DNA from: Chloroflexota bacterium
GTDB taxonomy: Bacteria; Chloroflexota; Limnocylindria; Limnocylindrales; CSP1-4
Assembly (NCBI GenBank): GCA_017881905.1
Contig: JADGQI010000006.1
Coordinates: forward strand, 1 to 42,335
Length of the DNA: 42,335 nucleotides
Direction: 5' to 3'
Every line of letters starts with the position of its first letter. The first letter of the stretch is position 1. Of the stretch, positions 1-42,335 are shown one piece after another. Under the pieces are notes generated by a model. That model was not told where the DNA came from. It saw only the letters and a program-made list of their open reading frames with translations, and did no database searches. A program made the translations under genes and the position numbers.

Positions 1-326
1 CCGGACCGGACGAACCGTCGGTCGGACGCGATGAGCACGACGCCGGCCAGCATCATCGAGCCGCAGGCGAGCAGGACGAGCGCCCGACCAGCCTCGACGT
101 GGCCGATGTTCGCGGCGATCACCCCACCGACAGCACCGGCGGCCAGGAAGAGGTTGTAGAAGCCCTGGTTGAACGCCATCGGCCGGAGCAGCTCGGCGTC
201 GGCCTGCGATCGGACGAGGAACCTCCGCCACGTGGCCGGGCGCGTGAAGGTGAGGCTCTCGAGATAGAAGAAGAAGACGTGGAGGAGCGCGGCGATGACC
301 GCGAAGATCTCGGTGACCGGGCTCAC
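1..326 (-). CDS. DUF1304 family membrane protein (partial at window edge)
   Basis: The protein starts at a GTG and runs off the left edge, so only about 108 residues are seen. It begins with a hydrophobic segment (residues 4-20, ending HVFFFYLES), followed by a stretch with the motif MAFNQGFYNLFLAAGA and a further hydrophobic helix near the edge. This pattern matches small DUF1304 inner-membrane proteins of about 120 residues, whose function is unknown. The start is supported by TAGGAT on the minus strand exactly 6 bases before the GTG. An upstream ATG is out of frame and hits a stop. It follows the PPOX-type gene on the same strand but appears to have its own promoter. Confidence 0.8.
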   Translation of the reverse strand, partial: MSPVTEIFAVIAALLHVFFFYLESLTFTRPATWRRFLVRSQADAELLRPMAFNQGFYNLFLAAGAVGGVIAANIGHVEAGRALVLLACGSMMLAGVVLIASDRRFVRS

Positions 327-332
327 TCGGGC

Positions 333-338
333 ATCCTA
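333..338 (-). promoter_or_regulatory. -10 element TAGGAT of leaderless DUF1304 gene
   Basis: TAGGAT on the minus strand ends 6 bases before the GTG at 326. This is the spacing shared by many starts in the window and predicts transcription beginning at or next to the start codon. Confidence 0.5.
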
Positions 339-363
339 GCGACCTCTCCGGCCGTCGATGTGC

Positions 364-783
364 CTATCCGGTCCAGGGCCCGTTCCCGGAGACCTTGTCG
401 ACCGCCATCCGGATGATGAAGCCCGGTGGTGGGTTCGGCATCCCCGGGAAGACCACCTCGGGGCCGAGGTAGGTCCTCGCCAAGTGCTGGAGGAGCTCGG
501 CCGCGCCACCCTCCGTGACCCGCGCGCGGCCGCGCAGGACCAGGTAGCGATCGAGCCCGTAGTCGTCCCGGCCCGGCGCCTGGAACGACATCGCGATCCG
601 CGGATCGGCGCGCAGGTTGCGCAGCTTGCGCTGGTCGGACATCGTCCCGATGACGATCTCGTCGTCTTCGATGCCGACCCACGCGACCGAGACGTCAGGA
701 TCGCCGTCCCGGTTGAGCGTCACGACATGTGCGATCGGCCCCGTGGCCAGGAAGGCGCGGACGGAGGCGGGCAAGGCGGCCAT
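364..783 (-). CDS. PPOX-class F420/FMN-dependent oxidoreductase
   Basis: A 139-residue split-barrel flavin/deazaflavin-binding protein of the pyridoxamine 5'-phosphate oxidase-like superfamily, probably using F420 (the TIGR03618-type group). Visible family features are the opening ALPASVRAFLATGPIAHVVT, the strand VSVAWVGIEDDEIVIGT, and RKLRNLRADPRIAMSF, the usual phosphate/cofactor-binding region. An ORF extends 28 codons further upstream, but that part is Arg/Asp-rich and unlike the family. The ATG at 783 is preceded at 6 bases by TACGAT, so the short form is chosen. The substrate is unknown, and FMN rather than F420 is possible. Confidence 0.85.
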   Translation of the reverse strand: MAALPASVRAFLATGPIAHVVTLNRDGDPDVSVAWVGIEDDEIVIGTMSDQRKLRNLRADPRIAMSFQAPGRDDYGLDRYLVLRGRARVTEGGAAELLQHLARTYLGPEVVFPGMPNPPPGFIIRMAVDKVSGNGPWTG

Positions 784-789
784 GTCGGC

Positions 790-795
790 ATCGTA
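790..795 (-). promoter_or_regulatory. -10 element TACGAT of leaderless PPOX gene
   Basis: TACGAT on the minus strand lies 6 bases before the ATG at 783. It supports the short start over the upstream extension. Confidence 0.5.
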
Positions 796-908
796 CGTCC
801 GCGAAGCGTCGTCCGGCGTCTCCCGGCGTCGTACGGGCGCTGGTGGCCGTCCATCGGGTCGTGTCACTCACCGACCGCGTCGGGCGGTCCGGCTCGATCG
901 TGCCGTCG

Positions 909-1418
909 TCAGCCGGGGGAAGCGGGATCCGACGTCGTCACGTCGGCGACCTCGGCACGGAGCGCCCGGACCAGGTCGGCCGGGGCGAAGTGTGCGCTCA
1001 CCCCGCGAACGCCGGCCCCGATCGCGACGACCGTGCGATCCATGATCGAGGCGTCGGCGACGACCGGCCAGGCGCGGCTGGCGCCGAACGGAGTGATCGT
1101 GTAGCGGACGTAGCCGGTCACCGCGAGCGCCTCGTCCGCATCGGGCAGGGACAACCGGCTGACGCCGAGATGGGCCCGGAGCTTCGGCCAGTCGAACCGA
1201 CGACCGGCCGGGACGAGGACGAAGACGTAGTCGTCCGCCCCGCGCCGGACGACGATCGTCCGGAGCAGCGAGCCAAGCTCGATCCCCTGCATCGCGGCGC
1301 TCTCCTCGGCACTGCCGGCCGCCTCGGTCCGGACGATGCGGTAGGGGACCTCGACGCCGGCGAGGGCCGGCGGCGGACCTGGATCCGCCGTCACGTCGGC
1401 ACTGGTCTCGTCGCTCAT
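909..1418 (-). CDS. YbaK/EbsC-like aminoacyl-tRNA deacylase domain protein
   Basis: A 169-residue protein with a YbaK/ProX-type editing fold. Residues about 45-150 carry IELGSLLRTIVVRRG, then GYVRYTITPFG and the strand pattern VVADASIMDRTVVAIGAG typical of the domain. The position usually held by lysine in the K-T motif is arginine here (LLRTIVV), so activity may differ from classic Cys-tRNA(Pro) or Ala-tRNA(Pro) hydrolases. It lies 22 bases downstream of the MBL hydrolase on the same strand and probably shares its transcript. The first 25 residues are Pro/Asp-rich and probably disordered. A second, more canonical YbaK is encoded at 28514-29017. Confidence 0.8.
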   Translation of the reverse strand: MSDETSADVTADPGPPPALAGVEVPYRIVRTEAAGSAEESAAMQGIELGSLLRTIVVRRGADDYVFVLVPAGRRFDWPKLRAHLGVSRLSLPDADEALAVTGYVRYTITPFGASRAWPVVADASIMDRTVVAIGAGVRGVSAHFAPADLVRALRAEVADVTTSDPASPG

Positions 1419-1440
1419 CGGCTGTCCGGGGCCGCTCGCG

Positions 1441-2169
1441 TCAGGCGGCTGCGGGCGTGGCCTGGGACCGGATGATCCGGACCGCCTCGGCCACCCCGCC
1501 CGTCCAGACCTGGCCATGCCCGGGCAGAACGAACCCGGCCTCGAGCCCGTCGAGCCGGCCGAGCGATTCGACCGCCTGGCCGGCATCCGCCGAGAAGGGT
1601 GCGACCTGCGGGCCCAGTCGACCCGTCGTGACGCTCTGGGTGGCCAACGCATCGCCGACGAACAGCGCATCAAGTGAGGCGACGTGGAGGGCGGCGCTCC
1701 CCGGCGTGTGCCCGGGCAGGAGGATGACCCGCGGTGAACCGGGTACGTCGAGGATCGCGCCGTCCCCGTACGTGGCGACCTCGGCGATCCGTGGGATCGA
1801 CAGCATGCCGTGCCGGATCGAGAACGCGATGAACCCGAGGAGCGGCCTCAGCCGGACGGGGCCGGTCCCCTTGGCCGGGTTCCTGACCTCGCCGCGGGCC
1901 AGCTGGGCGTCGGCTTCATGGACCCGGACCGGGACGTGGCGCTCACGGCGGATCCGCTCGGCGAAGCCGATGTGGTCGCTGTGCCCGTGGGTCAGCACGA
2001 CCGACTTGACATCGTCGAGCGACCGACCCATCGCGGCCAGCTCGGCCGGCAGGTCGCCCCAGTAGGACGGCGCGCCGGCATCGATGATCGTGACCGAGCC
2101 CGACTCCTCGATCAGGTACGAATTGACGAGGCCGGCGCCGATCCGGCGGATCCCAGGTGCGATCTCCAT
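1441..2169 (-). CDS. MBL-fold metallo-hydrolase
   Basis: A 242-residue metallo-beta-lactamase-fold hydrolase. It shows the metal motif THGHSDHIG (H61, H63, D65, H66), the later histidine in LLPGHTPGSAALH, the bridging aspartate region LFVGDALA, and a last histidine in VLPGHGQ. The arrangement fits the glyoxalase II/lactonase-like group, and the substrate cannot be deduced. It is the first gene of a probable two-gene unit with the YbaK-like protein. The start is supported by TACCAT 6 bases upstream. Confidence 0.88.
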   Translation of the reverse strand: MEIAPGIRRIGAGLVNSYLIEESGSVTIIDAGAPSYWGDLPAELAAMGRSLDDVKSVVLTHGHSDHIGFAERIRRERHVPVRVHEADAQLARGEVRNPAKGTGPVRLRPLLGFIAFSIRHGMLSIPRIAEVATYGDGAILDVPGSPRVILLPGHTPGSAALHVASLDALFVGDALATQSVTTGRLGPQVAPFSADAGQAVESLGRLDGLEAGFVLPGHGQVWTGGVAEAVRIIRSQATPAAA

Positions 2170-2175
2170 CGCCGG

Positions 2176-2181
2176 ATGGTA
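2176..2181 (-). promoter_or_regulatory. -10 element TACCAT of leaderless MBL gene
   Basis: TACCAT on the minus strand is separated from the ATG at 2169 by 6 bases, predicting a leaderless transcript. Confidence 0.5.
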
Positions 2182-2318
2182 CCCGGCGGGCAGGTGTCGC
2201 GGACGCGGGTGACCTCTGCCCTCGAGGTGCTTCCCAGAGATTGAGTCGCCCGGAGGTCGACAGCACCCATACCGTGTGAGTGGCCGGACCGACCGGGCAC
2301 CGACACGGTGGAAGTGAC

Positions 2319-2867
2319 GTGGACACCGAGCTCATCGGACGGGCGCAACATGGAGACGAGGAGGCCTTCGCGAGCCTTGCCGTCGCCGTGGGCGACCGGC
2401 TCCACGCGGTGGCGCACAGGATCCTGCGCGACACCGACCTGGCCGAGGACGCGACGCAGCTGGCGCTGCTCGCGATCTGGCGGGACCTTCCGCGACTCCG
2501 CGACCCGGCGCGATTCGACGCCTGGTCGTACCGGCTCCTCGTGCGCGCCTGCTACGCCGAGGGTCGCCGGACGCGCCGTTGGACGCCGAACGTGCGGCTG
2601 CTTCCGGCTGACGAGCCGGAGATGGCGGAAGGCCTGAGCTCGGTCGTCGATCGCGACCAGCTCGAGCGCGGCTTCCGGCGACTGTCCATCGACCACCGCG
2701 CCGTGGTGGTCCTGCATCACTACCTTGACCTGCCGCTCGAAGAGGTCGCCGACGTGGTCGGCGTCCCGATCGGGACGGTCCGATCCCGACTACATCACGC
2801 GATGCGCGGCCTGCGCGCAGCTCTCGAAGCCGATGCCAGGCCGGCGGCGCAGGAGGTTGCCCGATGA
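2319..2867 (+). CDS. ECF-type RNA polymerase sigma factor
   Basis: A 182-residue ECF sigma factor. The sigma-2 region spans about residues 8-75 (GDEEAFASLAVAVGDRLHAV, LAEDATQLALLAIWRDL), followed by a linker and sigma-4 at about 118-170 (LSIDHRAVVVLHHYLDL, EVADVVGVPIGTVRSRLHHA, the helix-turn-helix). I chose the GTG at 2319 because the sequence then begins at the family's usual first helix and GGTGGA lies 5 bases upstream. An in-frame GTG at 2280 would add 13 unconserved residues. The stop overlaps the next gene's start (ATGA), so the two are probably translated together. Confidence 0.9.
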   Translation: MDTELIGRAQHGDEEAFASLAVAVGDRLHAVAHRILRDTDLAEDATQLALLAIWRDLPRLRDPARFDAWSYRLLVRACYAEGRRTRRWTPNVRLLPADEPEMAEGLSSVVDRDQLERGFRRLSIDHRAVVVLHHYLDLPLEEVADVVGVPIGTVRSRLHHAMRGLRAALEADARPAAQEVAR

Positions 2868-3775
2868 GCACCGATCGCGACGTGACCCACATCGTTCGGT
2901 CGTGGCTGGAGGAGGGCGTGACCGCGCTCCCGGACCGCGTCCTGGACAGCGTTCTCGACCAGCTTCCCGCGACCCCACAGCGCCGCGCCTGGTGGCCGGC
3001 GCGGAGGTTAGGCGAGATGAATACCCCGCTTCGGATCGCCGTCGCGGCTGTGGCCGTGGTGGCCGTCGCCGCGATCGGCATCAACATCCTGCTGATGAAC
3101 GGGGGTGTCGGGGGGCCACCCTCGACACCCCTTCCGACCGCGACGGCTGCCCCGACGGCGACGGCCGCCCCGACGCCCAGCCCGACACTGGCCCCAAGAC
3201 TTCCGACCGGCCAGATCCCCCCGGGGACCTACCGACACCTCTTCGTCACGTACACGTTGCCCGCCGGATGGGGCACGCCAGATAGCAGCGGTACAACCAT
3301 CTTCAAGGGTCCCGCCACGACGCCGCCTTCGGACATGGCGCTCGACCTGTGGCAGAACGTCGCCACGGTCTACAGTGACCCGTGCCACTGGCAGACGACG
3401 GCCGTCCATATCGGTCCGACGGTCGACAACCTGATCGCCGCGCTCGTGGCCACGAAGCGGGGTTCGACCGCTCCGCCGGTCGACGTCACGATCGACGGCT
3501 TCCAGGGGAAGGAGATCGACCTCATGGTGCCCCTGAACGTCAAGTTCAAGGGGTCTTCCAAGGCGACCCTCTGCGACGGGGCCCAGTACAAGTCGATGAC
3601 TGATGCGGGCGGGGGCGACCGATACAACCAGGCCCCGGGCCAGCACGACCTGCTCGACATCCTCGATGTCAACGGCCAGACGTGGGCGATCGACAGGGTC
3701 TTCTACCCGGCCACCACGGCCGCCGACCGGGCCGAGCTCCAGGCGATCGTGGACTCCATCAAGATCACGCCCTGA
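2864..3775 (+). CDS. Single-pass membrane protein coupled to ECF sigma factor (putative anti-sigma/sensor)
   Basis: A 303-residue protein with a short cytoplasmic N-terminus (1-50), one transmembrane helix at about 54-78, a Pro/Thr/Ala-rich linker at about 83-112, and an extracellular domain of about 190 residues. The N-terminal VRSWLEEGVTALPDRVLDSV is common in Chloroflexota and actinobacterial sigma-associated membrane proteins. There is no zinc-finger HxxxCxxC motif, so it is not a classic ZAS anti-sigma factor. It overlaps the sigma gene by 4 bases and has a strong AGGAGGT site 6 bases before its ATG. A role in restraining the sigma factor until an external signal is inferred from position and topology only. 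Confidence 0.75.
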   Translation: MSTDRDVTHIVRSWLEEGVTALPDRVLDSVLDQLPATPQRRAWWPARRLGEMNTPLRIAVAAVAVVAVAAIGINILLMNGGVGGPPSTPLPTATAAPTATAAPTPSPTLAPRLPTGQIPPGTYRHLFVTYTLPAGWGTPDSSGTTIFKGPATTPPSDMALDLWQNVATVYSDPCHWQTTAVHIGPTVDNLIAALVATKRGSTAPPVDVTIDGFQGKEIDLMVPLNVKFKGSSKATLCDGAQYKSMTDAGGGDRYNQAPGQHDLLDILDVNGQTWAIDRVFYPATTAADRAELQAIVDSIKITP

Positions 3776-3870
3776 CCCAGGCGAATCAGCGAAGCGGCGA
3801 GTGGTGACGACGGTTGGCCACTCGCCGCGTGCGATCGACCGGCGGTCGCTGTGGCCCCGGCTCCATGACG

Positions 3871-3876
3871 CATCAT
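3871..3876 (+). promoter_or_regulatory. -10-like element CATCAT of leaderless glycosylase gene
   Basis: CATCAT lies exactly 6 bases before the ATG at 3883. It supports that ATG over the one at 3865. Confidence 0.35.
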
Positions 3877-3882
3877 CTGGCC

Positions 3883-4545
3883 ATGCCGACGGACCCGATG
3901 ACCTCGACCTTCGCGCCTCTGGCCGGCCTCGACGCCACGACGCTGGCCGTCGCCGTAAACGAACTGGCTGCGCGAGACTCGGACTTAGCCCTGATCGTCG
4001 AGCGGTTCGGACCCCCTCCGCTGTGGGATCGCGAGCCCGGGTTCCCGACCCTGATCCACATCATCCTCGAGCAGCAGGTGTCGCTCGCGTCAGCGCAAGC
4101 CGCCTTCGACCGGCTCGGGCAGGCGGCCAACCCGCTGATCCCGGATCGCTTCCTCGCCTTGACGGATGCAGACATGCTTGCGATCGGCTTCAGCCGGCAG
4201 AAGGCTCGATACAGTCGGGCGCTCGCGACGGCGATCGACGACGGGACCTTGGATCTCGACGGGTTGCGGCACCTCGATGACGCGGCGGCTCATCAGGAGC
4301 TCGTCGAGGTCCCTGGGATCGGCCCGTGGACCGCGACGATCTACCTGCTCATGGCGCTCCGCCGACCCGACCTGTGGCCGGTCGGGGACATCGCGCTCGC
4401 CCGGGCGGTAGCCGACGTCAAAGCGCTCCCGGTCCGGCCAGGCCCGGAGGCGATGGCGAACCTGGGCGAGGCCTGGCGGCCGTGGCGGTCGGTCGCCGCG
4501 CGCCTCTTGTGGCACGACTACCTCAGCCGTCGCGGCCGAAGCTGA
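3883..4545 (+). CDS. AlkA-like DNA-3-methyladenine glycosylase (HhH-GPD)
   Basis: A 220-residue base-excision-repair glycosylase of the HhH-GPD superfamily, expected to remove alkylated purines. Visible are the helix IHIILEQQVSLASAQAAFDR, the helix-hairpin-helix LVEVPGIGPWTATIY (about 140-154), and PVGDIALARA, in which D169 is the expected catalytic aspartate. It lacks the extra N-terminal domain of E. coli AlkA, as in compact archaeal and Deinococcus-type enzymes. Starts at 3865 and 3883 are both possible; the -10-like hexamer favours 3883. It stands alone between the sigma unit and the convergent FAD gene. Confidence 0.85.
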   Translation: MPTDPMTSTFAPLAGLDATTLAVAVNELAARDSDLALIVERFGPPPLWDREPGFPTLIHIILEQQVSLASAQAAFDRLGQAANPLIPDRFLALTDADMLAIGFSRQKARYSRALATAIDDGTLDLDGLRHLDDAAAHQELVEVPGIGPWTATIYLLMALRRPDLWPVGDIALARAVADVKALPVRPGPEAMANLGEAWRPWRSVAARLLWHDYLSRRGRS

Positions 4546-4612
4546 GCCGCCCGGAGGACCTCCGCCGAGAGGGTGCGACCGACGCGACGCTGTCGCCGGA
4601 GCCGGCCCCGAC

Positions 4613-6235
4613 CTACGCCTGCGCCCGAGCTCGGTCCTTGAGGATCTGCCCGGCGGCAAGCTTGCCGGGTGCGCCCATCACGCAGCCGCCGGGGTGGGTC
4701 CCGGAGCCGCACTGGTAGTAGCCGTCGATCGGGGTCCGGTACTGCGCCCAGCCCGGCGCCGGCCGGAAGAAGAACATCTGCGGCGCGAGGAACTCGCCGG
4801 CGAAGATGTTGCCCTCGGAAAGCCCGACCGTCCGCTCGATGTCGAGCGGCGTGCGGACCTCGCGCTGGAGGACCAGGTCGCCGAAGCCCGGGAAGAACGA
4901 CTCGAGCGTGGCCTGGACCGTGTCCCCGAGGTTCTCCTTCTCGGCGTCCCAGTCGCTCTCGCGCAGGTGGTACGGCGTGTACTGGACGAAGCAGCTCATC
5001 ACCGCCTTGCCGGGCGGTGCCATGTCCGGGTCGACCAGCGACTGGATCGCCGTATCCAGGTACGGTCGCTTCGAATACCACCCGTACTTGGCGTCGTCGA
5101 AGGCCCGCTCCAGGTACTCCATCGACGGTCCGATGTTGGTGAACCCGCGGTACTGGTCGATCCGGTCGCCGAGCGCGGGGTAGCGCGGGATACCGTCGAG
5201 GGCGAAGTTGACCTTGGATGATGTGCCCTGGAAGCGAAACCGCTGGATGGTCTCGACGAGGTCGGTCGGCAGCTCGCGCGGCTCGACCAGCTCGAGGAAC
5301 GTCCGGCGCGGGTCGAGCGCGGAGACGACGACGGGCGCATAGAACTCGCTTCCGTCGGCCAGCGCGACACCCGTCGCCCGGCCGTTGCGAGTGATGACCC
5401 GCTCCACCGGCGACTCCAGGCGGATCTCGGCGCCGAGGGCCTGCGCGGCACGCGACAGGACCTGGGTGAACCCGCCGTTGCCTCCCTTGTGGAACGACCA
5501 GGCGCCCATCTCGCCGTCGTGCTCACCGAGGATGTGATAGAGCAGGACGAGGCCCGACCCCTGCGAGTACGGACCGACCTTGGTGCCGATGATCGCCGAG
5601 GAGGCGAGGTAGCCCTTGAGCACGTCCGACTCGAAGTAGTCGTCGAGGAAGTCGGCCGCCGAGCCGGTCAGCAGCCGGACCGCGTCGTGGAGCACCTTCT
5701 TGTCGAGCTTGCGGAAGCGCTGCCCGAGTGCGGCCAGCGCGATCAGCTCCTCGGGGTCGTCGCTGAACAGGTCGGGCGGCACCTCGTCGAGCAGCGGCTT
5801 GATCGCCTGGATGACCTTGAGGACGTCGTGGTTGAACGCGTCGTATGCGTCCGCATCGTGCTTCGACTGCCGGCCGATCTCCCGGAGGTTCTCGCCGTGG
5901 TCCTGGCCGAGCAGGAGGTAGTCGCCGTCCTCCTTCGGGCAGAACGTCGTCGGCATGAGGATCGGCATGAACCCGTGCTTGACGAGGTCGAGGTCCTGGA
6001 CGATGTCGGGCCGAAGCAGGCTCAGGGCGTAGGAGAACGTCGTGAACCAGAACCCCGGCCGGAGCTCCTCGGTGATCGCCGCGCCGCCGACGAGATGGCG
6101 TCGCTCGAGCACGAGCGTCCGGAGCCCGGCCTTCGCCAGGTAGGCGCCGTTGGTCAGGCCGTTGTGCCCGCCACCGATCACGATCGCGTCGTAGGTCCGG
6201 TCGGCCGTCGCGGAGGTCGTCTTGGTCTTCGGCAT
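4613..6235 (-). CDS. NAD(P)/FAD-dependent oxidoreductase, phytoene desaturase/PYROXD2-like
   Basis: A 540-residue flavoprotein of the CrtI/PYROXD2-like amine-oxidoreductase superfamily. The dinucleotide-binding motif is at residues about 16-45 (AIVIGGGHNGLTNGAYLAKA, with the acidic end VLERR), followed by the second conserved segment LVGGAAITEE. The C-terminal FAD-contact segment is YQCGSGTHPGGCVMGAPGKL. Length fits the family. No carotenoid genes are nearby, so carotenoid desaturation is unlikely. Oxidation of an amine or small metabolite together with the preceding GcvT-like protein is more plausible. Its ATG follows the GcvT stop by one base, with GAAGGA as ribosome site, so the two are one operon. 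Confidence 0.88.
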   Translation of the reverse strand: MPKTKTTSATADRTYDAIVIGGGHNGLTNGAYLAKAGLRTLVLERRHLVGGAAITEELRPGFWFTTFSYALSLLRPDIVQDLDLVKHGFMPILMPTTFCPKEDGDYLLLGQDHGENLREIGRQSKHDADAYDAFNHDVLKVIQAIKPLLDEVPPDLFSDDPEELIALAALGQRFRKLDKKVLHDAVRLLTGSAADFLDDYFESDVLKGYLASSAIIGTKVGPYSQGSGLVLLYHILGEHDGEMGAWSFHKGGNGGFTQVLSRAAQALGAEIRLESPVERVITRNGRATGVALADGSEFYAPVVVSALDPRRTFLELVEPRELPTDLVETIQRFRFQGTSSKVNFALDGIPRYPALGDRIDQYRGFTNIGPSMEYLERAFDDAKYGWYSKRPYLDTAIQSLVDPDMAPPGKAVMSCFVQYTPYHLRESDWDAEKENLGDTVQATLESFFPGFGDLVLQREVRTPLDIERTVGLSEGNIFAGEFLAPQMFFFRPAPGWAQYRTPIDGYYQCGSGTHPGGCVMGAPGKLAAGQILKDRARAQA

Positions 6236-6236
6236 G

Positions 6237-7436
6237 TCAGGCGGTCCTTCGCTCGGGGTTGTACAGCGGCGTGCGGGCGACGTTCGCGTCGAAGTACTCG
6301 TAGCGGTGGTTCACGGCGAGCTCGAGCTTCACCCGTGAGCCCGGCGCGGTCCGGTCGAGCGGCACGCGCGCCAGGGCGATGTGACGCTGGAGGATCGGTG
6401 AGTACATCTGGCTCGTGGCGTAGCCAAGCTGGTTGAGGTCGTCGTCGTAGATGTAGTACTCGTCCTGGATCGGCGTGTGATCCTTGGGCGGGATGAGCCC
6501 CGCACGGTCGTAGATCCGGTCGTAGTCCTGCCAGTCGACGACCAGGCCGGACAGCTTCCAGCGCGAGGTCTTGCCGGCGATCTCGCGACGGATCGCGTCA
6601 CCGCCGATGAACTCCCGGTCGTCGTTCGCCAGGTCGCGGAACATCCAGCCGAGCCCGAGCTCGATCGGCGTCGAGCGGTCGGCGTCCGTCCAGGCGAACC
6701 GGCTCGAGTGGAAGTCGACGTCGAGCAGGAGGAGGCCCGCCTCGATCCGCGCCATGTACAGAGCGATCATCCCGATCGGGATCACGCCCTGGCCTCGACT
6801 GACGCCCCAGATCGCGTCGAACACCGTCAGGGCATCGGCCGCCGGGGCCCAGACCTCGAACCCGAGGTCGCCGGTGAAGCCGGTCCGCGAGACGTGGACC
6901 GGGACCTTGGCGATCCTCGTCGAGGTCAGCCCGAAGTAGGGCAATCCGCCGACCGCTGGCGCGAGCGCCGACAGCAGGTCGCGGGACCGCGGCCCCTGGA
7001 CCGCCAGGACCGCCCAGTCGTCGGAGACCTCCTCGATCGTGACGTCCATCCGACCGATGAGCTCCCCGAAGTAGGCGAGGTTCGGCTCGGCGGCGGTCAG
7101 CACGAACTCCGACGGACCGTGGCGCAGGATGACCCCATCCTCGACGACGAACCCGCGGTCATCGCACCAGATCGTGTACTGGGCGTGGCCGGGCTGACAG
7201 GTCCGGATATCGCGGGCGAGCACGCCCGCCAGGAACCGCTCCGCGTCCAACCCGTGGATCCGATACTTGTAGAGCGGCGACGAGTCGAACAGCCCGGCGC
7301 TGTTGCGGATGGCGAAGTATTCGAACTTCTCGGACATCTGGTAGCGGGTCGCCGCCAGGTGGTTCGACCAGTGCTCCCACAAGCCCGTCTCGTTGAGCGC
7401 CGCGAGGCGCTCGTGGAACGGCGTCGTCCGGATCAT
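6237..7436 (-). CDS. Aminomethyltransferase (GcvT)-family protein
   Basis: A 399-residue protein of the GcvT/folate-binding superfamily. Such proteins transfer one-carbon units from aminomethyl or N-methyl substrates to tetrahydrofolate. Seen are the N-terminal domain (FAIRNSAGLFDSSPLYKYRI), the catalytic-loop region FVVEDGVILRHG retaining one of the paired aspartates, VLAVQGPRSRDLL, the GFTGDLGFEVW segment, and a C-terminal barrel. No glycine-cleavage P or H protein is encoded nearby, so it is probably a demethylation-type relative rather than true GcvT. I start it at the ATG at 7436, which has AGAGAGG 8 bases upstream. A 38-codon extension upstream is basic and unconserved. Confidence 0.85.
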   Translation of the reverse strand: MIRTTPFHERLAALNETGLWEHWSNHLAATRYQMSEKFEYFAIRNSAGLFDSSPLYKYRIHGLDAERFLAGVLARDIRTCQPGHAQYTIWCDDRGFVVEDGVILRHGPSEFVLTAAEPNLAYFGELIGRMDVTIEEVSDDWAVLAVQGPRSRDLLSALAPAVGGLPYFGLTSTRIAKVPVHVSRTGFTGDLGFEVWAPAADALTVFDAIWGVSRGQGVIPIGMIALYMARIEAGLLLLDVDFHSSRFAWTDADRSTPIELGLGWMFRDLANDDREFIGGDAIRREIAGKTSRWKLSGLVVDWQDYDRIYDRAGLIPPKDHTPIQDEYYIYDDDLNQLGYATSQMYSPILQRHIALARVPLDRTAPGSRVKLELAVNHRYEYFDANVARTPLYNPERRTA

Positions 7437-7578
7437 CGACGGCCTCTCTGCGCGTTTCGTCGTCGCGGGACGACCTCGGTCGGCCTTCGACGACGCCACG
7501 GTAGGTGGTCGCCCGACGGTTGCGTTCGACTGTCTAGGCTGGTGGGACAACCGGCCCGGCGGCCGTGTCCTTCCGGCG

Positions 7579-8760
7579 TCAGACCCGGGCGGTCGACTCG
7601 ATCGCGGTCGCGAAGCTGCGCAGGCCCCGCTCGACCATCGCGTCCGACGCCGTCAGGCTGATCCGGAACCAGCCCGGGACCTCGACGATGGAGCCCGGCA
7701 GGACGAGCGCCCCATGGTTCGCCAGCGTCTCGGCGAAGGCGACGTCGTCGGCGATCGGCGAGCGGGCCATCACGTAGAACGTCCCTTCGGGCATCGTCGT
7801 CTCGTAGCCCATCGCCCGGAGCGCCGGCACGAATCGGTCGCGTCGTCGCTCCAGCGCCCCGATGTCGATCGACAACCGTTCGAGGTCTTCGATCGCGTGC
7901 TGGAGCAGCGCGTTCGGGAACGAGTACCCCGTCGACATCTGGGCCAGCATCACCGCCTGCCGCAGCTCCTCGCGGTGGGGCATCGTCGGCGGGAACGTGA
8001 CGTAACCGATCCGCATCCCGGGAGCCAGCAGCGTCTTGCCGTAGGAGTAGGTGGTGATCGTGCTGGGATAGACCTCGGCCGGGCTGTGGAAGGTGATCCC
8101 GTCGAAGACGATCCGGTTGTACGGCTCGTCGCAGATCAGGACGATCTGGCGATCGCGTCCAGCCGACCGCCGCGCGAGCATCTCGCCGAGCTCGCGGAGG
8201 GCCTCGATCGGGTAGATCCGGCCCGTCGGGTTGTGCGGCGAGTTGATCAACACGGCGCGGGTGCGCGGGGTGATGGCGGCCTCGATCGCCGCGGTGTCGA
8301 GGTCGAAGGCGGGGGGCGTGAACCGGACCCGGACCGGGGTCGCATCGGCGGCCGCGATGAGCAGCTCGTAGAAGAACCATGGCGGCGAGACGAACACGAC
8401 CTCGTCTCCCGGCTCCACGATCGCGCGGATCGTGACGGCCAGGGCGGCGAACCCACCGTTGGTCATGGCGACGTCGGCGGGATCCCAGTCGATCCCGGTC
8501 CGGGCGGTGAGGCCCCTGGCGACCGCCGCCTGGGACCTCGGCTCGCTCAGTTTGTAGGCGAACCAGTCCTTGTCCTGCGGCACCAGGGCCGCCCGCAGCG
8601 CCTCGATGTACCCCGGCAGCGGCATCTCCTGGGGATTGCCCACCGCGAAGTTCGCGATCGACGGGTCGCCGTTCCACCGCGCCATCGATCCCTCGAAGAA
8701 CGACAGGAACGGGGCGATGGTGGCTGCCAGTCGCTCGTTCCGCCCGACCGTCATCGTCAT
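7579..8760 (-). CDS. Pyridoxal phosphate-dependent class I/II aminotransferase
   Basis: A 393-residue fold-type I aminotransferase. It has the cofactor contacts SPHNPTG (N177), CDEPYNRIVF (D211, Y214), the Schiff-base lysine in TTYSYGKTLLAPGMRIGY (K242), and a substrate-carboxylate arginine in GWFRISLTA near the end. It resembles the AspAT Ib/bifunctional aminotransferase group, but the amino acid used cannot be fixed. The ATG is preceded by AGGAGG at 10 bases and by the -10 TATGCT, which stands back to back with the promoter of the divergent luciferase-like gene. The next gene on the strand (GcvT-like) begins 142 bases downstream. Confidence 0.9.
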   Translation of the reverse strand: MTMTVGRNERLAATIAPFLSFFEGSMARWNGDPSIANFAVGNPQEMPLPGYIEALRAALVPQDKDWFAYKLSEPRSQAAVARGLTARTGIDWDPADVAMTNGGFAALAVTIRAIVEPGDEVVFVSPPWFFYELLIAAADATPVRVRFTPPAFDLDTAAIEAAITPRTRAVLINSPHNPTGRIYPIEALRELGEMLARRSAGRDRQIVLICDEPYNRIVFDGITFHSPAEVYPSTITTYSYGKTLLAPGMRIGYVTFPPTMPHREELRQAVMLAQMSTGYSFPNALLQHAIEDLERLSIDIGALERRRDRFVPALRAMGYETTMPEGTFYVMARSPIADDVAFAETLANHGALVLPGSIVEVPGWFRISLTASDAMVERGLRSFATAIESTARV

Positions 8761-8780
8761 GGGATGGTCCTCCTGGCCAG

Positions 8781-8796
8781 AGCATAGGCCTATCCT
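8781..8796. promoter_or_regulatory. Back-to-back divergent -10 elements
   Basis: TATGCT on the minus strand (8786 to 8781) and TATCCT on the plus strand (8791-8796) lie only 4 bases apart. They share the 10-base palindrome ATAGGCCTAT at 8784-8793. They serve the aminotransferase and the luciferase-like gene. The two polymerase footprints would overlap completely. Confidence 0.5.
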
Positions 8797-8865
8797 TGGG
8801 ACCGACGCTGGACCCGTCGTCGGCCCGGGTGCGACGGCTCGATATCGGCGTCATCGGAGGGACCG

Positions 8866-9759
8866 ATGAGGATCGGCGTGATCGTCCCGCAGGGTTGGGT
8901 CGGCGAGTACGACGGCTGGGATCCGCTCGTGGCGTGGCAGCGCACGACCCAGGTCGCGCTCCAGGCCGAGCGGTTGGGGTTCGAGTCGATCTGGCTGTTC
9001 GACCACTTCCACACGATCCCCCGGCCGACCGACGAGATCACCTTCGAGTCCTTCACGTCGCTGAGCGCCCTGGCGGCCCTGACCACGCGGGTACGGCTCG
9101 GGCACATCGTCATCTGCACCGCATTCCGCAACCCGGCGCTGACGGCCAAGATGATCTCGACCCTCGACACGATCAGCGGCGGCCGCATGGAGCTCGGCAT
9201 CGGCGCCGGCTGGAAGGAGGACGAGTGGGAGGCCTACGGCTACGGGTTCCCGGAGACCCGTGAACGGCTGGCCAGACTCGACGACGACCTCGAGGTCATC
9301 ACCCGGATGCTGGCGGGCGACGATCACCACCATGCGACCTACGAGGGGACGTACGCCACGGTCCGCGATGCGATCAACGTCCCCAAGCCGATCCAGCGAC
9401 CGCGGGTCCCGATCATGGTCGGCGGCAACGGTCCGAACGTGACCTGGCGCCTCGCCGCCCGCCACGCCGACGAGCTCAACCTGGACGGGATGTTGCCCGA
9501 CGATGTCGTCGAGGCGCTGCCGATCATCGCCTCCCGGTGCGGCGAGCTCGATCGAGACCCGGCCTCCCTGGCGGTGTCCGTCCATATCTGGAGTGAATAC
9601 ACGCATGACGAAGGGCAGCGGCGGGTGGACCTCCTCGGCGGCTACCGGGAGACCGGCGTCGACCGGGTGATGGCCCTGGTGCGCAGTTCAGCCACGGACG
9701 ACGACGCCCTCGAGTCGCTCGCTCGGGATGCCCGCGCGGCCGGGCTCGAGCTCGCGTGA
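8866..9759 (+). CDS. LLM class F420-dependent oxidoreductase
   Basis: A 297-residue bacterial luciferase-like TIM-barrel oxidoreductase. The N-terminus (MRIGVIVPQGWVGEYDGWDP), the segment AERLGFESIWLFDHFHTIPR, TRVRLGHIVICTAFRNPALTAK and the cofactor-phosphate loop ELGIGAGWKEDEW are typical of actinobacterial and Chloroflexota F420-dependent members. The substrate is unknown. CGGAGGG lies 4 bases before the ATG. The next gene starts 12 bases after its stop, so a two-gene unit with the GNAT protein is likely. Confidence 0.88.
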   Translation: MRIGVIVPQGWVGEYDGWDPLVAWQRTTQVALQAERLGFESIWLFDHFHTIPRPTDEITFESFTSLSALAALTTRVRLGHIVICTAFRNPALTAKMISTLDTISGGRMELGIGAGWKEDEWEAYGYGFPETRERLARLDDDLEVITRMLAGDDHHHATYEGTYATVRDAINVPKPIQRPRVPIMVGGNGPNVTWRLAARHADELNLDGMLPDDVVEALPIIASRCGELDRDPASLAVSVHIWSEYTHDEGQRRVDLLGGYRETGVDRVMALVRSSATDDDALESLARDARAAGLELA

Positions 9760-9771
9760 CGTCGGGATCCG

Positions 9772-10611
9772 ATGATCGCGGTCCAGCGGTGCGGAAGCGT
9801 CGACGAGTTCCTCGGCGTCGCCGGCGGGTTCCTCGAAGCGCGCGAGGCCGAGCACAACCTCCTGCTGGGGATCTGCACGGTCCTGCGCGATCGTCCGTGG
9901 TCCGGTGACGAGCCGCCGGACCTCCTCGTCGTGCGGTCGGGCGAGCGGATCGTTCTCGTCGCGATCCGGACGCCGCCGCATAACCTGGTCCTCAGCGAGG
10001 TCGACGACGCGGACGCGGTCGCCGTCTTGGCCGACGCGCTGGCCGAACTGGACCTCCCGGGCGTGACCGGCCCCAAGGATCACGCGGCGGCGTTCGCCGA
10101 GCGCTGGTGTCGGCCGACCGGGCGCCGGCCGGAGCTCGCGATCGCCGAGCGCATCTTCCGGCTGAGCGTCGTGCGCCGCCCACCCGTCCCGTCGGGTCGG
10201 CTGCGGCAGGCCGGTCCCGATGATCGGACGGTCGTCATCGACTGGGTAGAGTCGTTCGTGCGCGAGGCACTCCCGTCCGACAATCCGCCGCTCGACCATC
10301 GCCTGGTGGACCTTCGGATCGCCCTCGGCGGCATCTACCTGTGGGACGACGACGGCCCCGTCTCGCTCGCGAGCGCCCACTCGCGGACGCCCCACGGGAT
10401 CCGCATCGGCCCGGTCTACACCCCGCCGGGACTACGGGGGCGCGGATACGCCTCGGCATGCGTGGCCGGCGTCAGCCAGGCCCAGCTCGACGCCGGGCTA
10501 CGGTTCGTGTTCCTGTTCACCGACCTGGCCAACCCGACGTCGAACCACATCTACCAGGAGATCGGGTTCGAACCGGTCCGCGACGTCGACGCGTGGCGGT
10601 TCGCCGGCTGA
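9772..10611 (+). CDS. GNAT-family N-acetyltransferase
   Basis: A 279-residue protein whose C-terminal half (about 150-279) is a GNAT acetyltransferase domain. The acetyl-CoA pyrophosphate loop reads LRGRGYASA, preceded by RIGPVYTPPG and followed by FLFTDLANPTSNHIYQEIGF. The N-terminal half has no recognised catalytic motif and resembles the extra domain of larger GNAT proteins that act on unknown small molecules. It is probably cotranscribed with the luciferase-like gene. Confidence 0.82.
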   Translation: MIAVQRCGSVDEFLGVAGGFLEAREAEHNLLLGICTVLRDRPWSGDEPPDLLVVRSGERIVLVAIRTPPHNLVLSEVDDADAVAVLADALAELDLPGVTGPKDHAAAFAERWCRPTGRRPELAIAERIFRLSVVRRPPVPSGRLRQAGPDDRTVVIDWVESFVREALPSDNPPLDHRLVDLRIALGGIYLWDDDGPVSLASAHSRTPHGIRIGPVYTPPGLRGRGYASACVAGVSQAQLDAGLRFVFLFTDLANPTSNHIYQEIGFEPVRDVDAWRFAG

Positions 10612-10645
10612 CGGTCCAGCCACCGGGAGACCGCGGTGAGGCATC

Positions 10646-10687
10646 ATGAGGACACCGCGGGGGCCGGTCGAGTGGGGGCGATCATGA
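10646..10687 (+). CDS. Possible 13-residue leader peptide coupled to GNAT gene
   Basis: The ORF reads MRTPRGPVEWGRS and ends in a TGA that overlaps the ATG of the following GNAT gene (ATGA at 10684-10687). A GTGAGG motif stands 4 bases upstream of its start. Coupled translation is inferred from the overlap; an ORF this short could be chance. Confidence 0.3.
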   Translation: MRTPRGPVEWGRS

Positions 10688-11712
10688 CGGAACGGGATCA
10701 CAACGACAGCATGACGATCCCGGAGGCTCCGAGCCTTCCAGGCCTACGCTTCCGCCGGTTCCGTGGTTCGTCGGACTTGGCGGGCATGGTCGAGGTCATC
10801 ACGGCGGCCCATCGCGCCGACAACGTCGACTTCTTCATGACCGTGGACGACCTGGCGCACGAGCTCGACCACGCGGTCAACGAGGACACGGCCCGGGACC
10901 TCATCGTGGCCGAGATCGACCGACGGATCGTCGCGTATGCGCGGGCGAGCTGGTCGATCCGGGACGGCCAGTACACCTATGTCAGCGGCGGCGAGGTCGA
11001 CCCCTCCGTCCGCCGGCGCGGGATCGGGCGAGCGCTCCTCCACGCCGAGCAGGACCGCCTGCGATCGATCGCGGCGACCCACCCGCCCGTCGGGCCCAAG
11101 CGACTGCAGGCCTGGACCTTCGGGGGCCAGGTCGGCACCAGGGCGCTCCTGCACGCCGATGGGTACGAGACGATCCGCTACTTCTCCGAGATGGCCCGCT
11201 CGCTCGCCGACCCGATCCCGGACCGGGCGCTGCCCGACGGCCTCGAGATCCGTCCGGTCGCCCCGGCGGACCATCGACGGATCTTCGACGCCGAGGCGGA
11301 GGCATTCCGGGACCACTGGGGGTATCGCGAGCAGACGGACGACGACCTCGAGCGGATGTTCGGGTACCCCGACATCGACACGTCGCTGTGGCGGATCGCC
11401 TGGGAGGGCGATGAGGTCGCCGGCGTCATCGTGACCACCGTGCCCCGTGCCGAGAACGCCCAGCTCGGGACGAAGCGCGGCTGGCTCGACCAGATCAGCG
11501 TCAGACGACCGTGGCGGAAGCGCGGGGTCGCGAGCGCGCTCATCGTCAGCGCGATGGCCGGACTCCGTGAGCGGGGGCTCGACACGGCCATGCTCGGGGT
11601 CGATGCCGAGAACCCGACCGGGGCGCTCCGCCTCTACGAGGCGCTCGGGTTCCGGGTCGTGGACCACGGCGAGGTCCTGTCGCGCGAGCTCACACCTCGA
11701 AACGGCGGGTGA
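10684..11712 (+). CDS. Tandem-GNAT acetyltransferase
   Basis: A 342-residue protein with two GNAT domains, the layout seen in mycothiol-synthase-like proteins. The first domain carries VSGGEVDPSVRRRGIGRALL, the second DQISVRRPWRKRGVASALI and NPTGALRLYEALGF. Only the second has the full C-terminal signature, and it is the likelier active site. A mycothiol role is not claimed because no other mycothiol genes are present. An in-frame GTG at 10636 is less likely; the ATG at 10684 has GTGGGGGCG upstream and touches a short leader ORF. Confidence 0.83.
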   Translation: MTERDHNDSMTIPEAPSLPGLRFRRFRGSSDLAGMVEVITAAHRADNVDFFMTVDDLAHELDHAVNEDTARDLIVAEIDRRIVAYARASWSIRDGQYTYVSGGEVDPSVRRRGIGRALLHAEQDRLRSIAATHPPVGPKRLQAWTFGGQVGTRALLHADGYETIRYFSEMARSLADPIPDRALPDGLEIRPVAPADHRRIFDAEAEAFRDHWGYREQTDDDLERMFGYPDIDTSLWRIAWEGDEVAGVIVTTVPRAENAQLGTKRGWLDQISVRRPWRKRGVASALIVSAMAGLRERGLDTAMLGVDAENPTGALRLYEALGFRVVDHGEVLSRELTPRNGG

Positions 11713-11717
11713 GACCG

Positions 11718-11762
11718 GGACGATCCTCGGCGATCGACCCGACGCCATCCGGACGATCCTCG
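11718..11762. repeat. Direct repeats GGACGATCCTCG, 33 bp apart
   Basis: The 12-base sequence GGACGATCCTCG occurs at 11718-11729 and 11751-11762. The spacing of 33 bases is about three helical turns. The second copy ends 2 bases before the -10 of the PAC2 gene. The arrangement suits a regulator site but could be chance. Confidence 0.45.
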
Positions 11763-11764
11763 CC

Positions 11765-11770
11765 TATCCT
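11765..11770 (+). promoter_or_regulatory. -10 element TATCCT of leaderless PAC2 gene
   Basis: TATCCT lies 6 bases before the GTG at 11777, predicting a leaderless transcript. Confidence 0.55.
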
Positions 11771-11776
11771 TGAGCG

Positions 11777-12637
11777 GTGAGCCTGTATCGCCTGGACGCC
11801 CCGTCCGACCTGGTGGCGCCGACCCTCATCGCGGCCTTCGACGGATGGGTCGATTCCGGCTCGTCGGCGACCACCGCTGCCGAGCTGCTGGCCGGCGACG
11901 GCCCGGTCGTGGCGACGTTCGACGCCGACCTGCTCTTCGACTATCGGGCGCGGCGCCCGACCCTCGACATCCTCGACGGCCGCCTGAACGAGCTCACCTG
12001 GCCGGAGCTGACCCTCCGACGGTCGACCATCGACGGGCGCGATCTGCTGATCCTGACCGGTGCGGAGCCCGACTTCCGCTGGCGCGAGTTCGCGGCGGAC
12101 GTCGTCGAGCTGGTCGATCGCCTCGGTATCGTCGAGTGGATCAGCATGGGCGCGATCCCGGCGGCCGTGCCCCACACTCGGGCGGTCCCGATCATCGGGA
12201 CCGAATCGGCGCCCGGCCTGCTCCGCGCCGGGGTGCGACCGGGACCCCAGGGGAACCTGCGCGTCCCGTCGGCGGCCGTATCCGTCCTGGAGATGACGCT
12301 TGCTGCGGCAGGGACGCCCGCACTCGGCTACTTCGCCCAGGTCCCCCACTACGTCTCGGGGCCGTACCCGGTGGCCGCGCTCGCCCTCCTTCGTGCGATC
12401 GAGACGCACCTCGGCGTCTCCGTCGCACCCGGCCCGCTCGAGGACGAGGCGCGCCAGCTCCGGACGCGGCTCGACCTGGCGACCGGGGCCGACGAGGCGA
12501 CCCGGGCCTACGTCGAACGGCTCGAATCGATGGTCGACGAGGAACGCCTCCCAGCGGGCGACGAGCTCATCTCGGAGATCGAGCGGTTCCTGCGCGATCG
12601 TGGCGCTCCGGGCGGGCAAGGCACCCTCCCGAATTGA
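11777..12637 (+). CDS. PAC2 (proteasome assembly chaperone-like) family protein
   Basis: A 286-residue protein of the PAC2 family, named after eukaryotic proteasome assembly chaperones and widespread in actinobacteria and Chloroflexota as an uncharacterised ATP-grasp-associated fold. Seen are the opening APTLIAAFDGWVDSGSSAT, LILTGAEPDFRWREFA, SMGAIPAAVPHTRAVPI and GYFAQVPHYVSGPYPVAALA. The C-terminal 60 residues are helical and acidic. No proteasome genes are in the window. Start is GTG. The lipoprotein gene begins 19 bases after its stop. Confidence 0.88.
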   Translation: MSLYRLDAPSDLVAPTLIAAFDGWVDSGSSATTAAELLAGDGPVVATFDADLLFDYRARRPTLDILDGRLNELTWPELTLRRSTIDGRDLLILTGAEPDFRWREFAADVVELVDRLGIVEWISMGAIPAAVPHTRAVPIIGTESAPGLLRAGVRPGPQGNLRVPSAAVSVLEMTLAAAGTPALGYFAQVPHYVSGPYPVAALALLRAIETHLGVSVAPGPLEDEARQLRTRLDLATGADEATRAYVERLESMVDEERLPAGDELISEIERFLRDRGAPGGQGTLPN

Positions 12638-12656
12638 TCGGACCGGCGGCAGCTTG

Positions 12657-13763
12657 ATGAAGCGCTCGGCGGTCGCGCTGGCGATCCTCCTTCTCCTGAT
12701 CCTTGCGGGATGCGGATCGGGCACGGCGACCACCCGACCGGTCGCGTCCGCACCGGCCGGCTCGACCCCGGCCGCCGGTGGCTCGGGCACCACGACGGGC
12801 TCGGCCGGCGGCCCGCTCGAGGATGTCGCCAGTGCACTCGTCCCGGCGATCGTCCCGACCGGCGACCTCGAGGGTGGGGCGTCGGCCGGCGCGTATGCCA
12901 TCGCGTTGGATGGCGCGTTCGGCCGGGCTACGGCCAGCGGCCAGGGCGCGTGCTACTGGGCTGGCGCGTCGCCGGGGGCGACCTTCACCGCCATGACGGG
13001 CGAGCCGACCGAGCTGCTCGGCGAGCACGTCGACGTGCAGATCAGCGCCGGTCGATCGCCCGAGCTGCGGCGCGCGGATGGGGCCCGCTACATCGCGTCC
13101 GGGGGAACGATGACCGACCCGGTGCCCGTCGGCGACGTGCTCGTCGTCCGGGCGACGCAGCTGACGATCGATCCTGCAGATCCCGTGCCCGTCGGCGAGG
13201 ACAAGACGAGCTACGAGCAGCCGCTCGGTGGCCGGACCGACACCGCGACGCTGGATGTCGCCGTCGCCTGGCGTTGCGACCGGCCGACGGCGAGCCCGAC
13301 CGCGACGGAGGCCGTCGACCCGACGCCCGTTTGCCCACCCAAAGTCGCCGGCACGCCGGGTCCGATCCCCACGCTCGTGCTGACGAGTGGCGCCGATCAG
13401 GCCGACGGCATCCCGTTCTCGTCGGACTACACGACCTGCACCGACGACGGCTCGGCCGACGGCGAATGGAACGTCCCCGACGCTGCACTGTCCGTCGACG
13501 GGAAGGCGCCGATGACGCTGTCGCTCGACGGCCCCGGCGCGCTGTTCGGTGTCGGTGCCTTCTACGCCCCGGCGGGCTCGGACACGCCGCCGACCGATCC
13601 GATCACGCTCACCGTTCGGCCGGGCACCTCGCCGGGTACGTACGTCGTCGATCCGCCGCCGCACGGCGACTGGGCCCTGGTCGTCAGCACCGGCATCGCG
13701 GACGCGGACCACGGGGTGGTGCGGGACGTCACCTACATCTACCGGGTGAAGGTCAAGTCCTGA
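12657..13763 (+). CDS. Predicted secreted lipoprotein
   Basis: A 368-residue protein beginning with a lipoprotein signal: MKRSAVALAILLLLILAGC, with the lipobox LAGC and C19 as lipidation site. A Thr/Ser/Ala/Pro-rich linker follows (about 20-45). The mature part has two beta-rich modules of about 130 residues separated by the linker PTASPTATEAVDPTPVC. I recognise no enzyme motif. The chain ends in a beta strand, VTYIYRVKVKS. It follows the PAC2 gene closely and may be cotranscribed. An envelope binding or scaffold role is a guess. Confidence 0.82.
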   Translation: MKRSAVALAILLLLILAGCGSGTATTRPVASAPAGSTPAAGGSGTTTGSAGGPLEDVASALVPAIVPTGDLEGGASAGAYAIALDGAFGRATASGQGACYWAGASPGATFTAMTGEPTELLGEHVDVQISAGRSPELRRADGARYIASGGTMTDPVPVGDVLVVRATQLTIDPADPVPVGEDKTSYEQPLGGRTDTATLDVAVAWRCDRPTASPTATEAVDPTPVCPPKVAGTPGPIPTLVLTSGADQADGIPFSSDYTTCTDDGSADGEWNVPDAALSVDGKAPMTLSLDGPGALFGVGAFYAPAGSDTPPTDPITLTVRPGTSPGTYVVDPPPHGDWALVVSTGIADADHGVVRDVTYIYRVKVKS

Positions 13764-13849
13764 GGCCAGTTCGCCTGGGTGGCGCGTGGCGATTGATACA
13801 CTGCGCGTCCGGTCGGGCGACCGCGGCCGAACGGCGAGGGGAGACGATC

Positions 13850-13885
13850 GTGCACCGGGCGACGGTCAGGCGAGCGACGCGGTAG
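13850..13885 (+). CDS. Possible 11-residue leader peptide before flippase fusion
   Basis: A GTG-started ORF coding MHRATVRRATR ends in TAG directly before the flippase ATG and in the same frame. It has the strong ribosome site GAGGGGAG 6 bases upstream, whereas the flippase ATG has none. Translation by reinitiation after the leader, or readthrough of the TAG, are both possible. Confidence 0.4.
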   Translation: MHRATVRRATR

Positions 13886-16540
13886 ATGTCCGCCCAGGGC
13901 CGGCAGGTCGCGCGCGACACGCACGGGCAGATCCGGGGGTCGAGCCTGCTCCTCGTGGGGCGGATGATCTCGATCGGCATCAATCTGCTGGCGCAGATCG
14001 TCATCGTCCGCCACCTCTCGACGACCGGGTTCGGCGCGTTCGCCCTGGCGTACTCCATCGTCGGTCTCGCCGAGGTCGCGATCACCCTCGGGCTCCACCG
14101 CGGGGCGACCCGGTTCGTGTCGATGTACGACGAACAGGGCGCCTACCCGCGGATGCTGGGCACGATCCTGCTCAACATCGCGGTCATCGTCGGCCTGGGC
14201 GCGGTGCTCATCATCGTCGTCCACCTGGTGCCCGATGCGATCTCCGGCAGCGGCCTGGCGGATCCGATGGCGACCGGCCTCCTGCTGATCCTGATCTTCC
14301 TGGCCCCGGTCGATGCGCTCGACGACCTCCTGCTCAACCTGTTCGCCGTCTTCGCCGCGCCGCGCGCCATCTTCTTCCGCCGGTACGTGCTGGGGCCGGG
14401 GCTCCGGTTGGTCGTGGCGATCCTGCTGGTGGCCGGCAACGGCGACGCGACCGGACTGGCGATCGGCTACGTCGCGGCCAGCGTGATCGGGCTGTTGCTG
14501 TACGGCGCCCTGTTCATCCGGCTGCTCGCGGACCGGGGGATCATCCGTGAGTTCCGGCGGAGCCGGCCGGAGGTCCCGGCCCGCGAGGTGCTCGGATTCT
14601 CGATCCCGCTGCTCACCACGGACGCGGTCTGGCTCCTGCTCAACACGTTCCCGCTCGTCCTGCTGACGGCGTTCGGCGGGCTCGATGACGTCGCCGCGTT
14701 CCAGGTCGTCAAGCCGACGGCGGCCCTGAACCTGCTGGTCGCGTCAAGCTTCGCCGTGCTCTACCTACCCGTGGCGTCGCGGCTCGTCGCCCGGCACGAT
14801 GAGGCGGGCCTGACCGAGCTGTACTGGCGGACGGCGATCTGGACCGCCGTCATCACGTTCCCGATCTTCGCGGCGACCTTCGCCCTGGCGGACCCGCTGA
14901 CCGAGATCATGTTCGGTTCCCGATATGCGGCGTCCGGCACCTACCTCGCGATCATGTCGCTGGGGTATTACGTCAACGCGGCGCTCGGCTTCAACAGCAT
15001 GTCGCTCAGCGCCGCCGGCCACGTCCGGTCGGTCGTCCTGGCCAACGGCGTGTCGGCCGTGCTGAGCATCGCTCTCGGGTTCCTGCTCATCCCCCGCTTC
15101 GGAGCGCTCGGCGCGGCGGTGTCGAGCTGCCTCACGCTCCTCATCCAGAACCTGCTGCTCCAGATCGAGCTCCGCCGGAAGCTCGGGATCCCACTCCTGT
15201 ACAGGCCGGCCGTCGAGGCGTATCTCGTCGTCGGCGTCGGCGCGGCGCTGCTCCTGCTGGTCCAGTCGATCGCCGCGATCGGCTGGTGGTCGCTCGTGTT
15301 GGCCGGGTTTGCGTCGATCGTCGTCGTCGTGCTCACGCGGCGGTCGCTCAACGTGATGGAGTACTTCCCCGAAGTCCAGGTCATGGCCCTCGGTCTGCTC
15401 CGCTCCGCCGGCCGACCGGCCCGACGGCTGGTCGCCGGGATCGACGTCGTGGGGTCGATCGGCCTGCTCGAGGCGTGGCGCGGGCTCGGCGCCGATCGCC
15501 GCTGGAGCGTCCTCGGCAGCGGGCCGCGCCGACGGGTCGACGAGGGGCTCTGGACGGCCGCGGCGACGGAGCTCGGAGCGACCCTGGCATCGGTCGATCG
15601 CGATCGCTTCGCTCTGACGCTCGACGGGGCCACCGTGACGGTCCCCGACCACCTCCTGGAGATCGACGATCCGGCGGCCCTCGCGCGGGTCCACGACACG
15701 ACGGCCGTCGACGCGCTCCTGCGCGACCATGGCCTCCCGGTCCCGGACCGGGTCACCGTGCGACTCGGTCAGCTGGACCTCGCCCAGGCGTTCCTGGACC
15801 GGATCGGCGGTCCGTGCGTCGTCGGGCCGGTGGACTTGATGACCGGGTCGGCGGTGACGAGCTGCGTGACGACCCGGCCTCAGCTCGTCCGCGCGATGGT
15901 CCGGGCGGCCGGCCAGGCGCCCGAGCTCGTCATCCGGTCGCGCGGCGAGGGCGTTGTCTATCACCTGCTCTTCCTCGACGGCGTCCTGCTCGACATCCTC
16001 GAACGGCTCCCGCCACGGGTCACCGGCGACGGGCGGTCGACGATCGGACGGCTGATCGAGGCCGAGAACCGTCGCCGGATCGACGGACACGGCTCGGCCG
16101 GGCTGTGCCTGATCGAGGTCGACCTCGACTGCCTGTTCACCCTCGAACGCAGCGGACGCACCCTCCGGACGGTCCTCGAGGCCGGCCTGGTCGTGCCGGT
16201 CAAGACCGCCGTGGATCAGAACGCCCCGACCGACAACCGCACCGTCATGGACGAGGTCTCAGCGGCCCTCGTCGATGAGGCTCGCCGGGCCGCCATGCTC
16301 GTCGGCCTCCGCCTCGTCGGTGTGGACGTCGTCACCGACGACCCGACCCGGTCCCTCGCCGACAGCGGCGGCGTGATCGTCGATATCGACGGCCGGCCGG
16401 GGCTGCACGATCACGTCCAGATCGTAGATCCAACGGCCGCCCGGCCGGTCGCCGTGCCGATCGTCCGCGCCCTGTTCGCACCCCATCCCGATCCGGGCGG
16501 CGGCGACCTCGCGGTCGGCCGCGCGCTCCAACCCGGCTGA
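13886..16540 (+). CDS. Oligosaccharide flippase fused to degenerate ATP-grasp (cyanophycin synthetase-like) domain
   Basis: An 884-residue two-part protein. Residues about 15-480 form a Wzx-type flippase of the MATE/MOP superfamily, with roughly a dozen hydrophobic helices, the N-terminal GSSLLLVGRMISIGINLLAQ, and the segment FGALGAAVSSCLTLLIQNLL. Residues about 560-850 resemble the ATP-grasp core of cyanophycin synthetase: PPRVTGDGRSTIGRLIEAEN (about 709-728), the AVDQNAPTDNRTV region, and VIVDIDGRPGLHDH (about 829). Key residues look lost. The nucleotide lysine of the usual V-K-P motif is glycine (CVVGPVD), the glutamate region reads LVIRSRGEG, and the usual E-x-N-x-x-P-G is DIDGRPG. No glycosyltransferases lie nearby. 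The domain may sense or bind rather than ligate. Confidence 0.85.
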   Translation: MSAQGRQVARDTHGQIRGSSLLLVGRMISIGINLLAQIVIVRHLSTTGFGAFALAYSIVGLAEVAITLGLHRGATRFVSMYDEQGAYPRMLGTILLNIAVIVGLGAVLIIVVHLVPDAISGSGLADPMATGLLLILIFLAPVDALDDLLLNLFAVFAAPRAIFFRRYVLGPGLRLVVAILLVAGNGDATGLAIGYVAASVIGLLLYGALFIRLLADRGIIREFRRSRPEVPAREVLGFSIPLLTTDAVWLLLNTFPLVLLTAFGGLDDVAAFQVVKPTAALNLLVASSFAVLYLPVASRLVARHDEAGLTELYWRTAIWTAVITFPIFAATFALADPLTEIMFGSRYAASGTYLAIMSLGYYVNAALGFNSMSLSAAGHVRSVVLANGVSAVLSIALGFLLIPRFGALGAAVSSCLTLLIQNLLLQIELRRKLGIPLLYRPAVEAYLVVGVGAALLLLVQSIAAIGWWSLVLAGFASIVVVVLTRRSLNVMEYFPEVQVMALGLLRSAGRPARRLVAGIDVVGSIGLLEAWRGLGADRRWSVLGSGPRRRVDEGLWTAAATELGATLASVDRDRFALTLDGATVTVPDHLLEIDDPAALARVHDTTAVDALLRDHGLPVPDRVTVRLGQLDLAQAFLDRIGGPCVVGPVDLMTGSAVTSCVTTRPQLVRAMVRAAGQAPELVIRSRGEGVVYHLLFLDGVLLDILERLPPRVTGDGRSTIGRLIEAENRRRIDGHGSAGLCLIEVDLDCLFTLERSGRTLRTVLEAGLVVPVKTAVDQNAPTDNRTVMDEVSAALVDEARRAAMLVGLRLVGVDVVTDDPTRSLADSGGVIVDIDGRPGLHDHVQIVDPTAARPVAVPIVRALFAPHPDPGGGDLAVGRALQPG

Positions 16541-16544
16541 CGTC

Positions 16545-17546
16545 CTAGCCGCCGAGGTCCTCGAGCAGGCTGGCGAGCTCGCGCGCGTTCGTCGTCCCGT
16601 AGTTCGCATAGCAGTTGTTCATCAGGACGTGGGTCTCCCGCGCCTCCGAGGCGGCCTGGCGGATCCGGGGGACCCACTCGCGGAGCTCGTCCCGTGAGTA
16701 GAGGTAGCGGAACCGCTCGGCCGGGGTGATCCCCTTCGCCTCCCAGGTCCGGGCGTTGCGCCCGTGGAAGCGGACGATCGCCAGGTCCTTCGAGGTCACC
16801 GCGGTGACCGGCGGGACGCTGCTCCGGAATCCCTGGGGCTCGTCGACCATGACGAAGGCGATGCCGCGGTCCGACAGGAACCGGATCGTCCGCTCGGCGT
16901 TCTTCTCGTTCAGCCACGACCCGTGGCGGAACTCGACCGCGCAGCGCCAGCCGTCGAGCCGCTCGACCGCCTGCTCGATGACCGCCCGGTTCTCGGACGA
17001 GGGGAAGACCCAGCTCGGGTACTGGAGCAGGATCGACCCTAGCTGTCCACGTTCCTCGAGCGGCGCCAGGCCCTCGCGGAACATCGTCCAGACGAGGTCC
17101 AGGAGGGGCGGCTGAAGATCCTTGGCGTAGATCCGCGGCTTGGCCCGGAGCGCGTCGGTCAGCTCGTCACGGATGACCTTCGGCAGTCGTTTGGTCTCGG
17201 TCCCTTGCCCGGTCATCAGGGCGTGCGCCTTGATGTCGAAGGTGAAGTCGGGCGGCGTCCGGTCCACCCACAGCTCGGCGGTCCGGGCTGCGGGCAGCGC
17301 GTAGTACGTCGCGTCGACCTCGACGACCGGGAAGGTCGACGCGTAGTGGTGAAGGCGTTCCTCGGCCGTATCCGCGCCGCGAGGGTAGAACACGCCGGGC
17401 GCGATCATCGTGGGGTCCGTCCAGGACGCCGTCCCGATCCGGACCGAGCCACCGCCGGCGACGGGGATCGGATCGGCCGCCGCCGCCTCGACGGCCTCGC
17501 CCCGGCTCCGGGCGAGGTCCGGCCCCGGATCGTGCACATCGTCCAT
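16545..17546 (-). CDS. DUF72 family protein
   Basis: A 333-residue DUF72 protein, a TIM-barrel-like family of unknown activity. The family opening SVRIGTASWTDPTM follows a 33-residue acidic extension. Further conserved parts are FPVVEVDATYYALPAARTAELW, FTFDIKAHALMTGQ, CAVEFRHGSWL, FVMVDEPQG, IVRFHGRN and HVLMNNCYANYGTTNAREL near the end. Of several possible ATGs I chose 17546, because TATGAT stands exactly 6 bases upstream. It is divergent from the WYL regulator over a shared intergenic region with repeats, so that regulator may control it. The 3' end nearly touches the convergent flippase gene (4 bases). Confidence 0.87.
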   Translation of the reverse strand: MDDVHDPGPDLARSRGEAVEAAAADPIPVAGGGSVRIGTASWTDPTMIAPGVFYPRGADTAEERLHHYASTFPVVEVDATYYALPAARTAELWVDRTPPDFTFDIKAHALMTGQGTETKRLPKVIRDELTDALRAKPRIYAKDLQPPLLDLVWTMFREGLAPLEERGQLGSILLQYPSWVFPSSENRAVIEQAVERLDGWRCAVEFRHGSWLNEKNAERTIRFLSDRGIAFVMVDEPQGFRSSVPPVTAVTSKDLAIVRFHGRNARTWEAKGITPAERFRYLYSRDELREWVPRIRQAASEARETHVLMNNCYANYGTTNARELASLLEDLGG

Positions 17547-17552
17547 CCGCGG

Positions 17553-17558
17553 ATCATA
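17553..17558 (-). promoter_or_regulatory. -10 element TATGAT of leaderless DUF72 gene
   Basis: TATGAT on the minus strand lies 6 bases before the ATG at 17546. It adjoins the operator-like repeat region shared with the WYL gene. Confidence 0.6.
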
Positions 17559-17593
17559 CGTCATGTACATGTCACAAAGCGTCATGTACGACG
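17559..17593. promoter_or_regulatory. Operator-like repeats between DUF72 and WYL genes
   Basis: CGTCATGTAC occurs at 17559-17568 and again at 17580-17589, start to start 21 bases or two helical turns. The first copy overlaps a perfect 10-base palindrome CATGTACATG at 17562-17571. The repeats occupy the space between the two divergent -10 elements, where a bound repressor would block both promoters. The WYL protein is the obvious candidate ligand, by inference. Confidence 0.6.
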
Positions 17594-17594
17594 C

Positions 17595-17600
17595 TATCCT
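17595..17600 (+). promoter_or_regulatory. -10 element TATCCT of leaderless WYL gene
   Basis: TATCCT lies 6 bases before the GTG at 17607, and 5 bases after the second CGTCATGTAC repeat. Confidence 0.6.
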
Positions 17601-17606
17601 GACCTG

Positions 17607-18596
17607 GTGCGCGCCTCCCGCCTTGTCCAGCTGCTCCTCCTGCTTCAGACGCGGAGCCGGATGACGGCCGGCGAGCTGGCCGAGGAGCTCGAGGTCTCGG
17701 TCCGCACGGTCCATCGGGACGTGGAAGCGCTCAGCGAGGCCGGAGTTCCGATCTACGCCGACCGCGGGCCGCACGGCGGGATCCGGCTCGTCGACGGGTA
17801 TCGCACCCGCCTGACCGGGATGACCCCCGACGAGGCTGAGGCGCTCTTCCTGTCCGGGCTGCCCGGCCCTGCCGCCGAGCTCGGGCTGGGGACGGTGGTC
17901 ACCGCCGCCCGGCTCAAGGTCCTGGCGGCCCTGCCTCCCGAGCTGCGGACGCGCGCATCCCGACTGGTCGAGCGGTTCCACCTGGATGCCAGCGGCTGGT
18001 TCCAGGCAGGCGAGCCGGTCCCCCACCTTCCGGTCCTGTCGGAAGCGGTCTGGGAGACCCAGCGGGTCGCGATCGACTACGAGCGTGGCGACCGGACGGT
18101 CCAGCGCCGCGTCGAGCCGCTCGGGCTCGTCCTCAAGGCCGGGGTCTGGTATCTCGTCGCCGCGACCGAGGGCTCGATCCGGACCTACCGGATCGGTCGG
18201 GTCTCCGCGGCGTCCATGCTCGACGAACGCTTCGATCGACCCGACGGGTTCGATCTCGCCACGTGGTGGGCGGAGTCGAGCGCGGCGTACGAACGCGAGA
18301 CGCCGCGGATCGAAGTGACGGTCCGGATCCAACCGGACCGGATCAGCCGACTTCGGTCGGCCGTCGGGGATCGCGCGGTCGACGCCGCCGAGGACCTGTT
18401 CGTGGACGATCCGGTGGGCTGGCGCCACCTCCGACTTCGCCTCGACTGGCCCGCCGAGGCGCCGGGGCTGCTCCTCAGTGTGGGTCCCGAGCTCGAGGTG
18501 ATCGAGCCGGTCGAGGTGCGCGACCGGCTGGTGGCGATCGCCCGGGCGACCCTCGATCGCTACGGTCCGCCGGGAGAAGCGGACCGAGCGACCTGA
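17607..18596 (+). CDS. WYL-domain transcriptional regulator (YafY type)
   Basis: A 329-residue regulator. The N-terminal helix-turn-helix (about 1-60) contains MTAGELAEELEVSVRTVHRD, followed by the wing GPHGGIRLVDGYRT. The WYL domain follows at about 140-210 (RVEPLGLVLKAGVWYLVA, the family motif region, and TYRIGRVSAASML), then a C-terminal WCX-type dimerisation domain to about 310. WYL proteins bind nucleotide or nucleic-acid ligands and repress DNA-damage, phage-defence or metabolic genes. Here the only apparent target is the divergent DUF72 gene plus itself. The GTG start is supported by the -10 at 6 bases. Confidence 0.9.
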   Translation: MRASRLVQLLLLLQTRSRMTAGELAEELEVSVRTVHRDVEALSEAGVPIYADRGPHGGIRLVDGYRTRLTGMTPDEAEALFLSGLPGPAAELGLGTVVTAARLKVLAALPPELRTRASRLVERFHLDASGWFQAGEPVPHLPVLSEAVWETQRVAIDYERGDRTVQRRVEPLGLVLKAGVWYLVAATEGSIRTYRIGRVSAASMLDERFDRPDGFDLATWWAESSAAYERETPRIEVTVRIQPDRISRLRSAVGDRAVDAAEDLFVDDPVGWRHLRLRLDWPAEAPGLLLSVGPELEVIEPVEVRDRLVAIARATLDRYGPPGEADRAT

Positions 18597-18618
18597 GGGA
18601 ACCCCGGACCGCGTCGGG

Positions 18619-18813
18619 TCAGCTCCCCCGGCGCGGATCGGGGGTGAAGCGAAGTGCGTGGGTCAGGCGGCCCGGTCGGGTCGACGGCTCGGGAACGAAC
18701 GTCTCGGTCCGGTCGTCCGCCTGCGCCTGTCGGGCCGCGCGAGCGCGTCGGTCGCGGGCGATCTCCCGCTCGCGGTCGGCGTGGATGAGGCGGGCGAGAT
18801 CGAGGTCGTGCAT
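18619..18813 (-). CDS. Small basic protein of unknown function
   Basis: A 64-residue protein with a helical, highly charged N-terminal half (MHDLDLARLIHADREREIAR) rich in Arg and Ala, and a Thr/Pro-rich tail. Short proteins of this type, starting with an LARLIHADRE-like helix, occur in actinobacteria and Chloroflexota without known function. A good AGGAGG lies 11 bases before the ATG and a possible -10 TATCGT at 18872-18867. Codon third positions are GC-rich as in neighbouring genes. It is divergent from the zinc peptidase. Confidence 0.6.
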   Translation of the reverse strand: MHDLDLARLIHADREREIARDRRARAARQAQADDRTETFVPEPSTRPGRLTHALRFTPDPRRGS

Positions 18814-18943
18814 CGTGACGGGGCCCTCCTGGTCGGCGGTCGTTCGACCGGTTCGGTGATGCCACCACGATAGGTCTCGTACCTGCCAGGAACTGTCATG
18901 TTTCTTGCCGGTTTCGGCGCGTCCACGAGGGCGATCCAGCGGG

Positions 18944-18949
18944 CATACT
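18944..18949 (+). promoter_or_regulatory. -10-like element CATACT before zinc peptidase
   Basis: CATACT would place transcription start about 18 bases before the ATG, leaving room for the AGGAGGG ribosome site at 18962-18968. This is one of the clear leadered genes in the window. Confidence 0.4.
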
Positions 18950-18974
18950 TGCGCAGACCGCAGGAGGGATCCCG

Positions 18975-19859
18975 ATGACGTTCCGGCCAGGGGCCTCGCT
19001 CGACCCGTCGCAGGTCGAGGACGTGCGCGGCCGGCGGGTCGGCGGTCGCGGTGTGGCCATCGGCGGAGGAGGCGGCCTCGGTCTCGTCCTGGTCATCGCG
19101 TTCATCCTCCTGGGCGGCTCGCCCGGCGACCTCGGCGCGCTGTCGGGGCAGGTGATCGGGGACGGCGGCGACGCCGGGCCGGCGAGCACCTTGCTCGCCA
19201 GCGAATGCACGACCGGCGCGGATGCGAACGCCAGGGAGGACTGCCGGATCGTCGGCTACATCAACAGCATCCAGGCCTACTGGACGGACGAGTTCGCGGC
19301 CGGCGGGAGCCACTACCGGCCCGCTCGGACGCGCTTCTTCACCGACCAGATCAACACCGGCTGCGGGTTCGCCAGCGCCGCATCCGGCCCGTTCTACTGC
19401 CCGAGCGACGGGTACGTCTACATCGACCTCGGGTTCTTCAGCGATCTGCACACGAAGTTCGGGGCGCAGGGCGGCCCGCTGGCGGAGGCCTACGTCCTGG
19501 CCCACGAGTACGGCCACCACGTCCAGGACCTGGCCGGCACCCTGACCGGGGATTCGAGCCAGGCGGGGGCGACCGGTCGGTCGGTCCGGACCGAGCTCCA
19601 GGCCGACTGCTTCGCCGGCGTGTGGGCTCACAACGCGGCGACGACGGGATTCCTCGAGCCGATCACCACGGCCCAGGTCGGCCAGGCGCTCGATGCGGCG
19701 GCCGCCGTCGGCGACGACCGGATCCAGCAGCAGACGCAGGGCGGGGTAAACCCGGAGTCGTGGACGCACGGCTCGTCCGCCCAGCGCCAGAAGTGGTTCA
19801 CGACCGGCTACGACCACGGCGATCCGAACGGCTGCGATACGTTCAGCGGCAATCCCTGA
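18975..19859 (+). CDS. Neutral zinc metallopeptidase, YpfJ family
   Basis: A 294-residue membrane-anchored putative metalloprotease. A glycine-rich cytoplasmic start ([19 protein letters not shown]) leads into one transmembrane helix (about 37-50). The extracytoplasmic domain carries [15 protein letters not shown], the HExxH zinc motif with H177, E178 and H181, then [12 protein letters not shown] supplying the third ligand region. The [17 protein letters not shown] ending is typical of the YpfJ family. Its physiological substrate is unknown. The ATG has AGGAGGG 6 bases upstream. Confidence 0.92.
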
Positions 19860-19880
19860 TCGCCGGCCGCGGTGCTCGGC

Positions 19881-19886
19881 TACGCT
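19881..19886 (+). promoter_or_regulatory. -10 element TACGCT of leaderless kinase gene
   Basis: TACGCT is separated from the ATG at 19894 by 7 bases. Confidence 0.45.
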
Positions 19887-19893
19887 CTCAGCC

Positions 19894-20700
19894 ATGTCAC
19901 CTGCGCTGATCACCGGCCTGCCGATCCGGAGCGTCACGGCGACGCGCTACGTGACCGCTCTGCGCGAAGGCGGCTCGCTGCCCGGTCTGGTCGAGGCCGA
20001 CGACGACGGGCTGTACGTGGTCAAGTTCCGCGCTGCCGGGCAGGGGCCCAAGGCGCTCATCGCCGAGCTCGTCGGCGGCGAGATCGGTCGCGCCCTCGGG
20101 CTACCGGTGCCGGAGATCGTCCTGGTCGGGCTCGACGCCGCGCTCGGCAAGGCCGAGCCGCACCAGGAGATCCAGGACCTGCTCGTCCGCAGCGCCGGGC
20201 TCAATCTCGGTCTCGACTTCCTGCCGGGCTCGCTGGCGTTCGACCCTGCCGCCGGGACCCCGCCCGGGATGGACCTGCCCGACCCGGACCTGGCTGCCGA
20301 CGTCGTCTGGTTCGACGCGTTCATCACGAACGTCGATCGGACCGCGAAGAACGTCAACCTGCTCGTCTGGCACGGCCGCTTGTGGCTGATCGACCACGGC
20401 GCTGCGCTGTACGTCCAGCACACCTGGCGCGATCCGGCCGAGCACGCCCGCCGTCCGTTCGAGCGGATCGCCGATCACGTCCTGCTGCCGCATGCGGCGT
20501 CGATCGTGCAGGCCGACTCCCGGCTGGCTCCGAGGATCACCGAGGATGTGCTCGGCTCGATCGTCGAGGCGATCCCGGAGGCGTGGCTGGGGTCGGACGC
20601 CGCCGGCGAACGGCGCGCCTACGTCGACTACCTGCTGACGCGGCTGGCCGCTCCCCGCGCGTTCGTCGAGGAGGCCGAACGTGCCCGCCGCCACGCGTAG
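19894..20700 (+). CDS. HipA-like kinase family protein
   Basis: A 268-residue protein with the C-terminal kinase fold of HipA toxins but without the N-terminal HipA subdomain. LYVVKFRAAGQGPKALIAEL holds the probable ATP lysine (K44). WFDAFITNVDRTAKNVNLL matches the HipA catalytic loop (D148, N153), and LWLIDHGAALY the metal-binding aspartate (D167). HipA phosphorylates glutamyl-tRNA synthetase; the target here is unknown. It overlaps the DUF3037 gene by 20 bases. This two-gene pair recurs in other bacteria as far as I recall. No HipB-like XRE gene is adjacent, which argues against a standard hipBA toxin-antitoxin. Confidence 0.85.
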   Translation: MSPALITGLPIRSVTATRYVTALREGGSLPGLVEADDDGLYVVKFRAAGQGPKALIAELVGGEIGRALGLPVPEIVLVGLDAALGKAEPHQEIQDLLVRSAGLNLGLDFLPGSLAFDPAAGTPPGMDLPDPDLAADVVWFDAFITNVDRTAKNVNLLVWHGRLWLIDHGAALYVQHTWRDPAEHARRPFERIADHVLLPHAASIVQADSRLAPRITEDVLGSIVEAIPEAWLGSDAAGERRAYVDYLLTRLAAPRAFVEEAERARRHA

Positions 20701-21079
20701 TCCGTTCGAGTATGCGATCGTCCGGGTCGTCCCGCGGGTCGAGCGGGGCGAGTCGATCAACGCCGGGATCGTCCTGCACTCGCGGCCTCGGCGCTTCCTC
20801 GCGGGGCGCGTCGAGCTCGATGTCGCACTGCTCCGAGCGCTCGCCCCGGATTGCGACCCAAGCGAGGTCTCGGCGCATCTCGAGGCGATCCCGCGCATCT
20901 GTGCCGGCGACCCCGCCGCCGGGCCGATCGCCCGACTCAGCCGGCCCGAGCGATTCCACTGGCTCGTCGCACCGAGCAGCACGGTCGTCCAGCCGTCGGA
21001 GGTCCACACCGGCCTGACCGAGGACCCGGCGTCGACCCTCGACCATCTCTTCCGGACCCTAGTCCTCGAACGCCGCTGA
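20681..21079 (+). CDS. DUF3037 family protein
   Basis: A 132-residue DUF3037 protein. The family opening reads FEYAIVRVVPRVERGESINAGI, followed by RFLAGRVELD and the C-terminal DHLFRTLVLERR. Function is unknown. The family is typically encoded next to a HipA-like kinase, as here. The start is a GTG inside the kinase gene with GAGGAGG 6 bases upstream, so the pair is translationally linked. It could be a substrate, partner or inhibitor of the kinase; the sequence does not decide. Confidence 0.85.
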   Translation: MPAATRSPFEYAIVRVVPRVERGESINAGIVLHSRPRRFLAGRVELDVALLRALAPDCDPSEVSAHLEAIPRICAGDPAAGPIARLSRPERFHWLVAPSSTVVQPSEVHTGLTEDPASTLDHLFRTLVLERR

Positions 21080-21082
21080 CCG

Positions 21083-21469
21083 TCAGGCGGGCGTGGCCAG
21101 AGCGAGGCCGGGGATCGTCAGCTCGATCAACGGGCTCTCGGCGACCATCCTGTCGACGTCCGTGCGACGCCAGACTCGAGCGACGCGCTCAAGGACGGTC
21201 CGACGCTCGACGGGATCGCTGATCTCCCGAGCGGTCGCCGGCACATCCGCCGTCACCGACCCCTTGAGGTGGACCGTGACCTCGGGATCCGCTTCGATGT
21301 TGGCGAGCCAGCTCCGACGTCGCGAGTGCGGCATCCCGGAGATGTAGATCCGGCCATCGAAGTTGTGGAAGACGATCTCGATCCGGCGCGGCCGGCCCGT
21401 CTTCCGGCCCGTCGTGGTGAGGTCGATCGTTCGGCCGTGGTCGAACTCGTGGCGGATCGCTGGGTCCAT
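21083..21469 (-). CDS. Ddn-like F420H2-dependent nitroreductase/quinone reductase family protein
   Basis: A 128-residue split-barrel protein of the deazaflavin-dependent nitroreductase (Ddn, PF04075-like) family. TIDLTTTGRKTGRPRRIEI is the characteristic F420-contact segment, followed by GRIYISGMPHSRRRSWLANI and DPEVTVHLKG. The family reduces quinones or nitroaromatics with F420H2; the substrate here is unknown. The ATG at 21469 has AGGAG about 10 bases upstream. The gene converges on DUF3037 with only 3 bases between the stops. Confidence 0.87.
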   Translation of the reverse strand: MDPAIRHEFDHGRTIDLTTTGRKTGRPRRIEIVFHNFDGRIYISGMPHSRRRSWLANIEADPEVTVHLKGSVTADVPATAREISDPVERRTVLERVARVWRRTDVDRMVAESPLIELTIPGLALATPA

Positions 21470-21619
21470 ATCCTGGGGCTCCTGGTGCTCATCGTTGCGT
21501 GTGCAATCATCGTAGCGCGGGACGCGTCGGCCGTCAGGCGGGCCGCCTGCGACCGACCGAACCGGAAGCCGGCGCCGCATCCGAGCCCGGCGCTGCACGC
21601 GAGGACGGCGTCGTCGCGC

Positions 21620-21625
21620 TAGGCT
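21620..21625 (+). promoter_or_regulatory. -10 element TAGGCT before amidohydrolase
   Basis: TAGGCT lies 9 bases before the ATG at 21635, slightly farther than the usual 6-7. The transcript would have a leader of a few bases at most. Confidence 0.4.
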
Positions 21626-21634
21626 GGCCGAACG

Positions 21635-22921
21635 ATGACGGTCGCCGGACTCGCCCACTCCCCCATCGTCGCCGTCCGCGCGGGCCGGCTCGTCGACGTC
21701 GTCGCCGGGGCCCTGCTGCCCGACGTGGTCCTCTTGATCCGGGCCGAGCGGGTCGAGGCGATCGTGCCGGGCGACTCGCCGATCCCGGATGGCGCCGAGC
21801 TGATCGACCTGACCGGCCATACGGTGATGCCCGGGCTGATCGACGGGCACAGCCACCTGATCGGCGATCTCGAGTACGCGGACGTCCCGGCGATCGGGAT
21901 GACCGCCGAGCGGGAGATCCTGGTCGGCGTTCGCAACGCGACGGTGACGCTCCGGGCCGGGGTGACCAGCGTGCGCGATGTCGGCACCTTCCGGGCGTTC
22001 CTCGACCTCGAGCTGCGCGACGCGATCGAGGACGGGCTCGTGGTCGGTCCGCGGATGCAGGGGGCCGGGGCGTACGTCACGGTCCCCGGGGGCGCCGGCG
22101 AGGTCACCGGGCTGCCCGGCTCCGAAGTGCCGCCGGAGATGCGGTTCGGCCTCGTCCAGACCCCAGCGGATGTCCGTCGGGTGGTGGACGCCATCTGCGA
22201 TCGGGGCGCGGACCTGATCAAGGTCCTGGCCACGGGTGCGGTGCTGACCCGCGGGACCGAGCCGGGCCAGGTCGAGCTGGATCGCCCGATGCTCGAGGCG
22301 GCGGTCGAGGCCGCCACCGCCCGCGGACGGTACGTCGCGGCCCATGCCCACGGTGCCGAGGGGATCAAGCTGGCGGTCCGGGCGGGGGTCCGCTCCATCG
22401 AGCACGGGTCGCTGATGGACGACGAAGCGATCGCGCTCATGGCCGAGCACGGGACATACCTCGTCGCCGACATCTACAACGGCGATTGGATCGCGGCCGA
22501 AGGGCTCCGCGGCAGCTGGCCCGCCGAGACCATGCGCAAGAACGACGAGACGACCGAGGCGCAGCGCCTCGGCTTCCGGAAGGCCGTCGCGGCCGGCGTC
22601 CGGATCGCCTTCGGGACCGATTCCGGGGTCTACCCGCACGGGACGAACGCGATCCAGCTGCCGCTCATGGTCCATCACGGGATGACCCCGCTCGGTGCCG
22701 TCCGGGCGGCGACCGTCGTCGCCGCCGAGATGATGGGCTGGGCCGATCGGGTCGGGACCCTGTCGGTCGGGCACTATGCCGATCTGCTCGCGGTGCCCGG
22801 TGACCCGTTCGAGGCGGCTGACGGGACCGGGCTGGCCGCGCTCCAGGCCCCGACCCTCGTGATGAAGGGCGGCTCGGTCGTCCGGGACGATCGCCGCCTC
22901 AGCGAGCCACCGGGACGATGA
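21635..22921 (+). CDS. Metal-dependent amidohydrolase, imidazolonepropionase-like
   Basis: A 428-residue amidohydrolase-superfamily enzyme. Metal and active-site motifs are visible in order: VMPGLIDGHSHL (first histidines), AGVTSVRDVG, DLIKVLATG (probable carboxylated lysine), YVAAHAHG, RSIEHGSLM, and FGTDSGVYPHG (catalytic aspartate). It belongs to the prolidase/imidazolonepropionase-related subgroup that cleaves dipeptides or cyclic amides; the true substrate is unknown. No histidine degradation genes are near. Its 3' end overlaps the convergent secreted-protein gene by 23 bases. Confidence 0.9.
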   Translation: MTVAGLAHSPIVAVRAGRLVDVVAGALLPDVVLLIRAERVEAIVPGDSPIPDGAELIDLTGHTVMPGLIDGHSHLIGDLEYADVPAIGMTAEREILVGVRNATVTLRAGVTSVRDVGTFRAFLDLELRDAIEDGLVVGPRMQGAGAYVTVPGGAGEVTGLPGSEVPPEMRFGLVQTPADVRRVVDAICDRGADLIKVLATGAVLTRGTEPGQVELDRPMLEAAVEAATARGRYVAAHAHGAEGIKLAVRAGVRSIEHGSLMDDEAIALMAEHGTYLVADIYNGDWIAAEGLRGSWPAETMRKNDETTEAQRLGFRKAVAAGVRIAFGTDSGVYPHGTNAIQLPLMVHHGMTPLGAVRAATVVAAEMMGWADRVGTLSVGHYADLLAVPGDPFEAADGTGLAALQAPTLVMKGGSVVRDDRRLSEPPGR

Positions 22922-23876
22922 GCACGAACCGGCCGTCCTTGCCTGGGTAGCGTCCGGTCGGTCGACGCCAGGGCAGGTAATCCTCGGGCATCAGGCGAGC
23001 CGGGACGAGGACGTCCGGCGGGCGCGACTCCCCCCAGATGCTGCTGATCCGCGGATACCAGACGTCCTCGATCCGGAGGTCGGTCACTCGGAAGTCCCCA
23101 CCGAGCGCCGGGTCGGCCGTGGACCGGAAGCCCGACATGACCCAGTTGTGGGCACCGCGCCAGACGAGCAGCGCGGCGGGTCGGCCGGTCAGCCGGATGG
23201 CGGTCGCGGCGGCGTGGATCGCCTGCGTGCGGGTCCTGGTCACCAGCACGCGGTACTTCCCGTAGCCGAGTGAGGTGAGCGTGCGAGCCTCGCCTTCCGG
23301 CTCGGAACCCTTGTCGGGCGCCGGACCGAGCCTGCGGGCGATCGAGTGCAGGAGCTTCTGCGTCTTGCGGGTCGTGTCGGCGCCGGGCGACATGATGTTG
23401 ATCATCGTCTGGAGGGCGGCCGGCGCGCACCAGATCGGCGTCTTCTCACCGACGAAGTCGCCCTTCCGGAAGAGATCCATGCTGAACGGACCGTTCGTTG
23501 GCGGCGGGACCAGCGCCGGGGCGGGCGTCGGCGGCGGGGAGGCGGCCGGAGAAGGAACCGCCGTCGGGATCGGTATCGATGGCGTCGACGATGCCGAGGC
23601 GGGACCCGATCCAGGCGATCCGGCCGCCGATCCCGGCGCTTCGGACGGGCCACCGGCCTCGCCGCCGTCGGTCGCGGCGGGCGACGAGCCGACGCGCACC
23701 ACGGTCCCGTCGCTCGGGACGGCGCCGGTCGGCCCGACCGAACCAGCCGGGCGACCGGCCACGGATCCGACGCCCGAGGTGTCCGAGCAGCCCGCCAGCG
23801 CGCCGATCGCCGCGACGACGATCAGCCCCGCAGCGACTCGGCGGAGTGCGGCCTGTCCATCCATGAGCCCGGGCAT
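22899..23876 (-). CDS. Predicted lipoprotein with C39-like papain-fold domain
   Basis: A 325-residue exported protein. A lipoprotein signal ends in GALAGC (C30), then a Gly/Ser/Pro-rich linker of about 95 residues. The C-terminal domain (about 130-325) resembles peptidase C39-like proteins: KTPIWCAPAALQTMINIM holds the candidate nucleophile C150, and GAHNWVMSGF the candidate H243. The asparagine/glutamine helper is not obvious to me, so it may bind rather than cleave. ATGs at 23903, 23876 and 23864 are possible; 23876 gives a normal signal peptide. The gene is preceded by a strong palindrome at 23918-23938. Confidence 0.75.
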   Translation of the reverse strand: MPGLMDGQAALRRVAAGLIVVAAIGALAGCSDTSGVGSVAGRPAGSVGPTGAVPSDGTVVRVGSSPAATDGGEAGGPSEAPGSAAGSPGSGPASASSTPSIPIPTAVPSPAASPPPTPAPALVPPPTNGPFSMDLFRKGDFVGEKTPIWCAPAALQTMINIMSPGADTTRKTQKLLHSIARRLGPAPDKGSEPEGEARTLTSLGYGKYRVLVTRTRTQAIHAAATAIRLTGRPAALLVWRGAHNWVMSGFRSTADPALGGDFRVTDLRIEDVWYPRISSIWGESRPPDVLVPARLMPEDYLPWRRPTGRYPGKDGRFVLIVPVAR

Positions 23877-23917
23877 GGTGTGCCCGCGGTCGGGACCGGT
23901 CAAGCGGACGGGTGCGG

Positions 23918-23938
23918 CCGGGCACCGCCGGTGCCCGG
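23918..23938. terminator. 21-bp palindrome after HhH-GPD gene
   Basis: Two perfect 10-base arms (CCGGGCACCG and its reverse complement) flank a single C. It starts 5 bases beyond the HhH-GPD stop codon. A terminator hairpin for that gene is the simplest reading, though no U-tract follows. An operator for the downstream lipoprotein gene is the alternative. Confidence 0.5.
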
Positions 23939-23942
23939 GAGG

Positions 23943-24518
23943 TCAGCCGCCTTTGGCCTTGAGGGAGGCCTTGTAGGCCCGCTTGCCCTCTTGGTAGCGC
24001 GCGAGCGCCTCCGGCGAATCGACGCCGCCGAGGGTCGGATGGGTCGGGCGGACATCCTCCCACCCGGGCGGACGGACGCCGAGTCGCAGCCCGACGATCT
24101 CGATCATCGACTTGGCCTTCATCGCTCCGAAGCCGGGCAGCCCGAGCAGCCGCTTCTCGAGATCCTTGCCGTCGCGAGCTTCGGTCCAGACCCGGGCCGC
24201 ATCGTTGCCATAGTCGGCCGCGATGGCGGCGCACAGGGCCTGCGTCTTGGCGGCCATCGAGCTCGGGAACCGGTGGAGCGCCGGAGGTCGTCGGAACACC
24301 TCGTCGAGGACCTCCGGTCCCATCTCGGCGATCCTGGCCGCGTCGAGCCCGCCGATCCGGCGCTTGAGCTCGAGTGGCCCGCTGAACGCTTTCTGGACGG
24401 TCACCTGCTGGTCGAGCGCGAACCCGATCAGGAGGGCGAGCGGCTCGGCGATCAGCAGGCGGTCGGCGTCGTCGTCGCCGGTGAAGTAGAGGCGGTCGGC
24501 AGCGGTCGTGGTCGTCAT
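23943..24518 (-). CDS. HhH-GPD-type base excision DNA repair protein (TIGR03252-like)
   Basis: A 191-residue protein resembling the uncharacterised HhH-GPD family TIGR03252, common in actinobacteria. Conserved segments are LLIGFALDQQVTVQKAFSGP, LHRFPSSMAAKTQALC and the helix-hairpin-helix RLLGLPGFGAMKAKSMI (about 123-139). The region after the hairpin lacks the usual catalytic aspartate of the superfamily and ends in a basic tail, AYKASLKAKGG. The substrate lesion is therefore unknown. The start is supported by TACCAT 6 bases upstream. It is divergent from the MBL gene. Confidence 0.85.
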   Translation of the reverse strand: MTTTTAADRLYFTGDDDADRLLIAEPLALLIGFALDQQVTVQKAFSGPLELKRRIGGLDAARIAEMGPEVLDEVFRRPPALHRFPSSMAAKTQALCAAIAADYGNDAARVWTEARDGKDLEKRLLGLPGFGAMKAKSMIEIVGLRLGVRPPGWEDVRPTHPTLGGVDSPEALARYQEGKRAYKASLKAKGG

Positions 24519-24524
24519 GCCGGC

Positions 24525-24530
24525 ATGGTA
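24525..24530 (-). promoter_or_regulatory. -10 element TACCAT of leaderless HhH-GPD gene
   Basis: TACCAT on the minus strand lies 6 bases before the ATG at 24518. Confidence 0.5.
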
Positions 24531-24595
24531 ATCCCAGGCTGGGGCCAGCGGTCGCCGTCCGGACCATGCCCGCGGTCGTGTGCCGCCGGCTCCGG

Positions 24596-24601
24596 CATAC
24601 T
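24596..24601 (+). promoter_or_regulatory. -10 element CATACT of leaderless MBL gene
   Basis: CATACT lies 7 bases before the ATG at 24609. Confidence 0.45.
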
Positions 24602-24608
24602 CGCGGTG

Positions 24609-25361
24609 ATGGACGCGAAGGTCGACTGGCTCGGTCACGCCACGATCAGGATCGAGCTCGGCGGTGTCACGGTCCTGACCGACCCCGCGATCCGCGAACG
24701 GATCGGACCGCTCGACCGGAAGGCCGCTCCGGTCGCCCATGCCCTGATCGAGGGGATCGATGTCGTCCTGATCAGCCATCTCCACCAGGACCATCTCGAC
24801 CTGCCGTCGCTCCGACGGCTCGGCGATCCCCGGCTGATCGTGCCTGCCGGCTCGGGCGGCATCTTCCGGTCCGCCGGCCACCGCGACGTCGACGAGTTCT
24901 CGCCGGGACAGCGCACGACCCATGGTCCGGTGACGATCGAGATCGTCCGGGCCGACCACAGCGGCTTCCGTCCCCCGTTCGGCCCGACGGCGCCGGCGCT
25001 CGGGTTCGTCGTGAGCGACGGGCACCACCGGGTCTACTTCGCCGGCGACACCGCGATCTACCCGGAGATGGCCGACCTCGGCGATCTCGACCTCGCCCTG
25101 GTCCCGGTCTGGGGCTGGGGACCGAACCTGCGCGGCGGGCACATGGACCCGAGGATGGCGGCCGAGGCGCTGACCCTGCTCCGTCCGCGGCTCGCCGTGC
25201 CGGTCCACTGGGGCACGTTCTGGCCGAAGACACTCGATCGAGTCAAGCCGGACCGCCTGCGACTGCCGGGGCGGGAGTTCCGGGAGGCCGCGCGGGGGCT
25301 CGCCCCGGACGTCGCCATCCGCGTCCTGCGCCCCGGCGAGGGGCTGGCGATCCCGCGCTGA
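24609..25361 (+). CDS. MBL-fold metal-dependent hydrolase (UlaG/NAPE-PLD-like)
   Basis: A 250-residue metallo-beta-lactamase-fold protein of the UlaG/UPF0173/NAPE-PLD-like group. Features are the opening VDWLGHATIRIELGG, the metal motif LISHLHQDHLDLP (H57, H59, D61, H62), FSPGQRTTHGPVTIEIV, the later ligands YFAGDTAIYPEMADL, and PVHWGTFWPK. These enzymes open lactones or act on phosphodiesters; this one's substrate is unknown. About 430 non-coding bases follow it before the helicase gene. Confidence 0.88.
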   Translation: MDAKVDWLGHATIRIELGGVTVLTDPAIRERIGPLDRKAAPVAHALIEGIDVVLISHLHQDHLDLPSLRRLGDPRLIVPAGSGGIFRSAGHRDVDEFSPGQRTTHGPVTIEIVRADHSGFRPPFGPTAPALGFVVSDGHHRVYFAGDTAIYPEMADLGDLDLALVPVWGWGPNLRGGHMDPRMAAEALTLLRPRLAVPVHWGTFWPKTLDRVKPDRLRLPGREFREAARGLAPDVAIRVLRPGEGLAIPR

Positions 25362-25793
25362 GCGCCCGACGATCCGTCGGCGACGCGACCCGACGATCCG
25401 CGGTCGCGACGACCGGAGGTCATGGGTCCGGACGACCCCACCGGACCGACCTGGACCCGGCCGGAACGCCCCGAACCACCTCACGCTCCGGTGCCAGGAT
25501 GCACCGCAAGGTGCCCGGCAAGGCCGTCAACCCCTCGTCGGACGGCGCGATGGCGCCTATCCTCCGGGCCCGTCGATGGTGACTCGTCATCGTCGAACGG
25601 GCTCGGGGGGATCAGAGAGCGCCGGGGCCTCACCGCTCCGGCGCTCTTCGATTCCGTTTCCGCTATGCTCCGCGCGAGACGACGCGCCGCCTCCGCTCAC
25701 CGGGGGTGCCGGGGCAGACCAGGCCCGATCCGCGTCCCGACCGTACCGATCCGCCCGCAACGGCCCAGGCCCGACGGGCCACAGGAGCCCTGC
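25362..25793 (+). other. 432-base gap holding a structured leader for the DEAD-box gene
   Basis: I find no convincing protein gene here. The right half carries two candidate -10 elements, TATCCT (25558-25563) and TATGCT (25661-25666), with a strong hairpin between them. A 73-codon Arg/Ser-rich reading frame from the ATG at 25576 ends in a TGA overlapping the helicase TTG (TTGA), but its composition does not look like a protein. The left half holds nothing I recognise. Confidence 0.45.
25616..25647 (+). terminator. Hairpin in helicase leader (terminator or attenuator)
   Basis: A perfect 10-base stem, AGAGCGCCGG paired with CCGGCGCTCT, closes a 12-base loop and is followed by a T-containing stretch, TCGATTCCGTTT. 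It sits about 45 bases after the predicted start of a transcript from TATCCT at 25558 and before a second promoter. It could end that transcript, attenuate helicase expression, or end readthrough from the MBL gene. Confidence 0.5.
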
Positions 25794-27062
25794 TTGACGT
25801 TCGACCACCTCGGCCTCTCGGCCGACATCCTCCGCGCCGTCGCCGAGGAAGGCTATACCGAACCCACCCCCATCCAGGAAGAAGCCATCCCGCTCGTGCT
25901 CGCGGGTCGGGACCTGCTCGCCGCCGCCCAGACCGGGACCGGCAAGACCGCGGCGTTCACCCTGCCGATCCTCGAGCGGCTGAAGGTCCACGCCAACACC
26001 AGCTTCTCGCCCGCGCGCCATCCCGTCCGGGCGCTGATGGTGACCCCGACCCGCGAGCTGGCGATGCAGATCGCGGAGAGCGTCGGCGCCTACGGTCGGC
26101 ACGTCCCGCTCCGCTCGGCCGTGGTCTACGGTGGGATCCCGATCGACCCGCAGATCAAGGCGCTCCGCTCGGGGATCGAGATCCTCGTCGCGACGCCGGG
26201 GCGATTGATGGACCACGTCGGCCAGCGCACGGTCAACCTCACCCAGGTCGAGATCCTCGTCCTCGACGAGGCGGACCGGATGCTCGACATGGGGTTCATC
26301 CCGGACATCCGCAAGATCGTCGCCCTGCTCCCGGCCAAGCGCCAGAACCTGCTGTTCAGCGCGACGTTCTCCGAGGAGATCCGCCGGCTCGCGCAGGAGT
26401 TCCTGAACGATCCGGCCACGGTCGAGGTCGCCGCCCGGAACACCGCCGCCGAGGGCGTCGAGCAGGTCCTCTACCCGGTCGATCGGGACCGCAAGGAGGA
26501 CCTCCTCATCCACCTCATCCGGCGGGACAAGATGGAGCAGGTGCTCATCTTCACCCGGACCAAGCTGGCCGCGAGCCGTCTCGCCTCCTACCTCGATCGT
26601 CGCGGCGTCGCCGCGATCGCCATCCATTCGGATCGAAGCCAGCCGGAGCGGACTCGTGCCCTCGAGGACTTCAAGCGGGGCGAGGTGACCTGCCTGGTGG
26701 CGACCGACGTCGCTTCCCGCGGTCTCGACATCGAGGAGCTTCCCTACGTCGTCAACTTCGAGCTTCCCTTCGAGCCCCAGGACTACATCCATCGGATCGG
26801 CCGGACCGGACGGGCCGGATCGACCGGCATCGCGATCTCCCTGGTCACGGTCGACGAGGTCGAGCTGCTGAAGGGCGTCCAGCGCCTCCTCAAGCACGCG
26901 ATCCCGTTCCGCGTCGCCGAGGGCTTCGAGCCCGATCGCTCGGTCGTGCCGCGACCGATCCGCGGGTTCGGCAGCCGCGACGGCGCAGCGGGAGGCGACG
27001 GTCCGCGCCATCACGCCCACCACAAGCCGATCCGGACGCGGACGGGGAGCCGGCGGGGCTGA
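25794..27062 (+). CDS. DEAD/DEAH-box ATP-dependent RNA helicase
   Basis: A 422-residue DEAD-box helicase of the RhlE/CshA/DeaD type, remodelling RNA at the cost of ATP. In order: the Q motif ([15 protein letters not shown]), motif I AQTGTGKT (about 45-52), Ia PTRELAMQ, Ib TPGRLMDH, motif II DEAD (about 158), [25 protein letters not shown] and [13 protein letters not shown] short tail of about 45 residues is basic and His/Arg/Gly-rich, fitting RNA binding. The start is a TTG with AGGAG 6 bases upstream. An in-frame ATG at 25663 would add an Arg-rich, unconserved extension. Confidence 0.92.
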
Positions 27063-27086
27063 CGCCCGCTGGCCCGATGGCCGACG

Positions 27087-28469
27087 CTACGGTGTCGGCA
27101 GCGCGAGCGAGATGAGCTTGGCGACCAGTGGCCGCGTGTCGACCCCGTTCTGGTTGGCGACGATCGCGATCGCCAGGCCGTCGGCGGGCAGGTAGCGGAG
27201 CTCGCCCCGGACCCCGATGAACCGGCCGCTGTGGCCGAGCGCGACGCGATCGCCGATCTTCGTCACCTGGACACCGAGACCGTACGGCACGTACGGGTGG
27301 TATCTCGCGGTCTTCTTCGCGTCAGCGACCGCCGCGGCCAGCGTCTCGGGCCGGAGGACGGCGCCGCCGTACAGGGCGCGCGCCCAGGCGGCCAGATCCG
27401 CCGACGTCGCTGCGACATCACCGGCCGACCCCGCCGCCGTGATGACCGACGTGAACGGCACGACCGTCCGACGCGAATCGGCCAGACCCTTGGGCACCTC
27501 GGCGAGGCTGTACCCGGTGTAGTAGTAGCCCTGGGCGGTCGGACCCGGCGGCTTCTCGGCCACCTGGACGTAGGCCCCGTCGAGCTTGAGCGGGTCGAGG
27601 AACCGATCCCGGATCTGGGACGCGAACGGCTTCCCGACCACCTTCTCAGCGAGCAGCCCCAGGAGGAGGTAGTTCGTGTTCGAGTAATGCCACGTCCGCC
27701 CGGGCTTGCCGAGCGGCTTTCCGACGTAGGCGAGCGCCTGATCCGCGGTCCAGGTCGCGCCACGTCGGGCGAGCAGGGCGGCGTCGATCCCCTTGCCGAA
27801 GAAGAAGTCGGCCAGCCCGCTCGTGTGGTCGAGCAGCATCCTGACCGTCACGCCGGGCGGGATCGGCACGCCCGGTGTCCCGAGGCGGACCGCCGGCAGG
27901 ATCGTCGCGACCTTGGTGTCGAGGCTGAGCTTGCCGTCGTCGACCAGGCTGAGGATCAACGCCGCGGTGAACGTCTTGCTCATGCTAGCGATCGCGAAGG
28001 CGGTGTCGGGGGTCACCTTGCGCCCCGTCTTGACGTCGGCCAGGCCGGTGGTCCCGGTCCATGTCCGGCCGTCCGGCCAGGTGATCGTGACGCTGGCGCC
28101 GGGTAGCCGGTGGGCCGCGGCGAACCGATCCAACGTCTTCTGGAGCCGCGCGGCGAGCGGATGGGCGACGGCGGAGGTCGCGGGGGACGCTCCGGGCGTG
28201 CCTGATGACGAGGGCGTGGGTCCCGGCGACCTCGCCGGAACGGAGGGCGTCGGCTGGGTCCCGGTGGGGCTCGGGGTGACGGGAGACGGGCTCCGGCTCG
28301 ACGTCGCGCCCGGGTCGAGCGTGGCGCCCGCCAGGCCCGGCGACGGGCTCGCGCCCGGGCCGGATGAGGCCACCGGAGACCCGACCCCCGGCCCCCCGCT
28401 GACCACGAACAGGCCGACGGCGATGGCCGCGGCCAGAGCGAGCGGCCCGATCAGCGTCCGACGCGACAT
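27087..28469 (-). CDS. Secreted serine hydrolase, beta-lactamase class C-like
   Basis: A 460-residue exported protein of the beta-lactamase/D-Ala-D-Ala carboxypeptidase superfamily. It has an N-terminal signal or anchor helix (4-24), an 80-residue Pro/Ser/Gly/Thr-rich linker, then the penicillin-binding fold: the S-x-x-K motif ASMSK (S162, K165), the Y-S-N motif HYSNTNYL (Y262, N264), and HSG at 413-415 replacing the K-T-G triad. The HSG variant and family context suggest an esterase, D-amino-peptidase or carboxypeptidase rather than drug resistance. Its start has TATCAT 7 bases upstream. Confidence 0.88.
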   Translation of the reverse strand: MSRRTLIGPLALAAAIAVGLFVVSGGPGVGSPVASSGPGASPSPGLAGATLDPGATSSRSPSPVTPSPTGTQPTPSVPARSPGPTPSSSGTPGASPATSAVAHPLAARLQKTLDRFAAAHRLPGASVTITWPDGRTWTGTTGLADVKTGRKVTPDTAFAIASMSKTFTAALILSLVDDGKLSLDTKVATILPAVRLGTPGVPIPPGVTVRMLLDHTSGLADFFFGKGIDAALLARRGATWTADQALAYVGKPLGKPGRTWHYSNTNYLLLGLLAEKVVGKPFASQIRDRFLDPLKLDGAYVQVAEKPPGPTAQGYYYTGYSLAEVPKGLADSRRTVVPFTSVITAAGSAGDVAATSADLAAWARALYGGAVLRPETLAAAVADAKKTARYHPYVPYGLGVQVTKIGDRVALGHSGRFIGVRGELRYLPADGLAIAIVANQNGVDTRPLVAKLISLALPTP

Positions 28470-28476
28470 CGCCGAG

Positions 28477-28482
28477 ATGATA
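28477..28482 (-). promoter_or_regulatory. -10 element TATCAT of leaderless serine hydrolase gene
   Basis: TATCAT on the minus strand lies 7 bases before the ATG at 28469. Confidence 0.55.
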
Positions 28483-28513
28483 CGGCCGAACCGCCGCCGA
28501 CCCTGTCCACGGA

Positions 28514-29017
28514 TCAGGCGCGGCGTGCGATCGGCCCGACGGTCGCCCCGGTGAGCGCGACGAGGTCCGACCCGGCCAGCTCGAGGTCGAGGCCGCGCCG
28601 ACCTCCGCTGACGAAGATCGTGGCAGGCTCGAGGGCGCTCACGTCGATGACCGTCGGCAGCCGGCGACGTCCGCCGAGCGGACTGATCCCGCCGACCCGA
28701 TAGCCGGTCGCTCGCTCCGCCTCGGCGGCATCTGCCAGCGCCGCCCGTCGACCGCCGACGGCGGCTGCCAGGGCCTTCAGGTCGAGCTCCGCGTCGACCG
28801 GGACCACGCCCATCACCGGCCGGGTCTCATCGACCTTCGCCACGAGCGTCTTGAACACCCGCCCGGGCGAGACGCCGAGCGCGGCCGCCGCCTCGAGCCC
28901 CCACGACGGCCGGCGATCCCCTCGCCCTGCTGCGTCGTCGCGCTCGAACTCGTGGATCGTGTGGGCCACGCCGGCCCGCCGGACGACGTCGGACGCCGGG
29001 GTGCCGCGCCCGCTCAT
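28514..29017 (-). CDS. ybaK: Cys-tRNA(Pro)/Cys-tRNA(Cys) deacylase YbaK
   Basis: A 167-residue trans-editing enzyme that hydrolyses mischarged Cys-tRNA(Pro). The signature pieces are present: RVFKTLVAK with the key lysine, MGVVPVDAELDLKALA, GYRVGGISPLGGRRRLPTVI and TIFVSGGRRGLDLEL. Length matches E. coli YbaK (159). The start overlaps the stop of an 11-codon leader ORF by 4 bases, so expression may depend on translation of the leader. The second YbaK-like protein in this window (909-1418) is divergent and lacks the lysine. Confidence 0.9.
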   Translation of the reverse strand: MSGRGTPASDVVRRAGVAHTIHEFERDDAAGRGDRRPSWGLEAAAALGVSPGRVFKTLVAKVDETRPVMGVVPVDAELDLKALAAAVGGRRAALADAAEAERATGYRVGGISPLGGRRRLPTVIDVSALEPATIFVSGGRRGLDLELAGSDLVALTGATVGPIARRA

Positions 29018-29049
29018 CCTCGCTTCCCGACCCGGACGACCCGATCCAT
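29014..29049 (-). CDS. Possible leaderless 11-residue leader peptide before ybaK
   Basis: The ORF reads MDRVVRVGKRG and ends in a TGA overlapping the ybaK ATG (ATGA). Its ATG lies 6 bases after a perfect -10 TATGAT, the same geometry as the leaderless genes here. This strongly suggests that transcription begins at this codon and ribosomes reach ybaK through it. Confidence 0.5.
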   Translation of the reverse strand: MDRVVRVGKRG

Positions 29050-29055
29050 GGGCCG

Positions 29056-29061
29056 ATCATA
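29056..29061 (-). promoter_or_regulatory. -10 element TATGAT for leader ORF and ybaK
   Basis: TATGAT on the minus strand ends 6 bases before the leader ATG at 29049. Confidence 0.6.
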
Positions 29062-29218
29062 CGAGAGCCACATCACGGGCCCGCCGGATGACGGCGTGAC
29101 CTGCGGCACGCCCCTCCACCACGCCGGAACCGCCGGGTCCCCACGGCCTGCCGCTAGACTAGGGGTCGCCCGGCAGCCCATCACGGCCGCGGCGAGACCC
29201 AGCGGAGGGATGCGAGTC

Positions 29219-29878
29219 GTGGACACCAAGAAACTCCTGGCCGAGCTGCTCGGGACGTTCACCTTCTTCACGATCGGGTTCATGGCGATCCTGTCGCAGA
29301 AGGCGTTCTACCCCGGCGGCGACCTCGTCGTGATCGCTTTCGGGTTCGGGTTCGGGCTATTTGTCGCGATCCAGATCTTCGGCGGAGTCTCCGGCGGCCA
29401 CTTCAACCCGGCGGTGACCGTCGCGGCCGTCATCGACAAGCGCCTGGACGCCATGACCGGCGTCGGCTACATCGTGTCGCAGCTCATCGGTGGCATCGCG
29501 GCCGCCGTGGTCATCCTCGTCGTCTTCAGCCAGGCCGCCGTCGCCGAGACGATCACCCAGCCCGGGAACGGCGTCGACACCGTCAAGGCCCTGCTCCTCG
29601 AGACGTTGTTCACGGCGTTCTTCCTGCTGGTGATCCTGGTGTCGACCAAGAAGGCGCCGACGCAGGCCGCATTCGCCATCCCGCTGACCCTGCTGGTCAT
29701 CCACTTCGCGCTCGTGCCGTTCACCGGCTCGTCGGTCAACCCGGCCCGGTCGATCGCCTCGGCGGTCGTCGGGGGGAACCTCAACGACCTGTGGATCTAC
29801 ATCGTCGGGCCGGTCGTCGGCGGGATCATCGGCTGGGGCGTGTATCGCGTCGCCACCGGGGAGGTCGACGCTGCCTGA
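29219..29878 (+). CDS. Aquaporin/MIP family channel
   Basis: A 219-residue membrane channel with six hydrophobic helices and both hallmark boxes: SGGHFNPAVTVA and SSVNPARSIASAV. By eye, the positions lining the E. coli AqpZ filter read aromatic, H (VIHFALVPF), S and R (NPAR), which suggests a water-type channel rather than a glyceroporin. The start is the GTG at 29219, with GGAGGG 9 bases upstream. An ATG at 29210 abuts that site directly and is unlikely. TAGACT at about 29156 may be the -10. The next gene may begin inside its stop region. Confidence 0.9.
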   Translation: MDTKKLLAELLGTFTFFTIGFMAILSQKAFYPGGDLVVIAFGFGFGLFVAIQIFGGVSGGHFNPAVTVAAVIDKRLDAMTGVGYIVSQLIGGIAAAVVILVVFSQAAVAETITQPGNGVDTVKALLLETLFTAFFLLVILVSTKKAPTQAAFAIPLTLLVIHFALVPFTGSSVNPARSIASAVVGGNLNDLWIYIVGPVVGGIIGWGVYRVATGEVDAA

Positions 29879-29945
29879 CGAGGCCCGCGCACCCGAACGC
29901 ACCGCCGCCCCCGGCGCCGCCGAGCTCCTCCGATCGATCGGCCTG

Positions 29946-31163
29946 ATGGCCGACGGCCCAGCGACCTGGGGGACCCCGGTCCGGTCGAACCGGCCCGGGG
30001 TCTATCTCGTCGAGCTGCCCCAGCCGCCGGTCGCCGCCCCGATCGACTTCAACGCGATCGGGCTGTGGATCGAGCGGGTCCCCACGTTGACGGTCGACGG
30101 CGCCCGGCCGACCGGCCGCGAGCTGGCCGCCCGGCTCCATGGGTTCTGGCTCCCGGATCAGCCCGTGGTGTACATCGGGATGTCGGCCGTCTCGATCGGG
30201 AAGCGGGTCGCGGCATTCCAACGGACCGTCCTGGGCGAACGCAAGCCCCATGCGGGCGGATATTGGCTCAAGGCGCTGACCGGCCTGGACCGCTTCCGGA
30301 TCTGGTGGTCCGAGACCGACGCACCCGAGGAGTACGAGGACGCCCTGTTCGATGCGTTCGCCGCCGGCGTCCCGCCCGACACCGCAACCCGACTTCACGA
30401 CCCGTCGGTGGTCCTCCCGTTCGCCAACCTGCAGACCGCCGACAAGGTCCGCAAGGCGCACGGGATCTCTGGCGCGCTCCTGGCAGAGGAGGAACCGGAG
30501 CCGGTCACCGACGCGCAGCGACGCGCGGCGGCGGATCAGCGCGCCCGCCAGGGCCGGGCCGATCCGACCGGGGCGAGCGGGGTCCTGCGCTCGCGGACGG
30601 CGCTCAAGTCGGCATCGGCGTCCCGACCCGCGGCCGCCCGACCGCGGACGACGCCCTCGCCCCGCCCGGCGGCAGCTGCCGCATCGGCCGGCAAGGTGCC
30701 CAAGGCCCCGACCCGATTGTCGGCCGACGGTGTGGCCGCGCTCGAGGCCGAGCTGCTCGAGCTGACCACGGTGACCCGGCCGGCCATCGTCGCCCGGATC
30801 GTGTCGGCGAGGGAGCTCGGCGACCTCAAGGAGAATTCGGATTACCACGAGGCCCGCCGGGAGCAGTCCTTCGCCGAGGGACGCATCCGCGCCATCGAGG
30901 ATCTGCTGCGCCATGTCGAGCTGATCGAGGAAGGGGTCGACGGCGGGCGGGCGCGCCTCGGCTCGACCCTGCTCGTCGAGGGTCCCCACGGCGAGGAGGA
31001 GACGTTCAGCCTGGTCGGGCCGACCGAGGCGAACCCGGCCGCCGGGCGGATCTCATCCAGCTCGCCGATCGGGGCCGCCCTGCTCGGCGGGGCCGTCGGC
31101 GACGAGGTCGAGGCGATCGTCCCGTCGGGTCGTCTGCGGTTCCGGATCCTCGAGGTCCGCTGA
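29946..31163 (+). CDS. GIY-YIG-like domain fused to GreA-type transcription elongation factor
   Basis: A 405-residue fusion. Residues about 14-150 look like a GIY-YIG nuclease fold: RPGVYLVEL, a 45-residue insertion, VVYIGMSAVSIGKRVAAF with R87, and acidic EEYEDALFDAF. Residues about 165-255 are an Ala/Pro/Arg-rich linker. Residues about 257-405 are a complete GreA/GreB: the coiled coil with the tip GDLKENSDYHEARREQSF (acidic D293, E296) and the FKBP-like C-terminus ending GRLRFRILEVR. GreA reactivates backtracked RNA polymerase by stimulating RNA cleavage. In-frame coding-like sequence (AAELLRSIGL) continues upstream of this ATG to a CTG at 29871 with GGGGAGG before it, so the real start may be 29871. 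Confidence 0.85.
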   Translation: MADGPATWGTPVRSNRPGVYLVELPQPPVAAPIDFNAIGLWIERVPTLTVDGARPTGRELAARLHGFWLPDQPVVYIGMSAVSIGKRVAAFQRTVLGERKPHAGGYWLKALTGLDRFRIWWSETDAPEEYEDALFDAFAAGVPPDTATRLHDPSVVLPFANLQTADKVRKAHGISGALLAEEEPEPVTDAQRRAAADQRARQGRADPTGASGVLRSRTALKSASASRPAAARPRTTPSPRPAAAAASAGKVPKAPTRLSADGVAALEAELLELTTVTRPAIVARIVSARELGDLKENSDYHEARREQSFAEGRIRAIEDLLRHVELIEEGVDGGRARLGSTLLVEGPHGEEETFSLVGPTEANPAAGRISSSSPIGAALLGGAVGDEVEAIVPSGRLRFRILEVR

Positions 31164-31178
31164 CGCACGACGAGCGGA

Positions 31179-31991
31179 TCAGCTCGGCGCCGCCAGGTCG
31201 CGTCGCGGGAAGACCGCCAGGGCGACAAGGATCGCCACGCCCATCACCGCGATCGGGACGAGCCAGTCCGCGATCGTCGTCGTCCCGTTCAGCGCGCCGC
31301 GTGGATCGAGGTAGTGGAACAGCGAGTACGGCTGGAGACCCTTGGCGGCGGTCCACAGCGAGCCGATGATCTCGAGGAAGTAGGAGATCAGGACGAACGC
31401 GAGGCTCAGGCCCAACGCCGGCCCGAGCCGATCGAACGAGACCGAGGCGGCCAGCGACACCGCCCCGAACGCGCCGAACACCAGGACGCCGTTCAGCCAC
31501 ATCACCGCCAGGCGGTCGGGTCGAAGCTCCCCCATCGCCCCGCCGAGGGCGGCCCCGATGATGGTCCCGAGGACCTGGGCGGCGATGGCGATGGCCACGA
31601 AGACGATCGTCGCCACTAGGAATGTCCCGTAGATCCGTCGCCGTGAGAGGGGCCGGGCGAGCAGGACCTCGAGCGTCCCGCGCTGGCGTTCGCCGGCGAC
31701 GGCGGCGACCGCGAACCCGAGCGCGAAGACGAGCGACAGGGCGACGGCGATCGGGTGGATGAACCCGACGGCGATCGCGCCCGGCAGGCTGAACAGGTCT
31801 CCGCCGCCGAACTGGGCGAACTGGGCGAACTGGGCGAACTGCGAGCCCGATCCGAGCAGGATCTGGATCTGCTCCTTGAACGCCTCGTAGACGAGGGGCA
31901 TCAGCGTCGCCCAGATGAGCAGACCGACCGACACGGCGACGAGCTTGAGCCGCTGCGCCGCCCACGTCCGTCGGAACAGCCGAAGGCTCAT
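31179..31991 (-). CDS. ABC-2 type transporter permease
   Basis: A 270-residue permease with six predicted membrane helices and the ABC-2 motif GERQRGTLEVLLARPLSRRRI in the first cytoplasmic loop. It overlaps the ATPase gene by 4 bases (ATGA), so the two form one exporter. The substrate is unknown. An extracytoplasmic loop carries the repeat FAQFAQFAQFG, encoded by 9-base tandem repeats. A related permease is encoded at the right window edge. Confidence 0.9.
   Translation of the reverse strand: MSLRLFRRTWAAQRLKLVAVSVGLLIWATLMPLVYEAFKEQIQILLGSGSQFAQFAQFAQFGGGDLFSLPGAIAVGFIHPIAVALSLVFALGFAVAAVAGERQRGTLEVLLARPLSRRRIYGTFLVATIVFVAIAIAAQVLGTIIGAALGGAMGELRPDRLAVMWLNGVLVFGAFGAVSLAASVSFDRLGPALGLSLAFVLISYFLEIIGSLWTAAKGLQPYSLFHYLDPRGALNGTTTIADWLVPIAVMGVAILVALAVFPRRDLAAPS
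31809..31841. repeat. 9-bp tandem repeat inside ABC permease
   Basis: GAACTGGGC repeats three times with a partial fourth copy. In frame, it codes F-A-Q units in a loop between membrane helices. Copy number could vary by slippage without changing the frame. Confidence 0.85.
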
Positions 31992-33112
31992 GCCGCGCCC
32001 GTCTCCGCGACGGCGGGCGGTTCGTCAGCCACGGGTTCGTCAGCCGCGGGCTCGCCAGCAGGCGACTCGTCGGTCGTGGGTTCAACGGCCGTCGGTTCGT
32101 CGGTCGTGAGTCCGTCGGTCGGCGCCAAGCCCGCGGCCTGCACCTCGTCCGGGCCGTGCGGCGGTTCCTCGCCGTGTTGGATGCCCTCGTCGTAGCCCTC
32201 GCCTTCGTAGAACTCGAGGAACGCCTCCTCCAGGTGGGCCGGTTCGATAGTCAGGTCCGCGACGGTCGTGCCCGCCAAGGCCGCCAGGAACGGCCCGACG
32301 TCCCCCTCGAGCTGGCAGGTGAGCAGGCTGTCGTGGATGGCGATCCCAGTGACGCCCGGGACGGCGGTGAGCTCCGGCGCCGAGCCGCGGAACCGGAGCT
32401 CGACGTGACGCTTGCGACGCGCGAGCAGGGCCGCGACATCCTCGAGGGCGACCAACCGTCCGGCGCGGATGATCGCGACCCGGTCGCACACCCGCTCGAC
32501 CTCGGACAGGACGTGCGACGAGAAGAAGATCGTCCGCCCGGCCGCGCGGAGCTCGTCGAGGACGTCGTAGAAGGCCCGCTGCATCAGGGGATCCAACCCC
32601 TCGGTCGGCTCGTCGAGGATCGCCAGCTCGGGGTCGTGCTGGAGGGCCTGGACGATCCCGACCTTCTGGCGCATCCCGCGCGAGTAGTCGCGGACCTGCC
32701 GGCGCAGCGTCCGGTCGGACAGCTCGAGCCGGTCGAGCAGCTCCCGACGCCGGACGGGCGTCCGTCCGTAGAGCTGGCCGAGGTAGTCGAGCAGGTCCAG
32801 GCCGGTCATCCCGTCGTACAGCGCGATCCCACCCGGCAGGTAGCCGACCCGTCCGCGGATCTCGACGGACGACGTCGCGGTATCGAGCCCGAGCACCTCG
32901 GCGCGGCCCGATGTGGCGTGGAGATAGCCGAGGAGCAGCCGGATCGTCGTGCTCTTGCCGGCGCCGTTCGGACCGAGGAACCCGAAGATCTCGCCGCCCT
33001 TGACGGCGATCGACAGGTCCGTCAGCGCCCGCACGTACGGGCCTGCGGGCATCCGACGGCGGTGCGGTCGGCCGTAGTGCTTGGTCAGCGCCTCGGTTCG
33101 CAGGGCATCCAC
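31988..33112 (-). CDS. ABC transporter ATP-binding protein with acidic C-terminal tail
   Basis: A 374-residue ATPase: Walker A GFLGPNGAGKST (about 44-55), signature YSRGMRQKVGIVQAL, Walker B LAILDEPTEGLDP and the H-loop FFSSHVLSEVE. It resembles ABC-2 exporter ATPases of the CcmA/NatA type. The last 65 residues are an unusual Glu/Asp/Pro/Thr-rich, repetitive tail (units like TDEPTAVEP), probably disordered. Start is a GTG with TAGCCT 7 bases upstream. It is divergent from the SpoIID-type gene. Confidence 0.92.
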   Translation of the reverse strand: MDALRTEALTKHYGRPHRRRMPAGPYVRALTDLSIAVKGGEIFGFLGPNGAGKSTTIRLLLGYLHATSGRAEVLGLDTATSSVEIRGRVGYLPGGIALYDGMTGLDLLDYLGQLYGRTPVRRRELLDRLELSDRTLRRQVRDYSRGMRQKVGIVQALQHDPELAILDEPTEGLDPLMQRAFYDVLDELRAAGRTIFFSSHVLSEVERVCDRVAIIRAGRLVALEDVAALLARRKRHVELRFRGSAPELTAVPGVTGIAIHDSLLTCQLEGDVGPFLAALAGTTVADLTIEPAHLEEAFLEFYEGEGYDEGIQHGEEPPHGPDEVQAAGLAPTDGLTTDEPTAVEPTTDESPAGEPAADEPVADEPPAVAETGAA

Positions 33113-33119
33113 GGCGGAC

Positions 33120-33125
33120 AGGCTA
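33120..33125 (-). promoter_or_regulatory. -10 element TAGCCT of leaderless ABC ATPase gene
   Basis: TAGCCT on the minus strand lies 7 bases before the GTG at 33112. Confidence 0.45.
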
Positions 33126-33216
33126 CACCGGGCCGGGGGTGTCCATAGGCGTTTCGGGTCGACCGGCGTGGTCCCGTCGGGTGGTGTCGGTCGAGAGCGG
33201 GCCGGTCCATGGTGGT

Positions 33217-33222
33217 AGCCTC
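33217..33222 (+). promoter_or_regulatory. -10-like element TAGCCT before SpoIID-type gene
   Basis: TAGCCT is preceded by TGG, as in extended -10 promoters, and precedes the AGGAGAG ribosome site at 33228. It would give a short leader of about 12 bases. Confidence 0.35.
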
Positions 33223-33240
33223 CCGACAGGAGAGATCGCC

Positions 33241-34566
33241 TTGTCCGTGCCCGACCAGGGACACCTCCACCGACCCGTGCGCGCGCCGCATGCCGCCCTG
33301 CGAACGACCCTCGCCACGGTCGTCGCGCTGGTCGGCCTCGTCCTGTCGTCGGTGCCGCTCGCGTCGGCGGCGGTGCCGGATCCCCCGACCCAGCCGATCG
33401 TGTTCTACGGTCGCGGCTACGGCCACGGCGTCGGGATGTCCCAGTACGGGGCCCGGGGCAGGGCGCTCGCCGGCGAGGACGCCGCGACGATCCTGGCGCA
33501 CTACTACCAGGGCACGACGCCCGGCCTGACCGATCCGAAGCGCCCGGTCCGGATCCTCGTCCTCCACGCGTTCAAGCCGACCGCGGCGGCTCCGCTCCGG
33601 ATCTACGGGCGGGGCGGGCCGTGGACCATCGACGGCGTGACCGGGACCTTCCCCCGGGACGCTCAGCTCCGGGTCACGAAGACCGCGACGGGGACGCACC
33701 TGATCGTCCGCGACGTCGCCGGGAAGCTCCTCCTCGACCGGATGGCCGGGACCACCGTCCGCGTGCGGGCCGGCGCGGTCGCCGGTGGGCGCGTCCAGGT
33801 CTGGTCGAAGCCGGGCTCGTACGATCGCTACCGGGGCACGATCCGGCTCCGCTCGACCGCATCCGGGATCGACGCGATCAACGAGACCGAGCTCGATCTC
33901 TACCTTCGTGGCGTGGTCCCGGCGGAGATGCCCTCGACCTGGCCGACCGAGGCGCTGCGCGCCCAGGCGATCGCCGCCCGGAGCTACGCCGCCCGGCGCC
34001 TCCACCCGAAGACCGGGTTCTCCGACGTCTACGACGACTCGCGGTCGCAGGTCTACCGTGGCTCGCTCGGCGAGAAGGCGGCGACGACCGCCGTCGTGAC
34101 CGCGACCGCCGGGCAGGTCCTTCGGAGCGGCACCGCCTTCGCCAACACCCTGTTCCATTCGACCGGCGGTGGCGCCACTGAGGACAACGAGAACGTCTTC
34201 ACGACGGCCACCGGAAAGATCGTCGCGGGGCCGGTGTCCTACCTTCGCGGATCACCCGATCGCGCCCCCGACGGCACGCCCTATGACGCCGCGGCCCCGC
34301 GCGCCGAGTGGCAGACCGCGGCCTACACCCTCGTCCAGCTCTCGGCGGTCTTCGGCGCCGACCCCCGGACGAACGTCGGCGCCATCAGCGGTCTCGACCT
34401 GTCCGACGTCGGGGTGTCCGGGCGACTCGTGAGCGTCACGCTCACCGGCAGCCTCGGGACCAAGACCGTCTCCGGCGAGGTCTTCCGCGACGTGTTCAAC
34501 GCGGAGACGCCGGCGGCCGACCCCTTCATGTGGAGCACGCTCGTCTCGACCTCGCCCATCCCGTAG
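33241..34566 (+). CDS. Secreted SpoIID/LytB domain protein
   Basis: A 441-residue exported protein related to SpoIID lytic transglycosylases and LytB amidase enhancers, acting on peptidoglycan. A signal peptide ends near ASAAVPDPP (about 43). The metal/active-site motif RGYGHGVGMSQYGARG comes first (61-71), and the catalytic segment GVVPAEMPSTWPTEALRAQA comes later (E229). In B. subtilis SpoIID that order is reversed, but the order seen here is, as I recall, usual in actinobacterial homologues. The start is a TTG with AGGAGA about 7 bases upstream. Longer forms lack a proper signal peptide. Confidence 0.88.
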   Translation: MSVPDQGHLHRPVRAPHAALRTTLATVVALVGLVLSSVPLASAAVPDPPTQPIVFYGRGYGHGVGMSQYGARGRALAGEDAATILAHYYQGTTPGLTDPKRPVRILVLHAFKPTAAAPLRIYGRGGPWTIDGVTGTFPRDAQLRVTKTATGTHLIVRDVAGKLLLDRMAGTTVRVRAGAVAGGRVQVWSKPGSYDRYRGTIRLRSTASGIDAINETELDLYLRGVVPAEMPSTWPTEALRAQAIAARSYAARRLHPKTGFSDVYDDSRSQVYRGSLGEKAATTAVVTATAGQVLRSGTAFANTLFHSTGGGATEDNENVFTTATGKIVAGPVSYLRGSPDRAPDGTPYDAAAPRAEWQTAAYTLVQLSAVFGADPRTNVGAISGLDLSDVGVSGRLVSVTLTGSLGTKTVSGEVFRDVFNAETPAADPFMWSTLVSTSPIP

Positions 34567-34587
34567 GATCGCCGCCGGACATGGAAG

Positions 34588-34620
34588 GACGGCGGCCTCG
34601 CCCGTCGCGAAGCCGCCGTC
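34588..34620. terminator. Hairpin between convergent genes
   Basis: GACGGCGGC pairs perfectly with GCCGCCGTC over a 15-base loop. It lies between the ends of the SpoIID-type and Asp/His-rich genes and could serve both strands. No U-tract is present. Confidence 0.5.
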
Positions 34621-34636
34621 GATCGCGGATCAGCGA

Positions 34637-35035
34637 TCAGTGGTCACTGCCGCCGTGGCTGCCGTGGTCGTCACCGCTCTTGTCGTCACCGCCGTGGCCG
34701 CCCTTCGAGGTGCCGCCCTTGTCGTCGCCGGGCTCGGCCGTCGCGCTGGCGCCCTTCGAGGAGCCGCCCTTGTCGTCGCCGGGCTCGGCCGTCGCGCTGG
34801 CGCCCTTCGAGGTGCCGCCCTTGTCGTCGCCGGGCTCGGCCGTCGCGCTGGCGCCCCTGTCGTCGCCGGGCTCGATCGTCGGGCTGGTACCGTGGTCGTC
34901 GCCGGCCTGGAGCTCGCGCACCAACAGGAAGCTGTTCGAAGCGTTCGCTCCATCGGACGGGCTCGCGACGTTGTAGCCGACGGTGACGGCCAGGGCGGCC
35001 ACCGCGAGCACGAGAGTGAGCCGGATCTTGTTCAT
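34637..35035 (-). CDS. Secreted Asp/His/Gly-rich repeat protein
   Basis: A 132-residue exported protein. The signal segment is MNKIRLTLVLAVAALAVTVG, and mature sequence starts near VASPSDG. The rest is low complexity: three near-identical 17-residue units of the type GASATAEPGDDKGGTSK, ending in GDDKSGDDHGSHGGSDH. I recognise no family. The Asp/His clusters could bind divalent metals, by inference only. A GGAGAA site lies 6 bases before the ATG. It is divergent from a two-component system whose shared upstream region holds a palindrome, so it may be that system's target. Confidence 0.75.
   Translation of the reverse strand: MNKIRLTLVLAVAALAVTVGYNVASPSDGANASNSFLLVRELQAGDDHGTSPTIEPGDDRGASATAEPGDDKGGTSKGASATAEPGDDKGGSSKGASATAEPGDDKGGTSKGGHGGDDKSGDDHGSHGGSDH
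34707..34858. repeat. Three 51-bp tandem repeats (minisatellite)
   Basis: Units start at 34707, 34758 and 34809. They differ by a few bases at most, far more alike at DNA level than protein constraint needs, which implies recent duplication or slippage. They code the repeat units of the Asp/His-rich secreted protein. Confidence 0.85.
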
Positions 35036-35134
35036 CGGGGTTCTCCAAGCTGGGATGGTTGGTCGGATGGGTTCGCTGACACGAGACTGCGGCCGCCCGA
35101 GTCGGGCCGCAACGGACCACGGGGCTGAAACCCT

Positions 35135-35150
35135 TCAGACCTTGGTCTGA
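35135..35150. promoter_or_regulatory. Palindrome TCAGACC-TT-GGTCTGA
   Basis: Perfect 7-base arms lie 12 bases before the GTG of the histidine kinase and 100 bases before the divergent Asp/His-rich gene. The form and place suit a dimeric regulator such as the LuxR-type response regulator encoded downstream. Confidence 0.55.
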
Positions 35151-35161
35151 CTCGGAGCGAT

Positions 35162-36544
35162 GTGACGTCCGCCATCCCAGGGGCTGTGGGCTCGACATCT
35201 CGCGTCCGCGAGATGTCGCTCGCGCGCCGCTTCCTTCTGGCGAATCTCGTGGTCGTCCTGGTGGCCACGGTCGCCGTGGGCGCGTGGGTCGGTCTGCAGC
35301 TGGAGAAGGGCGTGCTCGACCGGACCGCGGCGGTCACGGCCCTCTACATCGACAGCTTCGTCGCGCCGCAGGTCGAGGGCATCTCGACCTCCGGGACGCT
35401 GCCCCCTGCGAACGTCGACGCCCTCGATCACCTCTTGTCGAACACCCAGCTCGGTGAACGGATCGTGTCGTTCCGGGTCTGGACGACCGATGGCGTGATC
35501 GCCTACTCGCCGAACCGCGAGCTGATCGGGCGACGGTTCGAGCCGGAAGGAGAGCTGGCAAGCGCCATCGCGGGGGTCGTGTCGACCGACATCAGCGACC
35601 TCAGCGGCCCGGAGAACGCGTACGAGCGCGAGCGTTGGTCGCGACTGGTCGAGACCTATGTGCCGGTCCGCGAGCGGGGCGGGCCCCGGGTCATCGGGGT
35701 CACTGAGTTCTATCAGCTCCCGGACGAGATCGACGCCGAGGTCGCCTCGGCACGCATGGGTTCGTGGACCATCCTGGCGCTCGCCGCGATCGTCTCCTAT
35801 CTGCTTCTCGCCGGCATCGTGAAGCAGGGCAGCGACACGATCGATCGGCAGCAGCGATCCCTGCGCGATCGCGTCGCCGAGCTGTCGCGGCTGCTCGACC
35901 AGAACGCGTCGCTCCACGGTCGGCTCCAGCGGTCCGCCGAGCGGACCACCGCGCTCAATGAGAGCGGTCTCCGCAGGATCGGCAGCGATCTCCACGATGG
36001 ACCGGCCCAGACCATGTCGCTCGCGCTCCTCCGCCTCGACGAACTCGACGGCGCAGAGCCGGTCTCGGAGGCGGTCGGGAGCGCCCTCGACGATGTTCGC
36101 TCGATCGCCGCCGGACTCCGATCACCCGCGTTCGACGACCTGCTGCTCGCGGACGTGGCGGGCCGCGCCGTCCGCGAGCACGAGCGGCGCACCGGCACGT
36201 CGGTCTCGCTGACGGTGGCGGACGTACCGTCATCGGTGCCGGTCGTCACGAAGATCGCGATCTACCGTGTCCTCCAGGAGGCCCTCTCCAATGCGACCCG
36301 CCATGCCGCGGGCACGGACGTGGCGGTCACGCTGTCCTCGTCGCCCGGCGGCGTCCTCCTGGAGGTATCCGACCGTGGTCCCGGGTTCGATGCGGACACC
36401 GTCCGCATCGAGGCGCTCGGGGTGGCCGGCATGCGGGAGCGTGCCGAGCTCCTCGGCGGCTCGTTCGCGATCTCCCGACGGGCTGACGGCCCGGGGAGCG
36501 TGGTCCGCCTCACCCTCCCCATCGCCGACGGAGCGCCAGGATGA
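35162..36544 (+). CDS. Sensor histidine kinase (HisKA_3, NarL-system type)
   Basis: A 460-residue membrane sensor. TM1 lies at about 25-45, an extracytoplasmic sensor domain at about 50-195, TM2 at about 200-218, then a coiled coil (about 225-265), the HisKA_3 dimerisation helix with phospho-acceptor H278 in RIGSDLHDGPAQTMSL, and an HATPase domain with EALSNATRHAAG (N box) and DRGPGFDADT (G1). It pairs with the response regulator, overlapping by 4 bases. Start choice: the GTG at 35162 has GGAG 4 bases upstream. The ATG at 35213 would give a normal short N-terminus but lies within a perfect inverted repeat. Confidence 0.9.
   Translation: MTSAIPGAVGSTSRVREMSLARRFLLANLVVVLVATVAVGAWVGLQLEKGVLDRTAAVTALYIDSFVAPQVEGISTSGTLPPANVDALDHLLSNTQLGERIVSFRVWTTDGVIAYSPNRELIGRRFEPEGELASAIAGVVSTDISDLSGPENAYERERWSRLVETYVPVRERGGPRVIGVTEFYQLPDEIDAEVASARMGSWTILALAAIVSYLLLAGIVKQGSDTIDRQQRSLRDRVAELSRLLDQNASLHGRLQRSAERTTALNESGLRRIGSDLHDGPAQTMSLALLRLDELDGAEPVSEAVGSALDDVRSIAAGLRSPAFDDLLLADVAGRAVREHERRTGTSVSLTVADVPSSVPVVTKIAIYRVLQEALSNATRHAAGTDVAVTLSSSPGGVLLEVSDRGPGFDADTVRIEALGVAGMRERAELLGGSFAISRRADGPGSVVRLTLPIADGAPG
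35193..35218. repeat. 26-bp perfect inverted repeat at histidine kinase start
   Basis: Arms of 12 bases (CGACATCTCGCG and its exact reverse complement) are separated by TC. The right arm contains the ATG at 35213. It may be an operator, or an RNA hairpin hiding that start codon. Confidence 0.7.
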
Positions 36545-37191
36545 CCGATCCACTCAGGGTCGTCGTCGCCGACGATCATCCGCTCTACCGAGAGGGGGTC
36601 GTGAACACGCTGAGATCCGCCGGACTCGACGTCGTGGGCGAGGCGTCGATCGCCCGAGAGGCCGTTCGGCTGGTCCGCGATCTCCGGCCGGACCTTGCCC
36701 TGTTCGACGTCACGATGCCGGGTGGTGGCATCACTGCAGCCGCCGAGGCCCGGACCGCGAGTCCGACGACGAGCGTGGTGATGCTGACGGTGTCGGAGGA
36801 CGAGGACGATCTCGTCGCGGCGATCGAAGCCGGGGCGTCGGGCTACGTCCTGAAGGGCGTCGCCGGGCGCGAGCTGGTCTCGATCCTTCGTCGTGTGGCG
36901 CGCGGTGAGCGCTACGTGAGCTCGGCCGTGGCTTGGGCGGCATTGAACCGTCACGAGGAGGCACCGACCGACCCGCTGGCCGACCTCACCGATCGCGAAC
37001 GCGCCGTGCTCGACCTGGTGACGGAGGGTCTCAGCAATTCGGAGGTGGGACTTCGGATGGGACTGGCGGAGAAGACCGTGAAGCACTACATGACATCGAT
37101 CCTGTCCAAGCTCGGCGTGGGCAGTCGTGTCGAGGCCGCACTGATCGGCTACCGTGCCGGGCTCGGCCGACATGGAGCCGATCCGGGCTGA
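36541..37191 (+). CDS. LuxR/NarL-family response regulator
   Basis: A 216-residue response regulator. The receiver domain (1-120) has the acidic pocket VVVADDHP (D11, D12), phospho-acceptor D56 in LFDVTMPGGG, and conserved T and K in MLTVSED and GYVLKG. The C-terminal NarL-type helix-turn-helix (about 148-205) reads LTDRERAVLDLVTEGLSNSE then LAEKTVKHYMTSILSKLGV. It is coupled to the kinase (ATGA) and probably binds the palindrome upstream of the operon. Confidence 0.93.
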   Translation: MTDPLRVVVADDHPLYREGVVNTLRSAGLDVVGEASIAREAVRLVRDLRPDLALFDVTMPGGGITAAAEARTASPTTSVVMLTVSEDEDDLVAAIEAGASGYVLKGVAGRELVSILRRVARGERYVSSAVAWAALNRHEEAPTDPLADLTDRERAVLDLVTEGLSNSEVGLRMGLAEKTVKHYMTSILSKLGVGSRVEAALIGYRAGLGRHGADPG

Positions 37192-37224
37192 GCCGTCCGC
37201 CGGACCGTCACGCACGGCTCAGCC
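37186..37224. terminator. Bidirectional terminator hairpin spanning both stop codons
   Basis: GGCTGAGCCGT and ACGGCTCAGCC form a perfect 11-base stem around a 17-base loop. Each arm contains the TGA stop of one of the convergent genes (response regulator and tag), so the two genes end in mirror-image sequence. Confidence 0.7.
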
Positions 37225-37815
37225 GCGGTAGCGGAAGCAGCCCGGCAGATGGTCGTCGACCAGGCCGACGCTCTGCATGAACGCGTAGACGATCGTCGAG
37301 CCGACGAAGCCGAAGCCGCGCCTGCGGAGGTCGGCGGACAGGGCGTCGGAGGCCGCGATGCGGGCCGGGATCCCGCCCGGAACGGACCCGCGCGGCAGCG
37401 GGGCCGGCGGACCGGGCACGGAATCGCGGAGATACGTTGCGAACGAACCCCGCTCGGCTACGACCGCCAGGAATCGGTCGGCATTGCCGATGGTCGCGTC
37501 GATCTTCGCCCGGTTCCGGACGATCCCGGCGTCCGCCATCAGGCGGTCGCGGTCCTCGGCGCCGAATCCGGCGACGACCGCCGGGTCGAACCCGCGGAAG
37601 GCGGCCCGGAAGGCCTTGCGCTTGCGCAGGATCGTCGACCACGACAGCCCGGCCTGGAAGCTCTCGAGCGCGAGCCGTTCGAACAGCTCGATGTCGCCCG
37701 TGACCGGCGTCCCCCACTCGACGTCGTGGTAGGCCACCATGAGGGCGTCCGGGCGCGGTCCATCCGCTCCCGCCCAGGCGCAGCGCGCCAGGCCCGGCTC
37801 GAACCCGAGATCCAT
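37219..37815 (-). CDS. tag: DNA-3-methyladenine glycosylase I
   Basis: A 198-residue enzyme excising 3-methyladenine from DNA. Zinc ligands characteristic of Tag are present: C12 (ARCAWAG), H30 (YHDVEWG), H189 and C193 (DDHLPGCFRYRG). The active-site segment YHDVEWGTPV and the helix FERLALESFQAGLSWSTILR follow family form, as does FGFVGSTIVYAFMQSVGLV. Length matches E. coli Tag (187). The first two ligands are spaced more widely than in E. coli. Start has TATCCT 6 bases upstream. Confidence 0.94.
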   Translation of the reverse strand: MDLGFEPGLARCAWAGADGPRPDALMVAYHDVEWGTPVTGDIELFERLALESFQAGLSWSTILRKRKAFRAAFRGFDPAVVAGFGAEDRDRLMADAGIVRNRAKIDATIGNADRFLAVVAERGSFATYLRDSVPGPPAPLPRGSVPGGIPARIAASDALSADLRRRGFGFVGSTIVYAFMQSVGLVDDHLPGCFRYRG

Positions 37816-37821
37816 CGCCGG

Positions 37822-37827
37822 AGGATA
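37822..37827 (-). promoter_or_regulatory. -10 element TATCCT of leaderless tag gene
   Basis: TATCCT on the minus strand lies 6 bases before the ATG at 37815. Confidence 0.6.
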
Positions 37828-37957
37828 GCGCCACGGGTCGTCCGTCCGGCGGCGCCCGGGGGCCGCCGGACCTCAGCCGATGGCCAGCGGGTCGCCGGTC
37901 TCGAGGAGGGTCTCGAGGCCGGACAGCGCCAGGAGCGCGGTCGGTGGACTCGGTGGC

Positions 37958-37991
37958 TGTCAAGGCCCCTTGACACGCCGAGCTTGACAAG
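37958..37991 (+). promoter_or_regulatory. Operator-like palindromes of XRE gene
   Basis: TGTCAAGGCCCCTTGACA (37958-37975) is a perfect palindrome with 8-base arms, whose right arm contains the -35. CTTGACAAG (37983-37991) repeats the half-site 14 bases on, inside the spacer. Autoregulation by the encoded XRE protein is the natural reading. Confidence 0.65.
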
Positions 37992-37998
37992 TTACCTT
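37970..37998 (+). promoter_or_regulatory. Promoter TTGACA-17-TACCTT of XRE gene
   Basis: This is the clearest complete promoter in the window: consensus -35 TTGACA at 37970-37975, 17-base spacer, -10 TACCTT at 37993-37998. The ATG at 38007 follows by 8 bases, so the mRNA is probably leaderless. Confidence 0.7.
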
Positions 37999-38006
37999 TA
38001 CAGGCG

Positions 38007-38207
38007 ATGACGAACGACGTCCGGATCCTTCGTGAACGACGAGTGCTCAGCCAGGGCCAGCTCGCGGAGGCGCTCCACGTGTCGCGCCAGACCATCAATG
38101 CGATCGAGACCGGACGCTACCTGCCGTCGCTGCCGCTCGCGTTCGCGATCGCGAGGTACTTCGGCCGGCCCATCGAGGAGTTGTTCCATGATCAAGAGCA
38201 TGACTAG
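38007..38207 (+). CDS. Small XRE-family transcriptional regulator
   Basis: A 66-residue protein that is essentially one helix-turn-helix: VRILRERRVLSQGQLAEALH, then VSRQTINAIETGRYLPSLPL and ending RPIEELFHDQEHD. This short form (YgzD/YozG type) is usually paired with a membrane protein, as here: its stop overlaps the next ATG by 20 bases. Palindromes over its promoter suggest it represses itself. Confidence 0.92.
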   Translation: MTNDVRILRERRVLSQGQLAEALHVSRQTINAIETGRYLPSLPLAFAIARYFGRPIEELFHDQEHD

Positions 38208-38577
38208 ATGGCTCGTGCCGGCCGTCGCGCTCGTCCTCGGCCTGCTGATCGCGGCCTCGCTGCTCGGTCCGAACGCGAGCCCGGCGCAGGCGGCGGTCTC
38301 ATTCGTGATCGTCGCGGGCTACGCGATCGTGCTCGTGGCGCTCCAGTCGCGCTCGGATGTCGCGAGCCTGCTCTCCGGGATGCCACGCGACGAGCGTTGG
38401 GACACGATCAATCTGCGGGCACTGTCGGTCGCGGCGCAGGTGCTCGCGGTGGCGCTGGTCGCGGCGTTCCTCGTCACGCAGTACCAGGGTGGCGACGCCA
38501 TGCCGTATGCGTTGATGGGAGGGCTGTTCGGGTTCGCGTACCTGGGCGGCATCGCCTGGTACCGCGCCCGGTCCTAG
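38188..38577 (+). CDS. Small integral membrane protein (DUF2178-like)
   Basis: A 129-residue protein with four predicted membrane helices (about 7-26, 36-54, 80-100, 106-125). The cytoplasmic loop SGMPRDERWDTINLRAL resembles the DER motif loop of DUF2178/YgzD-associated membrane proteins. It begins inside the XRE gene with GAGGAG 7 bases before the ATG. Function is unknown; signalling between membrane and regulator is a guess. Confidence 0.83.
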   Translation: MIKSMTRWLVPAVALVLGLLIAASLLGPNASPAQAAVSFVIVAGYAIVLVALQSRSDVASLLSGMPRDERWDTINLRALSVAAQVLAVALVAAFLVTQYQGGDAMPYALMGGLFGFAYLGGIAWYRARS

Positions 38578-38586
38578 GGCGACCCG

Positions 38587-38609
38587 GCCGGCGAACGGTG
38601 ACCGCCGGC
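38587..38609. terminator. Hairpin between convergent genes
   Basis: GCCGGCG pairs with CGCCGGC over a 9-base loop, between the membrane-protein stop and the end of the convergent secreted protein gene. Confidence 0.5.
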
Positions 38610-38617
38610 ACTCGACC

Positions 38618-41488
38618 TCATCGGACGTGCAGGCTCAGGGCGGTGGCATTCCGGCCGCCGGATCGATCGGTCCCCGAGACCAACAGCGCCAGCTTGCCGG
38701 CGCGACCACCGGTCTTCAGCAGCCAGGACGCTCGGTACGTCGACGTTCCGATCTTCGTCAGCTTGACCGCGTAGACGGCCAGGCCGGGCTGGCGGACGGA
38801 CAGCTTCGGGGCCGCGCCGAGCGGCTCGCTCGTCGCCACCTCCAGCGTCAGCCGCGCCCCGCGCCGCACGGACGTGAGTGACGGCCGGAGCTCGAACGCG
38901 GCGGCGCGCACACCCACGGCGTGCGTCTCGTGCCGCGTGCCGACGGTGGCGGTGACCGCCACCCGGTAGAGGCCCTGCGGAACGAACGCGCCGCCGTCGC
39001 CGCGGCCGTCCCAGCCGATCGAGACCGGGCCCGCCGGGTACGACCCGGTGATCGTCCGGACCACGGTCCCCGCGGCGTTGCTGACCGTCAGGCGGATGTC
39101 GGCTGCCGCGGCCAGGCGGAACGCCGCCACCGACTGCCGGGCGATCGCGTCGCCGTCCTGTGGGTAGAACCGGGCCGGCGACGGAGCGAGCCCGACGAAG
39201 GCGCCGAAGACAGCGATGTCCGCGCTCTGGCTCGTGCCCACGTTCCGCGCTCGATCGAGGGCGGTCAGGGTCAGCGTGTAGTCACCGTCCGGGACCGTGC
39301 TCCCGCCGTCGGCCCGGCCGTCCCAGACGATCGTACCCGGACCCGCCTTCGCGACCGGGATCGTGACGGTCCGGATCGGAGCCCCACCGGCGGCCGGCGT
39401 CACGACGAGGCGAACGGCCCCCGCTTCGGTGATCGCGTGGCTGACGGAAACCGTGTCGGCGATCCCGTCCCCATTCGGGGAGAACTGGGCGGTCCCGGTC
39501 TGGACCGCGCCGGGCGCCCCGATCGACGGCGCCGCTCGGTCGATCGCGAACGTGACCGTCTTCGTCGTCTCCGTCCGGCCGGTCAGGTCGGTCGAACGGA
39601 ACGAGACGTGATGGACCCCGTCGCCGCCCACCACGACCGGGCCCCCATACGGCGCCAGGGCGGCGCCGTCGACGGCGATCTCGCTCGAAGCGACACCGCT
39701 CTGCGCGTCGCTCGGGTCGAGCCCGACCGTGACGTCGTCCCGGTAGAAGCCAGCCTCCCCGACCGGGCCGGACAGCGTGGCCTTCGTCACGGGCGCGGTC
39801 ACGTCGACCTTGACCTCCAGCGTCCGGGTCGACTCGACGTTCCCGGCCCTGTCGACCGACCAGTACGCGAGGGCGTGGTCACCCGAGCGGGCGATCGCGA
39901 TCGGCGTCGTGTAGCGGGTCTTCGCGCCCCCGTCGAGCCGGTAGTACGTCGCGCGCATCCCGCTGGCGGCGTCGCGCCCGGCGAGCTTGACGGTCGCGGT
40001 CGTGGTGTACCAGCCGGTCGGATGGAGCGTGCCCGAGGCGGTCGCGGTCGTCGCCGGGTCGGTCGCATCCAGATCGAACGCCCCGGAGCGGGTGAAGGGG
40101 ACGGCGTTGTTGCCCCACGGCTCGGCCCCCCGGTACGACCACGTGTAGTGGCCGTCGGGCACGACCGCGCCTCCGGTCCCACGCAGGTCCCAGTCGAACA
40201 CGGACCAGGCGTCCGACGCGGTCAGCGTCTTGACCGTGTCGCCGGCGGCGTTGCGGATCGTGATCGTCCCGTCGAGCGGCTCGGAGGCGCGGACGATGAC
40301 ATGGAACGTATCGAACACGTAGTCGCCGTTCGGGCCGATCAGCGCTCCCGGCGGGTCGTCGTCATACAGCTTGGCCGGCGTGCTGTCGGCCGGCAGGAGC
40401 GCGTCGGCCCGGATGAAGCCCGTGGCCGCACCGTCGAGCGTCCGGACCTCGACGACCCGTGACCCGTCGGCGAGGGCGGGCGCCTCGGACAGGATGCGGA
40501 GCCGGGCGCCGGGGTCCAGGGTGGCGGCTGGCTCAGTCAGCAGCGGATCGGTCGACAGGTCGACGGTGCCCGCCGTGGTCGCCGCGCCCGGGACGACCAG
40601 GGCTGTGGGGACCGTGTCGGTCGGCCGGTAGGCCGTCCGGGTGACCTGCGCCGCGGTGAGCCCCGGGTCGTACACGATCGAGTGGTAGTACGGACCGTTG
40701 GCCACGCTCGTCGGATCCATCACGATCTTGGCCCCGGTCGTGCGGAACGAGTCGAACGCGATGTCGTGCCCGTGATAGCTCGGGACGTCGTGGAACAGCT
40801 TGTTCATCCCGGTCGTCGACGTGAACAGTCGCCGGATATAGGTCACGTTCGGGTGGTAGGCGTCCGCGATGACGGCCCGCGCCCCGGCCGCGAAGAATCC
40901 GGCGCCGTAGTTGTCCACCCGTGCTTTCTTGTCGGCCAGGGTCCCGGTCGGCAGCCCGGGTTCGGTGTTGCCCGAGGCGTAGCACAGGTGGAACAGCAGC
41001 ACGACCGCGTTCGGCGCGAGGCGGATGTCCGAGGCGACCTGATTCTCGCCGTAGTAGACATGAGCCGTGCCGTCCGCGCCGGTCGTCGGGTCCAGCCCCA
41101 GGCCGTTCTGGGTGAACGGCCACAGGGCATCGCGGTACCTCGAGGGCCAGCCGTTGCCATGCCCGAGATAGACGAAGATCGACGCGCCCTGCGCGGCCGC
41201 CTTCACGGCCGGCCAGGTGGCCCTCGGCGTCTTGATCAGCACGACGTTCCGGGTGTACTCCCGGGCGACCTTGGCGAGCGCATCCCCGTCGGCCTTGTAG
41301 TGGGCGTCGAACGATCCGACGGGCCCGACGACGATGACCACCTTCGGGTCGACCCTGGGCGTCACAGCGGCCGCGGCCGGTGCCACGGCTGTGCCGAGCG
41401 GCAGGACCGCGGCCACGGCGAGGACGGTCGCGCCGAGCACGCGGAGGAGCCGATCCGGTCGGGGCCGGTGGGCGGACGGTGTATTCAC
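38618..41488 (-). CDS. Secreted caspase-fold (clan CD-like) protein with Ig/FlgD-type repeats
   Basis: A 956-residue exported protein. A signal peptide ends near PAAAAVTPRVD (about 40). Residues about 45-290 look like a clan CD cysteine-peptidase fold (C25/caspase-like): a strand then H110-G111 in IFVYLGHGNG, and C169 in VVLLFHLCYASG. Several beta modules follow: FlgD-type Ig domains (VFDWDLRGTGGAVVPDGHYT; FSPNGDGIADTV at about 666; IVWDGRADGGSTVPDGDYTL; GWDGRGDGGAFVPQGLYRV) and two Ig-like OmpL47-type domains (YYRLDGGAKTRYTTPIA). The start is a GTG with GGAAGG about 10 bases upstream. Its target and whether it is active are unknown. Confidence 0.82.
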   Translation of the reverse strand: MNTPSAHRPRPDRLLRVLGATVLAVAAVLPLGTAVAPAAAAVTPRVDPKVVIVVGPVGSFDAHYKADGDALAKVAREYTRNVVLIKTPRATWPAVKAAAQGASIFVYLGHGNGWPSRYRDALWPFTQNGLGLDPTTGADGTAHVYYGENQVASDIRLAPNAVVLLFHLCYASGNTEPGLPTGTLADKKARVDNYGAGFFAAGARAVIADAYHPNVTYIRRLFTSTTGMNKLFHDVPSYHGHDIAFDSFRTTGAKIVMDPTSVANGPYYHSIVYDPGLTAAQVTRTAYRPTDTVPTALVVPGAATTAGTVDLSTDPLLTEPAATLDPGARLRILSEAPALADGSRVVEVRTLDGAATGFIRADALLPADSTPAKLYDDDPPGALIGPNGDYVFDTFHVIVRASEPLDGTITIRNAAGDTVKTLTASDAWSVFDWDLRGTGGAVVPDGHYTWSYRGAEPWGNNAVPFTRSGAFDLDATDPATTATASGTLHPTGWYTTTATVKLAGRDAASGMRATYYRLDGGAKTRYTTPIAIARSGDHALAYWSVDRAGNVESTRTLEVKVDVTAPVTKATLSGPVGEAGFYRDDVTVGLDPSDAQSGVASSEIAVDGAALAPYGGPVVVGGDGVHHVSFRSTDLTGRTETTKTVTFAIDRAAPSIGAPGAVQTGTAQFSPNGDGIADTVSVSHAITEAGAVRLVVTPAAGGAPIRTVTIPVAKAGPGTIVWDGRADGGSTVPDGDYTLTLTALDRARNVGTSQSADIAVFGAFVGLAPSPARFYPQDGDAIARQSVAAFRLAAAADIRLTVSNAAGTVVRTITGSYPAGPVSIGWDGRGDGGAFVPQGLYRVAVTATVGTRHETHAVGVRAAAFELRPSLTSVRRGARLTLEVATSEPLGAAPKLSVRQPGLAVYAVKLTKIGTSTYRASWLLKTGGRAGKLALLVSGTDRSGGRNATALSLHVR

Positions 41489-41529
41489 GAGGGTGAGACC
41501 TTCCCACACTCCAGCGCTCCGCACCATGG

Positions 41530-41535
41530 GGAATA
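41530..41535 (-). promoter_or_regulatory. -10-like element TATTCC before caspase-fold gene
   Basis: TATTCC on the minus strand leaves about 35 bases of leader including the GGAAGG ribosome site. It supports the GTG at 41488 over an ATG at 41527. Confidence 0.35.
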
Positions 41536-41613
41536 CGGGCCACCGGCACCCCGGACCAGGGCGTCGTCCGCGAACGTGTCCAGCGCACGCGTGCAGAGCG
41601 TGAAGGACCGGCG

Positions 41614-42335
41614 CTACAGCTCCCGGCGGGAGAACGACACGACGGTCAGTCCGACGATCCCGGCGACCCATGCGAGGCACCAGGCGAGGTAGGCGGGGCT
41701 CGGGCCCGTCGCGGCGAAGAACGGGTTGGCCTGGAGGATCTCGGCCGACCGGTCGGCGCTGATCGCCGCGATGACGGCCGACGGTTCGAGCGCGAAGATC
41801 GTCGCTCGCCACAGGCCGTCGGACGGGAACACGATGCGGGCCAGCGAGCTCACGGTCTCGAGCGATCCGACCCCGAGCGCCGCCCCGACCCCGCCGAGCA
41901 CGCCGACGCCCCAGGCCAGGCCGAACAGGACGACGGCGATGGCGCCGCTGGCGATCGCCGGCAGGCGACTGCTGAGCAGGAGGGTGACGCTCAGGACGAC
42001 GACCGCCTGCGCTGCCAACCCGCCGACCGCCCCCGCCGGGTCCGGTGGCCCGTAGCCCGACGCCAGCTTCATCGCTCCGATCTCCAGCAGGCCGGCCACG
42101 GCCCCGTAGATCCCGACCACGATCGCCAGGCCGAGCCACCTCCCCACGACGAACGTCCCCCGCCCGAGCGGCCGGGCGAGCATCGCCAGGAGGACGCCGG
42201 ACTCGATGTCGCCGGCGATCGCGGGTGCCGCCAGGAACGCCGCGGTCGCTGCGAGGATGAACCCGAACATGAAGGCGCACAGGATGAGGACCTGGCTCAC
42301 GCCGACCTGGAGCTGGAGCTCGCGGGTCCCGTGGC
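41614..42335 (-). CDS. ABC-2 type transporter permease (partial, N-terminus beyond window)
   Basis: About 240 C-terminal residues of a permease. The loop motif AGDIESGVLLAMLARPLGRGTF corresponds to the ABC-2 signature and also resembles the permease at 31179-31991. Five hydrophobic helices follow. The reading frame stays open to the right edge, so the in-frame GTG at 42300 is not taken as the start. Its ATPase partner presumably lies outside. Confidence 0.85.
   Translation of the reverse strand, partial: HGTRELQLQVGVSQVLILCAFMFGFILAATAAFLAAPAIAGDIESGVLLAMLARPLGRGTFVVGRWLGLAIVVGIYGAVAGLLEIGAMKLASGYGPPDPAGAVGGLAAQAVVVLSVTLLLSSRLPAIASGAIAVVLFGLAWGVGVLGGVGAALGVGSLETVSSLARIVFPSDGLWRATIFALEPSAVIAAISADRSAEILQANPFFAATGPSPAYLAWCLAWVAGIVGLTVVSFSRREL

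Follow-up and report, generated by a model that had tools for sequence, protein, structure and literature searches.

Organization of the fusion gene

The window, the 42,335-nucleotide stretch of DNA that was analyzed, contains an open reading frame of 884 codons with no internal stop, in which a Wzx-type flippase is read in frame into a CphA-like ATP-grasp domain (Table 1). The GC content by codon position is of a coding type in both halves (0.68/0.44/0.95 for the flippase half and 0.81/0.50/0.90 for the C-terminal domain, hereafter the C-domain). The first-pass annotation of this DNA had described such a fusion in a single frame, and the uninterrupted frame with coding composition throughout bears this out. 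According to the alignment, the linker between the domains begins where unfused flippase homologues stop, at an FPE-L-R-P-ARW motif. In the full-length AlphaFold2 model, the ATP-grasp half is positioned with low confidence. Promoter and terminator scans returned no candidates.

Table 1. Features of the fusion gene, in window coordinates
Feature	Position	Strand	Basis
Fusion gene, 884 aa	13886..16540	+	ORF; Pfam, NCBIfam and PDB matches to both halves
Flippase domain, residues 1–~504, 14 helices (predicted)	13886..15397	+	PF01943, AlphaFold2, topology, Foldseek
Linker, residues ~505–546	15398..15523	+	C-terminus alignment of flippases; pLDDT <50 for residues 1–42 of C-domain model
Candidate pseudo-ATP-grasp domain, residues ~547–871 (pre-ATP-grasp region and CphA G-domain-like core)	15524..16498	+	TIGR02068, model, Foldseek
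T605 at β-phosphate Lys K220	15698..15700	+	Alignment; CphA residue role from PMC9427784
Degenerate phosphate loop GPVDLMTGSAV (CphA KPLDGNHGRGV): K261→G647, H267→T653, G270→A656	15824..15856	+	Alignment
Hinge Glu E300→R684; acyl-phosphate Arg R309→H693	15935..15964	+	Alignment
Metal Asp D814 (CphA D431), retained	16325..16327	+	Alignment
D-I-D, residues 833–835, replacing metal-binding E-x-N (E450→D833, N452→D835)	16382..16390	+	Alignment

The N-terminal flippase

The Pfam family Polysacc_synt (PF01943) matches residues 17–300 with an E-value of 2.2e-16 and 60.6 bits against a gathering score of 28.2. AlphaFold2 predicts a confident bundle for residues 1–510, with pLDDT values of about 90 or more for most of the flippase domain, and Foldseek returns WzxE (TMt 0.79) and MurJ as the top structural matches. 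The even loops carry 22 lysines and arginines and the odd loops 3 (22/25 on one side), which predicts that both the N and the C terminus are cytoplasmic. As modeled, the domain has 14 helices, within the 12–14 of the MOP fold, and cytoplasmic ends. The earlier assignment of this half to the Wzx-type flippases therefore holds, with a Pfam match above the cut-off and agreement of fold and topology. Because the C terminus of the flippase is predicted to lie inside, the ATP-grasp domain is probably cytoplasmic as well.

The flippase half retains 72 of 80 family-invariant positions (90%; 7 homologues), a share similar to that of each homologue. The unfused homologues from related genomes (40–50% identity) end in a terminal motif that is also present in the window protein, whose frame continues beyond it. 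Judged from sequence and model, the flippase half is apparently whole, with its native C terminus kept, and looks able to move a lipid-linked saccharide. One arginine that is invariant in the 7 homologues is a glutamine in the window (R273Q). The same stretch (positions 14702–14713) encodes K276, a lysine that among these homologues occurs only in the window, and the conserved positive charge has possibly been moved by one helix turn.

The C-terminal ATP-grasp domain

Positions 212–473 of the cyanophycin synthetase model TIGR02068 match residues 603–866 of the window protein (E 2.1e-36), and the CphA chain 7lg5 from the PDB matches the C-terminal half with an E-value of 1e-28. At 125 bits, the C-domain does not reach the TIGR02068 equivalog cut-off of 850. 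An AlphaFold2 model of the C-domain alone, built with 37 relatives, has a pLDDT of 79.5 and a pTM of 0.78. With this model, Foldseek retrieves CphA structures first (E 8.4e-22), followed by the glutathione synthetase GshF and D-Ala-D-Ala ligase (Ddl), matches that place the predicted fold in the ATP-grasp superfamily. The CphA-like framework that the first-pass annotation had recognized is thus recovered in both the TIGR02068 and the PDB matches, and the ATP-grasp fold, which it had left to structure prediction, is present in the model. Of the architecture of CphA, the window protein has a G-like domain alone, whose active site is probably lost. The possibility that the C-domain is CphA or a fragment of it was rejected, as a full CphA is found on another contig (C150) and the C-domain groups with a stand-alone protein outside CphA (see below).

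For the active site, we assign E300 of CphA as the hinge glutamate and N452 as a metal-site residue, following the general background on ATP-grasp proteins. In Trichodesmium CphA1, K220 and K261 contact the phosphates, D431 and E450 bind magnesium, H267 and R309 are located at the acyl phosphate, and R323, N394, and R458 are located at the aspartate (PMC9427784). In the alignment with CphA, 9 of these 11 positions are changed in the window protein, and R323 and D431 are kept. Besides the replacements listed in Table 1, N394 corresponds to D777 and R458 to H841. K261, E450, and N452 are invariant in 37/37 aligned relatives, and all three are altered in the window. The first-pass annotation had already read the nucleotide lysine as glycine and E-x-N as D-x-D, and both substitutions stand out against these relatives; the losses at the equivalents of K220, H267, E300, R309, N394, and R458 go beyond its list. 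Among the hallmarks of an active ATP-grasp site (phosphate lysines, glycine-rich loop, hinge Glu, and D/E-x-N), the metal aspartate D814 alone is kept. A frameshift as the cause of the lost lysine was rejected, as the other two frames near the phosphate loop contain no ATP-grasp motif.

Because of these losses, ligation of amino acids by the C-domain is very unlikely on sequence grounds, and nucleotide binding is probably weakened. The retained D814 and R323 could still belong to an enzyme with a rearranged site, in which D814 and the acidic D-x-D would bind the metal and other residues the nucleotide. However, both phosphate lysines, the glycine-rich loop, the hinge glutamate, and R309 are gone together, and the constancy of K261, E450, and N452 across all aligned relatives also makes a rearranged enzyme improbable. 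The same residues bear on the earlier suggestion that the domain senses nucleotide or peptide. With the glycine-rich loop, the hinge glutamate, and both phosphate lysines lost, nucleotide sensing becomes less likely. On the peptide side, a sensor of cyanophycin or aspartate is disfavored, because the CphA residues for aspartate and the cyanophycin end (R309, N394, and R458) are missing too.

Nearest relative of the C-domain

The closest relative of the C-domain is encoded by a stand-alone ATP-grasp gene from another family of the same class (G159, JAOUHE010000084.1). The G159 protein shares 36% identity with the window protein over residues 549–863, the pre-ATP-grasp region included, and when it is used as a query in a class-wide search, the window protein is the best match after itself. 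In the tree, the two proteins group together, apart from CphA proteins and N-acetylglutaminylglutamine synthetase (support 99/97). Whereas their ATP-grasp and pre-ATP-grasp regions are homologous, the G159 protein is unfused and keeps most catalytic residues, namely 8 of the 11 (K220, K261, E300, R309, R323, D431, E450, and N452). The G159 gene (L054:4752–7305) follows an MFS-like gene at a distance of 173 bases, and the contig ends just past it.

The end branches of the two proteins are of length 2.38 (window) and 2.53 (G159), and near-invariant non-catalytic columns are kept at 42/81 and 40/81 positions, respectively. The catalytic columns are kept at 2/10 positions in the window and at 7/10 in G159 (Fisher P 0.09 for the contrast; 10 rather than 11 columns were counted, as the hinge Glu falls just below the conservation threshold). 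These sequence comparisons suggest that the window domain is no more degraded overall than the G159 protein and that its losses lie mainly at the active site.

The main rival to a retained, non-catalytic domain is that the gene is the relic of a bifunctional ligase–flippase. A formerly active ligase would have added an amino acid to the lipid-linked sugar before flipping, following a logic like that of MprF, and the ligase half would since have become inactive, with little or no function left. A nearest relative that stands alone, looks catalytically intact, and is encoded downstream of an MFS-like transporter gene is in line with such a history, as is the occurrence of the fusion as a singleton. 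Against it, the frame, the coding composition, and the scaffold residues are kept throughout, and the end branch does not exceed that of the intact-looking G159 protein. We regard a relic as unlikely.

Genomic context and distribution

The annotated neighbors in the window are GNAT acetyltransferases, PAC2, DUF72, a WYL regulator, a Zn-peptidase, and metabolic and helicase genes, together with a lipoprotein-like ORF without a Pfam match and a HipA-like kinase with DUF3037. The HipA-like kinase is followed by DUF3037 at positions 19894–21079, a pair that is also present beside PAC2 in the related genome G015. We found no glycan gene among the annotated neighbors, in agreement with the earlier remark that no glycan cluster surrounds the gene. 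The unfused flippase homologues have glycan-type genes around them (as assessed by eye on the sequences), and such a location is a usual, not an essential, trait of Wzx proteins.

PAC2 lies upstream of the fusion gene, and the WYL and Zn-peptidase genes lie downstream. The same three genes are neighbors in the related genome G021, which lacks the fusion gene and in which PAC2 and WYL are separated by ∼0.8 kb. Because they are neighbors there as well, both flanks belong together, and this synteny disfavors a chimeric contig. An artefact, either a misassembly or a sequencing error that erased a stop between two genes, might be suspected in a draft genome of 172 contigs and 78% completeness in which the fusion is seen once. 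Yet the frame passes the native C terminus of the flippase without truncation, the flanking genes are close neighbors in G021, and the residue losses in the C-domain are independent of the joint, leaving an artefact quite improbable.

The genome encodes a second Polysacc_synt flippase that runs across two contigs, C94 and C138, which share a 127-base overlap at their ends. This copy is unfused and has glycan-type surroundings (by eye), and the flippase tree is poorly resolved as to a possible origin of the fused copy from it. Pieces of MurJ above the PF03023 cut-off occur on C161 and C105, the gene being apparently split over two contig ends. The fusion was rejected as the MurJ of this genome, as it scores 17.8–19.8 bits against a cut-off of 27.4 and genuine pieces exist elsewhere. 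A genuine CphA is encoded on C150 (1121 bits with TIGR02068) and has close to it another gene with a match to the M domain of CphA, the two together spanning C150:22150–28442. As the genome has genes of their own for MurJ, CphA, and a glycan-cluster flippase, the fusion represents an orphan extra copy.

Other flippase/ATP-grasp fusions were found neither in 177 genomes of the class nor in 400 genomes of the phylum. None appeared in viral contigs, in phages, or in a scan of genome contigs whose reach was limited to two short peptide patterns, and none in plasmids, whose matches are of the N-acetylglutaminylglutamine synthetase type where annotated. The rarity of the fusion is established within Chloroflexota only. 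In another Chloroflexota family, four tandem genes of ∼700 amino acids (L131:2892–11305, G399:C1) include at least two with a CphA-like ATP-grasp domain, resembling CphA2.

Proposed role of the fusion protein

The reading that we favor, at slightly less than even odds, is a Wzx-type flippase with a non-catalytic cytoplasmic ATP-grasp domain in a binding or regulatory role. The flippase would have acquired at its C terminus an ATP-grasp ligase domain that is now catalytically dead and itself would ligate no amino acids. Its scaffold may persist as a module for binding or scaffolding beside the flippase. What it holds there could be a partner protein or a substrate, such as a lipid-linked saccharide in amino-acylated or peptidyl form. 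The bound substrate or partner might then tune flipping, by analogy with the pseudokinase of MurJ/MviN, which recruits a regulator.

A dead but retained domain is in line with the open coding frame, the kept scaffold residues, and an end branch not longer than that of G159. On the other side, the searches found no second fused homologue that would speak for selection on the dead domain; the gene is not beside glycan or peptide genes, and R273Q alters an invariant arginine.

A more far-reaching version, which we consider rather doubtful, is that the pseudo-ligase is a dedicated regulatory or substrate-presenting module and an independent parallel to the MurJ pseudokinase, dead nucleotide-fold domains having been recruited more than once to envelope flippases. 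The control of these flippases is poorly understood. If true, a second, unrelated dead-enzyme domain would suggest a general coupling of precursor flipping to cytoplasmic signals. Judged by its residues, the window protein is also a candidate bacterial pseudo-ATP-grasp protein; our literature search for ATP-grasp pseudoenzymes returned the animal TTLL12 only.

Comparison with known systems

Wzx flippases (WzxE, PDB code 9g9n) share with the window protein the Pfam match and the predicted 14-helix fold, and the flippases in glycan clusters of related genomes are 40–50% identical to it. The window copy differs by its C-terminal ATP-grasp extension and its orphan location. With the G domain of CphA, the window protein has in common the ATP-grasp fold, ∼30% identity, and the conserved LERLPPRVTGDGRSTIGRLIEAEN stretch, whereas it lacks the N domain and the MurE-like M domain, and 9 of 11 ligand or catalytic residues are changed. 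MprF is a flippase joined to a lysyl-lipid synthase. It resembles the window protein in the idea of a single polypeptide that combines flipping with the transfer of an amino acid, but the domains are unrelated, and Pfam detects neither the LPG flippase nor the synthase domain of MprF in the window protein.

The first-pass annotation knew of no described system with this architecture. For the exact combination this stands, as our search of open-licence papers found no flippase/ATP-grasp fusion. A dead cytoplasmic domain on a flippase nevertheless has a precedent in MurJ/MviN of Mycobacterium tuberculosis. According to the passages on this protein in PMC12599244 and PMC6180346, it carries a cytoplasmic pseudokinase that does not bind ATP and magnesium (Gee et al. 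2012) and that, once phosphorylated, brings in FhaA and holds back peptidoglycan synthesis. As far as these accounts describe it, MurJ/MviN shares with the window protein the sequence of a 14-helix MOP flippase, a linker, and a cytoplasmic domain with a lost ATP site, which for the window protein is judged from residues and predicted topology. Pfam finds no kinase match in the fusion protein. The two thus differ in that MurJ/MviN, as described there, has a kinase fold on a lipid II flippase, whereas the window protein has a predicted ATP-grasp fold on a Wzx-type flippase.
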